In this document: positions 1 to 64,000 of the stretch, one piece after another
How the letters are laid out: every line of letters begins with the position of its first letter
Position numbering within the stretch: position 1 is the first letter of the stretch
NCBI RefSeq assembly: GCF_018613805.1
Contig: NZ_JAGGPL010000018.1
Coordinates: 124,001-188,000, forward strand
Source: Arthrobacter sp. ISL-48
GTDB lineage: Bacteria; Actinomycetota; Actinomycetes; Actinomycetales; Micrococcaceae
Direction: 5' to 3'
DNA: 64,000 bases
Made by a program: the position numbers and the translations under genes
Notes under the pieces: model-generated
Seen by the model: only the letters and a program-made list of their open reading frames with translations
Database searches by the model: none
What the model was told of the DNA's origin: nothing

Positions 1-2
1 GA

Positions 3-293
3 CTCGTGGTCCTGGCAACGGTCATGGCCTACGTATCCGGCATCATGGCAGCCCGGGCACTTGGATCGAAAGTGGCGTCCTTCGTCTCGCTCACCGAGGT
101 GCTGTTCGCCGTGATCTGGGCATGGCTGCTCCTGGGGGAGCTTCCCGGGGCCATCCAGCTTTTGGGCGGAGTGCTCATCGTGGCCGGCGTCATCCTGGTC
201 CGGCTGGATGAGCTGCGTGCTCCTGCAAGAACTGCCGGGACCATTTCAGCAGCGACCACTCCGCTCGGCGCAGAACGCCGGCTCCGCCAGTAA
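3..293 (+). CDS. EamA-family (DMT) transporter, C-terminal part
   Basis: This is the 3' end of a gene that starts left of the window. The visible residues form hydrophobic helices typical of the second EamA repeat: a segment with ATVMAYVSGIMAARALGS, then SLTEVLFAVIWAWLLLGE, then a final helix GAIQLLGGVLIVAGVILVRL. The LLLGE...QLLGGVLIVAG pattern is characteristic of drug/metabolite exporters of the DMT superfamily. A polar tail of about 30 residues follows. The substrate cannot be told. It ends at a TAA directly before a strong hairpin terminator and is convergent with the WXG100 gene. Confidence 0.8.
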   Translation, partial: LVVLATVMAYVSGIMAARALGSKVASFVSLTEVLFAVIWAWLLLGELPGAIQLLGGVLIVAGVILVRLDELRAPARTAGTISAATTPLGAERRLRQ

Positions 294-296
294 CCG

Positions 297-329
297 CTTG
301 AGGGCCCGGACAGTGTCCGGGCCCTCAAG
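297..329. terminator. Bidirectional hairpin terminator
   Basis: CTTGAGGGCCCGGAC (297-311) pairs perfectly with GTCCGGGCCCTCAAG (315-329) around a 3-base loop. It begins 3 bases after the stop of the exporter gene and sits between two convergent genes, so it can serve both. No long T tract is present, as is usual for actinobacterial hairpins. Confidence 0.75.
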
Positions 330-354
330 GGTGCTAACAGGTAACGCGCGGCGG

Positions 355-618
355 CTAGCGCGAAGCGTGGTCCTGCTCGTCGGCGTTCTTGGTGGCCTTC
401 TGGCCGGCTTCCTGCAGGGCCTGGGCGACCTTGGTCAGCGAAGCCACGTGCTGGCCTGACCATTCGCTGCGGAACTTCTCCGCATCGGGGCCCATCCACT
501 GGGTGCTGTCCAGCGCCTTGGTGAGCATTGATTTCTGGTTCTCGATTTCAGACGAACCCGCCTGAAGTTTGCTGCCCAGGTTCTTAAGCTGAGCTACATC
601 CGCGCCCCAAATAGCCAT
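355..618 (-). CDS. WXG100-family protein (type VII secretion substrate-like)
   Basis: The 87-residue product has the size and all-helical composition of ESAT-6/WXG100 proteins. The turn motif appears as QWMGPDAEKFRSEW near residue 41, that is W-x-G with Met in the middle, between two amphipathic helices. Such proteins are dimeric helical hairpins exported by type VII secretion. No EccC ATPase or partner gene is visible here, so it is an orphan copy. A GGAG ribosome site lies 6 bases before the ATG at 618. The end is highly polar (NADEQDHASR) and does not show a clear YxxxD/E export signal. Confidence 0.85.
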   Translation of the reverse strand: MAIWGADVAQLKNLGSKLQAGSSEIENQKSMLTKALDSTQWMGPDAEKFRSEWSGQHVASLTKVAQALQEAGQKATKNADEQDHASR

Positions 619-828
619 CAGATTTCTCCTTCATTTCTTGGATCCGATCCAGATCGGCATCCCCAGCGGCCCCCGGCTCATCCGGAAGATCCATTGCCTA
701 AAACCTATCCCGGCCCCAAAACACTGTCGATGGGCACCACTGCCCATGCTGCACTCTCCATGGGCATGGTCCCGGTTCAGTCCAGGCAGGGGGTCGATCC
801 AAGGCGTTCCAGAGCCTAGCATGACTAT

Positions 829-1101
829 ATGTGCCGGAATATTCGAACCCTCCACAACTACGAGCCGCACGCCACTTCGGACGAAGTGCATGCCGCGGCA
901 CTGCAGTACGTGCGCAAGATCAGCGGCAGCACCAAGCCATCCAAGGCCAACGAGGAAGCCTTCGAGCAAGCAGTGCATGAGATCGCCCACATCACCCAGC
1001 ACCTCCTGGATTCGCTGGTCAGCCACACTCCGGCCAAGGACAGGGAGGAAGAGGCTGCCAAGGCAAAGGCCCGCGCCGCCGTTCGCTTCGGCGCTGCATG
1101 A
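829..1101 (+). CDS. DUF2277 family protein
   Basis: This 90-residue protein starts MCRNIRTLHNYEPHAT and continues DEVHAAALQYVRKISG, the conserved signature of DUF2277, a small helical family common in actinobacteria and some proteobacteria with no assigned biochemical role. The rest is helical and Lys/Glu rich. The start ATG has no Shine-Dalgarno sequence, but a TAGCAT -10-like hexamer (817-822) ends 6 bases upstream, so the mRNA may be leaderless. The gene ends 1 base before the stop of the convergent copper ATPase. Confidence 0.85.
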   Translation: MCRNIRTLHNYEPHATSDEVHAAALQYVRKISGSTKPSKANEEAFEQAVHEIAHITQHLLDSLVSHTPAKDREEEAAKAKARAAVRFGAA

Positions 1102-1102
1102 C

Positions 1103-3487
1103 CTACTTGCCGAAGCTGCGCAACCGCAGTGAGTTCGCCACGACCAGGACCGAGCTTGCCGCCATAGCGGCTCCGGCAACCATGGGGTTCAGGAGCCCCA
1201 ACGCTGCCACGGGAATGCCCACCGCGTTGTAGAAAAAGGCCCAGAACAGGTTGGTCTTAATGGTGGCGAGCGTTCTACGCGACAGTTCGATGGCCTGGGC
1301 AACCTGGCCCAAATCATTGCCCATCACCGTAAGGTCTGCCGCCTCGATGGCGACATCGGTGCCCGAGCCCATCGCAATGCCCAGGTCCGCCTGCGCCAGG
1401 GCAGCGGCGTCATTCACTCCGTCGCCGGCCATTGCGACGATGGCCCCATCTGCCTGAAGCTTTCGGACGGCCTCAACCTTGCCGGCCGGGAGGACACCCG
1501 CGTAGACGTCGCCCGGGGAAATGCCGACTGAGGAGGCTACCTGCACCGCTACGGCGGCATTGTCCCCGGTCAGCAGGATGGGCCGGAGTCCCAGCGCCTT
1601 AAGCCGCGAAACGGCGGCAGCAGACCCGGGCTTGATGGTGTCCCGGAGTGTAATGATGCCGGCAGCCGTGCTGCCCACCGCAACCCAGATCGCCGTGGCG
1701 CCTGCCGCTTCCGCGGCGGCGAGGACCCCGCACTGCTCCGGGGAGATCCGGATGCCCTTTTCTTCCAGCCAGCCGCTACGGCCGGCCACGACAACCTGGC
1801 CCTGCACCGTTCCGGCGACTCCGCCGCCGGGAGCTGAACGGAAGTGTTCGACGCCGGGAAGGCGGCCGCCGTCGTCGTCCTGACTTTGGTGCGAAGGCAG
1901 CGAGGATGCTGACTCAACCGACGATGGATGCCCTGCATGCACTGACTCGGCTGAATGCGTTACCCTCGTGTCTCCTGCCAGGGCCGCGGCGGCGATGGCC
2001 CGTGCAATGGGGTGCTCGGATGCCGCCTCGACCGCACCGGCGAGCCGCAGGATCTCGGTTGTGTCGAAGCCGTCAAACGCATGGGTGTTCTCCACGGCAA
2101 GCTTTCCGGTGGTCACGGTCCCCGTCTTGTCCAGCAGGATGGTGTCCACGATCCGGGTGTCTTCCAGGACCTGGGGTCCCTTGATCAGGATGCCCAGCTG
2201 GGCGCCGCGGCCGGTTCCGGTCAGCAGGCCCACGGGGGTGGCCAGCCCCAGCGCACAGGGGCAGGCAATGACCAGGACGGTGACAGCGGCCGTGAACGCC
2301 GCGCGCAACTCGACTTCGCTGACCACCGGGCCCGCGACGAGGAGCCACACAGCGAACGTGAGGACGGCGATGACCAGTACCACCGGGACAAAAACCGCGC
2401 TGATGCGGTCGGCGAGGCGGGCGATGGGGGCTTTGCCGGTCTGCGCCTGCGAGACCAGGCGGGCCATTTGGGCCAGGGTGGTTTCGGAGCCCACCCTGCT
2501 GGCGCGGACCAACAGGCGGCCGGAGGTGTTGATAGTGGCGCCGGTGACCATGCTGTCCGGCCCAACCTCTACAGGAACGGACTCGCCGGTGACCAGGGAG
2601 GCATCGACGGCGGAGTTGCCCTCGACGACGACGCCGTCGGTGGCAATCTTCTCCCCGGGACGGACCACGATGACGTCGCCCACCCGGAGCTGCCCGGCCG
2701 GAACCTTATGTTCGACGCCGTTGTGGAGGATGGTGGCGTCCTTGGCCCCGAGGTTCAGCAATGCCTTGAGCGCATCGCCGGCTTTTTGCTTGGCATTGGC
2801 TTCCAGGAAGCGGCCCAGGAGCAGGAAAGTGGTGACTACTGCGGCCACCTCGAAATACAGGCCGCCCGATTCCATGCCGTCCATGGCAGGGTGTTCGGTC
2901 ATCCGGGGATCCAGCACGAGCTGGGCCGCGGAGAACAGGAAGGCGGCCAACACGCCGATGGACACCAGGGTGTCCATGGTGGACGCAAGGTGGCGGGCAT
3001 TGACGGCTGCGGCGCGGTGGAACGGCCAGGCCGCCCAGCTGACCACGGGCAGCGCCAACGCCCCTGCCACCCAGCCCCAGTGCGGGAACTGGAAGGCGGG
3101 CACCATCGAGATCAGGAATACGGCAGCAGTCAGGATGGCAGCCACGATCAGGCGAGGCTTCAGTTGCGATGCTGTGCCTCCAAGCTGCAGGTGGTCCTGA
3201 TGGGTCCCGTGCCCGTGGTCCGCTGATATTTCGGAAGGGACTGGCAGCCTGCGCAGCCTGGCTTTGTAGCCGGTGGCGTTCACGGTGTCCACGAGCTGCT
3301 GGTCGGTGATCCCTGCCGGGACGGTCACATGCGCGGACTCCAGGGGGAGATTGACCGAGGCCACCACGCCGTCGAGTTTGCCGAGCTTCTTCTCCACCCG
3401 GTTCACGCAGGAGGCGCAGGTCATGCCCTCGATATCGAGTTCAACCACCCGGCTTCCGGTCTGGTGCAGGAGATGCTCGTTGCTCAT
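1103..3487 (-). CDS. copA: Copper-exporting P1B-type ATPase
   Basis: The 794-residue P-type ATPase exports Cu(I). In order it has an N-terminal heavy-metal domain with GMTCASC (21-27), a His-rich linker near 90-99, TM helices, TGES (300-303) in the actuator domain, CPC (409-411) in the metal-binding helix, DKTGT with the phosphorylated Asp (about 453), HP (492-493) in the nucleotide domain and GDGVND (688-693). YN (753-754) and MAASS (775-779) in the last helices fit the Cu(I) P1B-1 subclass. The ATG at 3487 is chosen because residues upstream in the same frame overlap copZ and are not family-like. A Ser/His/Asp-rich insertion (about 505-550) lies in the nucleotide domain. It is the last gene of the csoR-copZ-copA operon. 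Confidence 0.95.
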   Translation of the reverse strand: MSNEHLLHQTGSRVVELDIEGMTCASCVNRVEKKLGKLDGVVASVNLPLESAHVTVPAGITDQQLVDTVNATGYKARLRRLPVPSEISADHGHGTHQDHLQLGGTASQLKPRLIVAAILTAAVFLISMVPAFQFPHWGWVAGALALPVVSWAAWPFHRAAAVNARHLASTMDTLVSIGVLAAFLFSAAQLVLDPRMTEHPAMDGMESGGLYFEVAAVVTTFLLLGRFLEANAKQKAGDALKALLNLGAKDATILHNGVEHKVPAGQLRVGDVIVVRPGEKIATDGVVVEGNSAVDASLVTGESVPVEVGPDSMVTGATINTSGRLLVRASRVGSETTLAQMARLVSQAQTGKAPIARLADRISAVFVPVVLVIAVLTFAVWLLVAGPVVSEVELRAAFTAAVTVLVIACPCALGLATPVGLLTGTGRGAQLGILIKGPQVLEDTRIVDTILLDKTGTVTTGKLAVENTHAFDGFDTTEILRLAGAVEAASEHPIARAIAAAALAGDTRVTHSAESVHAGHPSSVESASSLPSHQSQDDDGGRLPGVEHFRSAPGGGVAGTVQGQVVVAGRSGWLEEKGIRISPEQCGVLAAAEAAGATAIWVAVGSTAAGIITLRDTIKPGSAAAVSRLKALGLRPILLTGDNAAVAVQVASSVGISPGDVYAGVLPAGKVEAVRKLQADGAIVAMAGDGVNDAAALAQADLGIAMGSGTDVAIEAADLTVMGNDLGQVAQAIELSRRTLATIKTNLFWAFFYNAVGIPVAALGLLNPMVAGAAMAASSVLVVANSLRLRSFGK

Positions 3488-3515
3488 TGTCGGTCCTCGG
3501 AATCTCGCGGCTTGG

Positions 3516-3746
3516 TCAGGCTTCGTTGGCAACAACCAGGTAGCCGGCCTCGGCCACGGCTTCACCGATCTCGGAAGGCGACAGTTCCTGGCTTGAGGTG
3601 ATCGTGACGGTGGAGATGCCCCCGGCGTTGAGGTCGACGTCGACCGTTTCGACTCCGGCGAGGGACTCAAGCTCCTCGCTTACCGACGAGACGCAATGGC
3701 CGCAGGTCATGCCCGAAACGCTGACGGTGGTGGAGGTAGTGCTCAT
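3516..3746 (-). CDS. copZ: Copper chaperone CopZ
   Basis: The 76-residue product is a single heavy-metal-associated domain with GMTCGHC (residues 12-18), the Cu(I)-binding CxxC loop with the His typical of CopZ. It would shuttle Cu(I) to the CopA ATPase encoded 28 bases downstream. The ATG at 3746 removes a long unrelated upstream extension that overlaps csoR. A GGAGCAAGCC ribosome site precedes the start. Confidence 0.93.
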   Translation of the reverse strand: MSTTSTTVSVSGMTCGHCVSSVSEELESLAGVETVDVDLNAGGISTVTITSSQELSPSEIGEAVAEAGYLVVANEA

Positions 3747-3810
3747 GGCTTGCTCCTTTATGCCCTGCCGGCACGTGGGCCGGCGGTTGGTGTTTTGTGT
3801 TGGTGTGGTC

Positions 3811-4158
3811 TTAGCGGAGCAGGCGGCCGATGGCGTCGGCTGCTTCTTTGACTTTGACGTCGATTGCTTCCGCACGCAGATCCGGGTCCGGCTCGGAGGC
3901 CGCGCCCACCACGCAATGACCGATGTGCTCTTCGACCAGCCCGAGGCTGACTGCGTGCAGGGCCTTGGTGACGGCGGAGACCTGGGTGAGGATGTCGATG
4001 CAGTATTTGTCCTCATCCACCATCCGGGCGATGCCGCGTACCTGGCCTTCGATCCGTTTGAGCCGGCGCAGGTATGCGTCCTTGTTGGCCGTGTAGCCGT
4101 GATTCTGCGGCGGATCAACGCGGAGGGGTGCCTCGGTGGTTTCTTCCGGTGCTGTCAT
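3811..4158 (-). CDS. csoR: Copper-sensing repressor CsoR
   Basis: This DUF156/CsoR-family repressor has 115 residues from the ATG at 4158. The Cu(I) ligands have the exact family spacing: Cys53, His78 and Cys82 (C-x24-H-x3-C, as in M. tuberculosis CsoR). The helical core LRRLKRIEGQVRGIARMV is the conserved DNA-binding face. Two GC-rich palindromes lie directly upstream. Choosing the longer frame to 4254 would place the operators inside the coding sequence, so the shorter start is preferred; the ATG at 4170 is a second option. CsoR should repress its own operon and release DNA when it binds Cu(I). Confidence 0.93.
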   Translation of the reverse strand: MTAPEETTEAPLRVDPPQNHGYTANKDAYLRRLKRIEGQVRGIARMVDEDKYCIDILTQVSAVTKALHAVSLGLVEEHIGHCVVGAASEPDPDLRAEAIDVKVKEAADAIGRLLR

Positions 4159-4170
4159 GGACCCAAACAT

Positions 4171-4187
4171 ATACCCCAGTGGGGTAT
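4171..4187. promoter_or_regulatory. CsoR operator, promoter-proximal
   Basis: ATACCCCAGTGGGGTAT is an inverted repeat with 7-base arms, matching the pseudo-palindromic G-tract operators known for CsoR. It lies 13 bases upstream of the csoR ATG. Confidence 0.8.
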
Positions 4188-4196
4188 CAGCGCAAG

Positions 4197-4211
4197 TACC
4201 CCCTGGGGGTA
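4197..4211. promoter_or_regulatory. CsoR operator, promoter-distal
   Basis: TACCCCCTGGGGGTA is a perfect palindrome around a central T, of the same type as the site 10 bases away. Two adjacent sites suggest that two CsoR tetramers bind cooperatively. Confidence 0.8.
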
Positions 4212-4254
4212 TGCAGTGAGAGCCCGGCCGTGTTGGCAGTTCGGTTCCAGGCAT

Positions 4255-4300
4255 TAAAAAAGCTCCGGAGTGCGTTATTGGGGGATACGCACTCCGGAGC
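4255..4300 (-). terminator. Rho-independent terminator of the universal stress gene
   Basis: GCTCCGGAGTGCG (4262-4274) pairs with CGCACTCCGGAGC (4288-4300). Read on the minus strand, the stem is followed by a run of six T, the classic intrinsic form. It ends the gene at 4443-4961 before the csoR control region. Confidence 0.85.
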
Positions 4301-4442
4301 AGTCTTTGGGCAGATTCCGGACCGCCCTTGCGGTTGATCCGGCCTGCTTGAACCAGCTTACGTGGCCTCCGGGCCTTCCGCCACCACCTGGAATAACTAC
4401 TTTCGCTTTACTATTTCCGCCCTCGTCAAACGCCTTTAGCGC

Positions 4443-4961
4443 TCACAATTTTCCTTGGTGCGCCCCCATCCGGAAGGGAACTACCAGTACGGGGCGGCTC
4501 TGGTGATGGCTGAGCCACGTCCCTACGGAACCGTTGAGGGCTTCCGAGATCCTATGTGCCACACCCCGCTCCGACGTCCCCACGATGATCATGGGTGCGT
4601 TGCTTTCTGCGGCCAGCCTGGCGAGGGCGCGGGCAGGATCCCCCGCCAAAGTGCGCAAGGTCCAGTCCACCGGCGCACCGCCAGCGGAGGCATCTTTCAT
4701 GGCCGCTTCGATCACCGCCTTGAGATCCGTGCTGACAGCGCGGATGTCGTCGTCGTCCTTGTCCGGGTGCAGGGACAGCCGGTGCGCCGATCGGGCGGGA
4801 TCCCATTCCACCAAATAGCTGGCCTCATCCACATAGGCGCACACCAAAGGCGCGGAGAGCTTGGCGGCCAAGGTAAATGCCGTGTGGAGGACCTCGGGAT
4901 GCTGCTTGGGCATGATCCCGACAAGGAGAGGGGGAGGGCCACTGAACCGCTCATGAGTCAT
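4443..4961 (-). CDS. Universal stress protein
   Basis: The 172-residue single-domain UspA-type protein carries the ATP-binding C-terminal motif G-x2-G-x9-G-S/T as GTSERG...LNGSVGTWL, followed by the final strand RPVLVVPF. The first strand is PPLLVGIM. ATP-binding Usp proteins are cytosolic stress factors; the specific role is unknown. It is monocistronic, with its own terminator and no obvious link to the copper genes. Confidence 0.88.
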   Translation of the reverse strand: MTHERFSGPPPLLVGIMPKQHPEVLHTAFTLAAKLSAPLVCAYVDEASYLVEWDPARSAHRLSLHPDKDDDDIRAVSTDLKAVIEAAMKDASAGGAPVDWTLRTLAGDPARALARLAAESNAPMIIVGTSERGVAHRISEALNGSVGTWLSHHQSRPVLVVPFRMGAHQGKL

Positions 4962-5015
4962 AGCTCATTCTCTGCCCCGGCAGCAGGGTTGAACAGCAGT
5001 TTCGCGGTGGGGTCT

Positions 5016-5774
5016 CTAGGTGGCGGGCGACGCGGACACTACGACGTTCTTGCCCCAGGGGTCCTCGGTATAGCAGCTGATGAGAACGACGCGGTTGGGC
5101 ACCATGTCCCAGATGGGGCTGTCCTTGAGTGTGGATTTAAGGTAAGTGGTCACGCTGTCCACTCGGTAGCGGATGGTGCCGTTCGCGGTGATGACGTTGA
5201 ATTCGTCGCCCACCGAGGCAGCCGAACTGAGGTGGTTGAACGGAGCATCCTGGCCTTCCCAGCTGTGGCCGATGATGTACGTCGTGTTGTTCGAGCCATT
5301 TCCCGGCGTGCCGAACGGTGTCAGCCAGTATCCGTCCATGGTGGTGGGCGGCACGATGGTCTGGCTGGCGACCGCTGAGTTGTCCGGTTCAAGGGGATGG
5401 ATAGCGGTGTCGATCGCCGCGGCGGCGTACTGGATGTGCTGGGGTGCAGACGCGGCCGGAAGCAGGGGACCGGCCGGGGCCGGCTGTGCAGCGGACACTG
5501 ATGCTGGCGTCGCGGGCGGGTCTGTCGAAACAGGCGCAGCCGGGCCGAGGGAACCCGTGCGTGTGGTTGCGCCGTCAGAGAGCGGCCACTCGACATACGA
5601 CGTCGGCCCAGCGGAGTGGATGGAGCCGCCAGGTGCGGCGGCTTCCCCATGCTGGAGGAGCGGTGTGCCGAAGGCGAGTGAAAAGAATCCCAGAACCCCG
5701 CACAGCAGGATGGCCAGATCTCCGCGGTTCCAGCCCCGCCGACGTTTCGTGGCGGAGACCCGGTGCTTTGGCAT
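5016..5774 (-). CDS. Class F sortase
   Basis: This 252-residue membrane-anchored transpeptidase has an N-terminal basic stretch, one TM helix (about 18-38), a Pro/Ala/Ser-rich stalk to about 130, and a sortase domain. The catalytic His is in YIIGHSW (His170) and the Cys in VLISCYTEDPWGKN (Cys234). The position where class F enzymes usually have the catalytic Arg is Lys242 here. The gene lies directly downstream of a secreted protein with a membrane-spanning tail, on the same strand, which is its likely substrate. Confidence 0.85.
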   Translation of the reverse strand: MPKHRVSATKRRRGWNRGDLAILLCGVLGFFSLAFGTPLLQHGEAAAPGGSIHSAGPTSYVEWPLSDGATTRTGSLGPAAPVSTDPPATPASVSAAQPAPAGPLLPAASAPQHIQYAAAAIDTAIHPLEPDNSAVASQTIVPPTTMDGYWLTPFGTPGNGSNNTTYIIGHSWEGQDAPFNHLSSAASVGDEFNVITANGTIRYRVDSVTTYLKSTLKDSPIWDMVPNRVVLISCYTEDPWGKNVVVSASPAT

Positions 5775-5809
5775 GATTCTCCTCGTGGACTGGATGTAGA
5801 TGGTTGCAG

Positions 5810-5840
5810 GGAGGGCGCCCCGCCAGGCGGGACGCCCTCC
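5810..5840. terminator. Intercistronic hairpin between surface protein and sortase genes
   Basis: GGAGGGCG (5810-5817) pairs with CGCCCTCC (5833-5840). The inner arms CCCGCC (5819-5824) and GGCGGG (5826-5831) extend the stem past one mismatch. It has no T tract and sits between two co-directional genes, so it may lower sortase expression relative to the substrate. Confidence 0.5.
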
Positions 5841-5895
5841 GTATTTGGATGCCAGCTAGCCGGCCCGGGTTAGGCCGGCCTCAGCCGCCCCCCGG

Positions 5896-6636
5896 CTATT
5901 CCGTGCGGAACCGGCGCCGCGCTGCTACTGCAAGGCCTGCTGCCATCAGGGCGCCGATGCCGCCCAGCAAGCTTGACGCATCGCTGCCGGCGTTCCCGCC
6001 GACCGCAGTCTGGGCGTTGAAGCCCTGGTTGGTGCCCTGGCTGACGGGCGCAGCTGCTACTGGCACCTGTACTGCGGCTGCTTGTGGAACCGGAGTCTGT
6101 GCGGCAGGTGCAACCACAGCCGGAGGGACCACCACAGGGACTGACGGAACCACGGCTGCCGGAGGGACTGCGGCCGGCTGGTCAACCACGACGACCGGCG
6201 GGACGACGACGACGGGTGGGTCCACGACGACGGGTGGGTCCACGACGACGGGTGGGACGACGACGGGCGGGTCAACCACGACCGGCGGGACGACCACCGG
6301 CGGGACGACGACGGGCGGGACGACGACGACGGGCGGGTAGACCGGCGGGGTCTCGCCCGGCGGCAACGCGGCATGGCATTCGTCGATGTAGATGATCTTC
6401 CCTGCGTTCGTCCAGTTCAGACCGCCTGGAATGGACGAGTTCGGCGGGATAATGTCGGTCGGGTGCCTGTCGTGGCCATTCAGGCCATTCACGTTGAATC
6501 CGAGCGCCTCCCAGCTTGTTCCCGATGCTGAGCCGTCGTGGCAGACGATGACCTGGTTCGGAGCGGCCATGGCTGGTGCAGTCAGGGTGATCAGCCCCAG
6601 ACCCACCACCCCCAATGTTGCGATAGCTCGTTTCAT
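5896..6636 (-). CDS. Secreted Pro/Val-repeat surface protein with C-terminal anchor
   Basis: The 246-residue protein has a Sec signal peptide (cleavage likely after AMA, residue 24). A small folded domain (about 27-90) has two Cys (VCHDG, DECHA) and the string FNVNGLNGHDRHPTDIIPP, seen in many actinobacterial surface proteins. A Pro/Val stalk of about 13 PPVVV/PPVVVD units (about 98-160) follows, then an Ala/Pro/Gln region. The tail is QTAVGG (209-214), a hydrophobic helix (about 223-239) and RRRFRTE. This tripartite end is sortase-like but lacks a normal LPxTG. The downstream class F sortase is the expected anchoring enzyme. Confidence 0.82.
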   Translation of the reverse strand: MKRAIATLGVVGLGLITLTAPAMAAPNQVIVCHDGSASGTSWEALGFNVNGLNGHDRHPTDIIPPNSSIPGGLNWTNAGKIIYIDECHAALPPGETPPVYPPVVVVPPVVVPPVVVPPVVVDPPVVVPPVVVDPPVVVDPPVVVVPPVVVVDQPAAVPPAAVVPSVPVVVPPAVVAPAAQTPVPQAAAVQVPVAAAPVSQGTNQGFNAQTAVGGNAGSDASSLLGGIGALMAAGLAVAARRRFRTE

Positions 6637-6918
6637 GATTTTTCTCCCCAGTCTGTTTGAAACGGACCATGCTGAGGAGGGAGTATCAGTGACTCACGGT
6701 GCCCCAGCAGCACGGCCAGCTTGCTTGTGATTTCAGGCTAGGGCTGGGGGTGGAGACAGTCGCGAGTAGCCGGTACTCGACTTTTGCACGCGCTGACCTG
6801 CGACATTACCTGCTTCTACGCGGAAACAATTGCACAGTACCTAGGGAAGCCGCCGCGGATCCAGGCGGCCATGAATCTCCAGCGACCACGGACGTAGCCT
6901 CATGCCGCCAGGGCTGGC

Positions 6919-7440
6919 TCAGATGAGGTGGGAGCGGCGTTCTATCAGCAACGTGTCCCGCCATTGACCGGCGGAGGGTCCATGCGTCATCCGGGCGATC
7001 TTCACCCGTCGTCCCACGACCGTGAAGCCCTGGCCGAGGTGGAGGTTCAGGCTCGCCTGATTTTCCGGGAAGACGTTGGACTGAATGGTCCAGATCCCGT
7101 CCCTTTCCGTTGACTGCGACAAGGCATTGAGAAGGACTTTCCCAGCCCCCCTGCCACGGGCGGCGGCAGCGACGTAAACGGAGTGCTCAACTACGCCCGC
7201 GTAGACTGGCCGTCCGGACACCGCCGAGACGGCTGCCCAGCCCACCACTTCCCCTGATGGCATCTCTGCCACCAGCCGGTGCCCCTGCAGGCGTGTGCTG
7301 TCGAACCGTGCCCAGTCAGGGGCTTCCGACTCGAATGTGGCGTCTCCCGTCGCGATGCCTTCGGCAAAAATCCGCTGAACAGCGGGCCAGTCGGATTCGC
7401 TCATCGGCCGCACGGAGACTCGCGCTGTATCACCTGTCAC
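6919..7440 (-). CDS. GNAT acetyltransferase, phosphinothricin/ArsN1-like
   Basis: The 173-residue product has the fold of phosphinothricin-type N-acetyltransferases: VRPMSESDWPAVQRIFAEGI, ATFESEAP, the acetyl-CoA loop AARGRGAGKVLL, and FPENQASLNLHLGQGF near the end. In ars loci this family (ArsN1) acetylates arsinothricin, so the location makes that role attractive, but glufosinate-like substrates are also possible. The GTG start at 7440 overlaps the arsR stop as GTGA, so translation is probably coupled; the frame upstream of it lies inside arsR. Confidence 0.85.
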   Translation of the reverse strand: MTGDTARVSVRPMSESDWPAVQRIFAEGIATGDATFESEAPDWARFDSTRLQGHRLVAEMPSGEVVGWAAVSAVSGRPVYAGVVEHSVYVAAAARGRGAGKVLLNALSQSTERDGIWTIQSNVFPENQASLNLHLGQGFTVVGRRVKIARMTHGPSAGQWRDTLLIERRSHLI

Positions 7441-7787
7441 AGCGATGCCAGGAGGCCGGCTACTTCGTCGAGCGCGCCGGGCACCAGCGAGTAGTAGGCC
7501 CACGTGCCGCGCTTTTCACGGTTAAGCAGCCCCGCATCCACCAAAATCCTGAGGTGGTGGGACACGGTGGGCTGGCCCAGGTCCAATGGTTCGGTCAGGT
7601 CACAGACGCAGGACTCGCCCGACTCCGAGGCCTTGACGATGGACAGCAGCCGGAGGCGGTTCGGGTCCGCGAGTGCCTTGAACGCCTGGGCCTTCCCCTG
7701 GGCCTCTTCCGCGCTCAGTGCAGGCACGACGGACGGGATGCAACAGGCATCTGTTTCATTTGCTTCAACGGCAACGGTGGCAGTCAC
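7437..7787 (-). CDS. arsR: ArsR-family arsenic-responsive repressor
   Basis: This winged-helix repressor has 116 residues from the GTG at 7787. The helix-turn-helix reads LGQPTVSHHLRILVDAGLL. The CVCDL motif in the alpha3 region and the DACC motif near the N-terminus supply cysteines for As(III). It is divergent from acr3, with a dyad between the genes. An in-frame ATG at 7817 would add 10 residues but overlaps the operator, so the shorter form is preferred. ArsR should repress both directions until it binds arsenite. Confidence 0.9.
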   Translation of the reverse strand: MTATVAVEANETDACCIPSVVPALSAEEAQGKAQAFKALADPNRLRLLSIVKASESGESCVCDLTEPLDLGQPTVSHHLRILVDAGLLNREKRGTWAYYSLVPGALDEVAGLLASL

Positions 7788-7806
7788 GTATCCATTATGC
7801 AGTAGA

Positions 7807-7857
7807 TTGACATCCATCGATATAGGTGGAGATACTTCTTATATCGACAGTCGTCAA
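7807..7857. promoter_or_regulatory. Overlapping divergent ars promoters with ArsR operator
   Basis: TCGATATA (7817-7824) and TATATCGA (7840-7847) form an inverted repeat of the type bound by ArsR. Plus strand: TTGACA (7807-7812), 18 bases, GATACT (7831-7836) toward acr3. Minus strand: TTGACG (7852-7857), 17 bases, TATCTC (7829-7834) toward arsR. One bound repressor would block both promoters. Confidence 0.72.
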
Positions 7858-7883
7858 TCTAGTAGTAACCGCCCAGGAGTCTC

Positions 7884-8981
7884 GTGAGCATCCAGACCGA
7901 TCCGTCCGCCGCCGTTATCGAAGGGGCCGCCGTTGTCGGCAAACTTTCCATCCTGGATCGCTTCCTTCCGGTATGGATCGTCGCCGCCATGGCCCTGGGA
8001 CTGCTGCTCGGCAGCTTCGTCCCAGGCCTGAACACCGCTCTGGACGCGGTGAAGGTCGGCGAGGTTTCGCTGCCGATCGCCGTCGGCCTGCTGGTGATGA
8101 TGTACCCCGTCCTGGCGAAGGTACGCTACGACGAGGCGCACCGTGTGGTCCGTGACCGGAAACTGATGATCACGTCCCTGGTGCTGAACTGGCTGCTGGC
8201 CCCGGCATTCATGTTCGCCCTCGCCTGGATCTTCATCCCCGACCTTCCCGAATACCGCACCGGGCTCATCATCGTCGGACTGGCCCGCTGCATCGCCATG
8301 GTGATGATCTGGAATGACCTCGCGTGCGGTGACAGCGAAGCGGCAGCGGTACTGGTGGCCATCAACTCTGTTTTCCAGGTGATCGCGTTCGGTGCCCTGG
8401 GCTGGTTCTACCTCCAACTGCTGCCCTCCATGCTCGGCTTGCCCACTACCAGCGCGGACTTCTCCTTCTGGGCCATCACCGGCTCCGTCCTGGTGTTCCT
8501 CGGCATCCCGCTGCTCGCCGGATTCCTTACCCGGAGCGTTGGTGAGAAAGCCAAGGGCCGGGACTGGTACGAGAACAAGTTCCTGCCGAGGTTGGGGCCC
8601 TGGGCGCTCTACGGCCTGCTCTTCACCATCACCCTGCTTTTCGCCCTGCAGGGCGACACCATCACCGCAAACCCGCTGGACGTCGCCCGGATCGCCCTGC
8701 CGCTGCTCGTCTACTTTGTGGTCGTCTTCGGCGCGGGCATGCTGATCGGCAGGTGGCTGGACCTGGGCTATGCCAAGACCACCACGCTGGCCTTCACCGC
8801 CGCGGGCAACAACTTCGAGCTCGCCATCGCGGTGGCCATCGGAACCTTCGGCGTCTCCTCCGGGCAGGCACTGGCCGGCGCCGTCGGACCGTTAATTGAA
8901 GTCCCGGCCCTGGTGGCTCTTGTCTATGCGGCGTTGTGGACGCGAAAGCGATACTTTGCCACTACGCCTGCATCCCTCTAG
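7884..8981 (+). CDS. acr3: Acr3-type arsenite efflux permease
   Basis: The 365-residue integral membrane protein belongs to the Acr3/BASS fold with about ten helices. LARCIAMVMIWNDLACGD contains the Cys and the conserved Trp-Asn of the Acr3 transport site, and AAGNNFELAIAVAIGTFG is the second signature. It expels As(III)-thiol-derived arsenite using the proton gradient. The GTG at 7884 is preceded by AGGAG with 4-base spacing. It heads the arsenic operon that continues with arsC. Confidence 0.95.
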   Translation: MSIQTDPSAAVIEGAAVVGKLSILDRFLPVWIVAAMALGLLLGSFVPGLNTALDAVKVGEVSLPIAVGLLVMMYPVLAKVRYDEAHRVVRDRKLMITSLVLNWLLAPAFMFALAWIFIPDLPEYRTGLIIVGLARCIAMVMIWNDLACGDSEAAAVLVAINSVFQVIAFGALGWFYLQLLPSMLGLPTTSADFSFWAITGSVLVFLGIPLLAGFLTRSVGEKAKGRDWYENKFLPRLGPWALYGLLFTITLLFALQGDTITANPLDVARIALPLLVYFVVVFGAGMLIGRWLDLGYAKTTTLAFTAAGNNFELAIAVAIGTFGVSSGQALAGAVGPLIEVPALVALVYAALWTRKRYFATTPASL

Positions 8982-9008
8982 CCACCGCTACATTCCCTGG
9001 AGAACACC

Positions 9009-9461
9009 ATGACCACCGAAACCGCCAAGAAGCCCTCCGTCCTTTTCGTCTGCGTCCACAATGCCGGCCGCTCGCAGATGGCTGCCGCCTTCCTCACTAC
9101 GCTCTCCAAGGGCGCAATCGAGGTCCGCTCCGCCGGTTCCCAGCCCGCGGACAAGATCAACCCGTCCGCCGTCGAAGCGATGGCCGAGGTGGACATCGAT
9201 ATGTCCTCGGAGATCCCCAAGGTCCTCACCACTGAAGCGGTCAAAGAGTCCGATGTGGTGATCACCATGGGGTGCGGCGATGAATGCCCGTACTTCCCGG
9301 GTAAGCGGTACGAGGACTGGGTCCTGGAGGATCCGGCCGGCAAGGGGGTGGATTCAGTCCGCCCCATCCGCGACGAGATCAAGGCGCGTATCGAGGGCCT
9401 CATTGTGTCCCTCACGCCCGCCACCAAGTCAGAAACCAGAACAGGGGAGGGGGTGGGCTGA
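9009..9461 (+). CDS. arsC: Arsenate reductase, low-molecular-weight phosphatase type
   Basis: The 150-residue enzyme reduces arsenate to arsenite. The P-loop CVHNAGRSQ (Cx5R; Cys about residue 15) is the nucleophile site, with a second Cys pair in MGCGDECPYFPG that serves in thiol relay. The general-acid Asp is in LEDPAGK. This family uses thioredoxin or mycothiol; the variant here resembles actinobacterial ArsC proteins. It lies 27 bases after acr3 and its product would feed that pump. Confidence 0.94.
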   Translation: MTTETAKKPSVLFVCVHNAGRSQMAAAFLTTLSKGAIEVRSAGSQPADKINPSAVEAMAEVDIDMSSEIPKVLTTEAVKESDVVITMGCGDECPYFPGKRYEDWVLEDPAGKGVDSVRPIRDEIKARIEGLIVSLTPATKSETRTGEGVG

Positions 9462-9521
9462 ATGAGGACAAATTGCTGCGGTGACTCGGGTTGCTGCGAC
9501 GAGGATCAGGACTGCTGCTGA
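9462..9521 (+). CDS. Tiny cysteine-pair peptide in the arsenic operon
   Basis: A 19-codon frame begins at the ATG directly after the arsC stop and encodes MRTNCCGDSGCCDEDQDCC. It has six cysteines as three vicinal CC pairs and four acidic residues. A purine-rich GGGGAGGGGG sequence (9444-9453) lies about 8 bases upstream of the ATG as a ribosome site. Vicinal Cys pairs bind As(III) in the ArsD metallochaperone, so a role as arsenite buffer or carrier is an inference; I know of no family for this peptide. The position between arsC and the flavoprotein, on the same strand, supports co-expression. Chance cannot be ruled out for so short a frame. Confidence 0.55.
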   Translation: MRTNCCGDSGCCDEDQDCC

Positions 9522-9573
9522 CTAGCGCACTCCTGACCAAACCGAGCACGTACAGATGGAACAGAGGACAACC

Positions 9574-10866
9574 ATGGATCCAGCGAAGGACCTTCCCATT
9601 GGCGTCATCGGTGCCGGCCCGGTGGGACTGGCCGCCGCGGCGCACCTCCTCGAACGCGGGCTCGAGCCGCTAATCTTCGAGGCCGGTCCTTCCGCAGGAG
9701 CCGCCATGGAGCAATGGCGCCATATCCGCCTCTTCTCACCCTGGCGATTCAACATCGACGCCGCCGCCGTCCGCCTGCTCGAAAGCGCGGGCTGGGAGAC
9801 GCCCCGGCCCGCGGCCCTGCCCTACGGCGGGGACATGATCGACGGCTACCTGGCGCCGCTGGCCGAGCTGCCGGCCATCGGCTCCCGGCTGCAGACCGGC
9901 GCCAGGGTCATCTCAGTGACCCGCGCCGGCATGGACAAGACCCACACCAGCCATCGCGAGGCGACGCCGTTCATTGTCCGCGTTGAACACGAGGACGGAG
10001 AAACCCGCGACCACGTGGTGGCAGCCGTCATCGACGCCTCCGGCACCTGGTCCAGCCGTAACCCGCTCGGCACTTCCGGCCTGCCCGCAATCGGTGAAGA
10101 CGCCGCAGCGGAGCGGATCTCCTCCCCACTGCCGGACGTCACCGGTAGGGACCGCGCCTCGTTCGCAGGCCGCCGCGTCCTGGTCATCGGCGCCGGGCAC
10201 TCGGCGGCCAACACGCTCATCAGCCTCGCCGACCTCGCCAGGGCAGAACCGGACACCAGGATCCTGTGGGCAGTCCGCGGTGCCTCCGCCGAGAAGGTCT
10301 ATGGCGGCGGCGACGCCGATGGCCTGCCGGCCCGCGGCCAGCTCGGCAGCCGGCTCCGGCGCCTCGTCGAGAGCGGAACCATCGAACTGCTTACCGGGTT
10401 CGGCATCGGCTCGATGAAATCCCTTGACTCCCACGTGAGTGTCGAAGCCGTTGACGGACGGATTTTGGACGTCGACGTCGTCGTGCCCTGCACCGGCTTC
10501 CGTCCTGACCTGGGCATCCTGCGTGAACTCCGTCTCGAACTGGACCCCGCAGTCGAAGCTCCCCGAGGACTCGGACCGCTGATCGACCCCGAATTCCACT
10601 CCTGCGGCACCGTCCCGCCGCACGGTGCCAAGCTCCTGGCCCACCCGGACCAGGGCTTCTACATTGTGGGTATGAAGTCCTACGGCCGGGCACCAACCTT
10701 CCTGCTTGCCACCGGCTACGAACAGGTCCGCTCCGTGGTCGCAGCCCTCGCCGGCGACCACGAAGCCGCCGACTCCGTCCAGCTCGAACTTCCCGAGACA
10801 GGAGTATGCGCCGCCGGCGCCGGAATCAGCTGCGACGTTCCCGCCGCGGCCACGGCAACCGCCTGA
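9574..10866 (+). CDS. Flavin-dependent monooxygenase-like protein of the ars operon
   Basis: The 430-residue flavoprotein has an FAD-binding Rossmann motif GVIGAGPVGLAAAAHL at the N-terminus and a second nucleotide motif VLVIGAGHSAANTLI near residue 200. The C-terminal PCTGFRPDLG resembles the ATG-like motif of flavin monooxygenases. Related proteins in Streptomyces ars islands are called ArsO; the substrate is unproven. The ATG at 9574 has AGAGGA 7 bases upstream, better than the ATG at 9556. The end VCAAGAGISCDVPAAATATA carries two Cys that may touch metal. It is probably the last gene of the operon. Confidence 0.85.
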   Translation: MDPAKDLPIGVIGAGPVGLAAAAHLLERGLEPLIFEAGPSAGAAMEQWRHIRLFSPWRFNIDAAAVRLLESAGWETPRPAALPYGGDMIDGYLAPLAELPAIGSRLQTGARVISVTRAGMDKTHTSHREATPFIVRVEHEDGETRDHVVAAVIDASGTWSSRNPLGTSGLPAIGEDAAAERISSPLPDVTGRDRASFAGRRVLVIGAGHSAANTLISLADLARAEPDTRILWAVRGASAEKVYGGGDADGLPARGQLGSRLRRLVESGTIELLTGFGIGSMKSLDSHVSVEAVDGRILDVDVVVPCTGFRPDLGILRELRLELDPAVEAPRGLGPLIDPEFHSCGTVPPHGAKLLAHPDQGFYIVGMKSYGRAPTFLLATGYEQVRSVVAALAGDHEAADSVQLELPETGVCAAGAGISCDVPAAATATA

Positions 10867-11006
10867 GAGGATGGCTGCTGCTCCGCCGGACGGCCAGCGG
10901 ACACCGTGGCCGGTCCAGCTCAGGGCCCCGGACGCCGCCGTCGGGCGCCCTTGAACGTGGCCAACCCCACGCCTAACGTTGAGACATACGAAAGGTGCGT
11001 GAAGGC

Positions 11007-11207
11007 ATGGAAATCTTCATGTGGTGGCTCGATCTGGATCTTGAAACCAAGGAATGGCTGCGTGAAAACCTGCGCGCAGAGGAGCTGCCGCTGGCAGTAG
11101 TCCAGGGCATAGCTGAGGCGGGCGGACCCCATCCGGACACACCGGTCACCGTCCTCACGGAAGCCGACTGGGATTTCATTGAGACCCAGTCCGAATTTGT
11201 GGACTGA
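11007..11207 (+). CDS. Small hypothetical protein, 66 residues
   Basis: The frame starts MEIFMWWLDLDLETKEWLRENL and is acidic and helical, with no recognised domain. The ATG at 11007 is used; a GTG 12 bases upstream is in frame. A TTGAAC box near 10951 followed 17 bases later by TAACGT is a weak promoter candidate. It is a likely real gene because its codon use is typical and it fills an otherwise empty spacer on the plus strand. Confidence 0.6.
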   Translation: MEIFMWWLDLDLETKEWLRENLRAEELPLAVVQGIAEAGGPHPDTPVTVLTEADWDFIETQSEFVD

Positions 11208-11283
11208 AATACCGGGGAAGAAGTCTGCCTTCACGGCCTGAAAAGCGTTGCGGCCTTCAGGCCCGAGTGGTTGCATGGGGGGC

Positions 11284-12438
11284 ATGACAACCGCAGAGAG
11301 TTTTGTTTTAGCGATCGGGACCAAGAAAGGGCTGTGGCTGGCTACCAGCCAGGACAGGCGGCAGTGGTCCTTTTCCGGTCCTCATTTCCTGATGAGCGAG
11401 ATCCCCAGCATCGGAATCGATACGCGGGCCGGCAGGACAAGGATCATGGTGGGCGTGAGGTCCGAGCATTGGGGTCCCACCGTGGCCCACTCGGATGACC
11501 TTGGCGCCACGTGGACCGAGCCGGAGCAGGGGGCCATTGCGTTTCCCGAGGACGCCGGCGCCGCTGTGGAGCGCATCTGGCAGATCTACCCGGACGCAGA
11601 GTCGCGGCCCGGCGTGGTGTGGGCGGGCGCCGAGCCCATCTCCGTCTGGAAATCCACCGACGGCGGCGAACACTTCGAACTGAACCGCGGCCTGTGGGAC
11701 CATCCCCACCGGAGTGACTGGGGTGCCGGGTACGGCGGTGCCGCGGCCCACTCGATCGTGGTGAACCCGGCGGGGGACAACGTCCACGTTGCCATGAGCA
11801 CCGGCGGGGTCTACCGCTCGCTCGACGGCGGGACGTCCTGGGAGGCGAGGAACAAGGGGATTTCCGCCTACTTTATGCCCGATCCAAACCCGGAGTTCGG
11901 CCAGTGCGTTCACAAGATTGCGGCGGACGCCGCCGTCGATGGGCGCCTCTACGCGCAGAACCACCACGGTGTCTACCGCACGGATGACAACGGCGAGAAC
12001 TGGGAGTCCATCGCGGAAGGCCTGCCGGCCGATTTCGGCTTTGTGATGCTGACGCATCCGAGGCGTGAAGGAACGGCGTGGGTTGTCCCTTTGAAGGCCG
12101 ACGGCGAGCGGATCCCGCCGGACGGAAAGCTCGCGGTACACCGCACCGACGACGCCGGGGCCACCTGGAAGAGGCTGGATTCGGGTCTGCCCGAGCACGA
12201 GTACAACAGCGTGCTCCGCGATGCCGCGGCGGTGGATTCCGCCGAACCGGCAGGGGTTTACTTCGGCACCCGCGGCGGCACGGTGTTTGCAAGTGCAGAC
12301 GAAGGGGAGACCTTCGCCGAGGTGGCGTCCCATCTGCCCGATGTCCTGTGCGTCCGCTCAGCCGTCATCGCCGGGGCAGGACTAAACGGGACGTCTGCAG
12401 AGGCAGCGGTTCCAGAAGCGGCCGCCCAGGGTGCCTGA
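11284..12438 (+). CDS. BNR-repeat beta-propeller protein (sialidase/VPS10-like)
   Basis: The 384-residue cytosolic propeller has no signal peptide. At least six Asp-box (S/T-x-D-x-G-x-T-W) repeats are visible: SDDLGATW, STDGGEHF, SLDGGTSW, TDDNGENW, TDDAGATW and SADEGETF. These repeats build sialidase-like and photosystem assembly-like propellers; sialidase catalytic residues are not evident, so hydrolase activity should not be assumed. Its stop overlaps the next gene by 8 bases, which implies a tight functional pair with the ubiquitin-like MoaD homologue. Confidence 0.85.
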   Translation: MTTAESFVLAIGTKKGLWLATSQDRRQWSFSGPHFLMSEIPSIGIDTRAGRTRIMVGVRSEHWGPTVAHSDDLGATWTEPEQGAIAFPEDAGAAVERIWQIYPDAESRPGVVWAGAEPISVWKSTDGGEHFELNRGLWDHPHRSDWGAGYGGAAAHSIVVNPAGDNVHVAMSTGGVYRSLDGGTSWEARNKGISAYFMPDPNPEFGQCVHKIAADAAVDGRLYAQNHHGVYRTDDNGENWESIAEGLPADFGFVMLTHPRREGTAWVVPLKADGERIPPDGKLAVHRTDDAGATWKRLDSGLPEHEYNSVLRDAAAVDSAEPAGVYFGTRGGTVFASADEGETFAEVASHLPDVLCVRSAVIAGAGLNGTSAEAAVPEAAAQGA

Positions 12439-12718
12439 CATCAGGGTAGTGCTCCCCAGCGTCCTGCAGCCTCTGGCCGGCGGGCACTCAGTGCTGATTT
12501 CCGACGCCGACGGGCCTGTCACCGTGGGAAGCCTGCTGGACTCGGTGACCGGGGAATACCCTGTGCTGGCAAGGCGGCTGCGCGACGAGACCGGAGCGCT
12601 GCGCCGCTACGTGAATGTCTACGTGAACGGTGACGAGGTGCGCCGGCTCCGCGGGTTGGAAACCGAGGTGGCGGCCGGGCAGGAAGTGCTGGTCATCCAG
12701 TCAGTGGCCGGCGGCTAG
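12431..12718 (+). CDS. MoaD/ThiS-like small protein
   Basis: The 95-residue beta-grasp protein has the pattern VRVVLPSVL...GGHSVLIS...VTVGSLLDSV, NVYVNGDEVRRLRGLETEVAAGQEVLVIQSVAGG. The final Gly-Gly is the activated end of sulphur-carrier proteins (MoaD, ThiS) and of ubiquitin-like modifiers. No E1-like activator or molybdopterin gene lies nearby. The GTG start overlaps the upstream propeller gene by 8 bases, so translation is coupled. A sulphur donor, or a tag acting with the propeller protein, are both possible. Confidence 0.85.
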   Translation: MPDIRVVLPSVLQPLAGGHSVLISDADGPVTVGSLLDSVTGEYPVLARRLRDETGALRRYVNVYVNGDEVRRLRGLETEVAAGQEVLVIQSVAGG

Positions 12719-12813
12719 GAGGGGCCGCAACTGACGGTCCACCGGGCGGCGGGCAGTCCTTACTGACTGCGCCCGCCGTCCCAGTGGCGAAGGTTCCGAT
12801 GCTGCGGATGGGA

Positions 12814-13050
12814 TCAGGCCACCCGCCAGACGCTGCATTCGTCGGTATTGATCGCTTTGCGCAGGCCGGTGTGGCGATCCACGATCCAGATGACGCCGAT
12901 GCCGGGTGCTGTCTCCTGGACGCTGCCGCGGCGGATGACCACGTCGTCGTAGCTGGGACCCACGGACAGGCGGGCTTCGATTTCATCGCCGCGGTGAAGC
13001 TGATCCAGGGCGCGGACTCGTGTTACATGGGCTTTGGCTTCCTTCAACAT
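12814..13050 (-). CDS. Conserved small protein, 78 residues
   Basis: The product MLKEAKAHVTRVRALDQLHRG... is a compact beta-rich protein with DEIEARLSVGPSYDDVVIRRG and GIGVIWIVDRHTGLRKAI. It resembles short uncharacterised proteins of Arthrobacter relatives, and no catalytic motif is seen. The ATG at 13050 is chosen because residues upstream in the frame are low-complexity. It is convergent with the MoaD-like gene. Confidence 0.7.
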   Translation of the reverse strand: MLKEAKAHVTRVRALDQLHRGDEIEARLSVGPSYDDVVIRRGSVQETAPGIGVIWIVDRHTGLRKAINTDECSVWRVA

Positions 13051-13349
13051 GGGTTGGGCCTCCTGAGCTGGAGCTGGTGCCTGCTCTTGCCGGCACTTCC
13101 AGTGTGGCCGGGCAATGTTGCGCATTCGTTTCCTGACGGTTAGGGGTGGGTTAGTTCTCCAAGCCGGTCCTGTTTCGGATCCAGCCAATGACCGTTCATG
13201 ATCGTTTCTGTGCGCCTATGGTTGATTCTCTTGTGACGTCCGTAGACGTCGAATAGCGTCGGCAGGGAGCGCCCTGGGTGGCACTGCCGCTACGGTAGTG
13301 CGGCCTCCGGCGCCTTCGCATCACTCATTCGACGACGAAGGGTTCAGCA

Positions 13350-16300
13350 ATGGCGCTATTTAAGGGCAATCTCAGGCGGTGCGCTGCCATGGTGTCCGTG
13401 GCAGCAACGGCCGCCGCGGGGTTGGCACTGGCACCAGGACTCACCGCAAACGCGGTGGAGTCTTCCGGCGCAGGTGTCACCATCACACCCAACCCCGCCA
13501 GCAAGGGGAAGGCGTTCGACGGGTGGGGAACCAGTCTCGTCTGGTTCGCCAACGCCACCGGCGGCTACCCCGAGGAAATCCGCGAACAGCTGTACCAGAA
13601 GGTTTTCGGCGAGGACGGGCTGAACCTGAACATGGCCCGCTACAACGTGGGCGGCGGCAACGCGTCCGACGTCGCCAGCTACCTCAACGACGGCAGCGCC
13701 GTCCAGGGCTGGTGGAATCCCGTGACGGATCCGTCCGCAGGAGCAGTCCAGTCCCGGCTGTACAACGCGGACGGCTCGGTGGATCCCGGGCAGGCGAACA
13801 AGCTGGCCTTCCTGAACCAATGGAACCCCGACGATCCGTCCTCCTACAACCCTGACGCCGACAGGACCCAGCGGTGGTGGGTGGATCGGCTGGCCGCGGA
13901 CCAACAGATCACGCACTGGGAGGCCTTCAGCAACTCCCCGCCGTGGTTCATGACCAAGAGCGGCTACGTCTCCGGGCAGGTCAACTCCAGCAAGGGCGAG
14001 AACCTGCTGCCCCAGGCGGAACAGAAGTTCGCCGCCTACATGGCCAACGCCGTCGAGCTCCTGGAAAAGGGCTCCGGCATCAAAGTGGACACCATCGACC
14101 CCTTCAATGAACCCAACTCCGGGTACTGGGGAACCGCCATCGACAGTGCCACCGGGAAACCGCCCACCTCCTTCACGCAGAAGCAGGAAGGCGCCCTGAT
14201 CTACCCGGCGGCCCAGGACCGCGTCACCAAGTACCTGGCGGCGGAGCTGGCCAAACCGGAGACCACCACCGGAGCGGTCATCTCTGCCATGGACGAGACA
14301 GATCCGGGCAAGTTCATGACCAACTGGAACGGCTACAGCCGCGAAGCCAAGGACTCGGTAGGGCAGCTGAACGTCCACACATACGGCACCGGGGACCGTC
14401 GCCGCGTGCGTGACCTCGCCAAGGCCGAGCAGAAGCCTCTGTGGATGAGCGAGGTGGGCGGCTCGTGGGCAGGAAACCCGGCCCTCGGCGATACCACCGG
14501 TGCATGGGACCGCTCCAACATCAACAACGGTCTGGGCATCGCCGGCCGCATGGTGGACGATCTCCGCGAACTGGAACCTGGCGGCTGGGTATTCTGGCAG
14601 CCTGTGGAGGACACCTACAAACAGGAAAAGGGCAACGGCGGCTGGGGCTCCATCTATGTCGACTTCGACTGCAACTATGCGGGCAGGGAAGGGTTCTCCA
14701 ACCGCCGGCTCAATGACGGCGAATCCGCCGAGGATGCAAAGTGCAAGGTGCTGACCAACCAGAAGTACAACACCACCCGCAACTTCACGCACTACATCCG
14801 CCCCGGCGACTTCCTCGTCCAGAACGACAACGCCAAGACGGCCAGCGCCCTCCGGGCGGACGGCAAAGGCGCCACCCTGGTGCATTTCAATGACACCGCG
14901 GCCGCCGAAACCGTGACCATAAACCTGGCCAAGTTCGCCACCATCGCCGAAGGCGCAACGGTCACACCCGTGGTCACCACCAAGTCGCCACTGGAGGACA
15001 TCGAACGCAATGCCCTCGTGAAGGGCACTCCCGTTGCTGTGGACCGTGCAGCCAAGACGGCAACGCTGACCATCCCGGCGGCATCCGTGGTGACGTTCCT
15101 GGTGGACGGGGTCAGCGGCGTGGCCAATGACGCCGCACCGGTGGAGGACGGCCACAGCTACCACCTCACCGGCGAAGCCAGCGCCAAGGTCCTCACAGGC
15201 CAGCCGGGTTCCGCCGTGACCATCCAGGACTCTGCCGGAACCGCTGCAGCCACGGCCGCGCAGACCTGGACGTTCCACGCCGTCAGTATTGAGGCTGAAG
15301 CCGGTGATGAATACTCACACGACCGCCGCTGGGTGGTAACCAACGCCGACGGCTCGGTGCTGACAGGCGACGGCGGCGTGCTCAACGGCAGCCAGGCCGG
15401 CGCGGCCTCCCTGTCTCCCATGGGGCTCGAGGAAGCCAGGCGCCAGCCCTCGGCGCAGTGGATTGTCACCACCGAGAACGGCAACCAGTGGTCCCTCGTG
15501 AACGCCGCAGCGGCCATTGCCCTGCAACCGGCCGGCGGCAAGACCGGTGCCGGCTCTGCCGTGGGACTGGCCTCGTCGGCCGGCACCACCGGCACCGCCC
15601 GCGGCAGCGCCCACCAGGCGTGGGCCTTCCAGGACCTCAAGGACCTGGTGTTGCTGGGTGTCCAGCGGACGGAGCTCAGCACGCCCACCGGCGTCGCGCC
15701 GTCGCTGCCGGCAATGGTCGCGCCGCTGTACGCCAAGGGGCCCGGCCGCCCGGTGGCCGTCCTATGGGAGGAGGTGGATCCGGCGGTCTGGAGTAAGGCC
15801 GGAACCGTCACCCTCCGCGGCTCGGGCGTGGACCTTTATGGACGTTCGTTTGATGACGCGCAGCTGGTGGTCACGGTGGGCGACTATGTGGCGACGGATC
15901 CGGTATCGGTGACAGTAGGCATGGGGGCGTCCGCCGCCGAGTTGCAGGCCGCGGCTCCTGGCACCGTCCCGGGACAGATCGGCACCGGCCCGGCCCGGAA
16001 CGCCCTGCCCGTCACGTGGGACTGGAGCACCCTGAGCGCAGGCGCACTGCAGGCGGCCGGCACAGCCACCGTGGCCGGCACGGCCACCCCGGTTGTTGCT
16101 GGCCAGAATCCGCTTCCGGCGGTCCTGACCGTCATTGTGGTGGGCCGGACGGCCATCAGCAACATCTGCCGGGACGACTCCTCGGCAGTGGTCACTGCCA
16201 GCTTCACTGAGGGCGGCTACGCCCCCGCCAACACGTGCGACGGCAACGCCGCCACGCGCTGGTCCAACTGGGTAAGCAGCGGCCGGGCAGGCGACAGCCT

Positions 16301-16934
16301 GACCTACGCCTTCAGCCGGGACTACCGGGTGGATTCAGTCACGGTGGTGCTCGCCGAGCGGGCCGCCCAAAGCTTCACCGTGCAGTACCAGGACGCCAGT
16401 GGAGCATGGAAGGACACCACCGCTGGCACGGTCACCGGGTTAAGTACGACGGCGGCGCGGACGGTTTCGTTTGATCCCGTCAGCACCCGTGGGATCCGCA
16501 TTGCCCTGGTCACCACGGGTTCCTACACCAAGGTCGCCGATGTGGCCATCTCCGGGTCGCGGCTGGCAGAGTCCGGCGTTGCAGGCCTGGGCCGGCTCCT
16601 GGTCAACCAGGAAGACGTTCCCGAATTCAGCACGGGAACGGTCGACTACCGGCTTCGCACCACCCGGGATCCCTTCCCTCTGGTGGCAGCGAGCCCGCTG
16701 GATACCGCGGCGAAGGTGACCATCCAGCAGGCGACGCCCGAGTCGCCGTCGGCCGTTGTGACGGTGACTGCCCCTGACGGAACCGTCAAGGTGTACCGGG
16801 TGGATTTCGATTTCCACGTCGTCCTGTCATCGAAGGACGCGTGCAAGGACCGCGGCTGGACCACGAGCACCCTTCCGGTCTTCCGGAACCAGGGGGAGTG
16901 TGTAAGCCACTTCGAGAGAGGCGGTACCGCCTAA
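13350..16934 (+). CDS. Secreted GH30-like galactanase with F5/8-type C domain
   Basis: This 1194-residue extracellular enzyme has a signal peptide ending near residue 35. The GH30 (beta/alpha)8 domain shows the acid/base in DPFNEPNSGYWG (Glu254) and the nucleophile in LWMSEVGGSW (Glu368). The overall pattern resembles endo-beta-1,6-galactanases, an assignment made by recall and not proven. A beta-sandwich follows to about 590, then a lectin-like region, an Ig-like segment (PVAVLWEEVDPAVWSKAGT), and an F5/8 type C carbohydrate-binding domain (FTEGGYAPANTCDGNAATRWS). It would release galacto-oligosaccharides outside the cell, which fits the GH35 galactosidases further on. It is monocistronic. 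Confidence 0.88.
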   Translation: MALFKGNLRRCAAMVSVAATAAAGLALAPGLTANAVESSGAGVTITPNPASKGKAFDGWGTSLVWFANATGGYPEEIREQLYQKVFGEDGLNLNMARYNVGGGNASDVASYLNDGSAVQGWWNPVTDPSAGAVQSRLYNADGSVDPGQANKLAFLNQWNPDDPSSYNPDADRTQRWWVDRLAADQQITHWEAFSNSPPWFMTKSGYVSGQVNSSKGENLLPQAEQKFAAYMANAVELLEKGSGIKVDTIDPFNEPNSGYWGTAIDSATGKPPTSFTQKQEGALIYPAAQDRVTKYLAAELAKPETTTGAVISAMDETDPGKFMTNWNGYSREAKDSVGQLNVHTYGTGDRRRVRDLAKAEQKPLWMSEVGGSWAGNPALGDTTGAWDRSNINNGLGIAGRMVDDLRELEPGGWVFWQPVEDTYKQEKGNGGWGSIYVDFDCNYAGREGFSNRRLNDGESAEDAKCKVLTNQKYNTTRNFTHYIRPGDFLVQNDNAKTASALRADGKGATLVHFNDTAAAETVTINLAKFATIAEGATVTPVVTTKSPLEDIERNALVKGTPVAVDRAAKTATLTIPAASVVTFLVDGVSGVANDAAPVEDGHSYHLTGEASAKVLTGQPGSAVTIQDSAGTAAATAAQTWTFHAVSIEAEAGDEYSHDRRWVVTNADGSVLTGDGGVLNGSQAGAASLSPMGLEEARRQPSAQWIVTTENGNQWSLVNAAAAIALQPAGGKTGAGSAVGLASSAGTTGTARGSAHQAWAFQDLKDLVLLGVQRTELSTPTGVAPSLPAMVAPLYAKGPGRPVAVLWEEVDPAVWSKAGTVTLRGSGVDLYGRSFDDAQLVVTVGDYVATDPVSVTVGMGASAAELQAAAPGTVPGQIGTGPARNALPVTWDWSTLSAGALQAAGTATVAGTATPVVAGQNPLPAVLTVIVVGRTAISNICRDDSSAVVTASFTEGGYAPANTCDGNAATRWSNWVSSGRAGDSLTYAFSRDYRVDSVTVVLAERAAQSFTVQYQDASGAWKDTTAGTVTGLSTTAARTVSFDPVSTRGIRIALVTTGSYTKVADVAISGSRLAESGVAGLGRLLVNQEDVPEFSTGTVDYRLRTTRDPFPLVAASPLDTAAKVTIQQATPESPSAVVTVTAPDGTVKVYRVDFDFHVVLSSKDACKDRGWTTSTLPVFRNQGECVSHFERGGTA

Positions 16935-16963
16935 GGTAGTGGCCCGTATCCGGGCTGCCGTGC

Positions 16964-16998
16964 GAACATGGCCAGCGGTTGAACCGCTGGCCATGTTC
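16964..16998. terminator. Bidirectional hairpin terminator
   Basis: GAACATGGCCAGCGG (16964-16978) pairs with CCGCTGGCCATGTTC (16984-16998) around TTGAA, extendable to 17 pairs. It is placed between the convergent GH30 and aminotransferase genes. Confidence 0.8.
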
Positions 16999-17041
16999 GG
17001 CATGGCTCCGCGTACCAGCACCGACGGCCGCAAATGAGGGG

Positions 17042-18265
17042 TTAGTCCGCCCTGCTGCGGTACGCCGCCAGGAAGGTTGAGATCCGGCGCACGGCTTCCT
17101 CGATGTCCAGCACCGACGGGAGGATAACGAAGCGGAAGTGGTCTGGCCTGGGCCAGTTGAATGCCGAACCGTGGGAGACCAGGATCTTCTGGTCCTGCAG
17201 TAAGTCCAGGACGAACTGCTCGTCGCTGCGGATCGGATAGAGCTCCGGATCAAGGCGCGGAAAAAGGTACATCGCCCCCGCCGCAGGAACACAGGTGACA
17301 CCCGGGATTGCCGTGAGTAGCTTGAAAGCAAGGTCTCGCTGATCGCGGAGCCTGCCGCCCGGCCTGACCAGCGCATCGATGCTTTGGTAGCCACCCAGAC
17401 AGGTCTGGATGGCGTGCTGGGCGGGGACATTGGGACAAAGGCGCAGCGACGCGAGTAGCTCCAGTCCTTCGCGGTAGTCCAAAGTCGCCGAGAGCGGACC
17501 GGTCACGGCCACCCAACCGGCGCGGTACCCGGGCATGCGGTAGGCCTTGGAGAGGCCGCTGAACGTCAGGCAGCAGATGTCATCCGCCACCGAGGCCGTA
17601 TGGATATGCTCGGCGTCCTCGTAGAGCACTTTCTCGTAGATCTCATCAGAGAACAGGACGAGGTTGTGCTTCCGGGCAAGGGCCGCGAACTGCTCCAATA
17701 TGTGTCGCGGATACACGGCTCCCGTGGGGTTGTTTGGATTGATGATCACAATCCCCTTGGTACGGCCGGTGATCTTTGCCTCGACGTCGGCCATGTCCGG
17801 CCACCAGTTCTCGTCTTCATCGCAGAGATAGTGCACCGGCTGGCCGCCGGTCAGCGTCACCGCTGCAGTCCACAGGGGATAGTCCGGTGCGGGTACGAGG
17901 ATTTCGTCGCCATTTTCCATGAACGCCTGAAGGCACATGGAAATGAGCTCGCTCACGCCGTTGCCGATGAAGATGTCCTCGACGCCGATCTGCATGAGGC
18001 CGCGGGTCTGGTAGTACTGCGAAATGGCAGTCCGCGCCGAGAAGATGCCCTTGGAATCGCTGTACCCCTGGGCTCCCCGCAGGTGGTGGATCATGTCCAC
18101 GACGACGGATTCGGGTGTTTCCAGGCCGAACGGTGCCGTGTCCCCCAGGTTCATCTTGAGGATGCGGTGTCCTTCGGCCTCCATGTTCTTGGCGGCCCGG
18201 AGGATGGGCCCACGGAGTTCGTACCGGACATTCTGGAGTTTGCTGGAGTGCTGCATCGGGCGCAT
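17042..18265 (-). CDS. PLP-dependent class I aminotransferase (AlaT-like)
   Basis: The 407-residue product is a fold-type I aminotransferase. The PLP lysine is in SGLSKAYRMPGYRAGW, the cofactor-binding Asn/Pro in INPNNPTGAVYP, and Asp/Tyr in LFSDEIYEKV. The C-terminal substrate Arg is in HFRFVILPS. Sequence style matches the AlaT/AspC subgroup that makes alanine from pyruvate. The ATG at 18265 is used; GTG 18280 and ATG 18256 are alternatives. It stands alone between a polysaccharide locus and the GH30 gene. Confidence 0.92.
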   Translation of the reverse strand: MRPMQHSSKLQNVRYELRGPILRAAKNMEAEGHRILKMNLGDTAPFGLETPESVVVDMIHHLRGAQGYSDSKGIFSARTAISQYYQTRGLMQIGVEDIFIGNGVSELISMCLQAFMENGDEILVPAPDYPLWTAAVTLTGGQPVHYLCDEDENWWPDMADVEAKITGRTKGIVIINPNNPTGAVYPRHILEQFAALARKHNLVLFSDEIYEKVLYEDAEHIHTASVADDICCLTFSGLSKAYRMPGYRAGWVAVTGPLSATLDYREGLELLASLRLCPNVPAQHAIQTCLGGYQSIDALVRPGGRLRDQRDLAFKLLTAIPGVTCVPAAGAMYLFPRLDPELYPIRSDEQFVLDLLQDQKILVSHGSAFNWPRPDHFRFVILPSVLDIEEAVRRISTFLAAYRSRAD

Positions 18266-18321
18266 GGTTGATCTTTTCACAGCGTTGCGCCGGTTTTCGA
18301 CGGTTGACCGCCCGCTGGCAG

Positions 18322-20013
18322 TTACAGGGCAGGGAGCAGTGCGGCAGGCTCAGGCCGGTGGACACCGCGTGGCCGGTAGCCGAGGGCCTCGGAGTGCCCC
18401 AGAAGGTCTGCGAGATACCAAATGATGCTGAGCCACATTTCTGTTCCCTGCAAACCAGGGAGGCTTTGCTGACCGCTTTCAGGGGCGACGCTGAAGGCCA
18501 TGCCCTCCCCGGGGCGCCATTGGGTGAGGGCGTGGTCCAGTTGTGTGGCGGACCATTCTTTCACTTCCTGTTCGCGGTGTGCCGTCTGCTTCCGAGCCAC
18601 CCACAGCGGGTGGGCGACATCGAGCACGTTGCAGGCGTTTTGTTTGCCTCTTGAGAAGTAGCGGCCATCGCTGCCGTGTTCCAGAACAGTATCGATAAGC
18701 CTTTCCGGATGCGGGATGGGCAAGCCGAACTGGGCGAACGTTCCGCGGGTGAGCCGGTAGTGTCCGTTGACTACCTTGAGTCGGGTGTCGTCACGGGGTG
18801 TTCCCCAGGTTCCGGCAGCGCTGTTGACCCGGGTCAGGAGCCAGCCGAAGAGGGCTTCCAGGGAACCGAAGGCTGGGGTGGTTTTTTGACCAAGATTCCA
18901 GTATTCGGCTGTTCCCCAAGCGTCCACCCAGGCGCCGGATTCCCAGGCTTCCTTCCGCCAGGGAAGCTCCTCGAGCTGGGCAAGCAGTTCCGTTGGGCCG
19001 GTGCCGGCTACGGCATTGATGGGATACGTGAAGCGGCTTTTGAGCAGGTCGAGTGCGTATCCCACCGAGAGCACGTGGTAGGTCGCCGGACCGTGTCCGA
19101 AGTGTAGGTCGGCGGGATGCGGGAGTCCGTCTGGGCCGTACTCGGGGACCAGCCCTGTGCGGGGGTCCTGGAGTGATTGGAGCCGGTCAATGTGACGGCC
19201 CCTTTCCAGTTGCGCAGGCGTGGTGCCGAGCAGGAGGTCTGCAAGTTCGATCGCGTCGCAATGGGCGCGGACAGTCGCCGGGGCGCCCGGGCGGTCCACA
19301 TACCTGCCCTCGGCAAAACCGTCTGCTCTTGAGGCATCCTGTTCCCAGGACCGTGAGATGATCGCCGGCGCCTCTGTTCTCGCTACTTGGGCGAAATTGG
19401 CCAGTCTTTCCCGGATGTCGCCGCCCTGCTGCTGCGTGCCATATCGAGGAGTCCGCCTGTCGCGGATGACCTTGGCGGGATTGCCGCCGACCACCGCCCA
19501 TTCTGGAACGTCTTTTGTCACCACGGCGCCGGCGGCAATGACCGCATGAGAGCCCACAGTGACGCCGTCGAGCAGCACAACGTTCGAGCCGATCCAGACA
19601 TCGTCTCCCAAGTCAATGCCCTTGCTGGTCACTGGTTGCCTGAATACCGGTTGGGAGGGATCCATGGAGTGGTTGAACCCAAGGATGGAGGTGTGGGCTC
19701 CGATGCGGACGCCGTCGCCCATAGTGACGTTGCCGCGCACTACCGTGAAGGCGTTGACCGTGCAGTTGGCGCCTAGTGAGAGCGTTCCAGTGAGGTAGGC
19801 ATGCGCGGCGACCGAGGATTCGTCTCCCAGCACCAGCGTCTCGGTATCCACCATGGCCAGCGCAGAAACGTATGCCTTGTCTCCAATGATGATGCCGTCC
19901 CGCTCAGTCAGCAGCCGCTGGCGCTCAAACTGTGCGTCACGCTGGGCCTGTGAGGCATTAGGCCAGAACGTCCACGGTGAATAGTCAAAATTAAGGTCAG
20001 GCTGGGTATCCAT
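18322..20013 (-). CDS. Hexapeptide acetyltransferase fused to a helical toroid-like domain
   Basis: The 563-residue product has two parts. The N-terminal part (about 40-180) is a left-handed beta-helix of hexapeptide repeats with GDDVWIGSNVVLLDGVTVGSHAVIAAGAVVTKDVPEWAVVGGNPAKVI, quoted here only as its key positions: WIG, AAGAVV and the GNPAKVI cap typical of maltose/galactoside O-acetyltransferases. The remainder (about 205-563) is a Trp-rich helical region resembling alpha/alpha-toroid proteins. The ATG at 20013 has GGAGA just upstream; a GTG at 20100 overlapping the yesL stop is an alternative start. It is the last gene of the ABC operon, so it probably acts on the imported sugar. The fusion is unusual. 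Confidence 0.7.
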   Translation of the reverse strand: MDTQPDLNFDYSPWTFWPNASQAQRDAQFERQRLLTERDGIIIGDKAYVSALAMVDTETLVLGDESSVAAHAYLTGTLSLGANCTVNAFTVVRGNVTMGDGVRIGAHTSILGFNHSMDPSQPVFRQPVTSKGIDLGDDVWIGSNVVLLDGVTVGSHAVIAAGAVVTKDVPEWAVVGGNPAKVIRDRRTPRYGTQQQGGDIRERLANFAQVARTEAPAIISRSWEQDASRADGFAEGRYVDRPGAPATVRAHCDAIELADLLLGTTPAQLERGRHIDRLQSLQDPRTGLVPEYGPDGLPHPADLHFGHGPATYHVLSVGYALDLLKSRFTYPINAVAGTGPTELLAQLEELPWRKEAWESGAWVDAWGTAEYWNLGQKTTPAFGSLEALFGWLLTRVNSAAGTWGTPRDDTRLKVVNGHYRLTRGTFAQFGLPIPHPERLIDTVLEHGSDGRYFSRGKQNACNVLDVAHPLWVARKQTAHREQEVKEWSATQLDHALTQWRPGEGMAFSVAPESGQQSLPGLQGTEMWLSIIWYLADLLGHSEALGYRPRGVHRPEPAALLPAL

Positions 20014-20096
20014 TGTTTCTCCGCGAGAGGGCGTTGGTTCGGGTCTTGGTACTGCGTCCGGGACCGGCGGCGTTAGGGTCGCATCCTGGAGCCCCG

Positions 20097-20852
20097 TCAC
20101 GGACGTCCCCGCATTTCCCAGACTAGGCGATCAGGAGGGCCGACTGTCCGCAGCGCGGCCTGGAAGGTGTAGGCAGCATTGCTCCACACGACGAACAGCA
20201 GGGGCGCCGGTGCCAGCGCCACACCGATAACCGGCTGGACCAGCACCGCCGCCACGACGATTCCCAGCAGCACCAGGGCCGCCAGGCTCAGGTACCAGCG
20301 CTGGACTGAGAGGTACAGCGAGGCTTTCAGGATGGCCCGGGTGCGGGCTCGCGGCAGCAGGACCATTCCCGCGAGAACAGTCACTGCAACGCAGACGACG
20401 GCGGTGAGGGCCAACGCGATCAGCGGCACCAGGACGGCGGCTGCCGGCATCACCTGAACAATGACTAGGTCCACGCCGAGGAAGCCGACTGCTGCGACGG
20501 CTGCCAGCCCTGTCGGCGCGGCCCGACGGAAGGAACGCCGGTAGCCGAGCAGGAAAGCTGCAACCGGCCTGACGGCCGGTCCCTCCGCCTCCTTGAGAGA
20601 TTGGAACGCGGCGAACGCCGCAGCCAATGAAGGGGCCACCGTCACGGACAGGAGCAGGAAGAACGGCCAGGCCGTCACCGGGTCCGCCACCAGGGCCAGG
20701 CCGAGCAGCAGGGGTGCGTTTGCCGCGGCGAGCAGGAAGTTGACGGCGAGAAACGCATAAACGAAGCCGAAAATGCTCCCGAACGTCTCAAAACCCGGGC
20801 CCTGCCATGTGCGTCGCAGCGGCTGCATTGTGTGCTGGCGCACGGTGCTCAT
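20097..20852 (-). CDS. YesL-family (DUF624) membrane protein
   Basis: The 251-residue protein has about six TM helices and the DUF624 pattern FETFGSIFGFVYAFLAVNFLLAAANAPLL near the N-terminus, ending in YTFQAALRTVGPPDRLVW. YesL proteins accompany ABC importers for plant or uronic oligosaccharides (the B. subtilis yes cluster); their molecular task is unknown. The ATG at 20852 overlaps the permease stop as ATGA, so the genes are translationally coupled. Confidence 0.85.
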   Translation of the reverse strand: MSTVRQHTMQPLRRTWQGPGFETFGSIFGFVYAFLAVNFLLAAANAPLLLGLALVADPVTAWPFFLLLSVTVAPSLAAAFAAFQSLKEAEGPAVRPVAAFLLGYRRSFRRAAPTGLAAVAAVGFLGVDLVIVQVMPAAAVLVPLIALALTAVVCVAVTVLAGMVLLPRARTRAILKASLYLSVQRWYLSLAALVLLGIVVAAVLVQPVIGVALAPAPLLFVVWSNAAYTFQAALRTVGPPDRLVWEMRGRP

Positions 20853-21778
20853 CCCTTCATTCCGCTCGTTGCAATGCCCTGGATGAAGTACCGTTGGCCG
20901 ATCAAAAAGATGATCAGGATGGGCACCACGGAGATGACGGAGCCGGTCATGATCATGGCGAACTCGGCGTCGAACTGGCCCACAAAGGACCGCAGCCCCA
21001 GCTGCACCGTCCACAGCCTGTTGCTCGTGAGGTAGATGAACGGCCCCATGTAATCATTCCAGGTGTTCACGAAGGTCAGCAGCCCAAGGCTGGCCAGCGC
21101 CGGCTTGGACAGCGGCAGGATGACCCGTGCCCAGATGCCGTACTCGCTGAGGCCGTCGATACGCGCGGCTTCACAGAGCTCATCCGGGATGGTCATGTAG
21201 TACTGCCGCATCAGGAAGACCCCGAAGGCGCCGAATGCCTGCAGCAGGATCAGGGCGTTGAAGCTGTTGGTCAGCCCCAGCTGCTGCATCATGATGTACT
21301 GCGGCACCATGTACGCCTGCCACGGAACGGCGATGGTGGCGATGTAACCCAGGAATAGCACGTCCCGGCCAGGGAAGCGGATCTTGGAGAAGCCATAGGC
21401 GGCCAGTGAGCCCGTAAGGACCTGCAGGAACGTGATGATCACGGAGAGGTACAGCGAGTTCTGGAGGTACCCCATCATGGGGATGCGGGTCCAGATGTCC
21501 GAATAGTTGCTCCAGAGGAATTCCTCCGGAATCCACTGGATGGGCACGGTGAACACCTGGTTGTTCTCCTTCAGCGAGGAGGACAGCATCCAGAGGAACG
21601 GCACCAGGAGTGCGGCCACCAGCACTACCAGCACGGCGTAGATGACTACGTTGACGGTGCGCTCCTTCCGCGCCCGAGGGCTGCGGCGTTCGGCCAGGCC
21701 ACGTTCATGGCCTGCCGTGCCGCCAGGAGTTCCGCCAAGGGCCACCTCGGCCCTGAGGTCTTCAGTCAGGTTGGTCAT
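20849..21778 (-). CDS. Carbohydrate ABC transporter permease, MalG type
   Basis: The 309-residue inner-membrane permease has six TM helices and the EAA loop CEAARIDGLSEYGIWARVILPLSKPAL that docks the ATPase. A charged N-terminal extension of about 40 residues is not conserved. Its partner permease is upstream with an abutting stop/start. No ATPase gene is in the locus, so a shared MsiK-type ATPase is expected. Confidence 0.93.
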   Translation of the reverse strand: MTNLTEDLRAEVALGGTPGGTAGHERGLAERRSPRARKERTVNVVIYAVLVVLVAALLVPFLWMLSSSLKENNQVFTVPIQWIPEEFLWSNYSDIWTRIPMMGYLQNSLYLSVIITFLQVLTGSLAAYGFSKIRFPGRDVLFLGYIATIAVPWQAYMVPQYIMMQQLGLTNSFNALILLQAFGAFGVFLMRQYYMTIPDELCEAARIDGLSEYGIWARVILPLSKPALASLGLLTFVNTWNDYMGPFIYLTSNRLWTVQLGLRSFVGQFDAEFAMIMTGSVISVVPILIIFLIGQRYFIQGIATSGMKG

Positions 21779-22719
21779 CAGCGTTCCCTCCGCTGCTGGA
21801 GTTTGAATTGCAGGACTGTCACGGTGAGGACGATCAGGAACAGGACCAGCGAGATGGCCGAGGAGTAACCGAACTTACCTTCGCCGATGCCCTCTTGGTA
21901 GATCAGCTGTGAAAGCACTGTGGTGGAACGGCCGGGCCCGCCGTTGGTCATGACCACAATGAGGTCGAAGACCTTGAAACTGGAGACCGTCAGCATCACC
22001 ACCACAAAGAACGTGGTGGGCCGCAGCGAAGGCAGTGTGACGTTCCAGAAGCGCTGCCAGGCACTGGCACCATCTACTTCGGCGGCCTCATACAGCTCGG
22101 TGGGGATGGCCTGCAGACCGGCCAGGTAGAGGATCATGTAGTAGCCCATGTCCCGCCACACACTCGTGAGGATCACGGCCGGCATGGCCCAGTCCGAGCT
22201 GGAGGTCCAGCCCGGAGGGTTGGCAACTCCGACGAACTGTAGGAACTGATTGATGGGGCCGCTGTCCGGGCTGAACAGCATGTTCCAGACGACGGCCACA
22301 GCCACCAGGGAGGTGATGTAGGGGAAGAAGATGGCCACCCGGAAGTATCCGATGCCCTTGAGCTTGCGGTTCAAGAGCATGGCCAGGATGAGGGCCAGAG
22401 CCAGGGTCAGTGGCACGTGGCCGAGGGCGTAGAGAAGGGTGTTGCGCAGCGCCACCCAGAAGGAGTCGCTGCCCAGCATCCGCTCGAAGTTGGCCAGGCC
22501 AACCCATTTGGGTGCGCTGAATGAGGTCCACTCCATGAAGGCCAGCGCAAAGGCTGCCAGCACGGGGATGAGCGTGAAGGCCAGGAAGCCCAGGAAGTTG
22601 GGCAGGATGAAAGTCCAGCCGATCAGCGTGTTCCGCCGCGCCTGCTTGCGGTTGCCCTGCTTGCGGTTTCCCTGCACACGGTTCCTCGGGGGAGCCGCCT
22701 GGATGGTGTCTGTAGTCAT
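21778..22719 (-). CDS. Carbohydrate ABC transporter permease, MalF type
   Basis: The 313-residue permease has six TM segments and the EAA loop YEAAEVDGASAWQRFWNVTLPSLRP. The basic N-terminus carries a short GNRKQ repeat (RVQGNRKQGNRKQARR). Its start overlaps the solute-binding protein stop by one base (TAATG). It would form the heterodimeric pore with the MalG-type subunit downstream. Confidence 0.93.
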   Translation of the reverse strand: MTTDTIQAAPPRNRVQGNRKQGNRKQARRNTLIGWTFILPNFLGFLAFTLIPVLAAFALAFMEWTSFSAPKWVGLANFERMLGSDSFWVALRNTLLYALGHVPLTLALALILAMLLNRKLKGIGYFRVAIFFPYITSLVAVAVVWNMLFSPDSGPINQFLQFVGVANPPGWTSSSDWAMPAVILTSVWRDMGYYMILYLAGLQAIPTELYEAAEVDGASAWQRFWNVTLPSLRPTTFFVVVMLTVSSFKVFDLIVVMTNGGPGRSTTVLSQLIYQEGIGEGKFGYSSAISLVLFLIVLTVTVLQFKLQQRRER

Positions 22720-23999
22720 TACTTGAGTACTTCATCCTTGACGCGCTTGCCCATCTCGGCGATGCCGTCGCCGACGGAGCGCTCGCCCACCATAATCAGC
22801 TCGTGTTCCTGGGTGAGGATCTTGTCCGTGGCTGCCGACTTGTCGCTGACCGGCATCTCCAGGACGGTCTTGTCAGGGGAGAACGCGGCCTTGGAGAGCT
22901 CGTCGGTGGGCAGGCCGGGCAGCTTGAAGTATTCAGCGGTCACGTCCTCCGTCTGCAGGGCCGGGACAACGCCGATCTTGGCGATGGCCTTGGCGCCCTC
23001 TGCACCGGCTGCCCATTCAATAAACTTCTTGGCTTCATCCGAGTGCTTGGCATTCTTGTTGACCGCAAAGGCCGTGGGGGAGCCGAATGTGGTGGTGTTC
23101 CCGCCGGCGGACTTCTGCGGCAACTGGGCAAGCCCCCAGTTCACGTTGGACTTGCCGGCCTGTTTGGCCGCCACGATCCCGGAGATGTACCAGGAGCCCA
23201 TGGGCATCATGGCGGTCTGCGCGGTCTCGAACATGGTCCGGTAACTGGTCTTCTGGCTCATGGCGGTGCCGAAGTCCATCATGGCCCCGCTCTTCTGCAG
23301 GTCAAGGGTCATGTTGTACTGGTCCCTGGCGAAGGTGTAGTCCCCGCCGATCAGGTCGCCGTTGTTCTGGGCGGCGGCGATGGCCTGCACTGTTGAGCGC
23401 CAGTAGTGCTGGTACGTGCCGTAAACCTTCTTGCCGTCGGCGGACGTGCCCGCGAGTTTCTTGGCGAGCTCGGCGTATTGGTCCCAGGTGATGTTCTTGG
23501 GTTCTTCCAGCCCGGCGGCCTTGAAGAGGTCCTTGTTGTAGTAGAGCAGCCAGAAGTCCTGCCGGTACGGGGCGGCGAAGTACTTTCCATCGAGGTTGAA
23601 GGCATCCAGGCCCGCGAGGTTGCCCTTGTCCAGCGAGTCCACCACGCCGTTGATCTCCTGCAGCTGGCCGTTGTTGGCGTAGCGGGAATAGTCGATGACG
23701 TTCTTCATGGTGAGCACATCTGTAGTGTCGCCACCGGCCAGCATGGTGGTCACCTTCTGCGGATAGTCATCGGCGAGGATATCCACCGGTTCGATGTTGA
23801 CGTCAGGGTGCGCCGCTTCGTAGCCGTCGAAAAGGGCCTTGAACTCCGGGGTACCTTCGTAGTTCCAAACCGAAACGCTGAGTGTGGTCTTGCCTCCGGC
23901 GTCGGCTGTTTCCGCCGGACCGGCCGCGCCCGCACAGGCGGTCAGGCCGAGGCTGACTGTTGCGGCGAGGGCAATCGCCGCGAGAGTGGTGCGCTTCAT
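22719..23999 (-). CDS. Sugar ABC transporter substrate-binding lipoprotein
   Basis: The 426-residue family 1 extracellular solute-binding protein has a lipoprotein signal with lipobox LTAC (Cys22). The mature part shows VWNYEGTPEFKALFDGYEAAHPDVNIE and the PYRQDFWLLYYNKDLFKAAGL hinge pattern of maltose/oligosaccharide binders. It is the first gene of the importer set (SBP, MalF, MalG, YesL, acetyltransferase), 72 bases after the hydroxyacid dehydrogenase stop. Confidence 0.93.
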   Translation of the reverse strand: MKRTTLAAIALAATVSLGLTACAGAAGPAETADAGGKTTLSVSVWNYEGTPEFKALFDGYEAAHPDVNIEPVDILADDYPQKVTTMLAGGDTTDVLTMKNVIDYSRYANNGQLQEINGVVDSLDKGNLAGLDAFNLDGKYFAAPYRQDFWLLYYNKDLFKAAGLEEPKNITWDQYAELAKKLAGTSADGKKVYGTYQHYWRSTVQAIAAAQNNGDLIGGDYTFARDQYNMTLDLQKSGAMMDFGTAMSQKTSYRTMFETAQTAMMPMGSWYISGIVAAKQAGKSNVNWGLAQLPQKSAGGNTTTFGSPTAFAVNKNAKHSDEAKKFIEWAAGAEGAKAIAKIGVVPALQTEDVTAEYFKLPGLPTDELSKAAFSPDKTVLEMPVSDKSAATDKILTQEHELIMVGERSVGDGIAEMGKRVKDEVLK

Positions 24000-24071
24000 T
24001 GCGGTTCTCCTTATATAGAGGGGTTTCGGATCCGCCGCTGCTGCGGAGGGTCTTGTTTGACGAGGCGGTGG

Positions 24072-25085
24072 TTAAGCGATGAGGTCCAGGTGTTCTGGAA
24101 GGACTTCGGCGGTGAGTCGCTTGCCTGCCAAGTACCGTTCGAGCTCGCTGATGGCCACGTCTGACATGCGGCGGGTTTCTGTTCCCAGGGAGCCGGCAAT
24201 GTGGGGAGTGATCACCACGTTGGGCAGGTCATAGAGCACGGAGCCAGCCGGCAGCGGTTCCGGTTCGGTGACATCGAGGATCGCGTGGATGCGGCCCGTG
24301 GCGCAGGCGGACTCCAGGGCCTGCGTATCCACCAGCGATCCGCGTGCCGTGTTGATGAGGGTGGCGTGTTCCTTCATGGCGGCGAGCTCAACAGCGCCGA
24401 TCATGTTCCGGGTTTCTGGCAGGGCGGGGGCGTGGACGGTCACGACGTCGGAAGCCCGGATCAGTTCCTCGAGCGTCACCAGGCGCGCTCCGGCGGCTGC
24501 CACTGCGGCGGGATCCGCATATGGGTCCGCAACCAGGCACGTGACGTCCTGCAGTTGCTGGACGAGGTGGACTACCCGCCTGCCGATCCGGGAGAAACCG
24601 ACGACGCCGATGGTCCGGCCGACGTTGCCGAGCTCGCCGTGGGCAGTTGAATACGACCAGTCCTCACGGGAAATCCGGGAAGCGTTGGCCAGGACCTGCG
24701 CCTTCTTGCCGGCGAGGATGATGGAAGCGAACGTGAATTCGGCCACCGGAATGGCATTCGCTTCCGCCCCGGTGGTCACCTGGATCCCGCGCTGCCACAG
24801 CTCATCCGTCACGAAGGAGCGCACGGTGCCGGCGCAGTGGAACACCGCGCGGAGGTGGGGCATCCGGTCCAACGCATCCTGGTCCAGCAGTGGCACACCC
24901 CAGCTGGTCAATAGGACTTCCACGTCCGGCAGCAGCACGGCCACCCCAGGGTCAGTCAGGGAATCGGTCCAGGCTGGTTCTCCGAGTTCCACGAGGCCAG
25001 CGAGCCGTTCCATCCGGGCGGCATCGAACTGGTCCGTCAAGGTGGAGCGGTTCATCAGCAGGAGCGCTTTTGGGTTGCTCGGCAT
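24072..25085 (-). CDS. D-2-hydroxyacid dehydrogenase
   Basis: The 337-residue NAD(P)-dependent enzyme has the nucleotide fold VGRTIGVVGFSRIGRRVV and the family triad in NTARGSLVD (Arg), DVTEPEPLP (Glu) and TPHIAGSLG (His). The true start is unsure: the ATG at 25085 fits the family N-terminus (KALLLMNRS); ATG 25139 and 25181 are longer options, but a promoter-like TATGAG overlaps the last. It may reduce or oxidise a keto- or hydroxy-uronate from the imported glycan, judging only from context. Confidence 0.88.
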   Translation of the reverse strand: MPSNPKALLLMNRSTLTDQFDAARMERLAGLVELGEPAWTDSLTDPGVAVLLPDVEVLLTSWGVPLLDQDALDRMPHLRAVFHCAGTVRSFVTDELWQRGIQVTTGAEANAIPVAEFTFASIILAGKKAQVLANASRISREDWSYSTAHGELGNVGRTIGVVGFSRIGRRVVHLVQQLQDVTCLVADPYADPAAVAAAGARLVTLEELIRASDVVTVHAPALPETRNMIGAVELAAMKEHATLINTARGSLVDTQALESACATGRIHAILDVTEPEPLPAGSVLYDLPNVVITPHIAGSLGTETRRMSDVAISELERYLAGKRLTAEVLPEHLDLIA

Positions 25086-25161
25086 ACCCGGGCCCGTCCT
25101 TTTCCAGTATCGTCCGGCCGGAATGCCCGGCCGTTCCATGTCTTGCGTCACGTCTGGGAAA

Positions 25162-25200
25162 GAGTACATACTCATACTCACAAGAAATCAATCAGGTCAA
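25162..25200 (-). promoter_or_regulatory. Promoter and small dyad of the dehydrogenase-importer operon
   Basis: On the minus strand TTGACC (25195-25200), an 18-base spacer and TATGAG (25171-25176) resemble a sigma-A promoter. GAGTA (25162-25166) and TACTC (25169-25173) form a small dyad over the start region, a possible operator for the DeoR-LacI hybrid encoded across the divide. Confidence 0.45.
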
Positions 25201-25262
25201 ACGGACTCGATCTGAAACGTTCAAACTCGAACAATGGTTGAGGAAGAGAAAAGGTGGAGCAG

Positions 25263-27341
25263 ATGCCGGCCCAGATGAGCGCGGCCCAAGTGAACCTGGC
25301 ATCGCGGGAAAGCATCCGCTCACCCCGCGGCGCCTTCCGGGGCCCCCTTGCGGCGGCTTGGCGGGGCGGAACCGGGAAGGGCGCGCTGCTCCTGACCCTG
25401 AAGGGGAGCCGGGAGCGCCTCAAGGTCCACCTGGCGGCAGCCCAGGGCGGTTGGCCCGCGGCCGGCGCTGCCACGCTCGCTTCCTTGGAGCGCGGGGCTG
25501 AAGCCGAACGCGGCACTCCCTGGCCGCAGCCGCTGGTTTCGCACTACGCCCGGTACTTCCGTGACGGGAACCGCACTGCCTATGAAGGACTGGTGGCCTC
25601 CCGCCAGCAGCGGCTGACCCGGGCCGTGGTCATGGCCTGCCTGTCCCGGAGACGTAATCCTGGCGTCAGCGAGCTCCGGGAGGAATGGCTGGACGAGGTC
25701 ATTGACGGCGCCTACCTGTTGTGCGAGCAGAGCTCGTGGTGCTGGGCCGCCCATGAGGACACCTTCGCGCGCAGGGGAGATGTGGTCCCGGATCGGTCAG
25801 CGCCGTACCTGGATCTTGGAGCCGGCGAGGTGGCGGCGCAGTTGGCGTGGCTGGACCTTGTCCTCGGCCGGCAGCTGGACCGGCGGGCACCGGGTTTGCG
25901 CCGCCGCATCCGGGACGAGGTCCTGGAGCGTGTGGTCCGCCCGTTCCTTGAACGAGATGACTGGCACTGGCTGGGCCTGGACGGCGACGTCCACAACTGG
26001 AATCCCTGGATCCACTCGAACGTCATTGCCGCTGCCGTGGTCCTGGTGGATGATCCCGAACTCCAGGCAGAGACGGTGGCCCTGGCCATTGAAGGGCTGG
26101 ACCGCTTCTTTGCCTCACTTCCGGCAGACGGCGCAATCGACGAGGGCTTTGCATACTGGTGGAACGGTGCCGGACGGGCCCTCGAGGCGTTCGCCCTGCT
26201 GGAGGAGGCTACTGCGGGAACGCTCGACGGCGACATCCCCGTGGTCCGCGAACTCGTGGCCTTCCCGCACCGCATGCACCTGGGCCACCGGTGGTACCTG
26301 AATGTCGCAGATGGTCCGGCCCTGGCCTGGACAGGTCTGCCCTGGGACCTGGTCCGGCGGTGGGGCGAACGCCTGGGGGACCGGGACGCCGTACGGCACG
26401 CAACCGCCTTCCAGTCAGCTGAACCCACAGTCGAAAGCGGGCTGGGCCGGACCCTGCATGCGCTTCTGGACAGACCTCCATCTCAGGACCCGCACAACGA
26501 AGTGCAGGTTACGCCGCCGCTGGCAGGCTTCAGCTACCTGGAATCCGTGCAGATCATGCTGGCCCGCGAAAACCCCGGCAGTACTGTCGGCCTGGTCCTG
26601 GCCGCCAAGGGCGGGCATAACGGCGAACACCACAACCACCGCGACGTCGGTTCGGTGGTAGTGGCCGTGGACGGTGTCCCGCTCCTCGCCGACGCTGGCC
26701 AGCCCACATACACTGCGCAGACGTTCGGCCCGGGCAGGTACGGAATCAGGGCTATGCAGAGCTCGTGGCACAGCGTTCCCGCCCCGTTCGGACTGGAACA
26801 GGGCACCGGGCCGGAGTTCGCTGCGGCCGTGCAGCACGTTCCGACTTCTGAGGACCCGCGGCTGGTCCTTGCGCTGGGCGGCGCCTACGGCCTCGGCTCG
26901 GCCGCGAGCTGGACCCGGTCCGCCTCGCTGGAAAAAGCTGCCGTCCCGGCGGCCGGGGTCGCCCCGGGAACGTCACGGGTGCTGATCGAGGACCGCTGGA
27001 ACCTTCCGTCCCCAGGAGCCGAGGCCGGAACTGCTGAGGTGGAAGGCAGGACGCCCGACGTCGACATCCACTACGTGCTTTCCGGCACCGTGGACCTAAG
27101 CGAGGAAGGGACGGCCACCGTCCGTCCGGAGGGCATCCCCGACGCCGCCGGCGGCCGAGGAGCCCTACTGGGCTGGGACCCGGCTGCCGCCGTCGTCCAC
27201 GTGGACGAATGGCTCCTGGACGATCCCCTCCTCAGCGAGGTCTGGGGCCGCAAACTGACCCGGCTCCGGTTCCGGATGCCGCAGACCATGCGCTCCGCCG
27301 GCGCGTTTACCCTGACAGTGGAGGCAACCGATGAGTCCTGA
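25263..27341 (+). CDS. Heparinase II/III-family protein (polysaccharide lyase-like)
   Basis: The 692-residue protein lacks a signal peptide, so it should act on imported oligosaccharides. An alpha/alpha toroid occupies the first half (DGDVHNWNPWIHSNV), then a beta-sandwich with GGHNGEHHNHRDVGSVVV, the conserved His/Asn region of the heparinase II/III family, followed by ADAGQPTYTAQTFGPGRY. The substrate is probably a uronic-acid glycan but cannot be named. The ATG at 25263 follows GGTGGAG. It overlaps the regulator gene by 11 bases. Confidence 0.85.
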   Translation: MPAQMSAAQVNLASRESIRSPRGAFRGPLAAAWRGGTGKGALLLTLKGSRERLKVHLAAAQGGWPAAGAATLASLERGAEAERGTPWPQPLVSHYARYFRDGNRTAYEGLVASRQQRLTRAVVMACLSRRRNPGVSELREEWLDEVIDGAYLLCEQSSWCWAAHEDTFARRGDVVPDRSAPYLDLGAGEVAAQLAWLDLVLGRQLDRRAPGLRRRIRDEVLERVVRPFLERDDWHWLGLDGDVHNWNPWIHSNVIAAAVVLVDDPELQAETVALAIEGLDRFFASLPADGAIDEGFAYWWNGAGRALEAFALLEEATAGTLDGDIPVVRELVAFPHRMHLGHRWYLNVADGPALAWTGLPWDLVRRWGERLGDRDAVRHATAFQSAEPTVESGLGRTLHALLDRPPSQDPHNEVQVTPPLAGFSYLESVQIMLARENPGSTVGLVLAAKGGHNGEHHNHRDVGSVVVAVDGVPLLADAGQPTYTAQTFGPGRYGIRAMQSSWHSVPAPFGLEQGTGPEFAAAVQHVPTSEDPRLVLALGGAYGLGSAASWTRSASLEKAAVPAAGVAPGTSRVLIEDRWNLPSPGAEAGTAEVEGRTPDVDIHYVLSGTVDLSEEGTATVRPEGIPDAAGGRGALLGWDPAAAVVHVDEWLLDDPLLSEVWGRKLTRLRFRMPQTMRSAGAFTLTVEATDES

Positions 27342-28482
27342 AAAGTCCCCGGAACCGGCTGCGAGATCCCTCTTTTCGTTGCAACGACGCGAGCGGCTGA
27401 TGGAACAACTGCGCGCTCATGGTTCGGTAACCGTCCGCGGCCTGGCGGCAGAGCTTGGCGTCAGTGAGCTGACCATCCGCCGGGACGTCAACATCCTGGC
27501 AGACGCGGGCCTGGTGTCCCGGGTGCACGGAGGCGCCACCCTGCCCAGCCCACTGGACCGCTCGGCGTCCTTGTCCCGGCACCAGGCGAACCGGTACGCG
27601 ATCGGGATGGTGGTCCCGTCTCTGGATTACTACTGGCCCCAGGTGATCAGCGGTGCCCGGGCGGAGGCGGAGGACCAGCAGGCCCGGATCGTGGTCCGCG
27701 GCTCCAGCTACGATGCTGCGGACAACCGGCGCCAGGTCCAGGCGCTGCTCGATACCCAGAACATCGACGGCCTGATCGTGGCCCCGGACATGAGGGGGGA
27801 GGCCGGTCATGAACTGCTGCGCTGGCTCAACGCCCTGCCCATCCCGGTGATCCTGGCAGAGCGGCGGTCGCCTGCTGACATCCCGGCCCACCGGCTGGAG
27901 TGGGTGGCCACGGACCATGCCTTCGGAGCCGGTATGGCCATCCGCCATTTGTGGCAGGAAGGGCACCGCAAGATCGGCTGCCTGACCGATTCGTCCAGCC
28001 CCACCAGCTCGCACGTGGTCCGCGGCTGGCGCCAGGCCATCGCAGCCCTGCGGATCCCGGAGGAAGAGTCCGTCAGCGAAGATTCGGCCAGGGTTCCGGC
28101 CGGTGAGCGAACCGCGCACTTTGACCGCGTCCTGGAAATGTGCCGGGACACCGGGACTAGTGCCATGCTGGTGCATTCAGATACCCAGGCCGTGGCCTTT
28201 GTCCAGCACTGCGTGGACCGCGGCGTGGACGTGCCCGGCAGCATGGCCGTGGTGGGGTACGACGACGAAGTGGCTTACCTTGCCGAGCCCGCCATCTCAG
28301 CGGTCCGGCCGCCCAAACAATACGTGGGGCGGGTTGCCGTGCAACTGGTGACCGCCCGGCTCGCGGAGGGCCGGAAGCGCCCGGTGCACAGGATCCAGCT
28401 GAATCCGGACCTCATTGTCCGCGAATCCTCCCTGGGCAGCCCGAGGGCCGCGGCCGACGCCGGCCTGGCCTCCACCACCTGA
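27331..28482 (+). CDS. Hybrid regulator: DeoR-type HTH with LacI-type sensor
   Basis: The 383-residue regulator has a DeoR helix-turn-helix at residues about 18-70 (RRERLMEQLRAHGSVTVRGL, ELTIRRDVNILADAGLVSRVHGGA). The LacI/GalR periplasmic-binding fold follows: YAIGMVVPSLDYYWPQVISG at its start, WVATDHAFGAGMAIRHLWQEGHRKIG, and MAVVGYDDEVAYLAEPAISAVRPP near the end. The DeoR head normally joins a sugar-phosphate domain, while this sensor should bind a free sugar or oligosaccharide. It lies in the heparinase-DUF2264 operon and probably controls both arms of the locus. Confidence 0.9.
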   Translation: MSPEKSPEPAARSLFSLQRRERLMEQLRAHGSVTVRGLAAELGVSELTIRRDVNILADAGLVSRVHGGATLPSPLDRSASLSRHQANRYAIGMVVPSLDYYWPQVISGARAEAEDQQARIVVRGSSYDAADNRRQVQALLDTQNIDGLIVAPDMRGEAGHELLRWLNALPIPVILAERRSPADIPAHRLEWVATDHAFGAGMAIRHLWQEGHRKIGCLTDSSSPTSSHVVRGWRQAIAALRIPEEESVSEDSARVPAGERTAHFDRVLEMCRDTGTSAMLVHSDTQAVAFVQHCVDRGVDVPGSMAVVGYDDEVAYLAEPAISAVRPPKQYVGRVAVQLVTARLAEGRKRPVHRIQLNPDLIVRESSLGSPRAAADAGLASTT

Positions 28483-28509
28483 TACCGAAACCGTAGAGGA
28501 CCCACGTTG

Positions 28510-30438
28510 ATGACTGTTCCACCACTGGACCTGCCTGCCGAAAACCGGGAGCTTTCGCCCCACACCGGCCTCACCCGGGAACACTGGTGCGGCTACGCCG
28601 ACTACCTGCTGCGTTCCGCCCACCGATACGCCACGGCGGACCACGCCAACATCCACCTGCCCGGAGCCAACAGCGCCTATGGCCCCCGCAGCGATTCCCT
28701 GGAAGCCTTCGCGCGCACCTTCCTCATGGCCTCCTTCCGGATGGCGGGCGACCCGGCCGGCACCGGCTGGCTCGCAGACTGGTACGCGAAGGGCCTGGAT
28801 GCCGGGACGGACCCGCGCTCGCCGGAGCGCTGGCCCACCCCTGGGGAACTGGGGCAGGCCAAAGTGGAAGCGGCGTCACTGGCCGTGGGCCTGGCGCTCA
28901 CGCGGGACCAGCTGTGGGACAAGCTGCCGGAACGGGTGCAGGGCCAGCTCATCGCCTGGTTCGAGACCGTGATCGGGGAAGACTACCCGCCCATCAACTG
29001 GGTGTGGTTCCAGATTGTGGTGGAGACCTTCCTCGCCAGTGTGGGCGGCAGGTCTTCTGCTGAGGACATTGAGGCCGGGCTCGCAGTCCATGATTCCCTG
29101 TACCGGGGCCATGGCTGGTTCGCTGACGGTCCCGAACGCGCGTACGACCATTACGTGGGCTGGGCCTTCCACGTGTACCCGCAGCTGTGGGCGATGATGG
29201 CGCCCGGCGATCCCCGTGTACTGGCCCGCGGCACGCTGGACGGTGACCGGCTGGCCGACTACCTCGACGACGCCGTGCACCTGGTAGGTGCGAACGGCTC
29301 GCCTCTCATCCAGGGACGCAGCCTGATCTACCGTTTCGCCGCCGCCGCGCCGTTCTGGGTGGGGGAGCTCTCCGGGCATACCCGGCTCTCGCCAGGGACC
29401 AGCCGGCGGGCCGCGTCCGGGATGCTGGATTACTTCGCCCGCAACGGGGCCATCGACGGGGACGGACTGCTTTCGATCGGCTGGCACAGGGAATTCAGTG
29501 GGATGAAGCAGTCCTACTCCGGGGCTGGCTCGCCCTACTGGGCGGCCAAGGGAATGCTTGGGTTGGCCTTGCCTGCCGGCCATCGGGTGTGGACGGCGGT
29601 GGAGGAGCCGTTGCCGGTGGAGCTCGGTGATACGCGCAGGCTTATTGTGGCGCCGGGCTGGCAGGTCAACGGCACGCAGGCGGACGGCATCGTGCGGATC
29701 ACCAACCACGGCACCGACCATGCCCGCCCGGGGGACCGGCTTGCGGACGCGGCGCTTTATGCGCGGCTGGGATACTCCACCCATAGCTTCCCCGACCTCG
29801 CCTCCGAGTCTGTGGATAACGCCGTCGTACTGGTGGACAGCGCCGGCCGCCTCACCCACCGGACGGGCTTTGAGACGCATGGCCTCACGGCGTCCGGAGA
29901 TGGGCTGAAGGGATCCTCGGGCGGCCCGATGAACTGGATCGATGCCCCCGAAACGACGGGACCGGACCACGGAAGCGGAGTGCCCGGAGCCGTGACGCCG
30001 GGGCCGGATGTGACTGTCACGTCATTCACGCAAGGCGGGGTGGAGATCCGCCTGGTTCGGCTCCGCGGCACGGCCGGATGCCCGCCAGCCCGCCTGAGGA
30101 TCGGCGGCTGGCCGCTGGATCCGGCGTCGGACCTGACCAGCGTGGTGGTGCCGCTGGCGGGTGTGGGGGAAGCGCTCGACGACGCGGGGAGCCTTGTGCG
30201 TGAGGAGCGGCAGCCCATGGGGAGGGGGCTGGTTGTCCCATGGGTGGGGACGTCAGGCCCGGCGACGGATGGCCTCTATGCGGCCGTGGTCGGATTTGGC
30301 GGCCAAGGAGTGCGGGCCGATGTGGAGCGCGTGCGGCTGTTCACAGATGCAGAAGGGAGGCTCGCTGTGGAGCTGGACCCCAACTTCAGCCACGACCTAG
30401 ACGCTCGTGGCCGCGCGCGTGGTCAGGTCTTCATCTGA
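28510..30438 (+). CDS. DUF2264 family protein
   Basis: The 642-residue protein belongs to DUF2264, a family of (alpha/alpha)6-toroid proteins found with polysaccharide-use genes. Family-like features are GYADYLLRSAHRYAT, INWVWFQIVVETFL, DHYVGWAFHVYPQLWA and GRSLIYRFAAAAPFW. It has no signal peptide. Catalysis is unproven for the family, although a hydrolase or lyase for unsaturated oligosaccharides is plausible. The ATG at 28510 is preferred over TTG 28507, with GAGGA upstream. It is the third gene of the heparinase operon. Confidence 0.85.
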   Translation: MTVPPLDLPAENRELSPHTGLTREHWCGYADYLLRSAHRYATADHANIHLPGANSAYGPRSDSLEAFARTFLMASFRMAGDPAGTGWLADWYAKGLDAGTDPRSPERWPTPGELGQAKVEAASLAVGLALTRDQLWDKLPERVQGQLIAWFETVIGEDYPPINWVWFQIVVETFLASVGGRSSAEDIEAGLAVHDSLYRGHGWFADGPERAYDHYVGWAFHVYPQLWAMMAPGDPRVLARGTLDGDRLADYLDDAVHLVGANGSPLIQGRSLIYRFAAAAPFWVGELSGHTRLSPGTSRRAASGMLDYFARNGAIDGDGLLSIGWHREFSGMKQSYSGAGSPYWAAKGMLGLALPAGHRVWTAVEEPLPVELGDTRRLIVAPGWQVNGTQADGIVRITNHGTDHARPGDRLADAALYARLGYSTHSFPDLASESVDNAVVLVDSAGRLTHRTGFETHGLTASGDGLKGSSGGPMNWIDAPETTGPDHGSGVPGAVTPGPDVTVTSFTQGGVEIRLVRLRGTAGCPPARLRIGGWPLDPASDLTSVVVPLAGVGEALDDAGSLVREERQPMGRGLVVPWVGTSGPATDGLYAAVVGFGGQGVRADVERVRLFTDAEGRLAVELDPNFSHDLDARGRARGQVFI

Positions 30439-30441
30439 GAT

Positions 30442-30477
30442 GGTGCGGACAGCGCGGGTGACCACGCTGCCCGCACC
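30442..30477. terminator. Hairpin between convergent DUF2264 and GH5 genes
   Basis: GGTGCGGACAGCG (30442-30454) pairs with CGCTGCCCGCACC (30465-30477) with one mismatch. It lies just after the DUF2264 stop. Confidence 0.6.
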
Positions 30478-30499
30478 GATGACAGATCGCAGCCCCGTG

Positions 30500-31975
30500 C
30501 TACTTCAGCGACCAGCTCTGGTTCGGTGCTCCGTTGCAGTACCAGAGGTCCACTGCCGTACCGTTGCCTGTTCCGGCTCCGGATGCGTCCAGGCACAGCC
30601 CGGGAGCGGCCGCAGGGGTGATGCTCCCGCCGGAGTTGACGGTCCAGTGCTGCACGGATGCACCCGTGCAGTCGGCGATGATGACGCGCTGACCCGCGGA
30701 CACCGTGGCGCCGTCGGTCCCGGCCTGCATGCACAGGTCGCCGTAGATCGTTAGCTCACCCTTGGCATTGGGGTTCCAGGACTGGTTGCCTCCACCGTTG
30801 CAGTCCCATAGGTCGAGTGCCGTTCCGGGCGTGGTGCTGAAACCGGGAACGTCGACGCAGCGTCCTGAAGCGAGCCCTACGATGCTCTGCCCGGGCGGGG
30901 CAGCGGGGAGGCTGTTAACCGGCTCCACATCGCCGTACCCGTAGCCCCACTTCAGCTGCGCGACACCGGACTCGCTGTTATCGGTGAGGGTGCCGTCGGG
31001 CTGGAGTGACTCGATGGAGTACGAGTCGCCTGACCGGAGCCCCGGCCAGTAAACGATGCCCATGTCGTGCTGGCGAGCGAAGTTCGTCACCGCGGCGAAG
31101 TACGAGGTGTAGACGTTGCCGTTGTGGGCACCGTAGTTGAGCCCGATGGTCATCGGGGAGCCCGCTTCGTCGATGATCGTGCGGTTCGTATATGTGCCGA
31201 TGCGGGCGGCGAGGTTTTGGGTCCAGTCGGCCTCGGTGGTGGCGGACCCCCAGAATCCGTAGAAGTGCAGGGAGAGGAGCGTGCCCTTCAGCTGCGGGGC
31301 GTCTCCGACGCCGACGACGTTGTCGTTGTACCCGGTTCCGCTGATCACGATCCTGTTGCGCGGAAGCTGCTGGTGGTCGGCGATCCACTGCGAGGTGACG
31401 CCCACCCACTGGTCGAGGGTGTAGCCGTGCGGTTCGTTCATCGGCTCGAAGTACACGTTCGGGGTGTGCTGATAGTCGGCGACGACGGTGTTCCACATCG
31501 TGTTCCAGGCCGGAACGTCGTCGACGAGTCCGTCCTTGCTCGTGTCCGCCTCCCAATAGCTGAGGATGACCTTGAAACCGGAGTCGGTAGCGGCGTCTAT
31601 CGCCCCGCGGTACGAATTCCACCACGGCGTTCCGACACTCGCCGGATTGATCGGGAGCCGCACGGTGTTCGCTCCGAGGTTGTGGCTGAAGCCACTAAGC
31701 GTCTGGCGGGCGAACGCGTAGACCTGCTGGTAGCTGTCCGTAGCCTGCAGCCCGCTGGGGACCACCGCGTCGCTCGCGTAGTTGTCGCGTGGATCCGCCC
31801 AGTTCACACCCTTGAACTCAGAGGTCGCGGGCCCGTGCAGGCCGCCGCCCGGGTCGGCGAGGGCTGATGCGCCTGCGCCGATTCCGATCAGCGCGAAGGC
31901 GGCCGTCAGGGCCGCGGCGAGCACTCGGTTGCGATGCTTCGCGGGCCATGTTGACGTGAACATTTTTCCTGACAT
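30500..31975 (-). CDS. Secreted GH5-family glycosidase with ricin-type (CBM13) domain
   Basis: This 491-residue extracellular enzyme has an N-terminal signal (RVLAAALTAAFALIGIGAGASALA). The GH5/cellulase barrel starts FKGVNWADPRDNY, with the acid/base in YFEPMNEPHGY and the nucleophile in IIDEAGSP. A C-terminal ricin-type beta-trefoil (from about residue 365) has repeated QxW-type ends (GGGNQSWNPN, GAPNQSWSLK). The exact glycan is unknown; this fold includes cellulases, mannanases and galactanases. The ATG at 31975 has GAGGAT upstream. It lies next to a LacI regulator on the same strand and may form a separate acquired module. Confidence 0.88.
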   Translation of the reverse strand: MSGKMFTSTWPAKHRNRVLAAALTAAFALIGIGAGASALADPGGGLHGPATSEFKGVNWADPRDNYASDAVVPSGLQATDSYQQVYAFARQTLSGFSHNLGANTVRLPINPASVGTPWWNSYRGAIDAATDSGFKVILSYWEADTSKDGLVDDVPAWNTMWNTVVADYQHTPNVYFEPMNEPHGYTLDQWVGVTSQWIADHQQLPRNRIVISGTGYNDNVVGVGDAPQLKGTLLSLHFYGFWGSATTEADWTQNLAARIGTYTNRTIIDEAGSPMTIGLNYGAHNGNVYTSYFAAVTNFARQHDMGIVYWPGLRSGDSYSIESLQPDGTLTDNSESGVAQLKWGYGYGDVEPVNSLPAAPPGQSIVGLASGRCVDVPGFSTTPGTALDLWDCNGGGNQSWNPNAKGELTIYGDLCMQAGTDGATVSAGQRVIIADCTGASVQHWTVNSGGSITPAAAPGLCLDASGAGTGNGTAVDLWYCNGAPNQSWSLK

Positions 31976-32096
31976 GTGATCCTCGTCGATCGTGTTGGGG
32001 GATGCACGGCGGTCGCGGCAGGCCGCCCGAGCCGTGGCAGCGATGTTTCCATCCACCGCGGGCCGTGTCAAGAGACCCAGCCTGGGGCGGGCTCAG

Positions 32097-33164
32097 TCAC
32101 AGGATGTTCGCGGCCGCCGCTGGAGGCGCCGCGCTGCTGGCGCGGACCACCAGCCGGGTGGGCATCAGGGAGGACCGGACCGGCTCCGGGCGGCCCTCGA
32201 TCTCGGCAATCAGCAGGGCGACCGCGCGGCGCCCGATGGCTTCGAATTCCTGGTGGATAGTGGTGAGCGGCGGCCAGAACGAGTCCGATTCGGCCATGTC
32301 GTCGAAGCCGACCACACTCACATCCTCGGGTACTCGACGGCCGGCCTCGTGCAGCGCGCGCAACACGCCGAGAGCCATCTGATCGTTGGCGGCGAACACC
32401 GCTGTGATCTCGGGGCGGGTCGCAATGTCGCGGCCGTGCGCGAATCCCGCGGCGGTCGACCAGTCCCCGTGGAGGACCTCTGGAACCGCTGCGCCTGCCT
32501 CTTCGAGAGTCCGCCGCCATGCTTGTTCGCGGCGCCCGGCGGAGTACGACTCAGCGGGCCCGGAGATGTGCCACACGGTCCGGTGGCCGAGCGCCAGCAG
32601 GTGCTCTGTCGCCTGCCGGGCGCCCTCGGCCTGGTCGGTGTCGACCTGTGGGTAGTCTGAGCGTTCGGTGGAGTCAATCACGACCACCGACACCCCCGGC
32701 GGCAGTTCCACATCCGATCGGTCGACGATGTGCGCCTCGATGACGATGATGATGCCGTCGACGGCCTGCTCCAGGAGGCGCGAGAAGGCGATGCTGACAT
32801 CCTGCTGCGTGGGATGTTCCACCGGAACGAGAGTGATCGAGTAGCCGGCGGCCGCGGCTGAGACGGCGATCGCGTCCAGAGTGCGCATGTTGCCGTATGA
32901 AGAGAGCGTGAACATCACGACGCCGAGATTGCGGAAGGTGCCCGAGCGCAGGGCCCGGGCGGCGCGGTTGGGCCGGTAGCCGAGTGCCTGCATGGATGCG
33001 AGGACCCGATCGCGCGTGGTCACCTCGACGTTCGTGAGGCCGTTCGCCACCCGCGAGACCGTCTGCGTGGAGACGCCGGCATGACGGGCGACATCGCCAA
33101 GCGACGGGCCGCGTCTTCGGCCGGCCTGCTGCGCCGGCGCCGGGTTGGCGATCGATTCAGACAT
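32097..33164 (-). CDS. LacI-family transcriptional regulator
   Basis: The 355-residue repressor has a LacI head (LGDVARHAGVSTQTVSRVANGLTNVEVTTRDRVLASMQALGYRPNRAARAL, described here by its HTH and hinge helix) and a sugar-binding sensor ending VSVVGFDDMAESDSFWPPLTTIHQ. It is immediately upstream of the GH5 gene, which it probably controls. The ATG at 33164 is used; a TTG at 33185 is in frame. Downstream of the stop only about 120 bases separate it from the enzyme gene. Confidence 0.93.
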   Translation of the reverse strand: MSESIANPAPAQQAGRRRGPSLGDVARHAGVSTQTVSRVANGLTNVEVTTRDRVLASMQALGYRPNRAARALRSGTFRNLGVVMFTLSSYGNMRTLDAIAVSAAAAGYSITLVPVEHPTQQDVSIAFSRLLEQAVDGIIIVIEAHIVDRSDVELPPGVSVVVIDSTERSDYPQVDTDQAEGARQATEHLLALGHRTVWHISGPAESYSAGRREQAWRRTLEEAGAAVPEVLHGDWSTAAGFAHGRDIATRPEITAVFAANDQMALGVLRALHEAGRRVPEDVSVVGFDDMAESDSFWPPLTTIHQEFEAIGRRAVALLIAEIEGRPEPVRSSLMPTRLVVRASSAAPPAAAANIL

Positions 33165-33469
33165 ATGAGGAACATACACTCCCAACGGCCGGGGAGAGGG
33201 GCTTCTGGCGTCCCCGGGAGGCTCTAACCCCGTTTTGTCGCGGGGTGATCCCTTCCAATGCTGGCCACGACACGCCGGGTATTTCGCTGTTATGGGATTG
33301 AAATTTCACTCGTTTGGCGGTGTGCTGCGAATCACACGCCACTATTGACAAGGCTTAGAATAAGCAATAGCGTAAGCGCGAGCCGGGCCGTTCGAACTCC
33401 GTGGTCCAGCATCCAGCTTCGGTGAAAATCGTCGTCGGCAATGACTGCCGGCCATTTGAAGGGAATGCA
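33165..33469. other. Divergent control region between LacI gene and galactoside operon
   Basis: This 305-base gene-free stretch separates the LacI gene from the solute-binding gene. It holds a good plus-strand promoter (listed separately) and a TTAGAATAA site. I see no other structure in it. Confidence 0.6.
33345..33373 (+). promoter_or_regulatory. Promoter of the galactoside operon with candidate ROK operator
   Basis: TTGACA (33345-33350), a 17-base spacer and TAGCGT (33368-33373) form a sigma-A-like promoter. CTTAGAATAAG (33354-33364), a short dyad, sits inside the spacer. The 9-mer TTAGAATAA recurs inverted before the second GH35 gene, so it may be the ROK regulator site. Confidence 0.55.
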
Positions 33470-34768
33470 ATGAAGCTTCTGGAAACCAACGTCTCCCGCC
33501 GTAACGTCCTGGCAGGACTCGGCGCCACCGCCGTCGGCATCATTACCCTGACCGCCTGCGGCGGTTCGAACAGCGCCTCATCCTCCTCAGGTGCCAAGGA
33601 CTTTGTGATGACCGTGTGGGGCGGCGACCCCGACAAAGCTGCCTATCAGGCACGGCTGGACCTTGCTAAGGCAAAGTACCCGGACTACAACATCACCCTG
33701 CAGATCATTCCCAACAAGGATTACGCGCAGAAGGTCCAGACCATGATCTCCGGCGGCACGGGACCGGACATCATGCAGGTCGCCGAAGACGCCAACGCGT
33801 ACAGCTCCAAGAACCAGCTCCTGCCGCTGGACGACTACATCTCCAAGGCCTCGCTGGATCTGTCCGCCACCTTCGGGCCCGTCGCCGAAAACTGGAAGTA
33901 CAAGGACAAGACGTACGCTGTGCCGGACCGCGCGGGCGCCATGATCCTCTACTACAACAAAGGCGAGTTCGAGAAGAAGGGCCTCAAGGCCCCCACCGCG
34001 GATTGGACGTGGGACGATCTTCTGTCCACTGCCAAGGAACTGACCGGCGACGGCGTCTTCGGCTTTGGCGGCACAGAATGGTGGCCCATCTGGATGTCCT
34101 TCGCGTACCAGAACGGCGGCCAGGTCATTGATGCCTCCAGCGGCAAGCCCTCGGTGAACACCCCCGAGGTCGTCGAGGCCCTGCAGTTCTGCCAGGACCT
34201 GATCTTCAAGCACAAGGTGGTGCCGTCCAAGGTTGACTACGCCAACATGGGAGCGGGCGTGGGCGGCGACGCTGCCTTTGCGTCCGGCAAGGTCATGATG
34301 AACAGCACGGGTTTCTGGAACATCGGAAGCCTGGCCAAGCAGGACAAGATCACCTGGGACGTCGCCCCCGTCTGGCGCGGCAAGGAAAAGGCAATTTCGG
34401 CCTTCGGTTCCGGCCTCGCCGTATCCCGCAGCAGCAAGAACCCGGCTGATGCCTTCAAGATCATCCAGTTCATGACCTCGGCCGAGGGCCAGCAGCCCAT
34501 CCTCCAGCTGGGCCAGGATGTGCCCGCACGCCAGGACCTGCAGAAAAGCCAGGACTTCCTTAAGCCGTCCTGGCTCAAGGGTGACGTGAACATGCAGGTG
34601 TTCCCGGATTCGACGCCGTCGATCTTCAAGCCGCCGTTCATTCCTGAGTGGAATGAAATGCAGAAGGCCATCACGGACGCCATGGCCGACTTCTGGCTCG
34701 GCAAGTCCGACGCGAAGACCACCACCGATGACCTCCAGAAGCGCCTCGACTCCATCGTCAAGGCCTAG
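33470..34768 (+). CDS. Tat-exported sugar-binding lipoprotein of an ABC importer
   Basis: The 432-residue solute-binding protein has a twin-arginine motif SRRNVLAGLG and lipobox LTAC (Cys30), so it should be exported folded and lipid-anchored. The mature part shows VWGGDPDKAAYQARLDLAKAKYP and AGAMILYYNKGEFEKKGL, typical of oligosaccharide binders. It starts the operon with two permeases, GH35 and the ROK regulator, and probably binds galactosides. Confidence 0.93.
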   Translation: MKLLETNVSRRNVLAGLGATAVGIITLTACGGSNSASSSSGAKDFVMTVWGGDPDKAAYQARLDLAKAKYPDYNITLQIIPNKDYAQKVQTMISGGTGPDIMQVAEDANAYSSKNQLLPLDDYISKASLDLSATFGPVAENWKYKDKTYAVPDRAGAMILYYNKGEFEKKGLKAPTADWTWDDLLSTAKELTGDGVFGFGGTEWWPIWMSFAYQNGGQVIDASSGKPSVNTPEVVEALQFCQDLIFKHKVVPSKVDYANMGAGVGGDAAFASGKVMMNSTGFWNIGSLAKQDKITWDVAPVWRGKEKAISAFGSGLAVSRSSKNPADAFKIIQFMTSAEGQQPILQLGQDVPARQDLQKSQDFLKPSWLKGDVNMQVFPDSTPSIFKPPFIPEWNEMQKAITDAMADFWLGKSDAKTTTDDLQKRLDSIVKA

Positions 34769-34785
34769 GACGCCCGGGACCTGTC

Positions 34786-35760
34786 ATGACAACCCTTCAG
34801 CAGAAAACCCCTGTTCCGGCTGCAGAGCCGAAACAGGGGGCGATCCCGCCCAAACTCAAGGCAAGGCCCAGCTCCATGCGGCGCAAGGAGGCCAGGTTCT
34901 TCTGGCTCTTTATCTCCCCGTGGATCATCGGGTTTGTGGTCTTCCTCCTCGGGCCCATGCTTGCCTCCGTTTACCTCTCGTTCACGGACTGGGATTCCTT
35001 CACGGATCCCAACTGGGTGGGCGTCGCCAACTACGTCCGGCTGCTCACTGAGGATGAAGTGTTCCATAAGTCGCTGTGGAACACGTTCTATTTCGCCTTC
35101 TTCTCAGTCCCGCTAGGCATGGCGATCGCGCTCTGGCTCGCGGCGCTGCTGAACAAGAAGATGCGGGCACGTAAAATCTTCCGCACCCTCGTCTACCTGC
35201 CGCACCTGGTACCTATCGTCGCCGTAGCCCTGATCTTCCAGATGATCCTGGCCCCGGATGCAGGCCCCCTCAACCGGGTCCTGGCGGTGTTTGGAATCGA
35301 CGGTCCGGCGTGGCTCTTCGACTCGGAATGGGTGAAGCCCGCCATCATCCTGCTCTCGCTGTGGCAGGCCGGCGGGGCCACGGTCCTGCTCCTGGCGGGC
35401 ATGAAAGGCATCCCGCAGGAGTTCTATGAGGCCGCCGAGATCGACGGCGCATCGTCGGTTCGGCAGTTCTGGAGCATCACGTTCCCGCAGCTGACGCCTA
35501 TCATTTTCTTCAACCTCATCATGGGCATCATCGGGGCCTTCCAGGTCTTTGCCCAGGTGTACATCCTCACCCAGGGCGGTCCGGATAATGCCAGCCAGAT
35601 GGTGGTTCCACTGCTCTTCAGCGAGGCGTTCAGGAACTACCACATGGGCTATGCCTCGGCGATCTCCTGGCTCCTGTTCCTCATCGTCATGGCGCTGACC
35701 GTCGTCGCCTTCGTCACGTCACGCAAATGGGTCTTCTACGAAACTGAGGTCAAGAACTGA
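34786..35760 (+). CDS. Sugar ABC transporter permease, MalF type
   Basis: The 324-residue permease has six TM helices and the EAA loop YEAAEIDGASSVRQFWSITFPQLTP. Its stop overlaps the next start by one base. It works with the MalG-type permease and the Tat lipoprotein; no ATPase gene is adjacent. Confidence 0.93.
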   Translation: MTTLQQKTPVPAAEPKQGAIPPKLKARPSSMRRKEARFFWLFISPWIIGFVVFLLGPMLASVYLSFTDWDSFTDPNWVGVANYVRLLTEDEVFHKSLWNTFYFAFFSVPLGMAIALWLAALLNKKMRARKIFRTLVYLPHLVPIVAVALIFQMILAPDAGPLNRVLAVFGIDGPAWLFDSEWVKPAIILLSLWQAGGATVLLLAGMKGIPQEFYEAAEIDGASSVRQFWSITFPQLTPIIFFNLIMGIIGAFQVFAQVYILTQGGPDNASQMVVPLLFSEAFRNYHMGYASAISWLLFLIVMALTVVAFVTSRKWVFYETEVKN

Positions 35761-36614
35761 TGGCCGAACTCAAGGTCTACAAGAGCACCGCCTTCACCTA
35801 TGCGGGCCTGCTGATCGCATCCTCCATTTTCTTCGCGCCCCTGGTCTTTGTGGTCTCCATCGCGCTCAGCAGCGACCAGACAGTCAGCACGGGAAGCTTT
35901 TCCCTGATTCCTACGGAATTCCGCTGGGACAATTTCGTCCGGATCTTCCAGACGCAGCAGCCCGTGGGCAACTTCGTCCTGAACTCCGTCATCATTTCGG
36001 TGCTCTCGGCCGTGGGGCAAGTGTTCTCCTCGGCCCTCGTGGGCTACGCCTTCGCCCGGCTGCGGGCCAGGGGCAAGAACATCACCTTCATGATCGTGCT
36101 GGCCACCATGATGATCCCCGCTCAGATCACCATGATTCCGCAGTTCATCCTGTTCAAGGAGCTCGGCTGGATCAACACGTTCCTGCCGCTGATCATCCCC
36201 AACTTCTTCGGCAACGCGTACAACATCTTCCTGATCCGGCAGTTCGTGACACGGCTGCCGCTCGAAATGGACGAGGCCGCGATGGTTGACGGGCTGGGCT
36301 ACTTCGGGATCTTCCGGAGGATCGTCCTGCCCATGATGACGCCGGTGCTGATCGCCATTGCCATCTTCACCCTCACCTGGACCTGGGGCGACTTCATGGG
36401 CCCCCTGATCTACCTCAACGAGGACACCAAAATGCCCCTTGCGCTAGGCGTGCAGCTGCTGACCAGCACCAGCCAGGAGCTGCAGACGCCGCCGTGGAAC
36501 CTGGTGATGGTGGGCACCGTATTCCTCTCGCTGCCGATGATCATCATTTACTACTTCGGCCAAAAGTACATGTACGAAATGAACCTCTCCACCGGAAGCG
36601 CGGGTGTTAAGTAG
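35760..36614 (+). CDS. Sugar ABC transporter permease, MalG type
   Basis: The 284-residue permease has the EAA-type loop MDEAAMVDGLGYFGIFRRIVLPMM and a C-terminal LSLPMIIIYYFGQKYMYEMNLSTGSAGVK with the usual GAVK-like end. It is co-translated with the MalF-type subunit, and the GH35 gene begins 2 bases after its stop. Confidence 0.93.
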   Translation: MAELKVYKSTAFTYAGLLIASSIFFAPLVFVVSIALSSDQTVSTGSFSLIPTEFRWDNFVRIFQTQQPVGNFVLNSVIISVLSAVGQVFSSALVGYAFARLRARGKNITFMIVLATMMIPAQITMIPQFILFKELGWINTFLPLIIPNFFGNAYNIFLIRQFVTRLPLEMDEAAMVDGLGYFGIFRRIVLPMMTPVLIAIAIFTLTWTWGDFMGPLIYLNEDTKMPLALGVQLLTSTSQELQTPPWNLVMVGTVFLSLPMIIIYYFGQKYMYEMNLSTGSAGVK

Positions 36615-36616
36615 CC

Positions 36617-39316
36617 ATGGCATTCCCTTCAGGCGGTTCTGTTTCGCTCGACGCCGGCAGGCTGGTCATCGACGGCGAAGCCCGGCTCCTGCTGTGCTCC
36701 TCGCTGTTCTACTTCCGCCTCCCCCCGGAGCAATGGCAGGACCGCCTGAAGCAGGTCCGCGACTCTGGCTACCATGCCGTGGATGTCTACATTCCCTGGA
36801 ATTTCCACGAAACGCGGCCCGGAGTCTATGATTTTTCAGGCCCCCGTGACGTGGCGCTGTTCCTGGACCTCGCGGCCGCCGAAGGGTTGCACGTCATGGC
36901 CCGTCCAGGGCCGTACATCTGTTCAGAGGTGGACGGCGGCGGGCTGCCGGCCTGGCTGGGACTGGACCCGGAGCTTAGGGTCCGGCAGAACGAACCGCGG
37001 TTCCTTGAGCAGGCAACAGCGTGGTACCGGACGGTGCTGCCGATCCTCGCGGAGCGCCAGCACGGCGGGGGCGGCAGCATTATCCTGCTGCAGATCGAGA
37101 ATGAACTCGACTTCTTTGATTGCCTGGACCGGCCCGGTTATATGCAGGCTCTGTCTGATGCCGTTTCCAGGGCCGGCATCAGCGTGCCGGTTATTGCCTG
37201 CGCAGGCCAAGGGGATCTGTCCGGGGCAACCGGCGGAGTGCCGGGCGTGGTTCCCGCGGCCAATTTCTATCCGGATGATTCGTCACCGGACATCGAGGCA
37301 GAGGTACTTGCGTACCAGCGCGAACTGGCCGCCCGTGGCCTCCCCTTGCTGGTGACCGAGACCAACCGGCTGCACCTCACGCTCCGGCGCGAGCTGCTCG
37401 CGGGCGCCCGGCTCATCGCCCCTTACCTGCAAAGTTCCGGCTGGAACTTCTGGCTGAATCCCTCCATCGGCAACTGGGGCGACCCCGGAAACTTCATGAC
37501 CCACAGCTACGACTTCGGCGGCTATGTGTCCCCGGACGGAGCCAGGCGCCCAGAGTACTTCGAGGGCCGCCGGCTCGCCGGGGTTATCGATGCCCTGGGG
37601 GCCCGGCTGGCATCGGCCCTTCCGGACCTGGACGCGCCGCTGGAGCAGGTGCCCGATTTCGCCACCTCCACGGTACGCCCCGTGCTTGCCCTGTCCGGTG
37701 GCGGCTACCTCGCCGGTCTGCCGAACCTCAGCGGACAGGCCGGGATCCTTCAGCTCAAGACCGACGGCGGGGCCTTCGCTGCTGTCACGGTGCCGCCGGG
37801 CAAGTGCCCGCTGTTGTTGGCGGGCCTGCCGCTGGAGGAGTGGGGGGTGCCCGCAGTTTTGGAACTTGCGACGGCGGAACTGGTCGCGGTCACGCGTACT
37901 CCATCCGGGCTCGAGCTGAAATTCGCCGACACCCCCGGCGCTGTGCTGATGGTTGCCTCCGACAAGATGCTGGCCATCCGGTCCGGGCAGGCGGACTTCC
38001 GCGATAACCTGCTGGTCGCCGAGCTGCAGTCAGGTCCCGGTGAGGTCGTGTTCGACGACGGCGTCCGGCTTGCGTGGTCGATGCAGTCGAATGGCCTTGC
38101 AGCGGAGAAAGAGCACCAGGAGCGTCGAGGCGGAACCGATGCCGCCGCCGTCGTGCTTTCCCGTTTCTCTGCGGAACCCGCCGGACTCTTCGCGGGCATT
38201 CCGGCAACCCAGCACCCGGAAGCGCCGCCCCTGGAAGCGCTCGGCGTGTACGCCGGCCGGGGCAGATACCGGGCCGCTGTGCCAGCCGGTTGCACGCAGC
38301 TCCTGGTCGATGGAGCCGCGGACATCCTGTCGCTGTCGTTCCGGACCGCAGCTGGGGAACCGGTCCCCCTCGACACCCTGACACCGTTCGGTGCGGCCGC
38401 CGTCGTCGGACTCCCGGCAGGGGACGGTGGTGACCTCACAGCCGACGTCGAGATCTGGGGCCACTCCAACTTCGACGACACCCGGCTCCCAGCCCTTTCC
38501 CTTGGCGCCCTCCGCGGCACGGGAGCGGTCATGGCGGTGACCGGCTCTGCTGATGTCTCCAGTCTCTGGCATGTCCACGGCGGCGGCCAATGGGCGGAGC
38601 CCGGCAGGGCCCTCCGCGGGTTCGGCGGCTGGAGCAGCTCGCGGCTCGGGGTGGGCATCGGGTACCGGAAGACTCTTTCGGCACCTTCTCCGGAGGAGGA
38701 CAGCTATCTGCATTTTGCCGGCCTGACGTCGCCCATTTCGGTGTGTGTCGGGAATCTAGCCCCGGCCGTGGTTGCCCCCGAGAACCCATACCTGCGGCTG
38801 CCGCGTGAGGCTGAAGGCTGGGACATTGATGTGACCTTTCCGCACGATCCGTCCAACGGGCCTGGCGCCGTCACGCTCCTCTCCGGCGTTCCGCTTCGGG
38901 ACTGGGCCGTCCAGGCCTTGCCCCAGGAGGAGCTCGATGCGCTCTCCAGGGCTGCTGCAACTGCAGCACGTCCTGCGGAAGGGCCAGTCCGGGTTCCCCT
39001 GGAAATCCCCGCAGGGGAGGCATACTGGCTCATCCCGGATCTGGCGGAGCTTGAGAACGGCCGCGGCTACTTTCTCAGGGCCTCCGGCCCGGGCCTGACC
39101 ATCAGCGCCTGGCTGGACGGAACCAGGTTGGGCCGCCTGATGCCCGGCCGCGACGATGATGCCGCGAATCCGTCGATGAGCGGCGGTAACCCGGGTGTGA
39201 TCTGGCTCCCCGCGCCTATGATGAAATCGCAGGCCAGGCTCACGCTGTTGCTGGAAAACCGCGGGATGACGGCGGGCAGGCTAGAAACCCTGCTGTGCGA
39301 ACCTGCGCACAGCTGA
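36617..39316 (+). CDS. GH35-like beta-galactosidase, long divergent form
   Basis: This 899-residue protein without signal peptide has the GH35 barrel opening (FHETRPGVYDFSG, ARPGPYICSEVDGGGLPAWL) and acid/base motif ILLQIENELDF (Glu163). The usual nucleophile block with EFWNGWFD is replaced by LLVTETNRLHLTLRRELL, where Glu of VTETN is the likely equivalent. Large beta-sandwich domains follow. It is encoded directly after the importer permeases and would cleave terminal galactose from imported oligosaccharides; the altered region suggests a different substrate from the second GH35. Confidence 0.85.
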   Translation: MAFPSGGSVSLDAGRLVIDGEARLLLCSSLFYFRLPPEQWQDRLKQVRDSGYHAVDVYIPWNFHETRPGVYDFSGPRDVALFLDLAAAEGLHVMARPGPYICSEVDGGGLPAWLGLDPELRVRQNEPRFLEQATAWYRTVLPILAERQHGGGGSIILLQIENELDFFDCLDRPGYMQALSDAVSRAGISVPVIACAGQGDLSGATGGVPGVVPAANFYPDDSSPDIEAEVLAYQRELAARGLPLLVTETNRLHLTLRRELLAGARLIAPYLQSSGWNFWLNPSIGNWGDPGNFMTHSYDFGGYVSPDGARRPEYFEGRRLAGVIDALGARLASALPDLDAPLEQVPDFATSTVRPVLALSGGGYLAGLPNLSGQAGILQLKTDGGAFAAVTVPPGKCPLLLAGLPLEEWGVPAVLELATAELVAVTRTPSGLELKFADTPGAVLMVASDKMLAIRSGQADFRDNLLVAELQSGPGEVVFDDGVRLAWSMQSNGLAAEKEHQERRGGTDAAAVVLSRFSAEPAGLFAGIPATQHPEAPPLEALGVYAGRGRYRAAVPAGCTQLLVDGAADILSLSFRTAAGEPVPLDTLTPFGAAAVVGLPAGDGGDLTADVEIWGHSNFDDTRLPALSLGALRGTGAVMAVTGSADVSSLWHVHGGGQWAEPGRALRGFGGWSSSRLGVGIGYRKTLSAPSPEEDSYLHFAGLTSPISVCVGNLAPAVVAPENPYLRLPREAEGWDIDVTFPHDPSNGPGAVTLLSGVPLRDWAVQALPQEELDALSRAAATAARPAEGPVRVPLEIPAGEAYWLIPDLAELENGRGYFLRASGPGLTISAWLDGTRLGRLMPGRDDDAANPSMSGGNPGVIWLPAPMMKSQARLTLLLENRGMTAGRLETLLCEPAHS

Positions 39317-39341
39317 CACTGACGGAACGTAGAAGCAGACC

Positions 39342-40616
39342 ATGCCGAAGAGAACGTCCAAGGACATCCGCAACGAAAGCCGCTTCGCCCTGCTCCGCGG
39401 GCTCTATTCGCTCCGTACGGCTACCCGCCAGGAGCTGGCCGCCACTACCGGCCTGAGCTTCGCCACCATTTCCAACATCGTGGGGGAACTGATCGAGGTG
39501 GGGGTGCTGGTGGAAGCCGGCCGGGAAGATTCCGGCGGAGGGCGGCCGGTGACCCGTCTGAAGATCTCACCGGAACGCGGGGCACTGGTTGGCGTCGACA
39601 TCGCGGAAACCTACATCCACGTCGACATCTATGACCTGTCACTCGGGGTGATCGGCAAGGCCGAAAGCGGACTGGCCATTGAAGAAAACGAGCCCGCTGC
39701 CCTGGTCCGCAGGGTTGCCGGCGTTCTCGACGAAGCTGTCGCTGCGGCCGGCATCTCCCGCGAAAGGCTCCTCCGCGCCGGCGTCAGCCTTCCCGGGCAG
39801 GTTGACCCGCAGCGGGGAGTCTCGGTCTTCGCCCCCAACTGGGACTGGCACGAAGTGCATATCCAGGCGCTCCTGTCCGACGCGATCGGCCTCCCGGTGG
39901 ACGTGGACAACCCGCTGCGCGCCATCGCCATCTCCGAACTCTGGTTCGGGGCGGGCCGGCTCGTGAACAACGTGGCCACGGTCAACCTTGGCACGGGTGT
40001 GGGCGCGGGCCTGGCCATCGACGGGGAGCTGGTCCGCGGCGCCAGCAACACCGCCGGTGAATGGGGCCATACCACTCTTGTTTTCGGCGGCCGCCTGTGC
40101 CGCTGCGGCCGCCACGGCTGCGTGGAGGCCTACCTCGGGGTGCCAGGGCTGCAGCAGACCATGGCCGAGGTCAACGCCGGCCACGATCTCCTCACCAGTG
40201 ACCGGCAGCGTGAGTTTGTTTCAGATGTGGCCAAGGGATTGGCCGACGGCGACCCGGACTGTGTGGAGCTACTCGAAGTCACCGGACGCTACTTCGCGGC
40301 GGCGCTCGGAAACCTGATCAACTTCATCAACCCGGACCACGTGAGCGTCCTCGGCTGGACGGCCGCGAGTATCGGTCCGGAGCTGCTTCAGGTAGCCCAA
40401 AAGTACCTGCCCCAGGAAGTGCTGCCCAGCGCGGGCGAAGCCGTCCGGGTGGGACTGTCTGCCGTCGTCGGAAATGCGGTGACGCTGGGCATGGCCACCC
40501 TCGCGCTGGAGGGATTCCTGGAACAGGTGGGGGTTCCAAGCCGGGGTCCGGGTGCACGCATCGCAGCCAGAAAGCGTGCCGGCCTTCCGGCAAACCAGAC
40601 GGCCGGCGCGGAATAG
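39342..40616 (+). CDS. ROK-family transcriptional regulator
   Basis: The 424-residue NagC/XylR-type regulator has an N-terminal winged helix (RQELAATTGLSFATISNIVGELIEVGVLVEAG) and a ROK domain with GVDIAETYIHVDIYD, GEWGHTTL and the zinc motif CRCGRHGCVE. It lacks obvious kinase replacement motifs. Located between two GH35 genes, it probably represses this operon; TTAGAATAA motifs at 33355 and 40655 are candidate sites. Confidence 0.93.
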   Translation: MPKRTSKDIRNESRFALLRGLYSLRTATRQELAATTGLSFATISNIVGELIEVGVLVEAGREDSGGGRPVTRLKISPERGALVGVDIAETYIHVDIYDLSLGVIGKAESGLAIEENEPAALVRRVAGVLDEAVAAAGISRERLLRAGVSLPGQVDPQRGVSVFAPNWDWHEVHIQALLSDAIGLPVDVDNPLRAIAISELWFGAGRLVNNVATVNLGTGVGAGLAIDGELVRGASNTAGEWGHTTLVFGGRLCRCGRHGCVEAYLGVPGLQQTMAEVNAGHDLLTSDRQREFVSDVAKGLADGDPDCVELLEVTGRYFAAALGNLINFINPDHVSVLGWTAASIGPELLQVAQKYLPQEVLPSAGEAVRVGLSAVVGNAVTLGMATLALEGFLEQVGVPSRGPGARIAARKRAGLPANQTAGAE

Positions 40617-40654
40617 ATCCTGCAATGCCCTCTTCCGTTCCCGTTTCCAGACAG

Positions 40655-40676
40655 TTATTCTAATGGTTGAAATAAG
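40655..40676. promoter_or_regulatory. Candidate ROK operator before the second GH35 gene
   Basis: TTATTCTAA (40655-40663) is the exact reverse complement of TTAGAATAA in the promoter at 33345-33373. AAATAA follows at 40670-40675, giving a loose dyad with TTATT. It lies 30-50 bases upstream of the GTG start. Confidence 0.45.
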
Positions 40677-40705
40677 TAGTGAATTATGCGGGGGAGAAAA
40701 CCACA

Positions 40706-42457
40706 GTGAAATCTTTTGAGATCGGCCAGCAAGACTTCCTGCTGGACGGTGAACCGTTCCGGATACTGTCCGGTGCCATCCACTATTTCCGGGTCCACCC
40801 CGACCTGTGGGAAGACCGGATCCACAAAGCCCGGCTGATGGGCCTGAACACCATCGAGACGTACGTCCCCTGGAACGAACACTGCCCGAGCCCGGGCACG
40901 TATATCGGTGACGGCCAGCTGGACCTGGGCCGGTTCCTGGACCTCGTTGCGGCTGAAGGCATGAAGGCCATCGTGCGGCCGGGCCCCTTCATCTGCGCGG
41001 AGTGGGACAACGGGGGATTGCCTGCGTGGCTCTTCAGCGATCCCAGTGTGGGAATCCGGAGCAGCGAGCCTGGCTACCTTGCCGCCGTCGACAGCTTCTT
41101 CCAAGCGGTGCTGCCCAGCGTCGCGGAGCGGCAGGTCACCCGCGGCGGACCCGTCATCATGCTGCAGATCGAGAACGAGTACGGCGCCTACGGCAAGGAC
41201 AAGGCGTACCTGCAGCATCTCGTGGACCTTGTGAAGCGGGCAGGGGTTGAGGTTCCGCTCTTCTCGTGTGACCAGCCGTTCGGCACCATGATCGAGGACG
41301 GCTCGCTTCCGGAGCTTCACAAGACAGGAACATTCGGTTCACGGGCTACGGAGCGGCTGGCGTTCCTGCGCGAGCACCAGCCCACCGGTCCACTGATGTG
41401 TGCGGAGTTCTGGAACGGCTGGTTCGACAACTGGGGGACACACCACCACACCACCGATGCCGCAGCGTCCGCCGCTGAACTTGACGCACTGCTGGCGGCC
41501 GGGGCGTCGGTGAACGTCTACATGTTCCATGGCGGCACAAACTTCGGATTCACCAACGGCGCCAATGATAAAGGCATCTACGAACCCACCATCACCTCCT
41601 ACGACTACGACGCACCGCTGACGGAGGACGGGTTCCCCACGGACAAATACTTTGCCTTTCGGGATGTGATCGCCAAGTACTTCGAAGTGCCAGCGGAAAC
41701 GCCCGCCAGGCGCCAGGAGGCACCAGCGGCAACCGTGACGGTAACCAGCGCGACACCCCTGCTGGATTCGCTCTTCCTGCTGGGCGAGGCTAGCCGGGTG
41801 GAGGGATCTGCTCCCACCACCGAAGACGCGGGGCACTACCGCGGCTTCACCCTCTACTCGACCGAATTGTCAGAGCGTGGCGTCCTGACTGTGGGTGAGG
41901 TGCGTGACCGCGCACAGTTCTTCCTGGACGGCCGTCCGGTGGGCGTGCTCAGCCGGGAGCTGGGGGAGCGGGCCATTGCCGTGCCTTCCGCTGGTCGCCT
42001 CGAGGTCCTGGTCGAAGACCAAGGGCGGGTCAACTACGGCAAGCGGATCGGCGAGTTTAAGGGCCTGATGGCCCCGGTAAAGCTCAATGGCGCGGAAATC
42101 CTTCAGTGGGATATCCGTCCTTTGGATTTCGGCGACCTGGGCGCGCTGCGGACGGCGAGCAGTCCGATTCACGGCGAGGGCGGCGTGGCCGGTCCTTCTG
42201 TTTCTTTCGCCGACTTTGAGGCCGAGGGCCCGGGGGACCGCTACCTCCGGCTGGACGGCTGGACCAAGGGCAATGCATTCGTTAACGGCTTCAACCTTGG
42301 CAGGTACTGGAGCCGGGGTCCGCAGAGGACCCTTTATGTTCCGGGCCCGCTGCTGAGGCCGGGAACCAATGAGTTGGCCATCCTGGAGCTGCACGGCAGC
42401 ACCACGCGAGCTGTTCACTTCGTGCCGGCGCCGGATCTGGGTCCGGACGAAAAATAG
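40706..42457 (+). CDS. GH35 beta-galactosidase
   Basis: The 583-residue cytosolic GH35 enzyme has the canonical features FRILSGAIHYFRVHPDLWEDR, PGPFICAEWDNGGLPAWL, acid/base MLQIENEYGAYG (Glu158) and nucleophile CAEFWNGWFDNWG (Glu234), then GGTNFGF and a C-terminal jelly-roll. The GTG at 40706 is preferred to GTG 40679 because GGGGGAG lies 9 bases upstream of it. It would act on imported galacto-oligosaccharides with the longer GH35 of the same cluster. Confidence 0.93.
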   Translation: MKSFEIGQQDFLLDGEPFRILSGAIHYFRVHPDLWEDRIHKARLMGLNTIETYVPWNEHCPSPGTYIGDGQLDLGRFLDLVAAEGMKAIVRPGPFICAEWDNGGLPAWLFSDPSVGIRSSEPGYLAAVDSFFQAVLPSVAERQVTRGGPVIMLQIENEYGAYGKDKAYLQHLVDLVKRAGVEVPLFSCDQPFGTMIEDGSLPELHKTGTFGSRATERLAFLREHQPTGPLMCAEFWNGWFDNWGTHHHTTDAAASAAELDALLAAGASVNVYMFHGGTNFGFTNGANDKGIYEPTITSYDYDAPLTEDGFPTDKYFAFRDVIAKYFEVPAETPARRQEAPAATVTVTSATPLLDSLFLLGEASRVEGSAPTTEDAGHYRGFTLYSTELSERGVLTVGEVRDRAQFFLDGRPVGVLSRELGERAIAVPSAGRLEVLVEDQGRVNYGKRIGEFKGLMAPVKLNGAEILQWDIRPLDFGDLGALRTASSPIHGEGGVAGPSVSFADFEAEGPGDRYLRLDGWTKGNAFVNGFNLGRYWSRGPQRTLYVPGPLLRPGTNELAILELHGSTTRAVHFVPAPDLGPDEK

Positions 42458-42522
42458 CCGGTATTGACGGGGCCTGCTCCCCGCAATGTTGCTCCACGGG
42501 CGTGGTCCGGGTAGTTGGAGCA

Positions 42523-42564
42523 GGCCCGGCACAACATGCCCGGCACAACAGGCCCGGCACAACA
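42523..42564 (+). repeat. Three tandem 14-base repeats
   Basis: Units at 42523-42536, 42537-42550 and 42551-42564 read GGCCCGGCACAACA, TGCCCGGCACAACA and GGCCCGGCACAACA. They lie between the GH35 stop and a terminator and show slippage-type expansion. No function is evident. Confidence 0.9.
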
Positions 42565-42600
42565 GAGAGGGTGCACCTCCGTGGAGATGCACCCTCTGTT
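42561..42600. terminator. Bidirectional hairpin terminator
   Basis: AACAGA...GAGGGTGCA (42561-42575) pairs with TGCACCCTC...TCTGTT (42588-42600). It lies between the convergent GH35 and CsbD-like genes and overlaps the last tandem repeat. Confidence 0.75.
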
Positions 42601-42610
42601 GGTGATCAGG

Positions 42611-42787
42611 TCAGTCCTTCTTGAAAGCGTCCTTGACCTTCTCGCCGGCCTGCTTCAGGTCGCCCTTGGTCTGATCGGCCTGGCCTTCCGCCTTCAGGCG
42701 GTCATCGCCCGTGGCCTCTCCGGTGGCTTCCTTGCCCTTACCGCCGGCCTTTTCTGCAGCGTTTTCGATTTTGTCGCCGAGTCCCAT
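42611..42787 (-). CDS. CsbD-like stress protein
   Basis: The 58-residue product starts MGLGDKIENAAEKAGGKGKE and is rich in Lys, Glu, Gly and Ala, with the CsbD pattern of DRLKAEGQADQTKGDLKQAGEKVKDAF. CsbD proteins are small hydrophilic general-stress proteins under alternative sigma factors in Gram-positives. AGGAGGA lies 7 bases upstream of the ATG. Confidence 0.9.
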   Translation of the reverse strand: MGLGDKIENAAEKAGGKGKEATGEATGDDRLKAEGQADQTKGDLKQAGEKVKDAFKKD

Positions 42788-42862
42788 GGTGTTCCTCCTC
42801 TGGTTGGCGGCCGTTCGATCCGGCCCGTCGAAACAATCATAAGCATACTTAGCAAAATAATG

Positions 42863-43969
42863 CTACCGGTGGTTCTTTGGGAGGGAGAGCGCCTGTTCAG
42901 TGTGTGCTTCGAGTTCGTCGGTACCGGTGCAGACGGCCATAAGCCAGGCTAGTACGAACAGGCCAACCAGTGCGTAGCCCAGTCCGGTCGGGCCAATGCT
43001 CCCGATCGTGGCCCCACGCCCGTCGGTGCCGGCGTACGCATTGATCAAGGACGTCAGTTCGGCTGTCCCGATGCCCAGGGCGACGGCTGCAGAGAAGCCC
43101 GTGAGCGCGATGTTGTACCGCAGCCTTCGGTCCGGTCGTGAGAACGTCCGGCCGTATGCGACATTCATGATCCACCCGTCTAAGGTGTCGGGCAGGCTCA
43201 TCCCGGCAGCGAAGAGGATGGGCAGGATGAGGACCGCGTACCAGGGAAGCGCAATTGCTGCCGCGCTTCCGGCAACGACCAGCAGAGTGACTTCCGTGGC
43301 GGTATCGAACCCGAGACCGAAAAGCAGCCCGACCAGATACATCTGCCAGGGCCGCGTAATGCTCCGCATCACAGGCTGCAGGATGCGGGCCATCATGCCG
43401 GTCGCGGGTCCGCCCGTGGGGTCCGTCTGTTGGCTATCCCGGATCCTCCGGAATTCTTTCGCGGCGCGGACCAGGAGGGCCACATTAAGGACGGCCAGGA
43501 TGCAGAGGAATACTCCTGAGATGGCGGTGCCTGCTAATCCCAGGGCTTCCCGCAACGGCGAGGCGTTCTCACCGACCATGCTTCCCAGGTAGTGTGCTCC
43601 GGCCGCCAGCAGCGCGCACAGTCCGAAGACGACGCTGGAGTGGCCGAGCGAGAACCAGAAGCCGACCGATAGCGGCCTGAGACCTTCGCCGATGAGCTTA
43701 CGGGTGGTGCAGTCAATGGCGGCAATGTGGTCGACGTCGAACGCGTGCCTCACACCCAGCAGGTACGCACCCGCCCCAATCCCCATGCCGAAGACCTGTG
43801 TTGAGCTGATGTGCAGGTTCTGGGGAACAACGCTGAACGCCAGAACGCCCCAACCGACTAGGTGCAGCACGAGGATGGAGCCGACCATGCCCGCTACTGG
43901 AGTCACCGGATTCCGAGCTGCGTCCCCGTGACGGGACCTCGGCCGCTCGAAGGAAGTCGCGATGCCCAT
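42863..43969 (-). CDS. Nickel/cobalt permease (NiCoT family)
   Basis: The 368-residue permease has eight predicted TM helices and the metal signature RHAFDVDHIAAID (H-x4-D-H), plus SLGHSSVVF and LGLFGFDTATE-like LGFDTATEVTLL, all hallmarks of HoxN/NixA transporters. It imports Ni(II) or Co(II) at high affinity; the choice cannot be read from sequence. No urease, hydrogenase or cobalamin genes are in the window. Confidence 0.93.
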   Translation of the reverse strand: MGIATSFERPRSRHGDAARNPVTPVAGMVGSILVLHLVGWGVLAFSVVPQNLHISSTQVFGMGIGAGAYLLGVRHAFDVDHIAAIDCTTRKLIGEGLRPLSVGFWFSLGHSSVVFGLCALLAAGAHYLGSMVGENASPLREALGLAGTAISGVFLCILAVLNVALLVRAAKEFRRIRDSQQTDPTGGPATGMMARILQPVMRSITRPWQMYLVGLLFGLGFDTATEVTLLVVAGSAAAIALPWYAVLILPILFAAGMSLPDTLDGWIMNVAYGRTFSRPDRRLRYNIALTGFSAAVALGIGTAELTSLINAYAGTDGRGATIGSIGPTGLGYALVGLFVLAWLMAVCTGTDELEAHTEQALSLPKNHR

Positions 43970-43981
43970 GACCCTGTCCTG

Positions 43982-44494
43982 TCAGCCCCTCGGAGGTGTC
44001 AGGCCGTACCGGGCGATGAGGTCCGGCAGCCAGGGCGGCTCGCCGAACTGAAGCCCGTATTCGGCGGCCAGTCTGCCGATGACCTCAGGATCGGGCGGTC
44101 CCGCTTCAAAGTGGTCAGCCAATCCCCAGAAGAAATGCTCAAACCCGGCAGGGCTGATCACTTCAATCATCCGCGCGGGGACTTTCCCGGCGTTCCACAT
44201 CGTGTGCAGTTCCCCCCGCGGTTTCGTGATGTAGCCGCCGGCGCCGAGCACCGCCTCGCGTTCGCCGGACCTGAATCCGATCTCGCCTTCAATGACGATC
44301 GAGTACTCGTCCTCGCGGGTATGCGTGTGCGGGGGAACCAGGGCCCCGACGGGGAACGGGTGCTCCACAATCGAGATCTGTTCGTTGGTGTGCTCGCCGA
44401 AGAGTTTGAAGACAACCCCGATACTTCCCAGGCGGCCTTCCCTCCCCTGCCCCGGTGGCACGACTGTCAGCCGCGGGGCCTCTTCACTGTCCAT
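43982..44494 (-). CDS. Cupin-domain protein
   Basis: The 170-residue product has a single cupin barrel: PHTHTREDEYSIVIEGEIGFRSG holds the metal ligands (His-His-Glu pattern), and KPRGELHTMWNAG the last His. The C-terminal part (GFEHFFWGLADHF) resembles cupins of small-molecule catabolism. Substrate unknown. The ATG at 44494 keeps the palindromic operator outside the gene. It is divergent from a TetR gene that probably regulates it. Confidence 0.85.
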   Translation of the reverse strand: MDSEEAPRLTVVPPGQGREGRLGSIGVVFKLFGEHTNEQISIVEHPFPVGALVPPHTHTREDEYSIVIEGEIGFRSGEREAVLGAGGYITKPRGELHTMWNAGKVPARMIEVISPAGFEHFFWGLADHFEAGPPDPEVIGRLAAEYGLQFGEPPWLPDLIARYGLTPPRG

Positions 44495-44510
44495 GAGACG
44501 CCATCCTTCC

Positions 44511-44544
44511 CAATTTCGATATACACTGGTGTATATCGAAATTG
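44511..44544. promoter_or_regulatory. Perfect TetR-type operator palindrome
   Basis: CAATTTCGATATACAC (44511-44526) and its exact reverse complement (44529-44544) flank a TG centre. It lies 17 bases upstream of the cupin ATG and 72 bases upstream of the TetR ATG, where one regulator can control both. It is AT-rich against a GC-rich background. Confidence 0.85.
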
Positions 44545-44615
44545 TCCAACCGCGAAGGACCGGTGTCAATACTTTGAGTGAACACAGCCGCTCATCCAAT
44601 AGCCGCCGCTACGAG

Positions 44616-45233
44616 ATGGGCAAACGCGGCGAGCAGATGAACAGCACTCGGCAGCGCATCGTGAATGCAGCTGTGGCTCTGCACGGTTCCGTTGGCCCGG
44701 CCCGCACGACAATAGCCGGCGTCGCCGAGCAGGCGGGTGTCACCCGTTTGACGGTCTACCGGCACTTTCCCGACGACGCAGCACTGTTCTCCGCCTGCTC
44801 CTCGCACTGGCTCTCCCAGCAGCAGCTGCCGGACCCTGCCGCGTGGGCGCGGCATTCAGATGCCTTGGAACGCCTGAACGCCGGATTATCTGACCTTTAT
44901 CGTTTCTACCGCGAGGGGGAGGCCATGCTGACACGGATCTATGGGGACTGGGACGTGTTGCCGGCAGAACACCGCAAGAACCTCGAAGCCCGCGACACTT
45001 ATTTCCGCAGCGTTCTGGTCGAACCGTTCCCCGAGCCGGCCAGGACCGACAGACTGCACGCCGTCGTCGGCCATGCTGTTTCCTTCTGGACGTGGCGGTC
45101 GCTTTGCCACGACAACGGGCTCCCCAATAATGACGCCGTCGAAGCCATGTCTGCCCTGATCACATCGATGGCCGGCACCCCGCTGGCGCCCGTGCCCACC
45201 GGCGCGGAAAAGGCGGGCATCCGTACCCGGTGA
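44616..45233 (+). CDS. TetR-family transcriptional regulator
   Basis: The 205-residue regulator has the TetR head STRQRIVNAAVALHGSVGPA followed by TTIAGVAEQAGVTRLTVYRHFPDDAALFSAC. The ligand domain is not assignable. The ATG at 44616 is chosen; ATG 44637 and a TTG at 44574 are alternatives. It is divergent from the cupin gene over a 34-base palindrome, which is its probable operator. Confidence 0.9.
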   Translation: MGKRGEQMNSTRQRIVNAAVALHGSVGPARTTIAGVAEQAGVTRLTVYRHFPDDAALFSACSSHWLSQQQLPDPAAWARHSDALERLNAGLSDLYRFYREGEAMLTRIYGDWDVLPAEHRKNLEARDTYFRSVLVEPFPEPARTDRLHAVVGHAVSFWTWRSLCHDNGLPNNDAVEAMSALITSMAGTPLAPVPTGAEKAGIRTR

Positions 45234-45238
45234 CGACT

Positions 45239-45508
45239 TCAGGCGTACCACTGCCAGCCTGGAGGCGCCCAGTCCTCCGGGGCCCTGTGGGCGTAGTGAT
45301 TGCCGCAGTGCCCGCAGGTATAGCTGACCACGGGTGGCAGCAGGCTTTCCCTGTCCAGGGCATAGGAGGCAGGCACATAACCCGTGATTTCCAGGTAGGC
45401 ATCAGTGCCGCATTGACGGCAGCCAGGCACTGACGGCGGCGGCGCCGGGGCTGATTGCCAGAGGTCGTGCGCATGTCTTCGCGGGACTGTAATCACGGGT
45501 TCACGCAT
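45239..45508 (-). CDS. Small zinc-ribbon-like protein
   Basis: The 89-residue product has two CxxC knuckles (GCRQCGTDA and YTCGHCGNHYAHR) about 40 residues apart, typical of zinc ribbons, and a Trp-rich end (DWAPPGWQWYA). Function unknown. The ATG at 45508 is used; ATG 45547 would add 13 residues. It is convergent with the TetR gene, 5 bases apart. Confidence 0.75.
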   Translation of the reverse strand: MREPVITVPRRHAHDLWQSAPAPPPSVPGCRQCGTDAYLEITGYVPASYALDRESLLPPVVSYTCGHCGNHYAHRAPEDWAPPGWQWYA

Positions 45509-45861
45509 TCGCTTGATGCCGGTCCGGTCCCAAGTGTCCTGGGACACGAGGGGTGCCGATCACTTTACTCTTTTGGCGCCGCGTCCGGAATGCCTCCAGC
45601 GAAGTCATTGCCAGGAAAGATCCGGGGTCCCTGATGTCAACTGGGTAGGTGAAGCCATAAGGAAAAGGCTCCGCGGGTCGGACACGAGTAGTCGGTACGT
45701 GGTTTGAGCAGGCCCGATACCTAAGCCACAGGGACTACTCGAATATGCCCGGATCAGTAGATTGTGGAATGTGGGGCATCGTAATCTGGTGTGACTGATG
45801 GTCCCCTACTGGGATGGAGACGATCGGATTGTCCGGTTTAGCACTAGTCCCAGGAGTAGCC
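45509..45861. other. Gene-free stretch with a long imperfect hairpin
   Basis: No convincing gene is seen here. CGAGTAGTC (45685-45693) and GACTACTCG (45733-45741) form perfect arms with inner GTGGTTT/AAGCCAC pairing, giving a 57-base stem-loop of unknown role. Confidence 0.5.
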
Positions 45862-46122
45862 ATGAACCCGAATGTCGTCGACGTTGCCGATGTGTTCGAT
45901 GACTTCACGGTGCCAAGTAAATTCCGGCAGGACCCCCAGCTGGTGCAGACAGCATGGAACCTTGCCCGGGTCGCTGCGACCCAGTCAGGTGACGCCGGGT
46001 GCGTGACCGTCCGGGCGACAACGGTCGAAAACCGGGTCATCTTGCGGGAAATTTTCGGCGATCAACTTCGCGGTCGGCTGGACCATCTGCAGCAGCAGGC
46101 GCTCCGGCGGCGTGCGAAGTAG
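45862..46122 (+). CDS. Hypothetical protein, 86 residues
   Basis: The product starts MNPNVVDVADVFDDFT and is helical, with a basic end (QQQALRRRAK). AGGAG lies 6 bases upstream of the ATG, good support for the start. No known domain is recognised. It is convergent with the GH26 gene. Confidence 0.65.
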   Translation: MNPNVVDVADVFDDFTVPSKFRQDPQLVQTAWNLARVAATQSGDAGCVTVRATTVENRVILREIFGDQLRGRLDHLQQQALRRRAK

Positions 46123-46178
46123 GCCTCTCCACGGCCACCAGGGCGGTGCCGAACACAGCCCTCCACTCCCGGCCCGGG

Positions 46179-47483
46179 TTATGACCGTCTGGCGGCCAGT
46201 GCAGCGGTGAGGGCGCTTGTTGAGGTGGTGGAGCTGTTGATCCGCCAGTCGACTTCCTTGTTGTGGTTGAACCAGACGAACGCCGTGATGTCTGTCTGCG
46301 CGGCAAGATAGGACACGAGGGCGGTGTTCCAGTTCGCCTTGGAGCCCCCGGCTTCTGCTGAGGCGGTCTCGGCGATGATGATCGGCTTGCCGGGTGCCAG
46401 GCTGCGAAGCGCTGTCAGGCCTTCATCGAGCAGGGCCGACGGCGATGTCCAGGAGCTCCATGATGCGGCGGTTCCCCAGTTGTAGCCGTCCAGGGCAACG
46501 ACGTCGACATAGCCGGCTCCGGGGTAAAGGCCGGCGAGGGGTGTTGAACCCCAGTAGGGAACATTGGGGCTCCAGACCCACTGCACGTTGGTAGCCCCGG
46601 TGGCGGCCACGACGTCGTGCACGTGCCGCCACGCGGCGGCGTAGTCCCCGGCCTGGTTGCCGTTGGCGGACTCGGCCCAGGGGTACCAGTTGCCGTTCAT
46701 TTCGTGGCCGAACCTGAGCATGACGGGCTTGCCCCAGGAGGCCAGGGCGGTGCCCCACTGCTTGATGTACGTATCGAAGTCTCCGGCGGTGATGCGGTCC
46801 AGGGCGTAGGCCGGCTGGTCGGCACCGTTCCCGGTCCAGAGCCACGGCTCCCAGGTGACCAGGCTCGTGGCGCCGCGTGCGTTGACAGCGTTCAGCTCAG
46901 TGATGGGGGCCGGCTGGGCGAAGTCGGAGTACCACATCACGACGGACGGGCTCTCGTTGACGAGTGTGGATACGGCGTCCAGTTCGCTGGCGGCCAGCGG
47001 GCCGCCCGGCGTCGAAACACCGAAGCGCAGCCGGGCGGAGCTGACCGGCGGGGTGGCCGTTACCGGTGCCGGCTTTGCCCGGGCCGCCATCATGATCGGG
47101 GCGGTAGCGACCCCTGGACCGGTGCTGATCGAGGCGGGGCTGTAAGTGACGGTGTAGGGCGCGGACGCCGAGTCCGGTCCTCCTTCGGCCGTAACGATAA
47201 CCGTCGCCTCAGCGGTGAGGGGGATCGTCACTGCGGCGGTGAAGGATCCATTGGCTTTGGCGGAGAACGGAACGCTGGACGATCCGGCCGCCAGCGTCCC
47301 GGAGACCTTGCGGGCGAAGCCCGTGCCGTTCACGGTGACGGACGAACCGGCCGGACCCGCTGAAGCACTCAACGTGATCCCGGGGTGGCTGGCTGCCTCT
47401 GCGGGAACGGCGATGCCGAACAACACGGCCAGTGACAGGACAAGACCTGCCACGGCAAACTGCAAACTACGATTCTTACCCAC
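46179..47483 (-). CDS. Secreted GH26-like glycosidase with Ig-like domain
   Basis: The 434-residue product starts at GTG 47483 with GGGGAG upstream. It has a signal peptide ending near AEA (residue 31), an IPT/Ig-like domain (GITLSASAGPAGSSVTVNG), a Pro/Ala linker, and a barrel with acid/base MLRFGHEMNGNWYPW and nucleophile KPIIIAETASAE, a GH26 pattern (beta-mannanases and beta-1,3-xylanase-type enzymes). YLAALDGYN-type VDVVALDGYNWG also fits. Substrate not certain; a mannan or mixed-linkage glucan is likely. Confidence 0.87.
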   Translation of the reverse strand: MGKNRSLQFAVAGLVLSLAVLFGIAVPAEAASHPGITLSASAGPAGSSVTVNGTGFARKVSGTLAAGSSSVPFSAKANGSFTAAVTIPLTAEATVIVTAEGGPDSASAPYTVTYSPASISTGPGVATAPIMMAARAKPAPVTATPPVSSARLRFGVSTPGGPLAASELDAVSTLVNESPSVVMWYSDFAQPAPITELNAVNARGATSLVTWEPWLWTGNGADQPAYALDRITAGDFDTYIKQWGTALASWGKPVMLRFGHEMNGNWYPWAESANGNQAGDYAAAWRHVHDVVAATGATNVQWVWSPNVPYWGSTPLAGLYPGAGYVDVVALDGYNWGTAASWSSWTSPSALLDEGLTALRSLAPGKPIIIAETASAEAGGSKANWNTALVSYLAAQTDITAFVWFNHNKEVDWRINSSTTSTSALTAALAARRS

Positions 47484-47691
47484 AAAAACTCCCCAGCATC
47501 GTGAAATGGCCGCCCTGCTCCAGGGTTCAGCCGGTCCGCAGGGTGGGCAGAAAATACTCCCCAGACAATGAGTACCAGAGGCCAACGCGTAACAAATAGG
47601 GTCTTTGACCCATAGTGCCCAAGCCTGCGCAGGTACTGCGGCAAACCAAAGGAATTCTTGAGGTTGGGCAGGTGCGGGGCTGAGCGGGCGG

Positions 47692-48060
47692 CTATAGCCG
47701 GGCGGGGCAGAGCCGGTCGGCGAGGATCGTCAATTCGCTGGGGCGGAACGGCTTGACCAGATAGGCGGACGCGCCTGCGGACAGCCCGTCCATTTCGTCG
47801 CTGAGCCGGGCACGGGCAGTCAGCATGAGGATCGGCGCGACAGTCATTTGCCGGAGCCCGTGCGCGACGTCGAGGCCATCGATGTCGGGAAGTCCCAGGT
47901 CCAGGGTGATCAGGGCCGGATTCAGCACGGCGGCCGCTTCGAGGCCCTCCGCCCCGGTCCCGGCCACGTGCACTTCGAAACCGCCCTTGGACAGGACGAA
48001 CGAAATCAGTCCGGCAATGTCCTCGTCATCCTCGATGACGAGGCAGATACCTCTAGACAC
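47692..48060 (-). CDS. Stand-alone response-regulator receiver domain
   Basis: The 122-residue CheY-like protein starts at GTG 48060 (VSRGICLVIEDDEDIAGLI). The acidic pocket is EDDED near residue 10, the phospho-acceptor Asp54 lies in ALITLDLGLPDIDG and the switch Lys103 in LVKPFRPSEL. There is no output domain and no kinase gene nearby, so it may relay phosphate or act by protein binding. GGGGGGG precedes the start. Confidence 0.88.
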   Translation of the reverse strand: MSRGICLVIEDDEDIAGLISFVLSKGGFEVHVAGTGAEGLEAAAVLNPALITLDLGLPDIDGLDVAHGLRQMTVAPILMLTARARLSDEMDGLSAGASAYLVKPFRPSELTILADRLCPARL

Positions 48061-48122
48061 CGGCCCCCCCAACATTCGGCATCTGTCCAGTCTAGCCGCG
48101 GCTCGACGGCTGTGGGTGATTG

Positions 48123-48269
48123 TCAGGGGCGGACCTTGCCGTCCCGTTGGACGAGGGCCGGCAGGGCCACACCTATCAGGGTGACGCCGACGGCGGCCAG
48201 AAGGCCTGTGCCGGCACCGAGGCCGGTGTAAGCCAGGGCGACGCCGGAAGCCCGGAGGCTTGTTTTCAT
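48123..48269 (-). CDS. Small membrane protein, 48 residues
   Basis: The frame MKTSLRASGVALAYTGLGAG has one long hydrophobic stretch with small residues (GTGLLAAVGVTLIGVALPALV) and a basic tail. It is unlike any family I recognise. An ATG 9 bases upstream is also in frame. It is divergent from the GH13 gene and is a tentative call. Confidence 0.4.
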   Translation of the reverse strand: MKTSLRASGVALAYTGLGAGTGLLAAVGVTLIGVALPALVQRDGKVRP

Positions 48270-48414
48270 TTCGTACATTCCGTGGTGGCGCCCGCAGGCT
48301 TGGCCCGTGGATTTCTTCAAGATTCCGGCAATTCCGGTACCGGAAGGCCTTGCGGGCGGCGAAAGAATGGCGTTCACTGAGCCTGCATGCCGTGCGAGTA
48401 CCAGGAGGAACCGG

Positions 48415-50148
48415 ATGACCAGCCAGGAAACCCAGCCAGAAGCGGGCCTCCATACCGGGCGGGAGTGGTTCAAGAGTGCCGTGGTCTACCAGATTTACCC
48501 GCGCAGTTTCGCCGATTCCGACGGCGACGGCGTGGGCGACCTGCGCGGGATCATCGGTCGGCTGGACTACCTGCACAACCTGGGCGTGGACGTCGTCTGG
48601 CTCTCGCCGGTCTACCGTTCACCGCAGGATGATAACGGCTACGACATCAGCGACTACCAGGACATCGATCCGGTGTTCGGGGACCTTGCCACGCTCGACG
48701 AGCTCCTCACCGGCCTGCATGCCCGCGGCATGAAGCTGGTGATGGACCTCGTGGTGAACCACACCTCGGACGAACACCCGTGGTTCGTGGAGTCCCGCTC
48801 CTCCCGGGACAATCCGAGACGCGACTGGTACTGGTGGCGGCCGCCCCGGGCGGGGGCGGAACCAGGTACGCCCGGCGCCGAGCCAAACAACTGGGGCTCC
48901 GCCTTCTCAGGACCGGCGTGGGAATACGACGCCGCGAGCGGAGAGTACTACCTGCACCTGTTCTCAAAGAAGCAGCCGGACCTGAACTGGGAAAACCCGG
49001 AAGTCCGGGCCGCCGTCTACGACATGATGAACTGGTGGCTGGACCGCGGCGTGGACGGCTTCCGGATGGACGTCATCAACTTCATCTCCAAGGATCCGGC
49101 CCTGCCGGAGGGGCCCAAGGCGGACGGCATGCTGTACGGCGACGGCGGCCCGCACTACATTTCCGGTCCACGGATCCACGAGTTCCTCCAAGAAATGCAC
49201 CAGGAGGTCTTCGCGGGCAGGGACAAGGACCTGCTCACCGTGGGGGAAATGCCCGGCGTCACTGTGGAGGACGCCCTGTTGTTCACAGATCCGGAACGCG
49301 AAGAAGTGGACATGGTGTTCCAGTTCGAGCACGTGGCCCTGGACCAAGAGGGCGGCAACAAGTGGCGGCCCAAGAAGCTCCTGCTGACCGACCTCAAGAA
49401 ATCGCTGGGCCGCTGGCAGGATGCCCTGGGGGAACGGGGCTGGAACAGCCTCTACTGGGGCAACCACGACCAGGCCCGGGCTGTTTCCCGCTTCGGCGAC
49501 GACGGCGGGTACCGTGAACTGTCAGCCAAAATGCTCGCCGCCGTACTCCACCTGCACCGCGGCACACCGTACGTCTACCAGGGTGAAGAGCTGGGCATGA
49601 CCAACATGGCCTTCGGCGCCATCAGCGACTACCGGGACATCGAGGTCCTCAACCACCACCGGGAAGCCACCACCCATCTTGGCCACACCGACGCTGAAGT
49701 TCTGGCTGCCCTCGCGCCGCTCAACCGGGACAATGCCCGCACCCCTGTGCAGTGGGACGCCACCAGACACGGCGGCTTCACCACGGGCGCGCCGTGGATC
49801 GCCGTGAACCCCAACGCAAACACCATCAACGCCGCAGCGCAGGTGGATGATCCGGAATCCGTCTACAACTTCTACCGCCGGGTCATAGCGCTGCGCCACA
49901 CTGACCCGGTGGTGGCTTACGGGGATTTCACGATGCTGCTGCCCGACGACGAGCACGTCTACGCCTTCCGGCGCTCGCTGCCGGACGCCGAGATGCTGGT
50001 GCTAGGCAACTTTTCGGGAACGGCCCAGACGGCCGACGTCGGGATTTCTGCCTGGTCGGAGGCGGTCCCGGTTTTGGGGAACTACCCTCCCGATGAAGGT
50101 TTGGGTCTTCGACCCTGGGAAGTTAAGGTGTTGCGCCGGGAGGTGTAA
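48415..50148 (+). CDS. GH13 alpha-glucosidase / oligo-1,6-glucosidase
   Basis: The 577-residue cytosolic enzyme has the GH13 regions in order: VVYQIYPRSFADSDGDGVGDLRGI, DLVVNHTSDEHPWF, nucleophile GFRMDVINF, acid LTVGEMPGV, and WGNHDQARAV with the third carboxylate. Related enzymes hydrolyse alpha-1,4 or alpha-1,6 glucosides such as isomaltose or sucrose isomers. The ATG at 48415 has AGGAGG upstream. It stands alone, with a hairpin after the stop. Confidence 0.93.
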   Translation: MTSQETQPEAGLHTGREWFKSAVVYQIYPRSFADSDGDGVGDLRGIIGRLDYLHNLGVDVVWLSPVYRSPQDDNGYDISDYQDIDPVFGDLATLDELLTGLHARGMKLVMDLVVNHTSDEHPWFVESRSSRDNPRRDWYWWRPPRAGAEPGTPGAEPNNWGSAFSGPAWEYDAASGEYYLHLFSKKQPDLNWENPEVRAAVYDMMNWWLDRGVDGFRMDVINFISKDPALPEGPKADGMLYGDGGPHYISGPRIHEFLQEMHQEVFAGRDKDLLTVGEMPGVTVEDALLFTDPEREEVDMVFQFEHVALDQEGGNKWRPKKLLLTDLKKSLGRWQDALGERGWNSLYWGNHDQARAVSRFGDDGGYRELSAKMLAAVLHLHRGTPYVYQGEELGMTNMAFGAISDYRDIEVLNHHREATTHLGHTDAEVLAALAPLNRDNARTPVQWDATRHGGFTTGAPWIAVNPNANTINAAAQVDDPESVYNFYRRVIALRHTDPVVAYGDFTMLLPDDEHVYAFRRSLPDAEMLVLGNFSGTAQTADVGISAWSEAVPVLGNYPPDEGLGLRPWEVKVLRREV

Positions 50149-50162
50149 CCGCTGGCAAAGGC

Positions 50163-50194
50163 GTGCGGCCGGCCGGTTGCCCGGCCGACCGCAC
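50163..50194 (+). terminator. Hairpin terminator after the GH13 gene
   Basis: GTGCGG (50163-50168) pairs with CCGCAC (50189-50194) and the inner CCGGCCGG/CCCGGCCG arms extend the stem with small gaps. It begins 14 bases after the stop codon. Confidence 0.6.
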
Positions 50195-50372
50195 TGTGGG
50201 GATCCCTCGCCCTTAGTATCCGGAGGGCGATCGTCGGGAACGGATGATCATGCCGGTACCAGCTGCCATTGCGCGCTAACAATACGCTGACGAGCAACAG
50301 CAGGCCCGTCTCGCCCTGCGCGTCAAGAGTCCTGTCATAGCAACGTGATGTGCGACATGTAACCACATGGAA

Positions 50373-50404
50373 GCAGGCAGGGGCGGCCGGCTGCCCCTGC
50401 CTGC
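50373..50404. terminator. Hairpin touching the first motif promoter
   Basis: GCAGGCAGGGG (50373-50383) pairs with CCCCTGCCTGC (50394-50404). It ends inside the GCGTCACGATTC box at 50403, so it could insulate or regulate that promoter. Confidence 0.5.
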
Positions 50405-50433
50405 GTCACGATTCGAGCGGATGTGGGTTATAT
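50403..50433 (+). promoter_or_regulatory. Island promoter motif 1, before ncRNA 1
   Basis: GCGTCACGATTC (50403-50414), 13 bases ending GGG, then TTATAT (50428-50433). It drives toward a gene-free stretch that ends in a 12-base-pair hairpin. Confidence 0.6.
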
Positions 50434-50435
50434 GG

Positions 50436-50608
50436 GTGTCTGCGATTCCTGGCGGGGTGCTGATGTGGAACTCTGAGATGCCGCCGGAGTGACGTCACAG
50501 ACACACGTGCACCGCCCCCAACGGACTCGTCCCTTGGGAGGGCACACCGGTCCGCGACCCAGCAGCGGACAGCGTGTCCGGCCCCGTTCCGTAGCAGGGG
50601 CCGGACAC
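50436..50608 (+). ncRNA. Candidate non-coding RNA 1 of the island family
   Basis: The segment starts GTGTCTGCGATTCCTGG 2 bases after the TTATAT box and ends with GTGTCCGGCCCC (50574-50585) paired to GGGGCCGGACAC (50597-50608). An internal hairpin GTCCGC/GCGGAC matches, by position, the CTGCC/GGCAG hairpin of ncRNAs 2 and 3 with different bases, as expected for covariation. No reading frame of note exists on this strand. It is the most diverged of three members. Confidence 0.42.
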
Positions 50609-50712
50609 GCACACGCCGGCAGGTCGCAGGGTCCGCAGCCGAAGGGCATCGCGGCTAATTAAGCACCTCTGGAGGCCTTTTCCTATTCTGGTCAGACCTG
50701 GCAGGGGTGGCG

Positions 50713-51153
50713 CTATCCGATCCGCTCGGCCAGGGACACGATGATTCCTTCCGGTCCCCGAACGTACGCCATGCGCCAGATGTCCTCGTATTGGCCGACG
50801 CCGCCCACCAGGCCGTAGCCATCCGTTGCCACCCGCTCGAGGGCCAATTGAAGGTCGTCCACCTCGAACGCCACGTTGCGCAGTCCCAATTCGGTGGACA
50901 TCGCGGACGGAGACCCGGGCTCGTGGTCAGGCTGGGTGAAGCTTGACAGCTCCAGGCCGGCACCTCCATCCGGCGGCCGCAGCATGACGATCTCGCTGCG
51001 GGAGCCGGGTATGCCGATGACGGTGTCCACGAACTCGCCCTCCATGAACGTCCGGCCCTCGACCTCAAGACCCAACCCAACGAAGAAAGCCGTTGCTCTG
51101 TCGATGTCAGCAACGGTGATGCCGACGTGGTCGAAGCGTCGCACATGTGACAT
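50713..51153 (-). CDS. VOC (glyoxalase/bleomycin resistance) family protein
   Basis: The 146-residue protein has two beta-alpha-beta-beta-beta modules: RRFDHVGITVADIDRATAFFVGLGLEVEG and LGLRNVAFEVDDLQLALERV. The metal ligands include His in FDHVG and Glu in the later strands (GLELSSF). VOC proteins isomerise or dioxygenate small molecules or bind drugs; the substrate is unknown. The ATG at 51153 is preferred to longer forms. Confidence 0.87.
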   Translation of the reverse strand: MSHVRRFDHVGITVADIDRATAFFVGLGLEVEGRTFMEGEFVDTVIGIPGSRSEIVMLRPPDGGAGLELSSFTQPDHEPGSPSAMSTELGLRNVAFEVDDLQLALERVATDGYGLVGGVGQYEDIWRMAYVRGPEGIIVSLAERIG

Positions 51154-51326
51154 GGGGTGCACTCTCCAGTTCCTGTTGGTGACTCCTGGATTGACATCTT
51201 TGACGTCGGTGCGGGCGGTGGAAGCCGAACGTCCCGAATGTACTGATCGGCCCCAGCATACCGGCCTGGTCAATTGCGCCAATTGGGACAAAAGAGGTCT
51301 TCGGAAACCGACCCTCCGGATCTGAT

Positions 51327-51357
51327 GCGTCACGATTTGCGGCGTGGGCGGTACTAA
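51327..51357 (+). promoter_or_regulatory. Island promoter motif 2, before the YegP-like gene
   Basis: GCGTCACGATTT (51327-51338), 13 bases ending CGG, then TACTAA (51352-51357). The predicted start, GTGACGGTTTTG, is about 55 bases upstream of the ATG. Confidence 0.6.
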
Positions 51358-51415
51358 AGGTGACGGTTTTGTTTGAGTCGGGGCATGAAGGCGCCGCGTA
51401 GGTTAGGAGAGCGAG

Positions 51416-51613
51416 ATGACCGCTGGCTTTGAACTGTATCTGGATCAAGAGGGCCGTCACCGGTTCCGAATGGTCGCAGTGGATGGTTCGGTGATGCTCA
51501 CCTCGGAGGCTTACATCCATGAGGATGACGCCATCGCCGGTATCTGGGCAGTGCGGGAAGTCGCTGTCTCCGGGAGCATCGTGGACCGCACTGGCTCGAA
51601 CGCCAATGCCTGA
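51416..51613 (+). CDS. YegP/DUF1508-like protein
   Basis: The 65-residue product begins MTAGFELYLDQEGRHRFRMV and continues with DGSVMLTSEAYIHEDDAIAG, the pattern of DUF1508 (YegP), a small beta-sheet family of unknown function. AGGAGAGCG precedes the ATG. It is the first protein gene under the shared island promoter motif. Confidence 0.82.
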   Translation: MTAGFELYLDQEGRHRFRMVAVDGSVMLTSEAYIHEDDAIAGIWAVREVAVSGSIVDRTGSNANA

Positions 51614-51876
51614 GGCCACAGGGGCACATGTTTCCGGAGCGGCCCGTGACTGATCCGATAGTTGGGACCGGATCGGAGTCCTCATGGACCAGGGCAACGA
51701 ACGTCTACCCAGACTGTAGCTGCCCACGATGGCGTTACCACCCCGCGTATCCGAAGCCGACGGATCCGCACTGCCCAAAACACGGTGACAACGGTTGATT
51801 CGTCCCGGGAGCAAGCGAAGGGGGGACCCAACGGACACTGGAAATCCTGGGACCGATCCCCTTACTCGGGAAAACG

Positions 51877-51907
51877 GCGTCACGGTCTGCACGCTCGGCG
51901 GTTAAGA
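51877..51907 (+). promoter_or_regulatory. Island promoter motif 3, leaderless gene
   Basis: GCGTCACGGTCT (51877-51888), 13 bases ending CGG, then TTAAGA (51902-51907). The ATG at 51912 begins 4 bases later, so the mRNA should start at or near the start codon. Confidence 0.62.
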
Positions 51908-51911
51908 CGGC

Positions 51912-52136
51912 ATGAGGAATGCTTTGTTCAGAATTGCAGATGATTCAGTTGCCCCGGACGCCACCGTCCGTGTCGGCGCTGCCGAGCTCGGTGAACTCGA
52001 GGAATGTTGGAAATCGTTCCTCGCCACATCCAGCGACGGGGACTTTGACCCCGTAACCTCCCTGCGCTGCACAGGCGCTGTGATCAGGGCAGTCGAAAAC
52101 GTCATCTCGACGGTGGAAGAAGAACAATCCACTTAA
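51912..52136 (+). CDS. Small island protein A, 74 residues
   Basis: The product has a C-terminal half (ELEECWKSFLATSSDGDFDPVTSLRCTGAVIRAVENVI) that aligns with the product of the minus-strand gene at 52810-53037, both sharing W...L..T...DP...LR.TG.V.R....... The function is unknown; the helical pattern suggests a small binding protein. It starts directly after a motif promoter with no room for a ribosome site, consistent with leaderless translation. Confidence 0.72.
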   Translation: MRNALFRIADDSVAPDATVRVGAAELGELEECWKSFLATSSDGDFDPVTSLRCTGAVIRAVENVISTVEEEQST

Positions 52137-52169
52137 CGTGCCTGGCAAGGGCCACCCTGCCGGCTGGAT

Positions 52170-52628
52170 TCAAGTGCCCCTGGGCAGGTCCGGCAGGTGC
52201 GAAGGTGAAACGCCCACTGTGCCCCGGTCTGCTACTTTGCTGGCATCCAGGGCAATCCCGGCGCTGATATCTGGGGCGGTTCCAGCCAGCATCCCCAACA
52301 TGGACTCGCAGCCGTCGTTCTGGGCGTGGCGCAGATACAGCACACTGTAGGCCTCACGGAACCCCTTCTGCGCACGCCGGCGAAGGGCCGAAAACGCGTC
52401 GGGCGCGATATCGAGAAGCGTGCCGGCCTCGCGCGGCGTGAGTCCTTCCACGTCCAGGTACCACAGGGCTCTCTGCCACCGAACGGGAAGGGCGGCCAAG
52501 GCCTCGGCGACGAGATCGTGCCCCTGCGGGAAGGCGTAAAGTCCGGTCGGGCCCAGACCGCCGGCGGGCTCGCCCCTGTGTTCTGGCAGCGGCTCAGTTG
52601 GAGCGAACTTCAACATGATGCCGGGCAT
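52170..52628 (-). CDS. Sigma-factor region-4-like protein, lacking region 2
   Basis: The 152-residue product has a sigma4-like segment LVAEALAALPVRWQRALWYLDVEGLTPREAGTLLDIAPDAFSALRRRAQKG (residues about 37-88), closely similar to the two complete sigma proteins of this island. Core-binding region 2 is absent both in frame and in the upstream sequence. It is either a decayed sigma gene or a region-4-only regulator. The zinc-finger end of the 60.7-kb sigma is replaced by an unrelated tail. The start at 52628 is uncertain. Confidence 0.55.
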   Translation of the reverse strand: MPGIMLKFAPTEPLPEHRGEPAGGLGPTGLYAFPQGHDLVAEALAALPVRWQRALWYLDVEGLTPREAGTLLDIAPDAFSALRRRAQKGFREAYSVLYLRHAQNDGCESMLGMLAGTAPDISAGIALDASKVADRGTVGVSPSHLPDLPRGT

Positions 52629-52809
52629 GCGGGGTTGAAGCTGACAAAGCGTAAAGCATGGAACATGCGGACTCCGGGCGGTAGCGATTCCTGCCTAACG
52701 CAGGGTTGATAGCGCTAACAGAACCAGCTAATGAAAAAGCTGCCGACTTTTGGTCATAAAGAACATGAACAAATCACATTATGACGGCCGGAATTCCACC
52801 AAGGACCCA

Positions 52810-53037
52810 CTACTGTCTTGGGTCACCCCGCGGAGTGCTGTCCTCGATGTCAAGGGAGCCCAGCAGTTGATCCAGGGACCGCAGAACCCCGCCAGTGCTT
52901 CTTAGCGCAAGAACCGGGTCAACAGGGCCTGTCCCAGTCCTGGTTACGGCCAGATAGCCCGCCCATTGACGCGTGAGTTCCTCAAAATCCCTTAGGCTCA
53001 CAGATACCGTTAGCCTCGTGTCTGATCCTTCAGGCAT
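52810..53037 (-). CDS. Small island protein B, paralogue of protein A
   Basis: The 75-residue product has SLRDFEELTRQWAGYLAVTR and GPVDPVLALRSTGGVLRSLDQLLGSLDIED, which aligns end to end with the C-terminal half of the 51912 protein. Two copies within 1 kb, on opposite strands, point to a locally duplicated family. Function unknown; no Cys or catalytic cluster is conserved between them. Confidence 0.65.
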   Translation of the reverse strand: MPEGSDTRLTVSVSLRDFEELTRQWAGYLAVTRTGTGPVDPVLALRSTGGVLRSLDQLLGSLDIEDSTPRGDPRQ

Positions 53038-53256
53038 ACGCGATCACCCCCAAAGCTTCGCATGCTGATATTTCATACTACCCGCATGCCTTCCCAAGAG
53101 GATTACGAGACATTCGGACCTGACAGGGCCGCACCACAGCCCGGCCCTTCCATGGACTTCCCTGGCGCCGACTGCGACCGTTTCGCCTCACAGGAGCGAA
53201 GCAGCATGACCTTCGACCGTGCATGGCGACCGGTGTTGAGAGCCCCCTGCTGCTGC

Positions 53257-53583
53257 TCAGCTGTTGCTGGAGTGGTAGGCGAGTTCTATTTCCGCCTGGA
53301 GCCGCCCCCGCCTGTTCACCACGTAGCCGTTCTCCGTTGCCCACTGGCGAATCTTGGCTGGTGAGGTAATGCCTGGGCGTTGGCGACGGGCAAGGGTAGT
53401 GGTCGGAGTTGTGGTTTTCCTGCCGGCAGCCGTGAACTCGGCGAGGGCGCTCCTTAGCCTGGCGGCATTTTCTCCACTGAGGTCGATTTCGTAGTTCACG
53501 CCGTCGATTCCAAACAGCATCGTCTCGTCTGCTGTGCTGCCGTCGAGGTCGTCGACGAGGGTGATTTCTACCTTTTTTGCCAT
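53257..53583 (-). CDS. Lsr2-family nucleoid-associated protein
   Basis: The 108-residue H-NS-like protein begins MAKKVEITLVDDLDGSTADET and has the Lsr2 N-terminal sheet GVNYEIDLSGENAARLRSALAEF, a Thr/Arg linker, and the DNA-binding domain SPAKIRQWATENGYVVNRRGRLQAEI with the minor-groove RGR hook. Lsr2 silences AT-rich foreign DNA. AAGGAA lies 7 bases before the ATG. A motif promoter lies about 165 bases upstream, linking it to the island regulon. Confidence 0.92.
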   Translation of the reverse strand: MAKKVEITLVDDLDGSTADETMLFGIDGVNYEIDLSGENAARLRSALAEFTAAGRKTTTPTTTLARRQRPGITSPAKIRQWATENGYVVNRRGRLQAEIELAYHSSNS

Positions 53584-53744
53584 GGGGTGTTTCCTTTTCA
53601 ATTGTTCCGGAGGGTTAGGCATAGCTGTGCGTGCTGAGTGAGCGGTCAGGGCCGGCACCCTGGGGGTCTTCTCTGGCACCCGCTGGTAACTGCAGAGTCC
53701 TTTGAGTACTGGCGGAACATGCGTCGGCCCTGAGCCCACCCCTT

Positions 53745-53775
53745 TTACAACCGAAGGATGCGCGGATCGTGACGC
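53745..53775 (-). promoter_or_regulatory. Island promoter motif 4, before lsr2
   Basis: On the minus strand GCGTCACGATCC (53775-53764), 13 bases ending CGG, then TTGTAA (53750-53745). It leads to lsr2 with a leader of about 155 bases. Confidence 0.6.
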
Positions 53776-53878
53776 AAAGACGCATGGGTGAACGTTTTCA
53801 TAACATTTGTGATTTCGCGTCACAAAACAGGCCTCCGCGAGGTGAGGTGAATGAGGCGCCACAAGTGCGCTCCGTCTA

Positions 53879-54616
53879 TTGGGCATCGGAGGGGGGATCC
53901 ACCTGGAAACACTGGAGCACGCTTCGCCGTGGGAGGGGCATGCCCGCGGCGCAGCCGGCGCCGAGCCGACGACTGATATCCCTGGCGGTGGGGAGAAAGC
54001 GGCCGCACGGGAGTCCAATGGCATCCTGGCTCCGGAGGGGCCGTTGGGTCTTGAATCCGATCTGATTGCCGGTGTGCGGTCCGGTGACCCTGAGTCGATG
54101 GCCATCCTGTATGAGAGGTACCGGGAGCCGGGGCTGCGGTTCATACGCGGGCTGATGTCGGGGGCCCAGGAGTCTGAGGACGTGCTGCATGACGGGTTTG
54201 CGAAGGCTGTCCGAGCGATCAGGAACGGATACGGGCCCACTGATATGTTCGGCCCATATCTGAACACGGCACTCCGGTCAGTAGTGTCGACATTCTGGAA
54301 CAGGCGCGGGCGTGAGCAGCCCGCACCGGATGAGGATCTGCACAAGGGCCAAGAGGATGACCAGGGGCTGGAAAGGGTCCTGTCCGTGTTCGAGCATGAG
54401 CACGTCGCCGCTGCCATGCGTTCCCTGCCGGAGCGGTGGCGGACAGTGCTCTGGTACACCGAAGTCATGGGTGAGAAGCCACGAACCATTGCACCGATGC
54501 TGGGTATCGAAGCCAACGCGGTATCAGCGTTGCTCATCCGCGCCAGGGCAGGTCTGCGTGCCGCATTCGAGCTGCAAAGCGCAACCCCTCCCCGGCCCGG
54601 GACGGACGCCGACTGA
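53879..54616 (+). CDS. ECF-type sigma factor 1 of the island
   Basis: The 245-residue product has sigma region 2 (DLIAGVRSGDPESMAILYERY...SEDVLHDGFAKAVRAI) and region 4 (AAMRSLPERWRTVLWYTEVMGEKPRTIAPMLGIEANAVSALLIRARAGL). The first 55 or so residues are Gly/Ala rich and may not be translated: the listed TTG start is weak, and TTG at 54044, next to GGAGGGG, is an alternative. It could recognise the shared GCGTCAC promoter motif (inference). Confidence 0.85.
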   Translation: MGIGGGIHLETLEHASPWEGHARGAAGAEPTTDIPGGGEKAAARESNGILAPEGPLGLESDLIAGVRSGDPESMAILYERYREPGLRFIRGLMSGAQESEDVLHDGFAKAVRAIRNGYGPTDMFGPYLNTALRSVVSTFWNRRGREQPAPDEDLHKGQEDDQGLERVLSVFEHEHVAAAMRSLPERWRTVLWYTEVMGEKPRTIAPMLGIEANAVSALLIRARAGLRAAFELQSATPPRPGTDAD

Positions 54617-54940
54617 CACCTGGAATTCCACGCCCGCTTTTCAGGTGGGGTGGCGTCACTTCGTTGCGTTCCACGGGCGAGCTTGCCATCAGAACCGTTC
54701 TGTCCTGCTAGCTGTGGGCGGTGCTTTCAGCTCCGCTGATTATGGCGTCAGCGACGTGAGCTGAACGCACGACAGATCTTCTTTGAGATCGGCCCTGGAA
54801 CATCACTGGCAAACTGCGTAAGGGCAAGCATCGCAGCGGCCCGCACCGCAGCCCCGCTCGCACGTGATGCTGCCCAGCTCCTGTCCGCCCACAGAACCGC
54901 CGTCGAAACCGGCTACAGCGACATGGCACATTTCTGCTGG
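54617..54940. other. Gene-free stretch upstream of the fabF relic
   Basis: No convincing gene, hairpin or repeat is seen. Codon structure is absent in all frames beyond short runs. Confidence 0.5.
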
Positions 54941-54944
54941 GAAG

Positions 54945-55140
54945 GGCTGGAGGCGCTCCCGGACCGGGGACCTGCCGGGCACGTACAACGTAGGCAGCCT
55001 GGATCCGGAGGTGGGCCTCAACATCATTACCGGGACTGTGCGCCGTGCGCTTCCCGACGGCGCCGTCCAGGCGGCATGGTGAACGCGTCCGGCTTCGGCG
55101 GCACAGCGCTGCGCTAGTGGTTACCGGGGCACAGCAGACT
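54945..55140 (+). pseudogene. Decayed C-terminal fragment of beta-ketoacyl-ACP synthase (fabF type)
   Basis: In one frame LPGTYNVGSLDPEVGLNIITGTVRRALPDGAV matches the end of FabF (PxTxN...LDPE...), then a frameshift leads to NASGFGG, the terminal NSFGFGG motif, and another shift gives HSAALVVT, the rest of the GGHNxALV end. The three pieces are consecutive but in three frames. No active-site Cys region is present upstream. It is thus a relic of a duplicated or imported fatty-acid gene. Confidence 0.6.
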
Positions 55141-55236
55141 CACCCGTTCCATCGGGTAGACGTCCCGGGGGCGGATCCCGTTGCAGACCGAAAGCCTGAA
55201 GCTGCGACCGTGGCGGAGTGTCCCACCAGCAGCGGT

Positions 55237-56931
55237 TCAGTCGACCATCCGGTAAGTGGCGTCGGCGCGGTCAAGGTCACTCGCGATTGTCGTCAGCTTG
55301 AGTCCGTAGTTGCTGTGCCTGATATACCGGTCCGGATAGTTGTGGGACCGGAATGATGTGAGGTTGCTGTGGCCCAGCCCCGTGACAGGAAGGAATGTGG
55401 CGTCGGCCTTGAACACCGCGGAGTCATCATTCTGCACGAGACTGAATGTGTAGTTCCAGTGCCGCAGGAAGTAGCCGGGCATGTCCACTGACTCGAACGA
55501 GATGCGGCCGTCGGCCTGGCTGGCCAGCCCCGGGACGACCCGGAACTGGGAGTCCTTGACCGGCGAGGTAGAGGGATCGAGGCGGACTGTCGAACCCGTG
55601 TGTCGGACGTAGCGGTCCGGGAAATTGAAGCTTTGCAGGCGGGAGACGCGCCTGCCGGTCTGTGCCGGGTACTGCATGAGGGTGCCGAATCCCAGGGCGT
55701 CATATCCGCCGGAGTTGGGGCCGTAGTCTCCGCCGCCGCCGTCGGGCCGCAGGGTGGCAGCGATCTGGCTGACCCAAGGAGTGTCCAGCCCCTTGCGGCC
55801 GGAGTAGTGTCCCAGAACCTGATCCCAGACAGGGCGGCCCTGACCCCGGGCGCCCTCACTGGGAACGGTCTGGGTGTGCCAGCCGGCGTGGGAGGCGGTG
55901 GTCCAGGGGCCGGACTGCCACGTGTACGGGGTGAAGGGCACGTCGTTGCCGAGGTTGTACTTGGCGACGTATTCGGCGGCCTTGAGGAAGCGGTTGTTGT
56001 CGTGTCCGTAGCAGTCGATGCCCTGGTTCCAGGCCATTTCGCAGAAGGCACCCATCAGCCCGATGCCCATCATGCTGTGCGCCTGGTCGCGGCCGCTCTC
56101 CTGCCATTGGGCCAAGCCCTCGTCCTCGTAAACGAACGGCACGGCATGCGGCAGTGAACCGTTGCCTGCACCGCTTTGGAAGTAGGTGACGGCGCGGTCC
56201 ACCAGGTCGTCGCGGTCCGCGAAGATGCCGATGGCGATGATGGATGCCATGTTGCACAGGTCCCAGTTGGCCCAGTAATTGGTGATGACGGCACCGTTGT
56301 GGTTGGTGAGGAAGTGCTCGTTCATCGGGTGGAAGACGTTCAGAAGCATGCCGCGGAATCGCTCGAACTCGAAGTCTGGGTGATCCCGCACCAGCTCCGC
56401 CGCGTTCGCGAACTGGTAGCCGTAGATGCCTGCGGCGAGGAAGCGGTCGGCGTTGCCGGTGACTGTGGTCAACATCCCGGACCAGGCGTTGAGGATCCGC
56501 ACGGCAGCTGCCCCGTGGGCTGCCTCGCCTGAGATCCGCCACCGCAGGGCGTTTTGGTATGCGGCGTGGATGTCGGTGAACAACGGGCCGTAGTTTTGGC
56601 CGTCGCCGCCGCGGATGACTGTCTCTACCGGTCGTGGCTGCCATCCGGAATTCGAGCGGCCATTGGCAACGAGCCGATTCCAGCCACCCAACCAGGGCTG
56701 CGCGCTGCCAGCGACGTTCAACGATGTCACCTCGACGTCAGCCAGGGTGTGGACCAGCCCGGGATGCGCATATGTGGAGGGTCCCAGGGTCACTGTGGCG
56801 AGCGGAGTGGGGCTGGGACTGGCCCAGGAGGCGCCGGCCGCACCGGCGGCTACAAGGGGTACGGCAAGGGAGGCGCCCGTGATGAAGGATCTGCGTGAAA
56901 CCGCACTGCTGGATGATTGGGGCGGCGACAA
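55237..56931 (-). CDS. Tat-exported alginate-lyase-like enzyme with AbfB (CBM42) domain
   Basis: The 564-residue product has a twin-arginine signal (SRRSFITGASLAVPL), an alginate-lyase-type toroid (AHPGLVHTLADVE; NHNGAVITNYWANWDLCNMASIIAIG; HAVPFVYEDEGLAQWQESGRDQAHSMMGI) and a C-terminal beta-trefoil with paired AbfB motifs (FNFPDRYVRHTG and HNYPDRYIRHSN). AbfB modules bind arabinofuranose side chains, so the target may be an arabinose-decorated uronic glycan. The start is TTG 56931, since no ATG is in frame nearby. Confidence 0.85.
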   Translation of the reverse strand: MSPPQSSSSAVSRRSFITGASLAVPLVAAGAAGASWASPSPTPLATVTLGPSTYAHPGLVHTLADVEVTSLNVAGSAQPWLGGWNRLVANGRSNSGWQPRPVETVIRGGDGQNYGPLFTDIHAAYQNALRWRISGEAAHGAAAVRILNAWSGMLTTVTGNADRFLAAGIYGYQFANAAELVRDHPDFEFERFRGMLLNVFHPMNEHFLTNHNGAVITNYWANWDLCNMASIIAIGIFADRDDLVDRAVTYFQSGAGNGSLPHAVPFVYEDEGLAQWQESGRDQAHSMMGIGLMGAFCEMAWNQGIDCYGHDNNRFLKAAEYVAKYNLGNDVPFTPYTWQSGPWTTASHAGWHTQTVPSEGARGQGRPVWDQVLGHYSGRKGLDTPWVSQIAATLRPDGGGGDYGPNSGGYDALGFGTLMQYPAQTGRRVSRLQSFNFPDRYVRHTGSTVRLDPSTSPVKDSQFRVVPGLASQADGRISFESVDMPGYFLRHWNYTFSLVQNDDSAVFKADATFLPVTGLGHSNLTSFRSHNYPDRYIRHSNYGLKLTTIASDLDRADATYRMVD

Positions 56932-57157
56932 TTCGTGGTCATTGACTTCCGTTCGCTAGGGAGTTATCGAGAAATGAGCCGATTAATCACGACCGGGCGA
57001 CGACGTGCCGTCCGTCCCAGCAGGGCCCCAAACCCGCGGCTCATCACCGTAAGCCCAGATTAGGGTCTCGGGCCGTCCTGGGATCGCACGTCGGACTCTG
57101 AAACAGTCTCGTGTCCAACAAGGAGTCCGTGCTTGGGTGTCCGGCTTCCGCATTCCT

Positions 57158-57188
57158 CCGTCATGAATTGGGGCCGGTGCCGTCAAGA
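57158..57188 (+). promoter_or_regulatory. Island promoter motif 5, leaderless alpha-CTD gene
   Basis: CCGTCATGAATT (57158-57169), 13 bases, then TCAAGA (57183-57188). The ATG at 57193 follows 4 bases later, the same spacing as at 51912. The box is 3 mismatches from GCGTCACGATTT. Confidence 0.5.
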
Positions 57189-57192
57189 GTTC

Positions 57193-57636
57193 ATGAATGA
57201 TGAACATCTTCAGCGCGGTGAAAAACCGGTCATGCCGGACGAGGACTATGTGGCTATGGATGACTCAAGTGCCCGGCGGCTGGAAATAGGCCGTGCCCGG
57301 CCGCTCATGGACCTTGGGCTCTCAACGCGGGGCCGCAACGCCTTGCTGCGGCACGGCATACGAACCGTGGGGCAACTGATCACACGCTCGCGTGATGATT
57401 TGGTCCATGAAATCTTCGGGCTCGGTACGCGTGCGGTGACAGAAATTGAGGCTGCCTTGTATCGGGAAGGACTCGGGCTTGCTGCCGAGAGGGGCCCCCA
57501 AAGATATCGGGGAACCTACTCTGCAAATACCAGCAGGCATACCAAAAACCACTACCTTTGGCTGACCCCTCCCGTCACCGAAGAGGAATCAAAACAAGCC
57601 GCAGCCTCCGAGGCCGCGACTCGGAGCCCTGCATAA
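57193..57636 (+). CDS. Free RNA polymerase alpha-CTD-like protein
   Basis: The 147-residue product has an alpha-subunit C-terminal domain at about 38-96: LMDLGLSTRGRNALLRHGIRTVGQL, FGLGTRAVTEIEAALYREGLGL. It aligns with E. coli alpha-CTD so that the UP-element contacts Arg265 and Asn268 correspond to Arg46 and Asn49, and Lys298 to Arg80. The N-terminal assembly domain is missing. It should bind DNA minor grooves or transcription factors without being part of the core enzyme. Its start follows an island promoter motif. Confidence 0.82.
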   Translation: MNDEHLQRGEKPVMPDEDYVAMDDSSARRLEIGRARPLMDLGLSTRGRNALLRHGIRTVGQLITRSRDDLVHEIFGLGTRAVTEIEAALYREGLGLAAERGPQRYRGTYSANTSRHTKNHYLWLTPPVTEEESKQAAASEAATRSPA

Positions 57637-57716
57637 GGTGCCGGCCGCAGAACATAGTCAGTATCCGTGCCTGTGGCAGCTGGAACGCGATCATCAGCAG
57701 ACCGGAGCGCTTTCAA

Positions 57717-57747
57717 CGTCATGATTTCAGCCTCGGGCAGTTACCCA
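57717..57747 (+). promoter_or_regulatory. Island promoter motif 6, before the 57841 gene
   Basis: ACGTCATGATTT (57717-57728), 13 bases ending CAG, then TTACCC (57742-57747). It is a weaker match (two mismatches in the box) with about 90 bases of leader. Confidence 0.4.
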
Positions 57748-57840
57748 GGGACAGGACCGGCCTGATACCGCCCAACGCCGCGTGCGGATTCGGGGCGGGG
57801 ACGGGTCGGAGGCGGGTTTACAGCCGGAACAGGAGAGCCA

Positions 57841-58299
57841 ATGCGCAAAGTCGGATATTCGTGGACCTGCAGCCCCCCGAACGTGGATAGAGACGGGGGT
57901 GTCTACCAGCAGTTGAACACGCCCATCCCCGAAGGTGCGGCCTTCGTGCCTGAGCCGGTGCTGATCAGCCTCGTGCTGGCTGAGAACCAGGACGACTATA
58001 TGAGTCTGGGTATGCTCAGCTACCTCATCCAACGGGCCGGACCGGTCCCTCCGGTGACCGGACACCATCACGTCCTGCCCTACCTTGCTAATCTTCTCGG
58101 CGAAGGACTCGTCACCATCGGCGACGTCGACGGAGAGCAGTTCCTCCCGTGGAATTGCGCAGTGACAGAGGCCCTCTCACGGGTGCGTAAGCAATGGCCT
58201 GACGGTGAGGCGTCCGACTATAAGACCCTCCGGGACATCGGCTGGCTGACTAATACTCCCCGCGGCAACGGCGTCGCCGTGGGAGCAGTGAAGCCCTGA
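57841..58299 (+). CDS. Hypothetical protein, 152 residues
   Basis: The product starts MRKVGYSWTCSPPNVDRDGG and has a conserved-looking centre (AFVPEPVLISLVLAENQDDYMSLGMLSYLIQ) resembling a winged-helix arrangement, but no family can be named. AGGAGAGCC lies 5 bases upstream of the ATG, supporting the start. It lies within the accessory island. Confidence 0.65.
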   Translation: MRKVGYSWTCSPPNVDRDGGVYQQLNTPIPEGAAFVPEPVLISLVLAENQDDYMSLGMLSYLIQRAGPVPPVTGHHHVLPYLANLLGEGLVTIGDVDGEQFLPWNCAVTEALSRVRKQWPDGEASDYKTLRDIGWLTNTPRGNGVAVGAVKP

Positions 58300-58459
58300 G
58301 GCGCAACCGGATTTACAGATGTTTAACCGCTGAACACCCGCCAGGAACCATTTCTGTTTCGCGTGTGCTCAGTTTGTACGGTTAACAGACCTGAACTGCG
58401 GCGACGTCCAGACGGACTAGACGCTCGTCAATGTTTCTTCGCTCAGGCGGGCTAAAGCA

Positions 58460-58489
58460 GAAGGGACTACCTCGTGGGGTAGTCCCTTC
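58460..58489. terminator. Hairpin terminator downstream of the DUF4190 gene
   Basis: GAAGGGACTACC (58460-58471) pairs perfectly with GGTAGTCCCTTC (58478-58489), loop 6 bases. It lies 33 bases past the stop of the DUF4190 gene and after the 58299 stop, in a convergent position. Confidence 0.75.
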
Positions 58490-58521
58490 GACTGCACTAA
58501 GTGTCATCGGTGTATCCGGGT

Positions 58522-58872
58522 TTAGGCGTGGACCGCGGTGGTACTGGCTGCGAGGCCGAGCATGCTGAGGCCGAAAAGGAACAGGAGTGCCCAGCCGAGC
58601 AGCATGAGGCCGTTGAGTATCACGCCTGTGACGGCCATTCCCTTGGCGGCGGGTTCGCGCTGGAGTCCGATGATGCCCAGGACGAATCCGACGATGGGGG
58701 CAATGAAGGTCCATCCGAGGAAAATGCTGCAGATCCCCAGGACCATGGAAGCGATGGAGAGGCCTTTTGGCTGCGGCGGCGCCATGATCCGGCCGGGGCC
58801 CGGGTGGTAGGGCTGCGGGTACATGACTGGGGGCTGGGAGGAGTTCGGCTGTGGCTGCGGTGGATGGCTCAT
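58522..58872 (-). CDS. DUF4190-family membrane protein
   Basis: The 116-residue product has a Pro/Gln-rich cytosolic head and two TM helices. KGLSIASMVLGICSIFLGWTFIAPIVGFVLGIIGL is the DUF4190 signature; the second helix is LNGLMLLGWALLFLFGLSM. The function of the family is unknown. AAGGA precedes the ATG at 58872. Confidence 0.87.
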   Translation of the reverse strand: MSHPPQPQPNSSQPPVMYPQPYHPGPGRIMAPPQPKGLSIASMVLGICSIFLGWTFIAPIVGFVLGIIGLQREPAAKGMAVTGVILNGLMLLGWALLFLFGLSMLGLAASTTAVHA

Positions 58873-58944
58873 GAGGAATCCTTCGTTGATTTTAGTATTT
58901 GATCCCCCCGTCCGAGGGGCAGCTTGGAACTGCACGCTTCAGAG

Positions 58945-59694
58945 CTATGCGTTGGCAGGCTCGCGCACGCGGGTATCGCCATCGGTGGCTGGGCCGGGGG
59001 TAAGTGCCTGGACAGTCTCCTCGTATAGGGGCGCCGGCCCGTCGTCCGGAGTCTTGGTGCTGGCTTGTGTTTTTCCTTCTGCAGTGGTGGGCGCAGTCTT
59101 CATGGGAGCCGCGGTGGCCGCCGTCGGGCTTACTGGCGGTGAGACAATTTCGGGTGCTGCCGGGGTGGCGATGTGAGGGGAGTGCCGCGGAGGGTTCTCG
59201 CCGGGCTCCGGAGCGTGGTAGGCCTCCTCAAGGGCGGCAAGGTCTTCGTGAAGCTGGGCTACTTCGGCCCGCTTCTGGTACATGTGAACGGTCAGGTGCG
59301 TGATCGCCAGCAGCACTACCGGGGGCATCGCGGCTACCAGTGCGGACACCACAGGCGGGATGCCGGAGCGCAGATCGTCCACGGTAAGGATGGCGTGGAC
59401 CGAGTTGGCGGCAGTGGAGACGATGGCGCCGAAGAACAGGAGTGTCCACGGGTAGATCATCGCGCGGCGGCTGTGTCCGTTAAGGGCAACGATTGCCACT
59501 GTTGCCGCGACGATCATGCCGTCCACGATGATGGGCCAGATCCAGGCGAGATGCGCTTCGATGCCGGACCGCCCGGCCAGGTCCGTCAGTGCCGCGAACG
59601 AAAGGATGAAGGCTCCCATCGCAATTAGGACCGTTGTTCCGACGGCGGTGCCAAGGACCGCCTTGTGCGGCTGGTTGGGAATTCTAGGGCTCAT
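58945..59694 (-). CDS. DUF2637-family membrane protein
   Basis: The 249-residue product has four TM helices in its first 130 residues, with IEAHLAWIWPIIVDGMIVAATVAIVALNG as the family signature (Spd-like), then a coiled segment (YQKRAEVAQLHEDLAALEEAY) and a Pro/Ala/Thr tail. DUF2637 proteins are common on actinobacterial plasmids and integrative elements, which supports acquisition of this island. GGAG precedes the ATG. Confidence 0.85.
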   Translation of the reverse strand: MSPRIPNQPHKAVLGTAVGTTVLIAMGAFILSFAALTDLAGRSGIEAHLAWIWPIIVDGMIVAATVAIVALNGHSRRAMIYPWTLLFFGAIVSTAANSVHAILTVDDLRSGIPPVVSALVAAMPPVVLLAITHLTVHMYQKRAEVAQLHEDLAALEEAYHAPEPGENPPRHSPHIATPAAPEIVSPPVSPTAATAAPMKTAPTTAEGKTQASTKTPDDGPAPLYEETVQALTPGPATDGDTRVREPANA

Positions 59695-59846
59695 TGTCTC
59701 CGGAGGTTTCTGTTACGTGTCAGGTGAGGGGGACAGCTGTTCGGCGTTGATAAGTTGTCAATCAGAAGGAGTCCGCCGAAGCCCGCCCCGGGTGCTTTGT
59801 AACTAGCCCAGGTCTCGGTTCAGACGGTCGGGTACCGGAGTCCAGG

Positions 59847-60071
59847 TCAGGCCCTGCGGGTGAGGCCGTAATCTTCTGGTGGCGTCTGCATAGGGATGGT
59901 GCGCCAGACATCGTCTGATACCTGCGCGGTCAGATGATTCCCGATAATCGACACTTTCCCGTGCGGGATGGCGAAGGGGTCCAGCCCATTGGCATAAATC
60001 CAGTTCAATGACTGGCTGTGGAGGTAACTGCCGTGGGGATAGTCACGCAGGTCGATGGAGGGAAGACGCAT
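59847..60071 (-). CDS. Small island protein C, 74 residues
   Basis: The product begins MRLPSIDLRDYPHGSYLHSQ and is aromatic and His/Pro rich (SLNWIYANGLDPFAIPHGKVSIIGNHLTAQ). No known domain is recognised. A motif promoter with exact spacing lies 38-68 bases upstream on the same strand, which is the main support that the frame is real. Confidence 0.62.
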   Translation of the reverse strand: MRLPSIDLRDYPHGSYLHSQSLNWIYANGLDPFAIPHGKVSIIGNHLTAQVSDDVWRTIPMQTPPEDYGLTRRA

Positions 60072-60108
60072 GGATACCCGTTCGTCGAAGAGGCCGGCTA
60101 GTACATAA

Positions 60109-60139
60109 GAACAACCGCCAACTGCGCGGAACGTGACGC
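60109..60139 (-). promoter_or_regulatory. Island promoter motif 7, before protein C
   Basis: On the minus strand GCGTCACGTTCC (60139-60128), 13 bases ending CGG, then TTGTTC (60114-60109). The ATG is at 60071. Confidence 0.55.
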
Positions 60140-60357
60140 CAGCCGTACGCAGGGTCCTCTTTGTCAGCTCCCGGGTGCTGGCTGCCTTTGGTCTGTTCTC
60201 GTTGTGACACGGTCTGCGTTGCCTTTCATACAAGGAACGGGCGGTAGGGCCGGCATTCCACTGCGGAAGCGCCCCCGACATAGGCGGTGAGACATTCCTG
60301 TTGAACCGGGTCCCGCGAGTTGGGGCCCTTCCGCATGGTGGACGGTCGTGTGTCCGC

Positions 60358-60388
60358 GCGTCACGATTTTCTTGTCGCGGCGTGAAGT
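60358..60388 (+). promoter_or_regulatory. Island promoter motif 8, before ncRNA 2
   Basis: GCGTCACGATTT (60358-60369), 13 bases ending GCG, then TGAAGT (60383-60388). The 12-base box is identical to those at 51327 and 61661. Confidence 0.58.
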
Positions 60389-60390
60389 TA

Positions 60391-60567
60391 GTGCCCGGGT
60401 TTTCCGGTGCTGGTCTTTGCACGCAGTGGGGAGTGTGTTTTCGGCTTGGTGCCGGGGTGCCGGGTGACGCACCGTGAGTTCCCCCCCATTTCGAGCGGTG
60501 CGTGGCGGTCTGCCTAAGCAAATTGGCAGCCATTGCGTGGCCGGCCTTATCCCGTCCGGCCACGCAA
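60391..60567 (+). ncRNA. Candidate non-coding RNA 2 of the island family
   Basis: This about 177-base segment starts GTGCCCGGGTTTTCCGGTGC 2 bases after the -10 hexamer and ends with TTGCGTGGCCGG (60533-60544) paired to CCGGCCACGCAA (60556-60567). Internal hairpins GCACCG/CGGTGC and CTGCC/GGCAG are shared in position with ncRNA 3. The region is highly similar to 61694-61865, while neighbouring sequence is not. No long frame is conserved between the copies. Confidence 0.55.
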
Positions 60568-60728
60568 TCACCGCACTGCCCGAAAGCAAACAGCCGACCT
60601 GTCAGCCAAGCGGACGCAGAGCAACAGAGTCACCTGGCAGGACCGGCAGAAGCCCCAGGAGGGCCGTGCAGGAAGCCAGAGACGCCCCGCGAGGATCCTT
60701 TGACGGGCGAGATAGAGGCGAGCCTTTG

Positions 60729-61418
60729 ATGCCCGAAGACCCCGGCGGCGGTACCGGTGGACTCTGCGGGCTGTATGAATTGCATTGGGACGCAGGTGTT
60801 GCCTTCGCGTGCAGCCTGGTACGGCATCACGCTGACGCGGAAGACTTGGTGTCCCACTCTTTCGTGAAAATCCTTTCCGCGCTCAAGGAGGGCAAGGGCC
60901 CGGTTGGTCCGTTCCGTCCTTACCTGTACCGGGTGATCCGTACCAGCGCGGCCGATCACTGGAACCGCACCAGCAAGGAACAGCCCGTGGCCAGTATTCC
61001 CGAAGCCGTTTGCGAGGATCCGGGCCTTGCCCGTGTTGAGGAGGCGGCGGAGTGCGGTCTCGCGGCGTGTGCTTTCGCGTCCCTGCCTGCGCGCTGGCAG
61101 GAGGTCCTGCGGCTCCTTGACATCCAGGGCCTTCGCCCCAGGGAAGCTGCACCGGTCCTGGGAATTGAACCCAACGCAGTTTCGGCCCTGGCACGAAGAG
61201 CCCGGCGGGGGCTGCGGGTGGCGTACCTCACCGCCTACGCCGAAACGGAACAGAAGCGAGAATGTCAGCGCTTCGCCAGACTCCTGGCCCGTGTGGCCGT
61301 GGGGGCATCATCGGCCGGGGAACAGGCGAAACTGAACCAGCACCTGCCCGGGTGCAGCGACTGCACCCGGGCCCTGGCCCGGCTCAGGCAAGCCCACGAT
61401 GAGATGCGGACTCTGTAA
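60729..61418 (+). CDS. ECF-type sigma factor 2 with fused zinc-finger tail
   Basis: The 229-residue product has region 2 (LYELHWDAGVAFACSLVRHHADAEDLVSHSFVKILSAL; FRPYLYRVIRTSAADHWN) and region 4 (FASLPARWQEVLRLLDIQGLRPREAAPVLGIEPNAVSALARRARRGL). The C-terminus carries HLPGCSDC (H-x3-C-x2-C), the zinc motif of anti-sigma ZAS domains, so this sigma may hold its own redox or metal switch. Start ATG 60729 follows GAGGCGAG. Two direct ncRNA-like copies bracket the gene. Confidence 0.87.
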   Translation: MPEDPGGGTGGLCGLYELHWDAGVAFACSLVRHHADAEDLVSHSFVKILSALKEGKGPVGPFRPYLYRVIRTSAADHWNRTSKEQPVASIPEAVCEDPGLARVEEAAECGLAACAFASLPARWQEVLRLLDIQGLRPREAAPVLGIEPNAVSALARRARRGLRVAYLTAYAETEQKRECQRFARLLARVAVGASSAGEQAKLNQHLPGCSDCTRALARLRQAHDEMRTL

Positions 61419-61658
61419 CCACTCACAGTGTCGCCAGGGCGGCGGCTGATGAGTTCTTTAAAGAGGTCATCGGCGGCTAGGGTCGAAGACAAAGAGTCTC
61501 AGGACAATGTTCTCGAGCCTAGCCCGAGCCGCTGACGGCGGGTCTGCCTGCGGTGGCAATGTCGGGAAGTTACCGGCTAAATCGACTGTGGCTATCGTCT
61601 GCCTTTGGATGGCAGCTGCCCCGCCAGTTTTATCATGGCCGTTCCCCGTGAGGGAGTG
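61419..61658. other. Spacer between sigma 2 and ncRNA 3
   Basis: No gene is supported in this stretch. It contains no repeat of note apart from the adjoining ncRNA copy. Confidence 0.5.
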
Positions 61659-61660
61659 TC

Positions 61661-61691
61661 GCGTCACGATTTGCCTGTTTCCAGGTTTACT
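61661..61691 (+). promoter_or_regulatory. Island promoter motif 9, before ncRNA 3
   Basis: GCGTCACGATTT (61661-61672), 13 bases ending AGG, then TTTACT (61686-61691). Confidence 0.6.
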
Positions 61692-61693
61692 TT

Positions 61694-61865
61694 GTGCCCG
61701 GGTTTTCCGGTGCCGGTCTATATACACATCTGGGGGTGTGATTTCGGACTGCGCCGGGTGCCGGGGCGGCGCATCGTGAGTTCCCCCGTTCGAGCGGTGC
61801 GTTCCGGTCTGCTGAGGCAATGGCAGCCGTTGCGTGGCCGGCACCCCCCCCGGGCCGGCCACGCA
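61694..61865 (+). ncRNA. Candidate non-coding RNA 3 of the island family
   Basis: This about 172-base segment begins GTGCCCGGGTTTTCCGGTGC, identical to ncRNA 2 over its first 20 bases, and ends with TGCGTGGCCGGC (61831-61842) paired to GCCGGCCACGCA (61854-61865). The internal stem GCATCG/CGGTGC keeps pairing through a G-U change, and CTGC/GCAG is retained. It lies downstream of sigma 2 and is followed by about 175 bases without a gene. Confidence 0.55.
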
Positions 61866-62042
61866 GTCTCCGGCTGGCCCCTGAGGAAGTAGCCACGGTG
61901 TGCGCGACCCCGTCTTCGGCGTCGGCGTGACGTATCTGTACCTAGGTCAGGTCCTGCAGCTCCTCGACGACCAGCGCCAGCGCGCGGTCCACATGCTCTG
62001 AACCACCGAAAGATGGCTTCCGCTCGCGCAGCAAGTACAGGG
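61866..62042. other. Gene-free spacer
   Basis: I see no gene or clear signal between ncRNA 3 and the convergent antitoxin-like gene. Confidence 0.45.
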
Positions 62043-62423
62043 TCATGAATGAACGTTGGCGTCCAGGAACGCTCTCGCCGCCTCGATTACTTCTCTGTTC
62101 ATGCCCTTGTTGAAGGCCTCCACAGGCGTGGTTTCATCGAGGAGAGGGTTGAGACCGATGAACCAGGACCGTGCAATATGCTCGTCGTGGTGAAGTTTCA
62201 GGGCTCGCCAGACGCGCAAGGCTGTCTTAAGTTTGGTGACTGAACCGTCCCGGGGAATGGGGCCATCGGGCTTTGCCCATTCGGAAGGAAGCTTTCGGTC
62301 ACGAACTCCGGCGAGCACAGCTACCAGGGTCGGCCCGAGAGCTTCATTGAGTTCTTTCGCTGTGGAGTGGATATCCATCTGGGCTACTTGGTTGAAGGTT
62401 GCAGAAATGGCGTCAATTGGCAT
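62043..62423 (-). CDS. MbcA/ParS/Xre-type antitoxin-like protein
   Basis: The 126-residue product starts MPIDAISATFNQVAQMDIHS. Its C-terminal part ARSWFIGLNPLLDETTPVEAFNKG followed by EVIEAARAFL matches the toxin-binding domain of MbcA/ParS antitoxins (LxxxNPxLxxxxPxExL pattern). No RES-domain toxin gene is seen on either side, so it would be an orphan. A GGAGAG ribosome site precedes the ATG. Confidence 0.65.
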   Translation of the reverse strand: MPIDAISATFNQVAQMDIHSTAKELNEALGPTLVAVLAGVRDRKLPSEWAKPDGPIPRDGSVTKLKTALRVWRALKLHHDEHIARSWFIGLNPLLDETTPVEAFNKGMNREVIEAARAFLDANVHS

Positions 62424-62649
62424 GGTGGCTCTCCTTCCAGGGTGGGCTTACGCCGACCCTTTACGGTATGTAAGGCAACCCATAAGACCCCCTCAAATAC
62501 CCCTCGTTCAGGCACCAATCGTAGCCTTCTCGCCCGGACTGGTATAGGGGTTCAGCGAAGAATCTCCTGATGACCGCTATTGGACGGTTTCAGAAGGACA
62601 ACCTGGTGAACAGATCAAGAACTCCACCTCTGGTTGATACGGTGGGTGC

Positions 62650-63189
62650 GTGCTCGAAGAACCGTCCGTAGTGCTCATTACTGGTCTGATGGCCTCAGGG
62701 AAATCAACGGTCGCCGACGCGTTGGCACGACGACTGAACCGGGCGGCACATGTGCGCGGCGATATGTTTCGCCGGATGATTGTGTCGGGTCAGGCCGCGA
62801 TGTCGAGCCCTTTAAGCAGCGAGGCACTCGCACAGTTGCATCTTCGGCAGCGCCTCGCAGCGGGAACCGCCGTTGAGTACGCACGTGCCGGAATCACGGC
62901 AGTGGTGCAGGATCTCTACCTTGGCGGCGACCTGCCGAGGATGATTTCAATGGTGCAGCACCGGCCGCTGTACCTATTCGTCCTGGCCCCGCAAGTGGGG
63001 GTGGTGGAGGTGCGCGAACTGGCGCGTGAAAAGAGCGGATATGGTGCGGAATGGTCCGTCGCCGCGTTCGATCGGCATCTTCGCGAAGAGACTCCCCGCC
63101 TTGGGCTTTGGCTTGATACGTCGGATCTCACTGTGGAGCAGACAATCGATGGGATGCTGGAGAATTTGTCGGAGGCCTGGATTGACTGA
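62650..63189 (+). CDS. P-loop kinase / zeta-toxin-like protein
   Basis: The 179-residue product has a Walker A GLMASGKST (residues 12-20) and the small-kinase fold AHVRGDMFRRMIVSG, resembling AAA_33, chloramphenicol phosphotransferase-like and zeta-type kinases. Its substrate is unknown. GTG 62650 is the start. Its stop overlaps the next gene by 8 bases, implying coupled translation. Confidence 0.82.
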   Translation: MLEEPSVVLITGLMASGKSTVADALARRLNRAAHVRGDMFRRMIVSGQAAMSSPLSSEALAQLHLRQRLAAGTAVEYARAGITAVVQDLYLGGDLPRMISMVQHRPLYLFVLAPQVGVVEVRELAREKSGYGAEWSVAAFDRHLREETPRLGLWLDTSDLTVEQTIDGMLENLSEAWID

Positions 63190-63610
63190 TCAAGCATCGC
63201 TGCCGCGTGTCGACGGCGACGACCTCGAGTGGGAGGGCCAGCTTCAGACCTGGAACGATGAGCCCTTCACCGGTATCGAAGTCTGGCGCTTTCCGAACGG
63301 CGCCATCGAGAGCGAATCGACGTACAAGGAGGGCCTCAGGGACGGCCTGTCGCGCACCTGGGACGAGAATGGCCTACTGGGCTCGGAGTTCACGTGCCGC
63401 CTTGGCACCATGCACGGCAATTCCAAGAAATGGCATGCCAACGGCCAGCTCGCCGAGGACGGCAACTATGAATGGGGCGTACGTATCGATGAGAAGGAGT
63501 ACAACCAGCAAGGCGTGCTGATCGACGAGTTCGCCATCGATCCTGCCGATCCCAATTCGCAGTACGGTATCCTGCTCAAGTTCAGGGAAGTCTACGACAA
63601 GCATCTGTAG
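63182..63610 (+). CDS. YwqK-type (MORN-like repeat) protein
   Basis: The 142-residue product starts at TTG 63182 with GGAGG 8 bases upstream. It has beta-hairpin repeats of the YwqK family: GIEVWRFPNGAIESESTYKEG, GLSRTWDENGLLGSEFTCRLG and GNSKKWHANGQLAEDGNYEWG. YwqK of B. subtilis is an antitoxin of an LXG toxin and most members are unassigned. The 8-base overlap with the kinase gene suggests that the two proteins act together. Confidence 0.8.
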   Translation: MTDQASLPRVDGDDLEWEGQLQTWNDEPFTGIEVWRFPNGAIESESTYKEGLRDGLSRTWDENGLLGSEFTCRLGTMHGNSKKWHANGQLAEDGNYEWGVRIDEKEYNQQGVLIDEFAIDPADPNSQYGILLKFREVYDKHL

Positions 63611-63707
63611 GGCGCTGTCATTACAAAAGTAACGGATGCGCGCATATGCATTCGGGGCCCTTTGATTGGGGAAAACCGAGTGTCCCGGTTCTCAGGCGGT
63701 AGTTTGG

Positions 63708-64000
63708 CTACGGCGCCAGCCGGTCACCCGGACGGTGCACCCGGAACCACCGGTAACCGTAACGGCCAAGCTCCACCGTGAAGGCGCCGTCGGGCTCCAG
63801 CGGAACGTTGTCGCCGTCGAACAGCTCCAGCAGGATGGCGCCTTTGTAGGCGCGGGCCGGAGCGTCGTCGGGACCGGCCTTACCCGCCACTTTCACCTTG
63901 TCCTCGCCGAAGTTGTGCAGCAGCACCAGCGTGGCCCCGGCCGAACTGACCGTGTGCGCGAAGACCGCGGGCTCGGGCTGGTCGATCATGGCGAACTCGC
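63708..64000 (-). CDS. TreS/GH13-like enzyme, C-terminal part
   Basis: The gene runs off the right edge. The visible 97 or so residues are the C-terminal beta-domain of a GH13 enzyme: PAVFAHTVSSAGATLVLLHNFG, LLELFDGDNVPLEPDGAF, LGRYGYRWFRV. The GYRWFR ending is characteristic of trehalose synthase (maltose alpha-D-glucosyltransferase) proteins. The catalytic part is outside the window, so the name is provisional. Confidence 0.75.
   Translation of the reverse strand, partial: EFAMIDQPEPAVFAHTVSSAGATLVLLHNFGEDKVKVAGKAGPDDAPARAYKGAILLELFDGDNVPLEPDGAFTVELGRYGYRWFRVHRPGDRLAP

Follow-up and report, generated by a model that had tools for sequence, protein, structure and literature searches.

The ars operon in a 64,000-nucleotide stretch of Arthrobacter sp. 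ISL-48 DNA (hereafter the window) holds, between arsC and a flavoprotein gene, an open reading frame (ORF) of only 19 codons, and the question raised by this locus is whether so small a frame is a gene and, if so, what its product does. The operon is ordered arsR (divergent), acr3, arsC, peptide and ArsO-like flavoprotein (Table 1), and a promoter-like site in the divergent arsR-acr3 region perhaps serves the acr3-arsC-peptide-flavoprotein series. Since the arsC ORF closes with a TGA at 9459–9461, the ATG of the peptide abuts the arsC stop without a gap; this and the translation agree with an earlier note on this DNA, which had described a frame directly after the arsC stop with three cysteine pairs. 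An alternative start of the flavoprotein lies at 9556. A GNAT gene on the minus strand (6919–7503) adjoins arsR; at 111.5 bits, against a cut-off of 170, it comes nearest to the ArsN1 family A model and is possibly a relative of the arsinothricin-type N-acetyltransferases.

Table 1. Features of the ars operon and its surroundings in the window
Feature	Position	Strand	Description
arsR, divergent ArsR/SmtB regulator	7437–7817	−	N-terminal CC (ETDACCIPS)
Promoter-like site, arsR-acr3 divergent region	7807–7836	+	identified by consensus alone; one site against 0.4 expected
acr3 arsenite efflux transporter	7884–8981	+	TIGR00832, 421 bits, cut-off 283
arsC, arsenate reductase (LMWPc family)	9009–9461	+	PF01451 above cut-off; TIGR02689 and others under curated cut-offs
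Extended Shine-Dalgarno of the peptide	9445–9456	+	GGGGAGGGGGTGGGCTGA before ATG
CC-pair microprotein ORF	9462–9521	+	MRTNCCGDSGCCDEDQDCC*, 19 aa, three cysteine pairs
ArsO-like flavoprotein	9574–10866	+	430 aa from the better-supported start; NF040505, 57.7 bits against a cut-off of 425; Pyr_redox_3

Cysteine accounts for six of the 19 residues, the very high content that characterizes bacterial metallothioneins. The frame is the sole ORF of 14–34 aa in the window with at least two CC pairs, and 20 first-order Markov resamples gave a mean of 0.05 ORFs with at least two pairs, and 0.0 with at least three, per 64 kb. Two CC pairs alone are little proof, because longer out-of-frame ORFs of 45–58 aa also contain at least two (L007, L011, L013, L022 and L031; loci and genomes carry handles in L and G). 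Among the 944,718 bases of fetched loci, which partly overlap and from which the loci of the profile A1 searches and of the DNA pattern scan, both described below, were excluded, 68 ORFs of 14–34 aa had at least three pairs; all of them passed a lenient family filter (CC at the end plus GC[CY] or [DNEH]CC within). The open frame, its conservation, selection on its amino acids, its ribosome site and its ars context can all be read from the DNA, and the ORF is almost certainly a genuine protein-coding gene and a member of a conserved family of very small genes.

The bases at −17 to −6 of 66 family ORFs have the consensus GRRAGGRGGTGA, which pairs almost perfectly with the 16S anti-Shine-Dalgarno. 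The good ribosome site reported by the earlier note is reflected in a duplex energy with the anti-Shine-Dalgarno of −19.3 kcal/mol in the window, against −6.9 for acr3, −6.4 for arsC and −8.2 for the flavoprotein (start 9574); for arsR, the longest-ORF start was taken in these calculations. The family mean was −20.7 kcal/mol, whereas 89 arsC starts of relatives averaged −7.3, and a 70-aa ORF downstream also has a fairly strong site (−13.3, computed with its start three bases off). So strong a Shine-Dalgarno suggests high expression of the peptide, as a stoichiometric binder would need. The wide margin over the sites of acr3, arsC and the flavoprotein would equally suit a ribosome-loading or coupling device in which the peptide product is irrelevant, and a Shine-Dalgarno-like sequence is kept at two loci that have no peptide (L128 and L163). 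Such a device is nevertheless highly improbable given that the amino acids are under selection and the CC pairs conserved (see below), and some copies have no recognised ars gene downstream.

The flavoprotein was used as the anchor for relatives, and the peptide was counted by reading the DNA upstream of it, because searches with peptide-only profiles were insensitive. Profile A1 matched 56 of 198 same-genus genomes and missed known carriers, G004 and G019 among them, and among the 149 family genomes it returned the window genome and one weak match (E 0.0995) while missing the carriers G002 and G270. Profile A2 returned, from 248 order genomes, the window genome and one weak match (E 0.034); the locus of that match showed no small CC ORF. 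The anchor itself matched in 181 of the 198 same-genus genomes (E ≤ 0.001) and, at E ≤ 1e-60, in 96 of the 149 family and 79 of the 248 order genomes.

An intact CC peptide, defined by an ATG, a C-terminal CC and at least five cysteines, with decayed copies left out, precedes the ArsO-like flavoprotein at 66 of the 150 same-genus loci among the matches listed, the window included. The earlier note had proposed checking the corresponding position in relatives for CC-pair ORFs, and they are found there; as the loci comprise only the matches listed, the fraction is not a genus-wide rate. The 66 divide into 62 of 110 loci mostly nearest to the window's (the best-ranked flavoprotein matches, to about 76% identity, together with G092, G101, G104 and G002, four genomes contributing two loci each) and 4 of the 40 more distant loci of a second sample, which held the remaining listed matches. 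The peptide thus accompanies flavoproteins close to that of the window, and the lower count from distant loci bears on the spread of the gene, not on the odds that it is coding, that it binds metal or that it has the role proposed below. An intact copy was lacking at the other 84 of the 150 loci listed, and on a quick tree of 113 loci the presence label needs at least 27 changes, nine of them forced by well-supported branches, against a mean of 37 for shuffled labels; the peptide gene is therefore dispensable. The 48 loci without an intact copy among the 110 include one stop-loss copy (L142) and the two with a Shine-Dalgarno-like sequence only (L128 and L163). At L142 (G121, same contig as L227) the stop codon of the peptide is TGG and the frame continues into the flavoprotein, forming a natural in-frame fusion. 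Some members have lost part of their cysteines, a pair reading CY at L004, CR at L168 and SC at L172, and L161 is without most of the pattern.

Outside the genus, one of 47 flavoprotein loci has the peptide (L083, MDENCCTETGCCTNGTGCC), L073 among the 47 being without upstream DNA, and loci anchored on the aquaporin, which matched in 16 of the 149 family genomes, contributed no peptide beyond G002. With this single locus and two Sinomonas loci of the pattern scan, the peptide is rare outside the genus.

A scan independent of any anchor gene was performed with the DNA pattern TGCTGC-NNN-GAY-N{3,6}-TGCTGY-GA-N{9,33}-TGCTGY-TRR across 84,980 species genomes, a set that may omit records near the window genome. 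The scan is not exhaustive, since 52 of the 66 members then known match the pattern. It returned 65 matching stretches, of which 40 are family members (including L227, whose stop codon is lost) from Arthrobacter, Pseudarthrobacter, Paenarthrobacter and Sinomonas (two loci), and all 40 lie beside ars-cluster genes: the fetched stretch includes arsR, acr3, arsC or the flavoprotein for 38 of them, and an ars-type trxB only for L221 and L258. Because these 40 loci overlap the same-genus genomes, the scan and the same-genus counts are not independent. The 25 matches outside the family comprise eight scattered stretches and 17 C-terminal tails, mostly clostridial. The latter, mostly from clostridial MAGs (L195, L203, L206, L207, L211, L213, L217, L219, L224, L228, L231, L238, L245, L247, L249, L257 and L259), belong to an unrelated protein with a conserved tail of about CLCCADSCCECMGGDLxxCC and have no ars query gene nearby.

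Three plasmid records carry the peptide with no CDS annotated for it, the gene table used being incomplete. A tblastn search of plasmids with a 23-residue relative gave no match and, as plasmid copies exist, is uninformative. In pTC2 (CP000476.1, L261 6000–7529) the CDS AAur_pTC20060, annotated as a 'putative Secreted protein', starts inside the peptide gene in another frame, and its start is probably misplaced. Three members (23, 25 and 30 aa) had no match in Pfam or NCBIfam even at E 10, and profile A2 found no PDB chain at E 1, very short queries limiting the sensitivity of both searches; neither a known metallothionein family nor a solved chain was thus matched by these queries. Among the papers listed in searches of the open-licence PMC literature, none describes such a peptide, as judged by titles and the starts of abstracts. 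The family is new to these sources, while its kind, a cysteine-rich metal-binding microprotein with vicinal thiols as arsenite ligands, is already known.

The family consensus is M-x-T-G-CC-G-D-x-G-CC-D-x-D-Q-D-CC. Lengths are 17–26 aa in 66 distinct-context ORFs with 58 distinct sequences (a different set from the 66 peptide-bearing loci above) and 30–31 aa at L236 and L310, and repetition of the CC unit has produced four pairs at L190 and five at L236. Among the 16 ungapped 19-mers, Cys5 and Cys11 are present in all, Cys6 in 15 and Cys12 in 14. The constancy of the last CC in these carries no weight, because that pair was part of the search filter; it was also found by a search without that requirement. 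Averaged over 215 related pairs of equal length and at least 70% amino-acid identity, without a tree, pN/pS was 0.30 (pN 0.078, pS 0.255), compared with 2.58 and 0.94 in the shifted frames of the same DNA. With non-cysteine codons only the ratio was 0.37, so that selection also preserves the spacers, GDSG and DQD for example. By these sequence comparisons, purifying selection acts on the amino acids of the peptide. Mean identity among the 19-mers was 0.72–0.92 per ten bases within the ORF and 0.67–0.82 over the 20 bases upstream, falling to 0.47 in the first ten bases past the stop and 0.28–0.39 beyond. Conservation therefore spans the Shine-Dalgarno and the ORF and is near background 10–20 nt past the stop.

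The surroundings of the gene vary. The flavoprotein follows the peptide (PEP) in acr3-arsC-PEP-flavoprotein (the window), arsC-trxB-PEP-flavoprotein (e.g. L262), arsR-aqpS-arsC-PEP-flavoprotein (L216 and L244) and arsR-aqpS-PEP-flavoprotein-arsC (L194 and L229), where the name aqpS is given to genes resembling the aquaporin of L189; the gene that the plasmid records annotate as MIP/aquaporin is a more distant one. Nine loci have no flavoprotein next: arsR-aqpS-arsC-PEP (L189, L191 and L232, together with L222, whose stretch starts inside aqpS), acr3-arsC-trxB-PEP (L190, where no query gene follows), trxB-PEP (L192 and L258) and arsR-aqpS-PEP-arsC-trxB (L215 and L254). At seven of the nine, L215 and L254 being the exceptions, the fetched stretch shows no match to any of the six query genes beyond the peptide. 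The peptide gene thus moves within ars clusters, standing after arsC, trxB or the aquaporin gene.

This mobility bears on the suggestion of the earlier note that the ORF is a leader peptide sensing cysteine supply or metal. In such a mechanism, ribosome stalling on the CC codons would control the flavoprotein gene by attenuation, as in the polycysteine short ORFs of mycobacteria, for which cysteine-responsive regulation is described in a passage of PMC9094748. The peptide is likewise a short, cysteine-dense actinobacterial ORF that can stand ahead of an operon gene, and a palindromic repeat of about 60 bp (AACTAGGTAGC...GCTACCTAGTT), a potential hairpin, lies before the flavoprotein at 14 of 62 peptide loci against 3 of 48 others. 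The repeat is absent from the window and missing from 48 of the 62 peptide loci; it was seen between peptide and flavoprotein at L006, L007, L013 and L014 and, without a peptide, at L026, L141 and L143. The mycobacterial attenuators are leaderless ORFs at a transcript 5' end in a fixed position upstream of the regulated gene, whereas the peptide gene is probably internal to its transcript, lying after acr3 and arsC in the window, has an extreme Shine-Dalgarno, is movable, and has no fixed downstream gene, being in places the last of the recognised cluster or ahead of arsC. Its non-cysteine codons are selected and the sequence past its stop is unconserved. In the window, no terminator-like site or structured attenuator was found between arsC and the flavoprotein, the RNA fold was no stronger than that of shuffles (z-score −0.26), and the two Rfam matches were both far below the gathering score. 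A leader predicts a fixed downstream gene, selection on cysteine codons only and an RNA switch; the loci read run counter to the first two, no switch was seen in the window, and we consider this suggestion very unlikely to be right.

The gene that precedes the peptide addresses a further alternative, a thiol redox partner that would shuttle electrons or form mixed disulfides between TrxB, ArsC or the flavoprotein. Although trxB precedes the peptide at 41 of the 66 peptide-bearing same-genus loci, there is no preference for it, since the peptide is present at 41 of 86 trxB-preceded and 24 of 53 arsC-preceded junctions (one of eight where no gene was recognised, and none of three behind acr3 or the aquaporin gene). 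The peptide also occurs in arsR-aqpS-arsC clusters where trxB was undetected on the fetched stretch (L189, L191 and L232), and its consensus contains no CxxC motif, leaving a redox role improbable.

It is quite probable that the peptide binds a soft metal or As(III). Vicinal thiols bind arsenite strongly, as a passage of PMC6205960 notes. We modestly favour a more specific reading based on the sequences, that of an As(III)-binding microprotein which would buffer arsenite in the cytosol or relay it from arsenate reductase to exporter. According to this model, induction of the operon would yield an acidic, cysteine-rich microprotein that is probably abundant, and its three vicinal cysteine pairs would probably bind one or two As(III) ions per peptide. 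ArsC yields As(III) in the cytosol, and a small, acidic, CC-rich product of the same gene cluster would most simply hold it until export by Acr3 or the aquaporin, with a presumed hand-over from peptide to transporter. An exporting aquaporin has a precedent in Sinorhizobium AqpS, which may export the arsenite made by ArsC according to a passage of the same source (PMC6205960). The earlier note had proposed an As(III) buffer or a carrier to Acr3. The CC pairs, selection, ribosome site, multiplied CC units and ars context lend this proposal indirect support, but to name Acr3 as the recipient is too narrow: arsR-aquaporin-arsC clusters in which acr3 was not detected on the fetched stretch hold several of the copies, so that a preference for Acr3 is unsupported.

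Nothing in the peptide sequence singles out As(III) among thiophilic ions, and six cysteines in 19 residues with acidic spacers would suit many soft metals. The peptide could accordingly be a minimal metallothionein for another metal, such as Cu(I), Zn(II), Cd(II) or Sb(III), that is merely located in ars operons; Sb(III), which this operon would handle too, may be a ligand. Against mere location stands the finding that all 40 members from the anchor-free pattern scan lie beside ars-cluster genes, most of the remaining members adding nothing on ars linkage because they were fetched by an ars anchor. Another metal as the ligand is thus unlikely, if somewhat less so than the other alternatives considered here. 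Bacterial metallothioneins include MymT and SmtA. The peptide shares their small size, cysteine content of about 30% and expandable cysteine clusters, and differs in being shorter, in its CC-pair pattern, in its ars linkage and in matching no family model.

ArsD, the arsenite chaperone already known, works with the ArsA ATPase, to which it hands As(III), and the two genes are almost always neighbours, as stated in passages of PMC6205960; Cys12, Cys13 and Cys18 are essential for its chaperone role according to a passage of PMC4562236. Like ArsD, the peptide resides in ars operons; its CC pairs are near-invariant and may serve as As(III) ligands, as the vicinal cysteines of ArsD do. It differs from the much larger ArsD in size, at 17–31 aa against the 123 positions of the ArsD Pfam model, and has no detectable sequence relation to it, three relatives having no Pfam or NCBIfam match. 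The ArsD family has no match in the whole window genome, and no ArsA partner was found in the operon among the six window proteins scanned. Two weak, partial matches to the ArsA_ATPase model (42 and 30 bits) occur elsewhere in the genome and not in the window; all 14 control genomes match that model as well.

Vicinal cysteines recur in the flavoprotein, whose low-complexity tail (ETGVCSTDAGTSCDVPA...GCCxAPEPVLxGFPTGLSHGRSG) has at least one CC at 100 of the 110 same-genus loci and at 41 of the 47 from other genera; 12 of these 47 have two or three CC units. At L078, L083, L085, L094 and others, two or three units sit in proline/alanine-rich linkers and resemble a tethered peptide motif. The window flavoprotein is without a CC tail; its stop at 10864–10866 is followed in frame by GGC-TGC-TGC (10864–10881). 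Both peptide and tail are low-complexity sequences with vicinal CC, and the tail motif ETGVCSTDAGTSCD resembles TGCCTDTGCCD, but the tail is part of an enzyme and the likeness is weak, with 9 of 300 shuffles as good, so that homology of the two is suggestive only. Among the 110 loci, a tail CC is present at 55 and absent at 7 with the peptide, against 45 and 3 without it, giving no sign that peptide and tail replace each other, and free and tethered CC arms may serve one end. Near the aquaporin genes of L270, L271 and L272 lie ORF pieces with terminal CC...CC tails; the sequence before these tails resembles the C-termini of ArsI/CadI, so that another ars protein with CC arms is possible.

The family indicates that a metal-binding microprotein can be discovered by comparison alone, and sensors or clean-up could make use of it as a compact module that binds arsenite. 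Since the genome has no ArsD match, the peptide is a testable candidate for the role of ArsD in Acr3- or aquaporin-type clusters. More tentatively, and as a possibility we hold at less than even, the free microprotein of 17–31 residues and the CC tails of the flavoprotein in Micrococcaceae ars operons would form one shared system that passes As(III) between reductase, flavoenzyme and exporter without ArsD, and the peptide would then possibly be the smallest dedicated arsenite carrier known.
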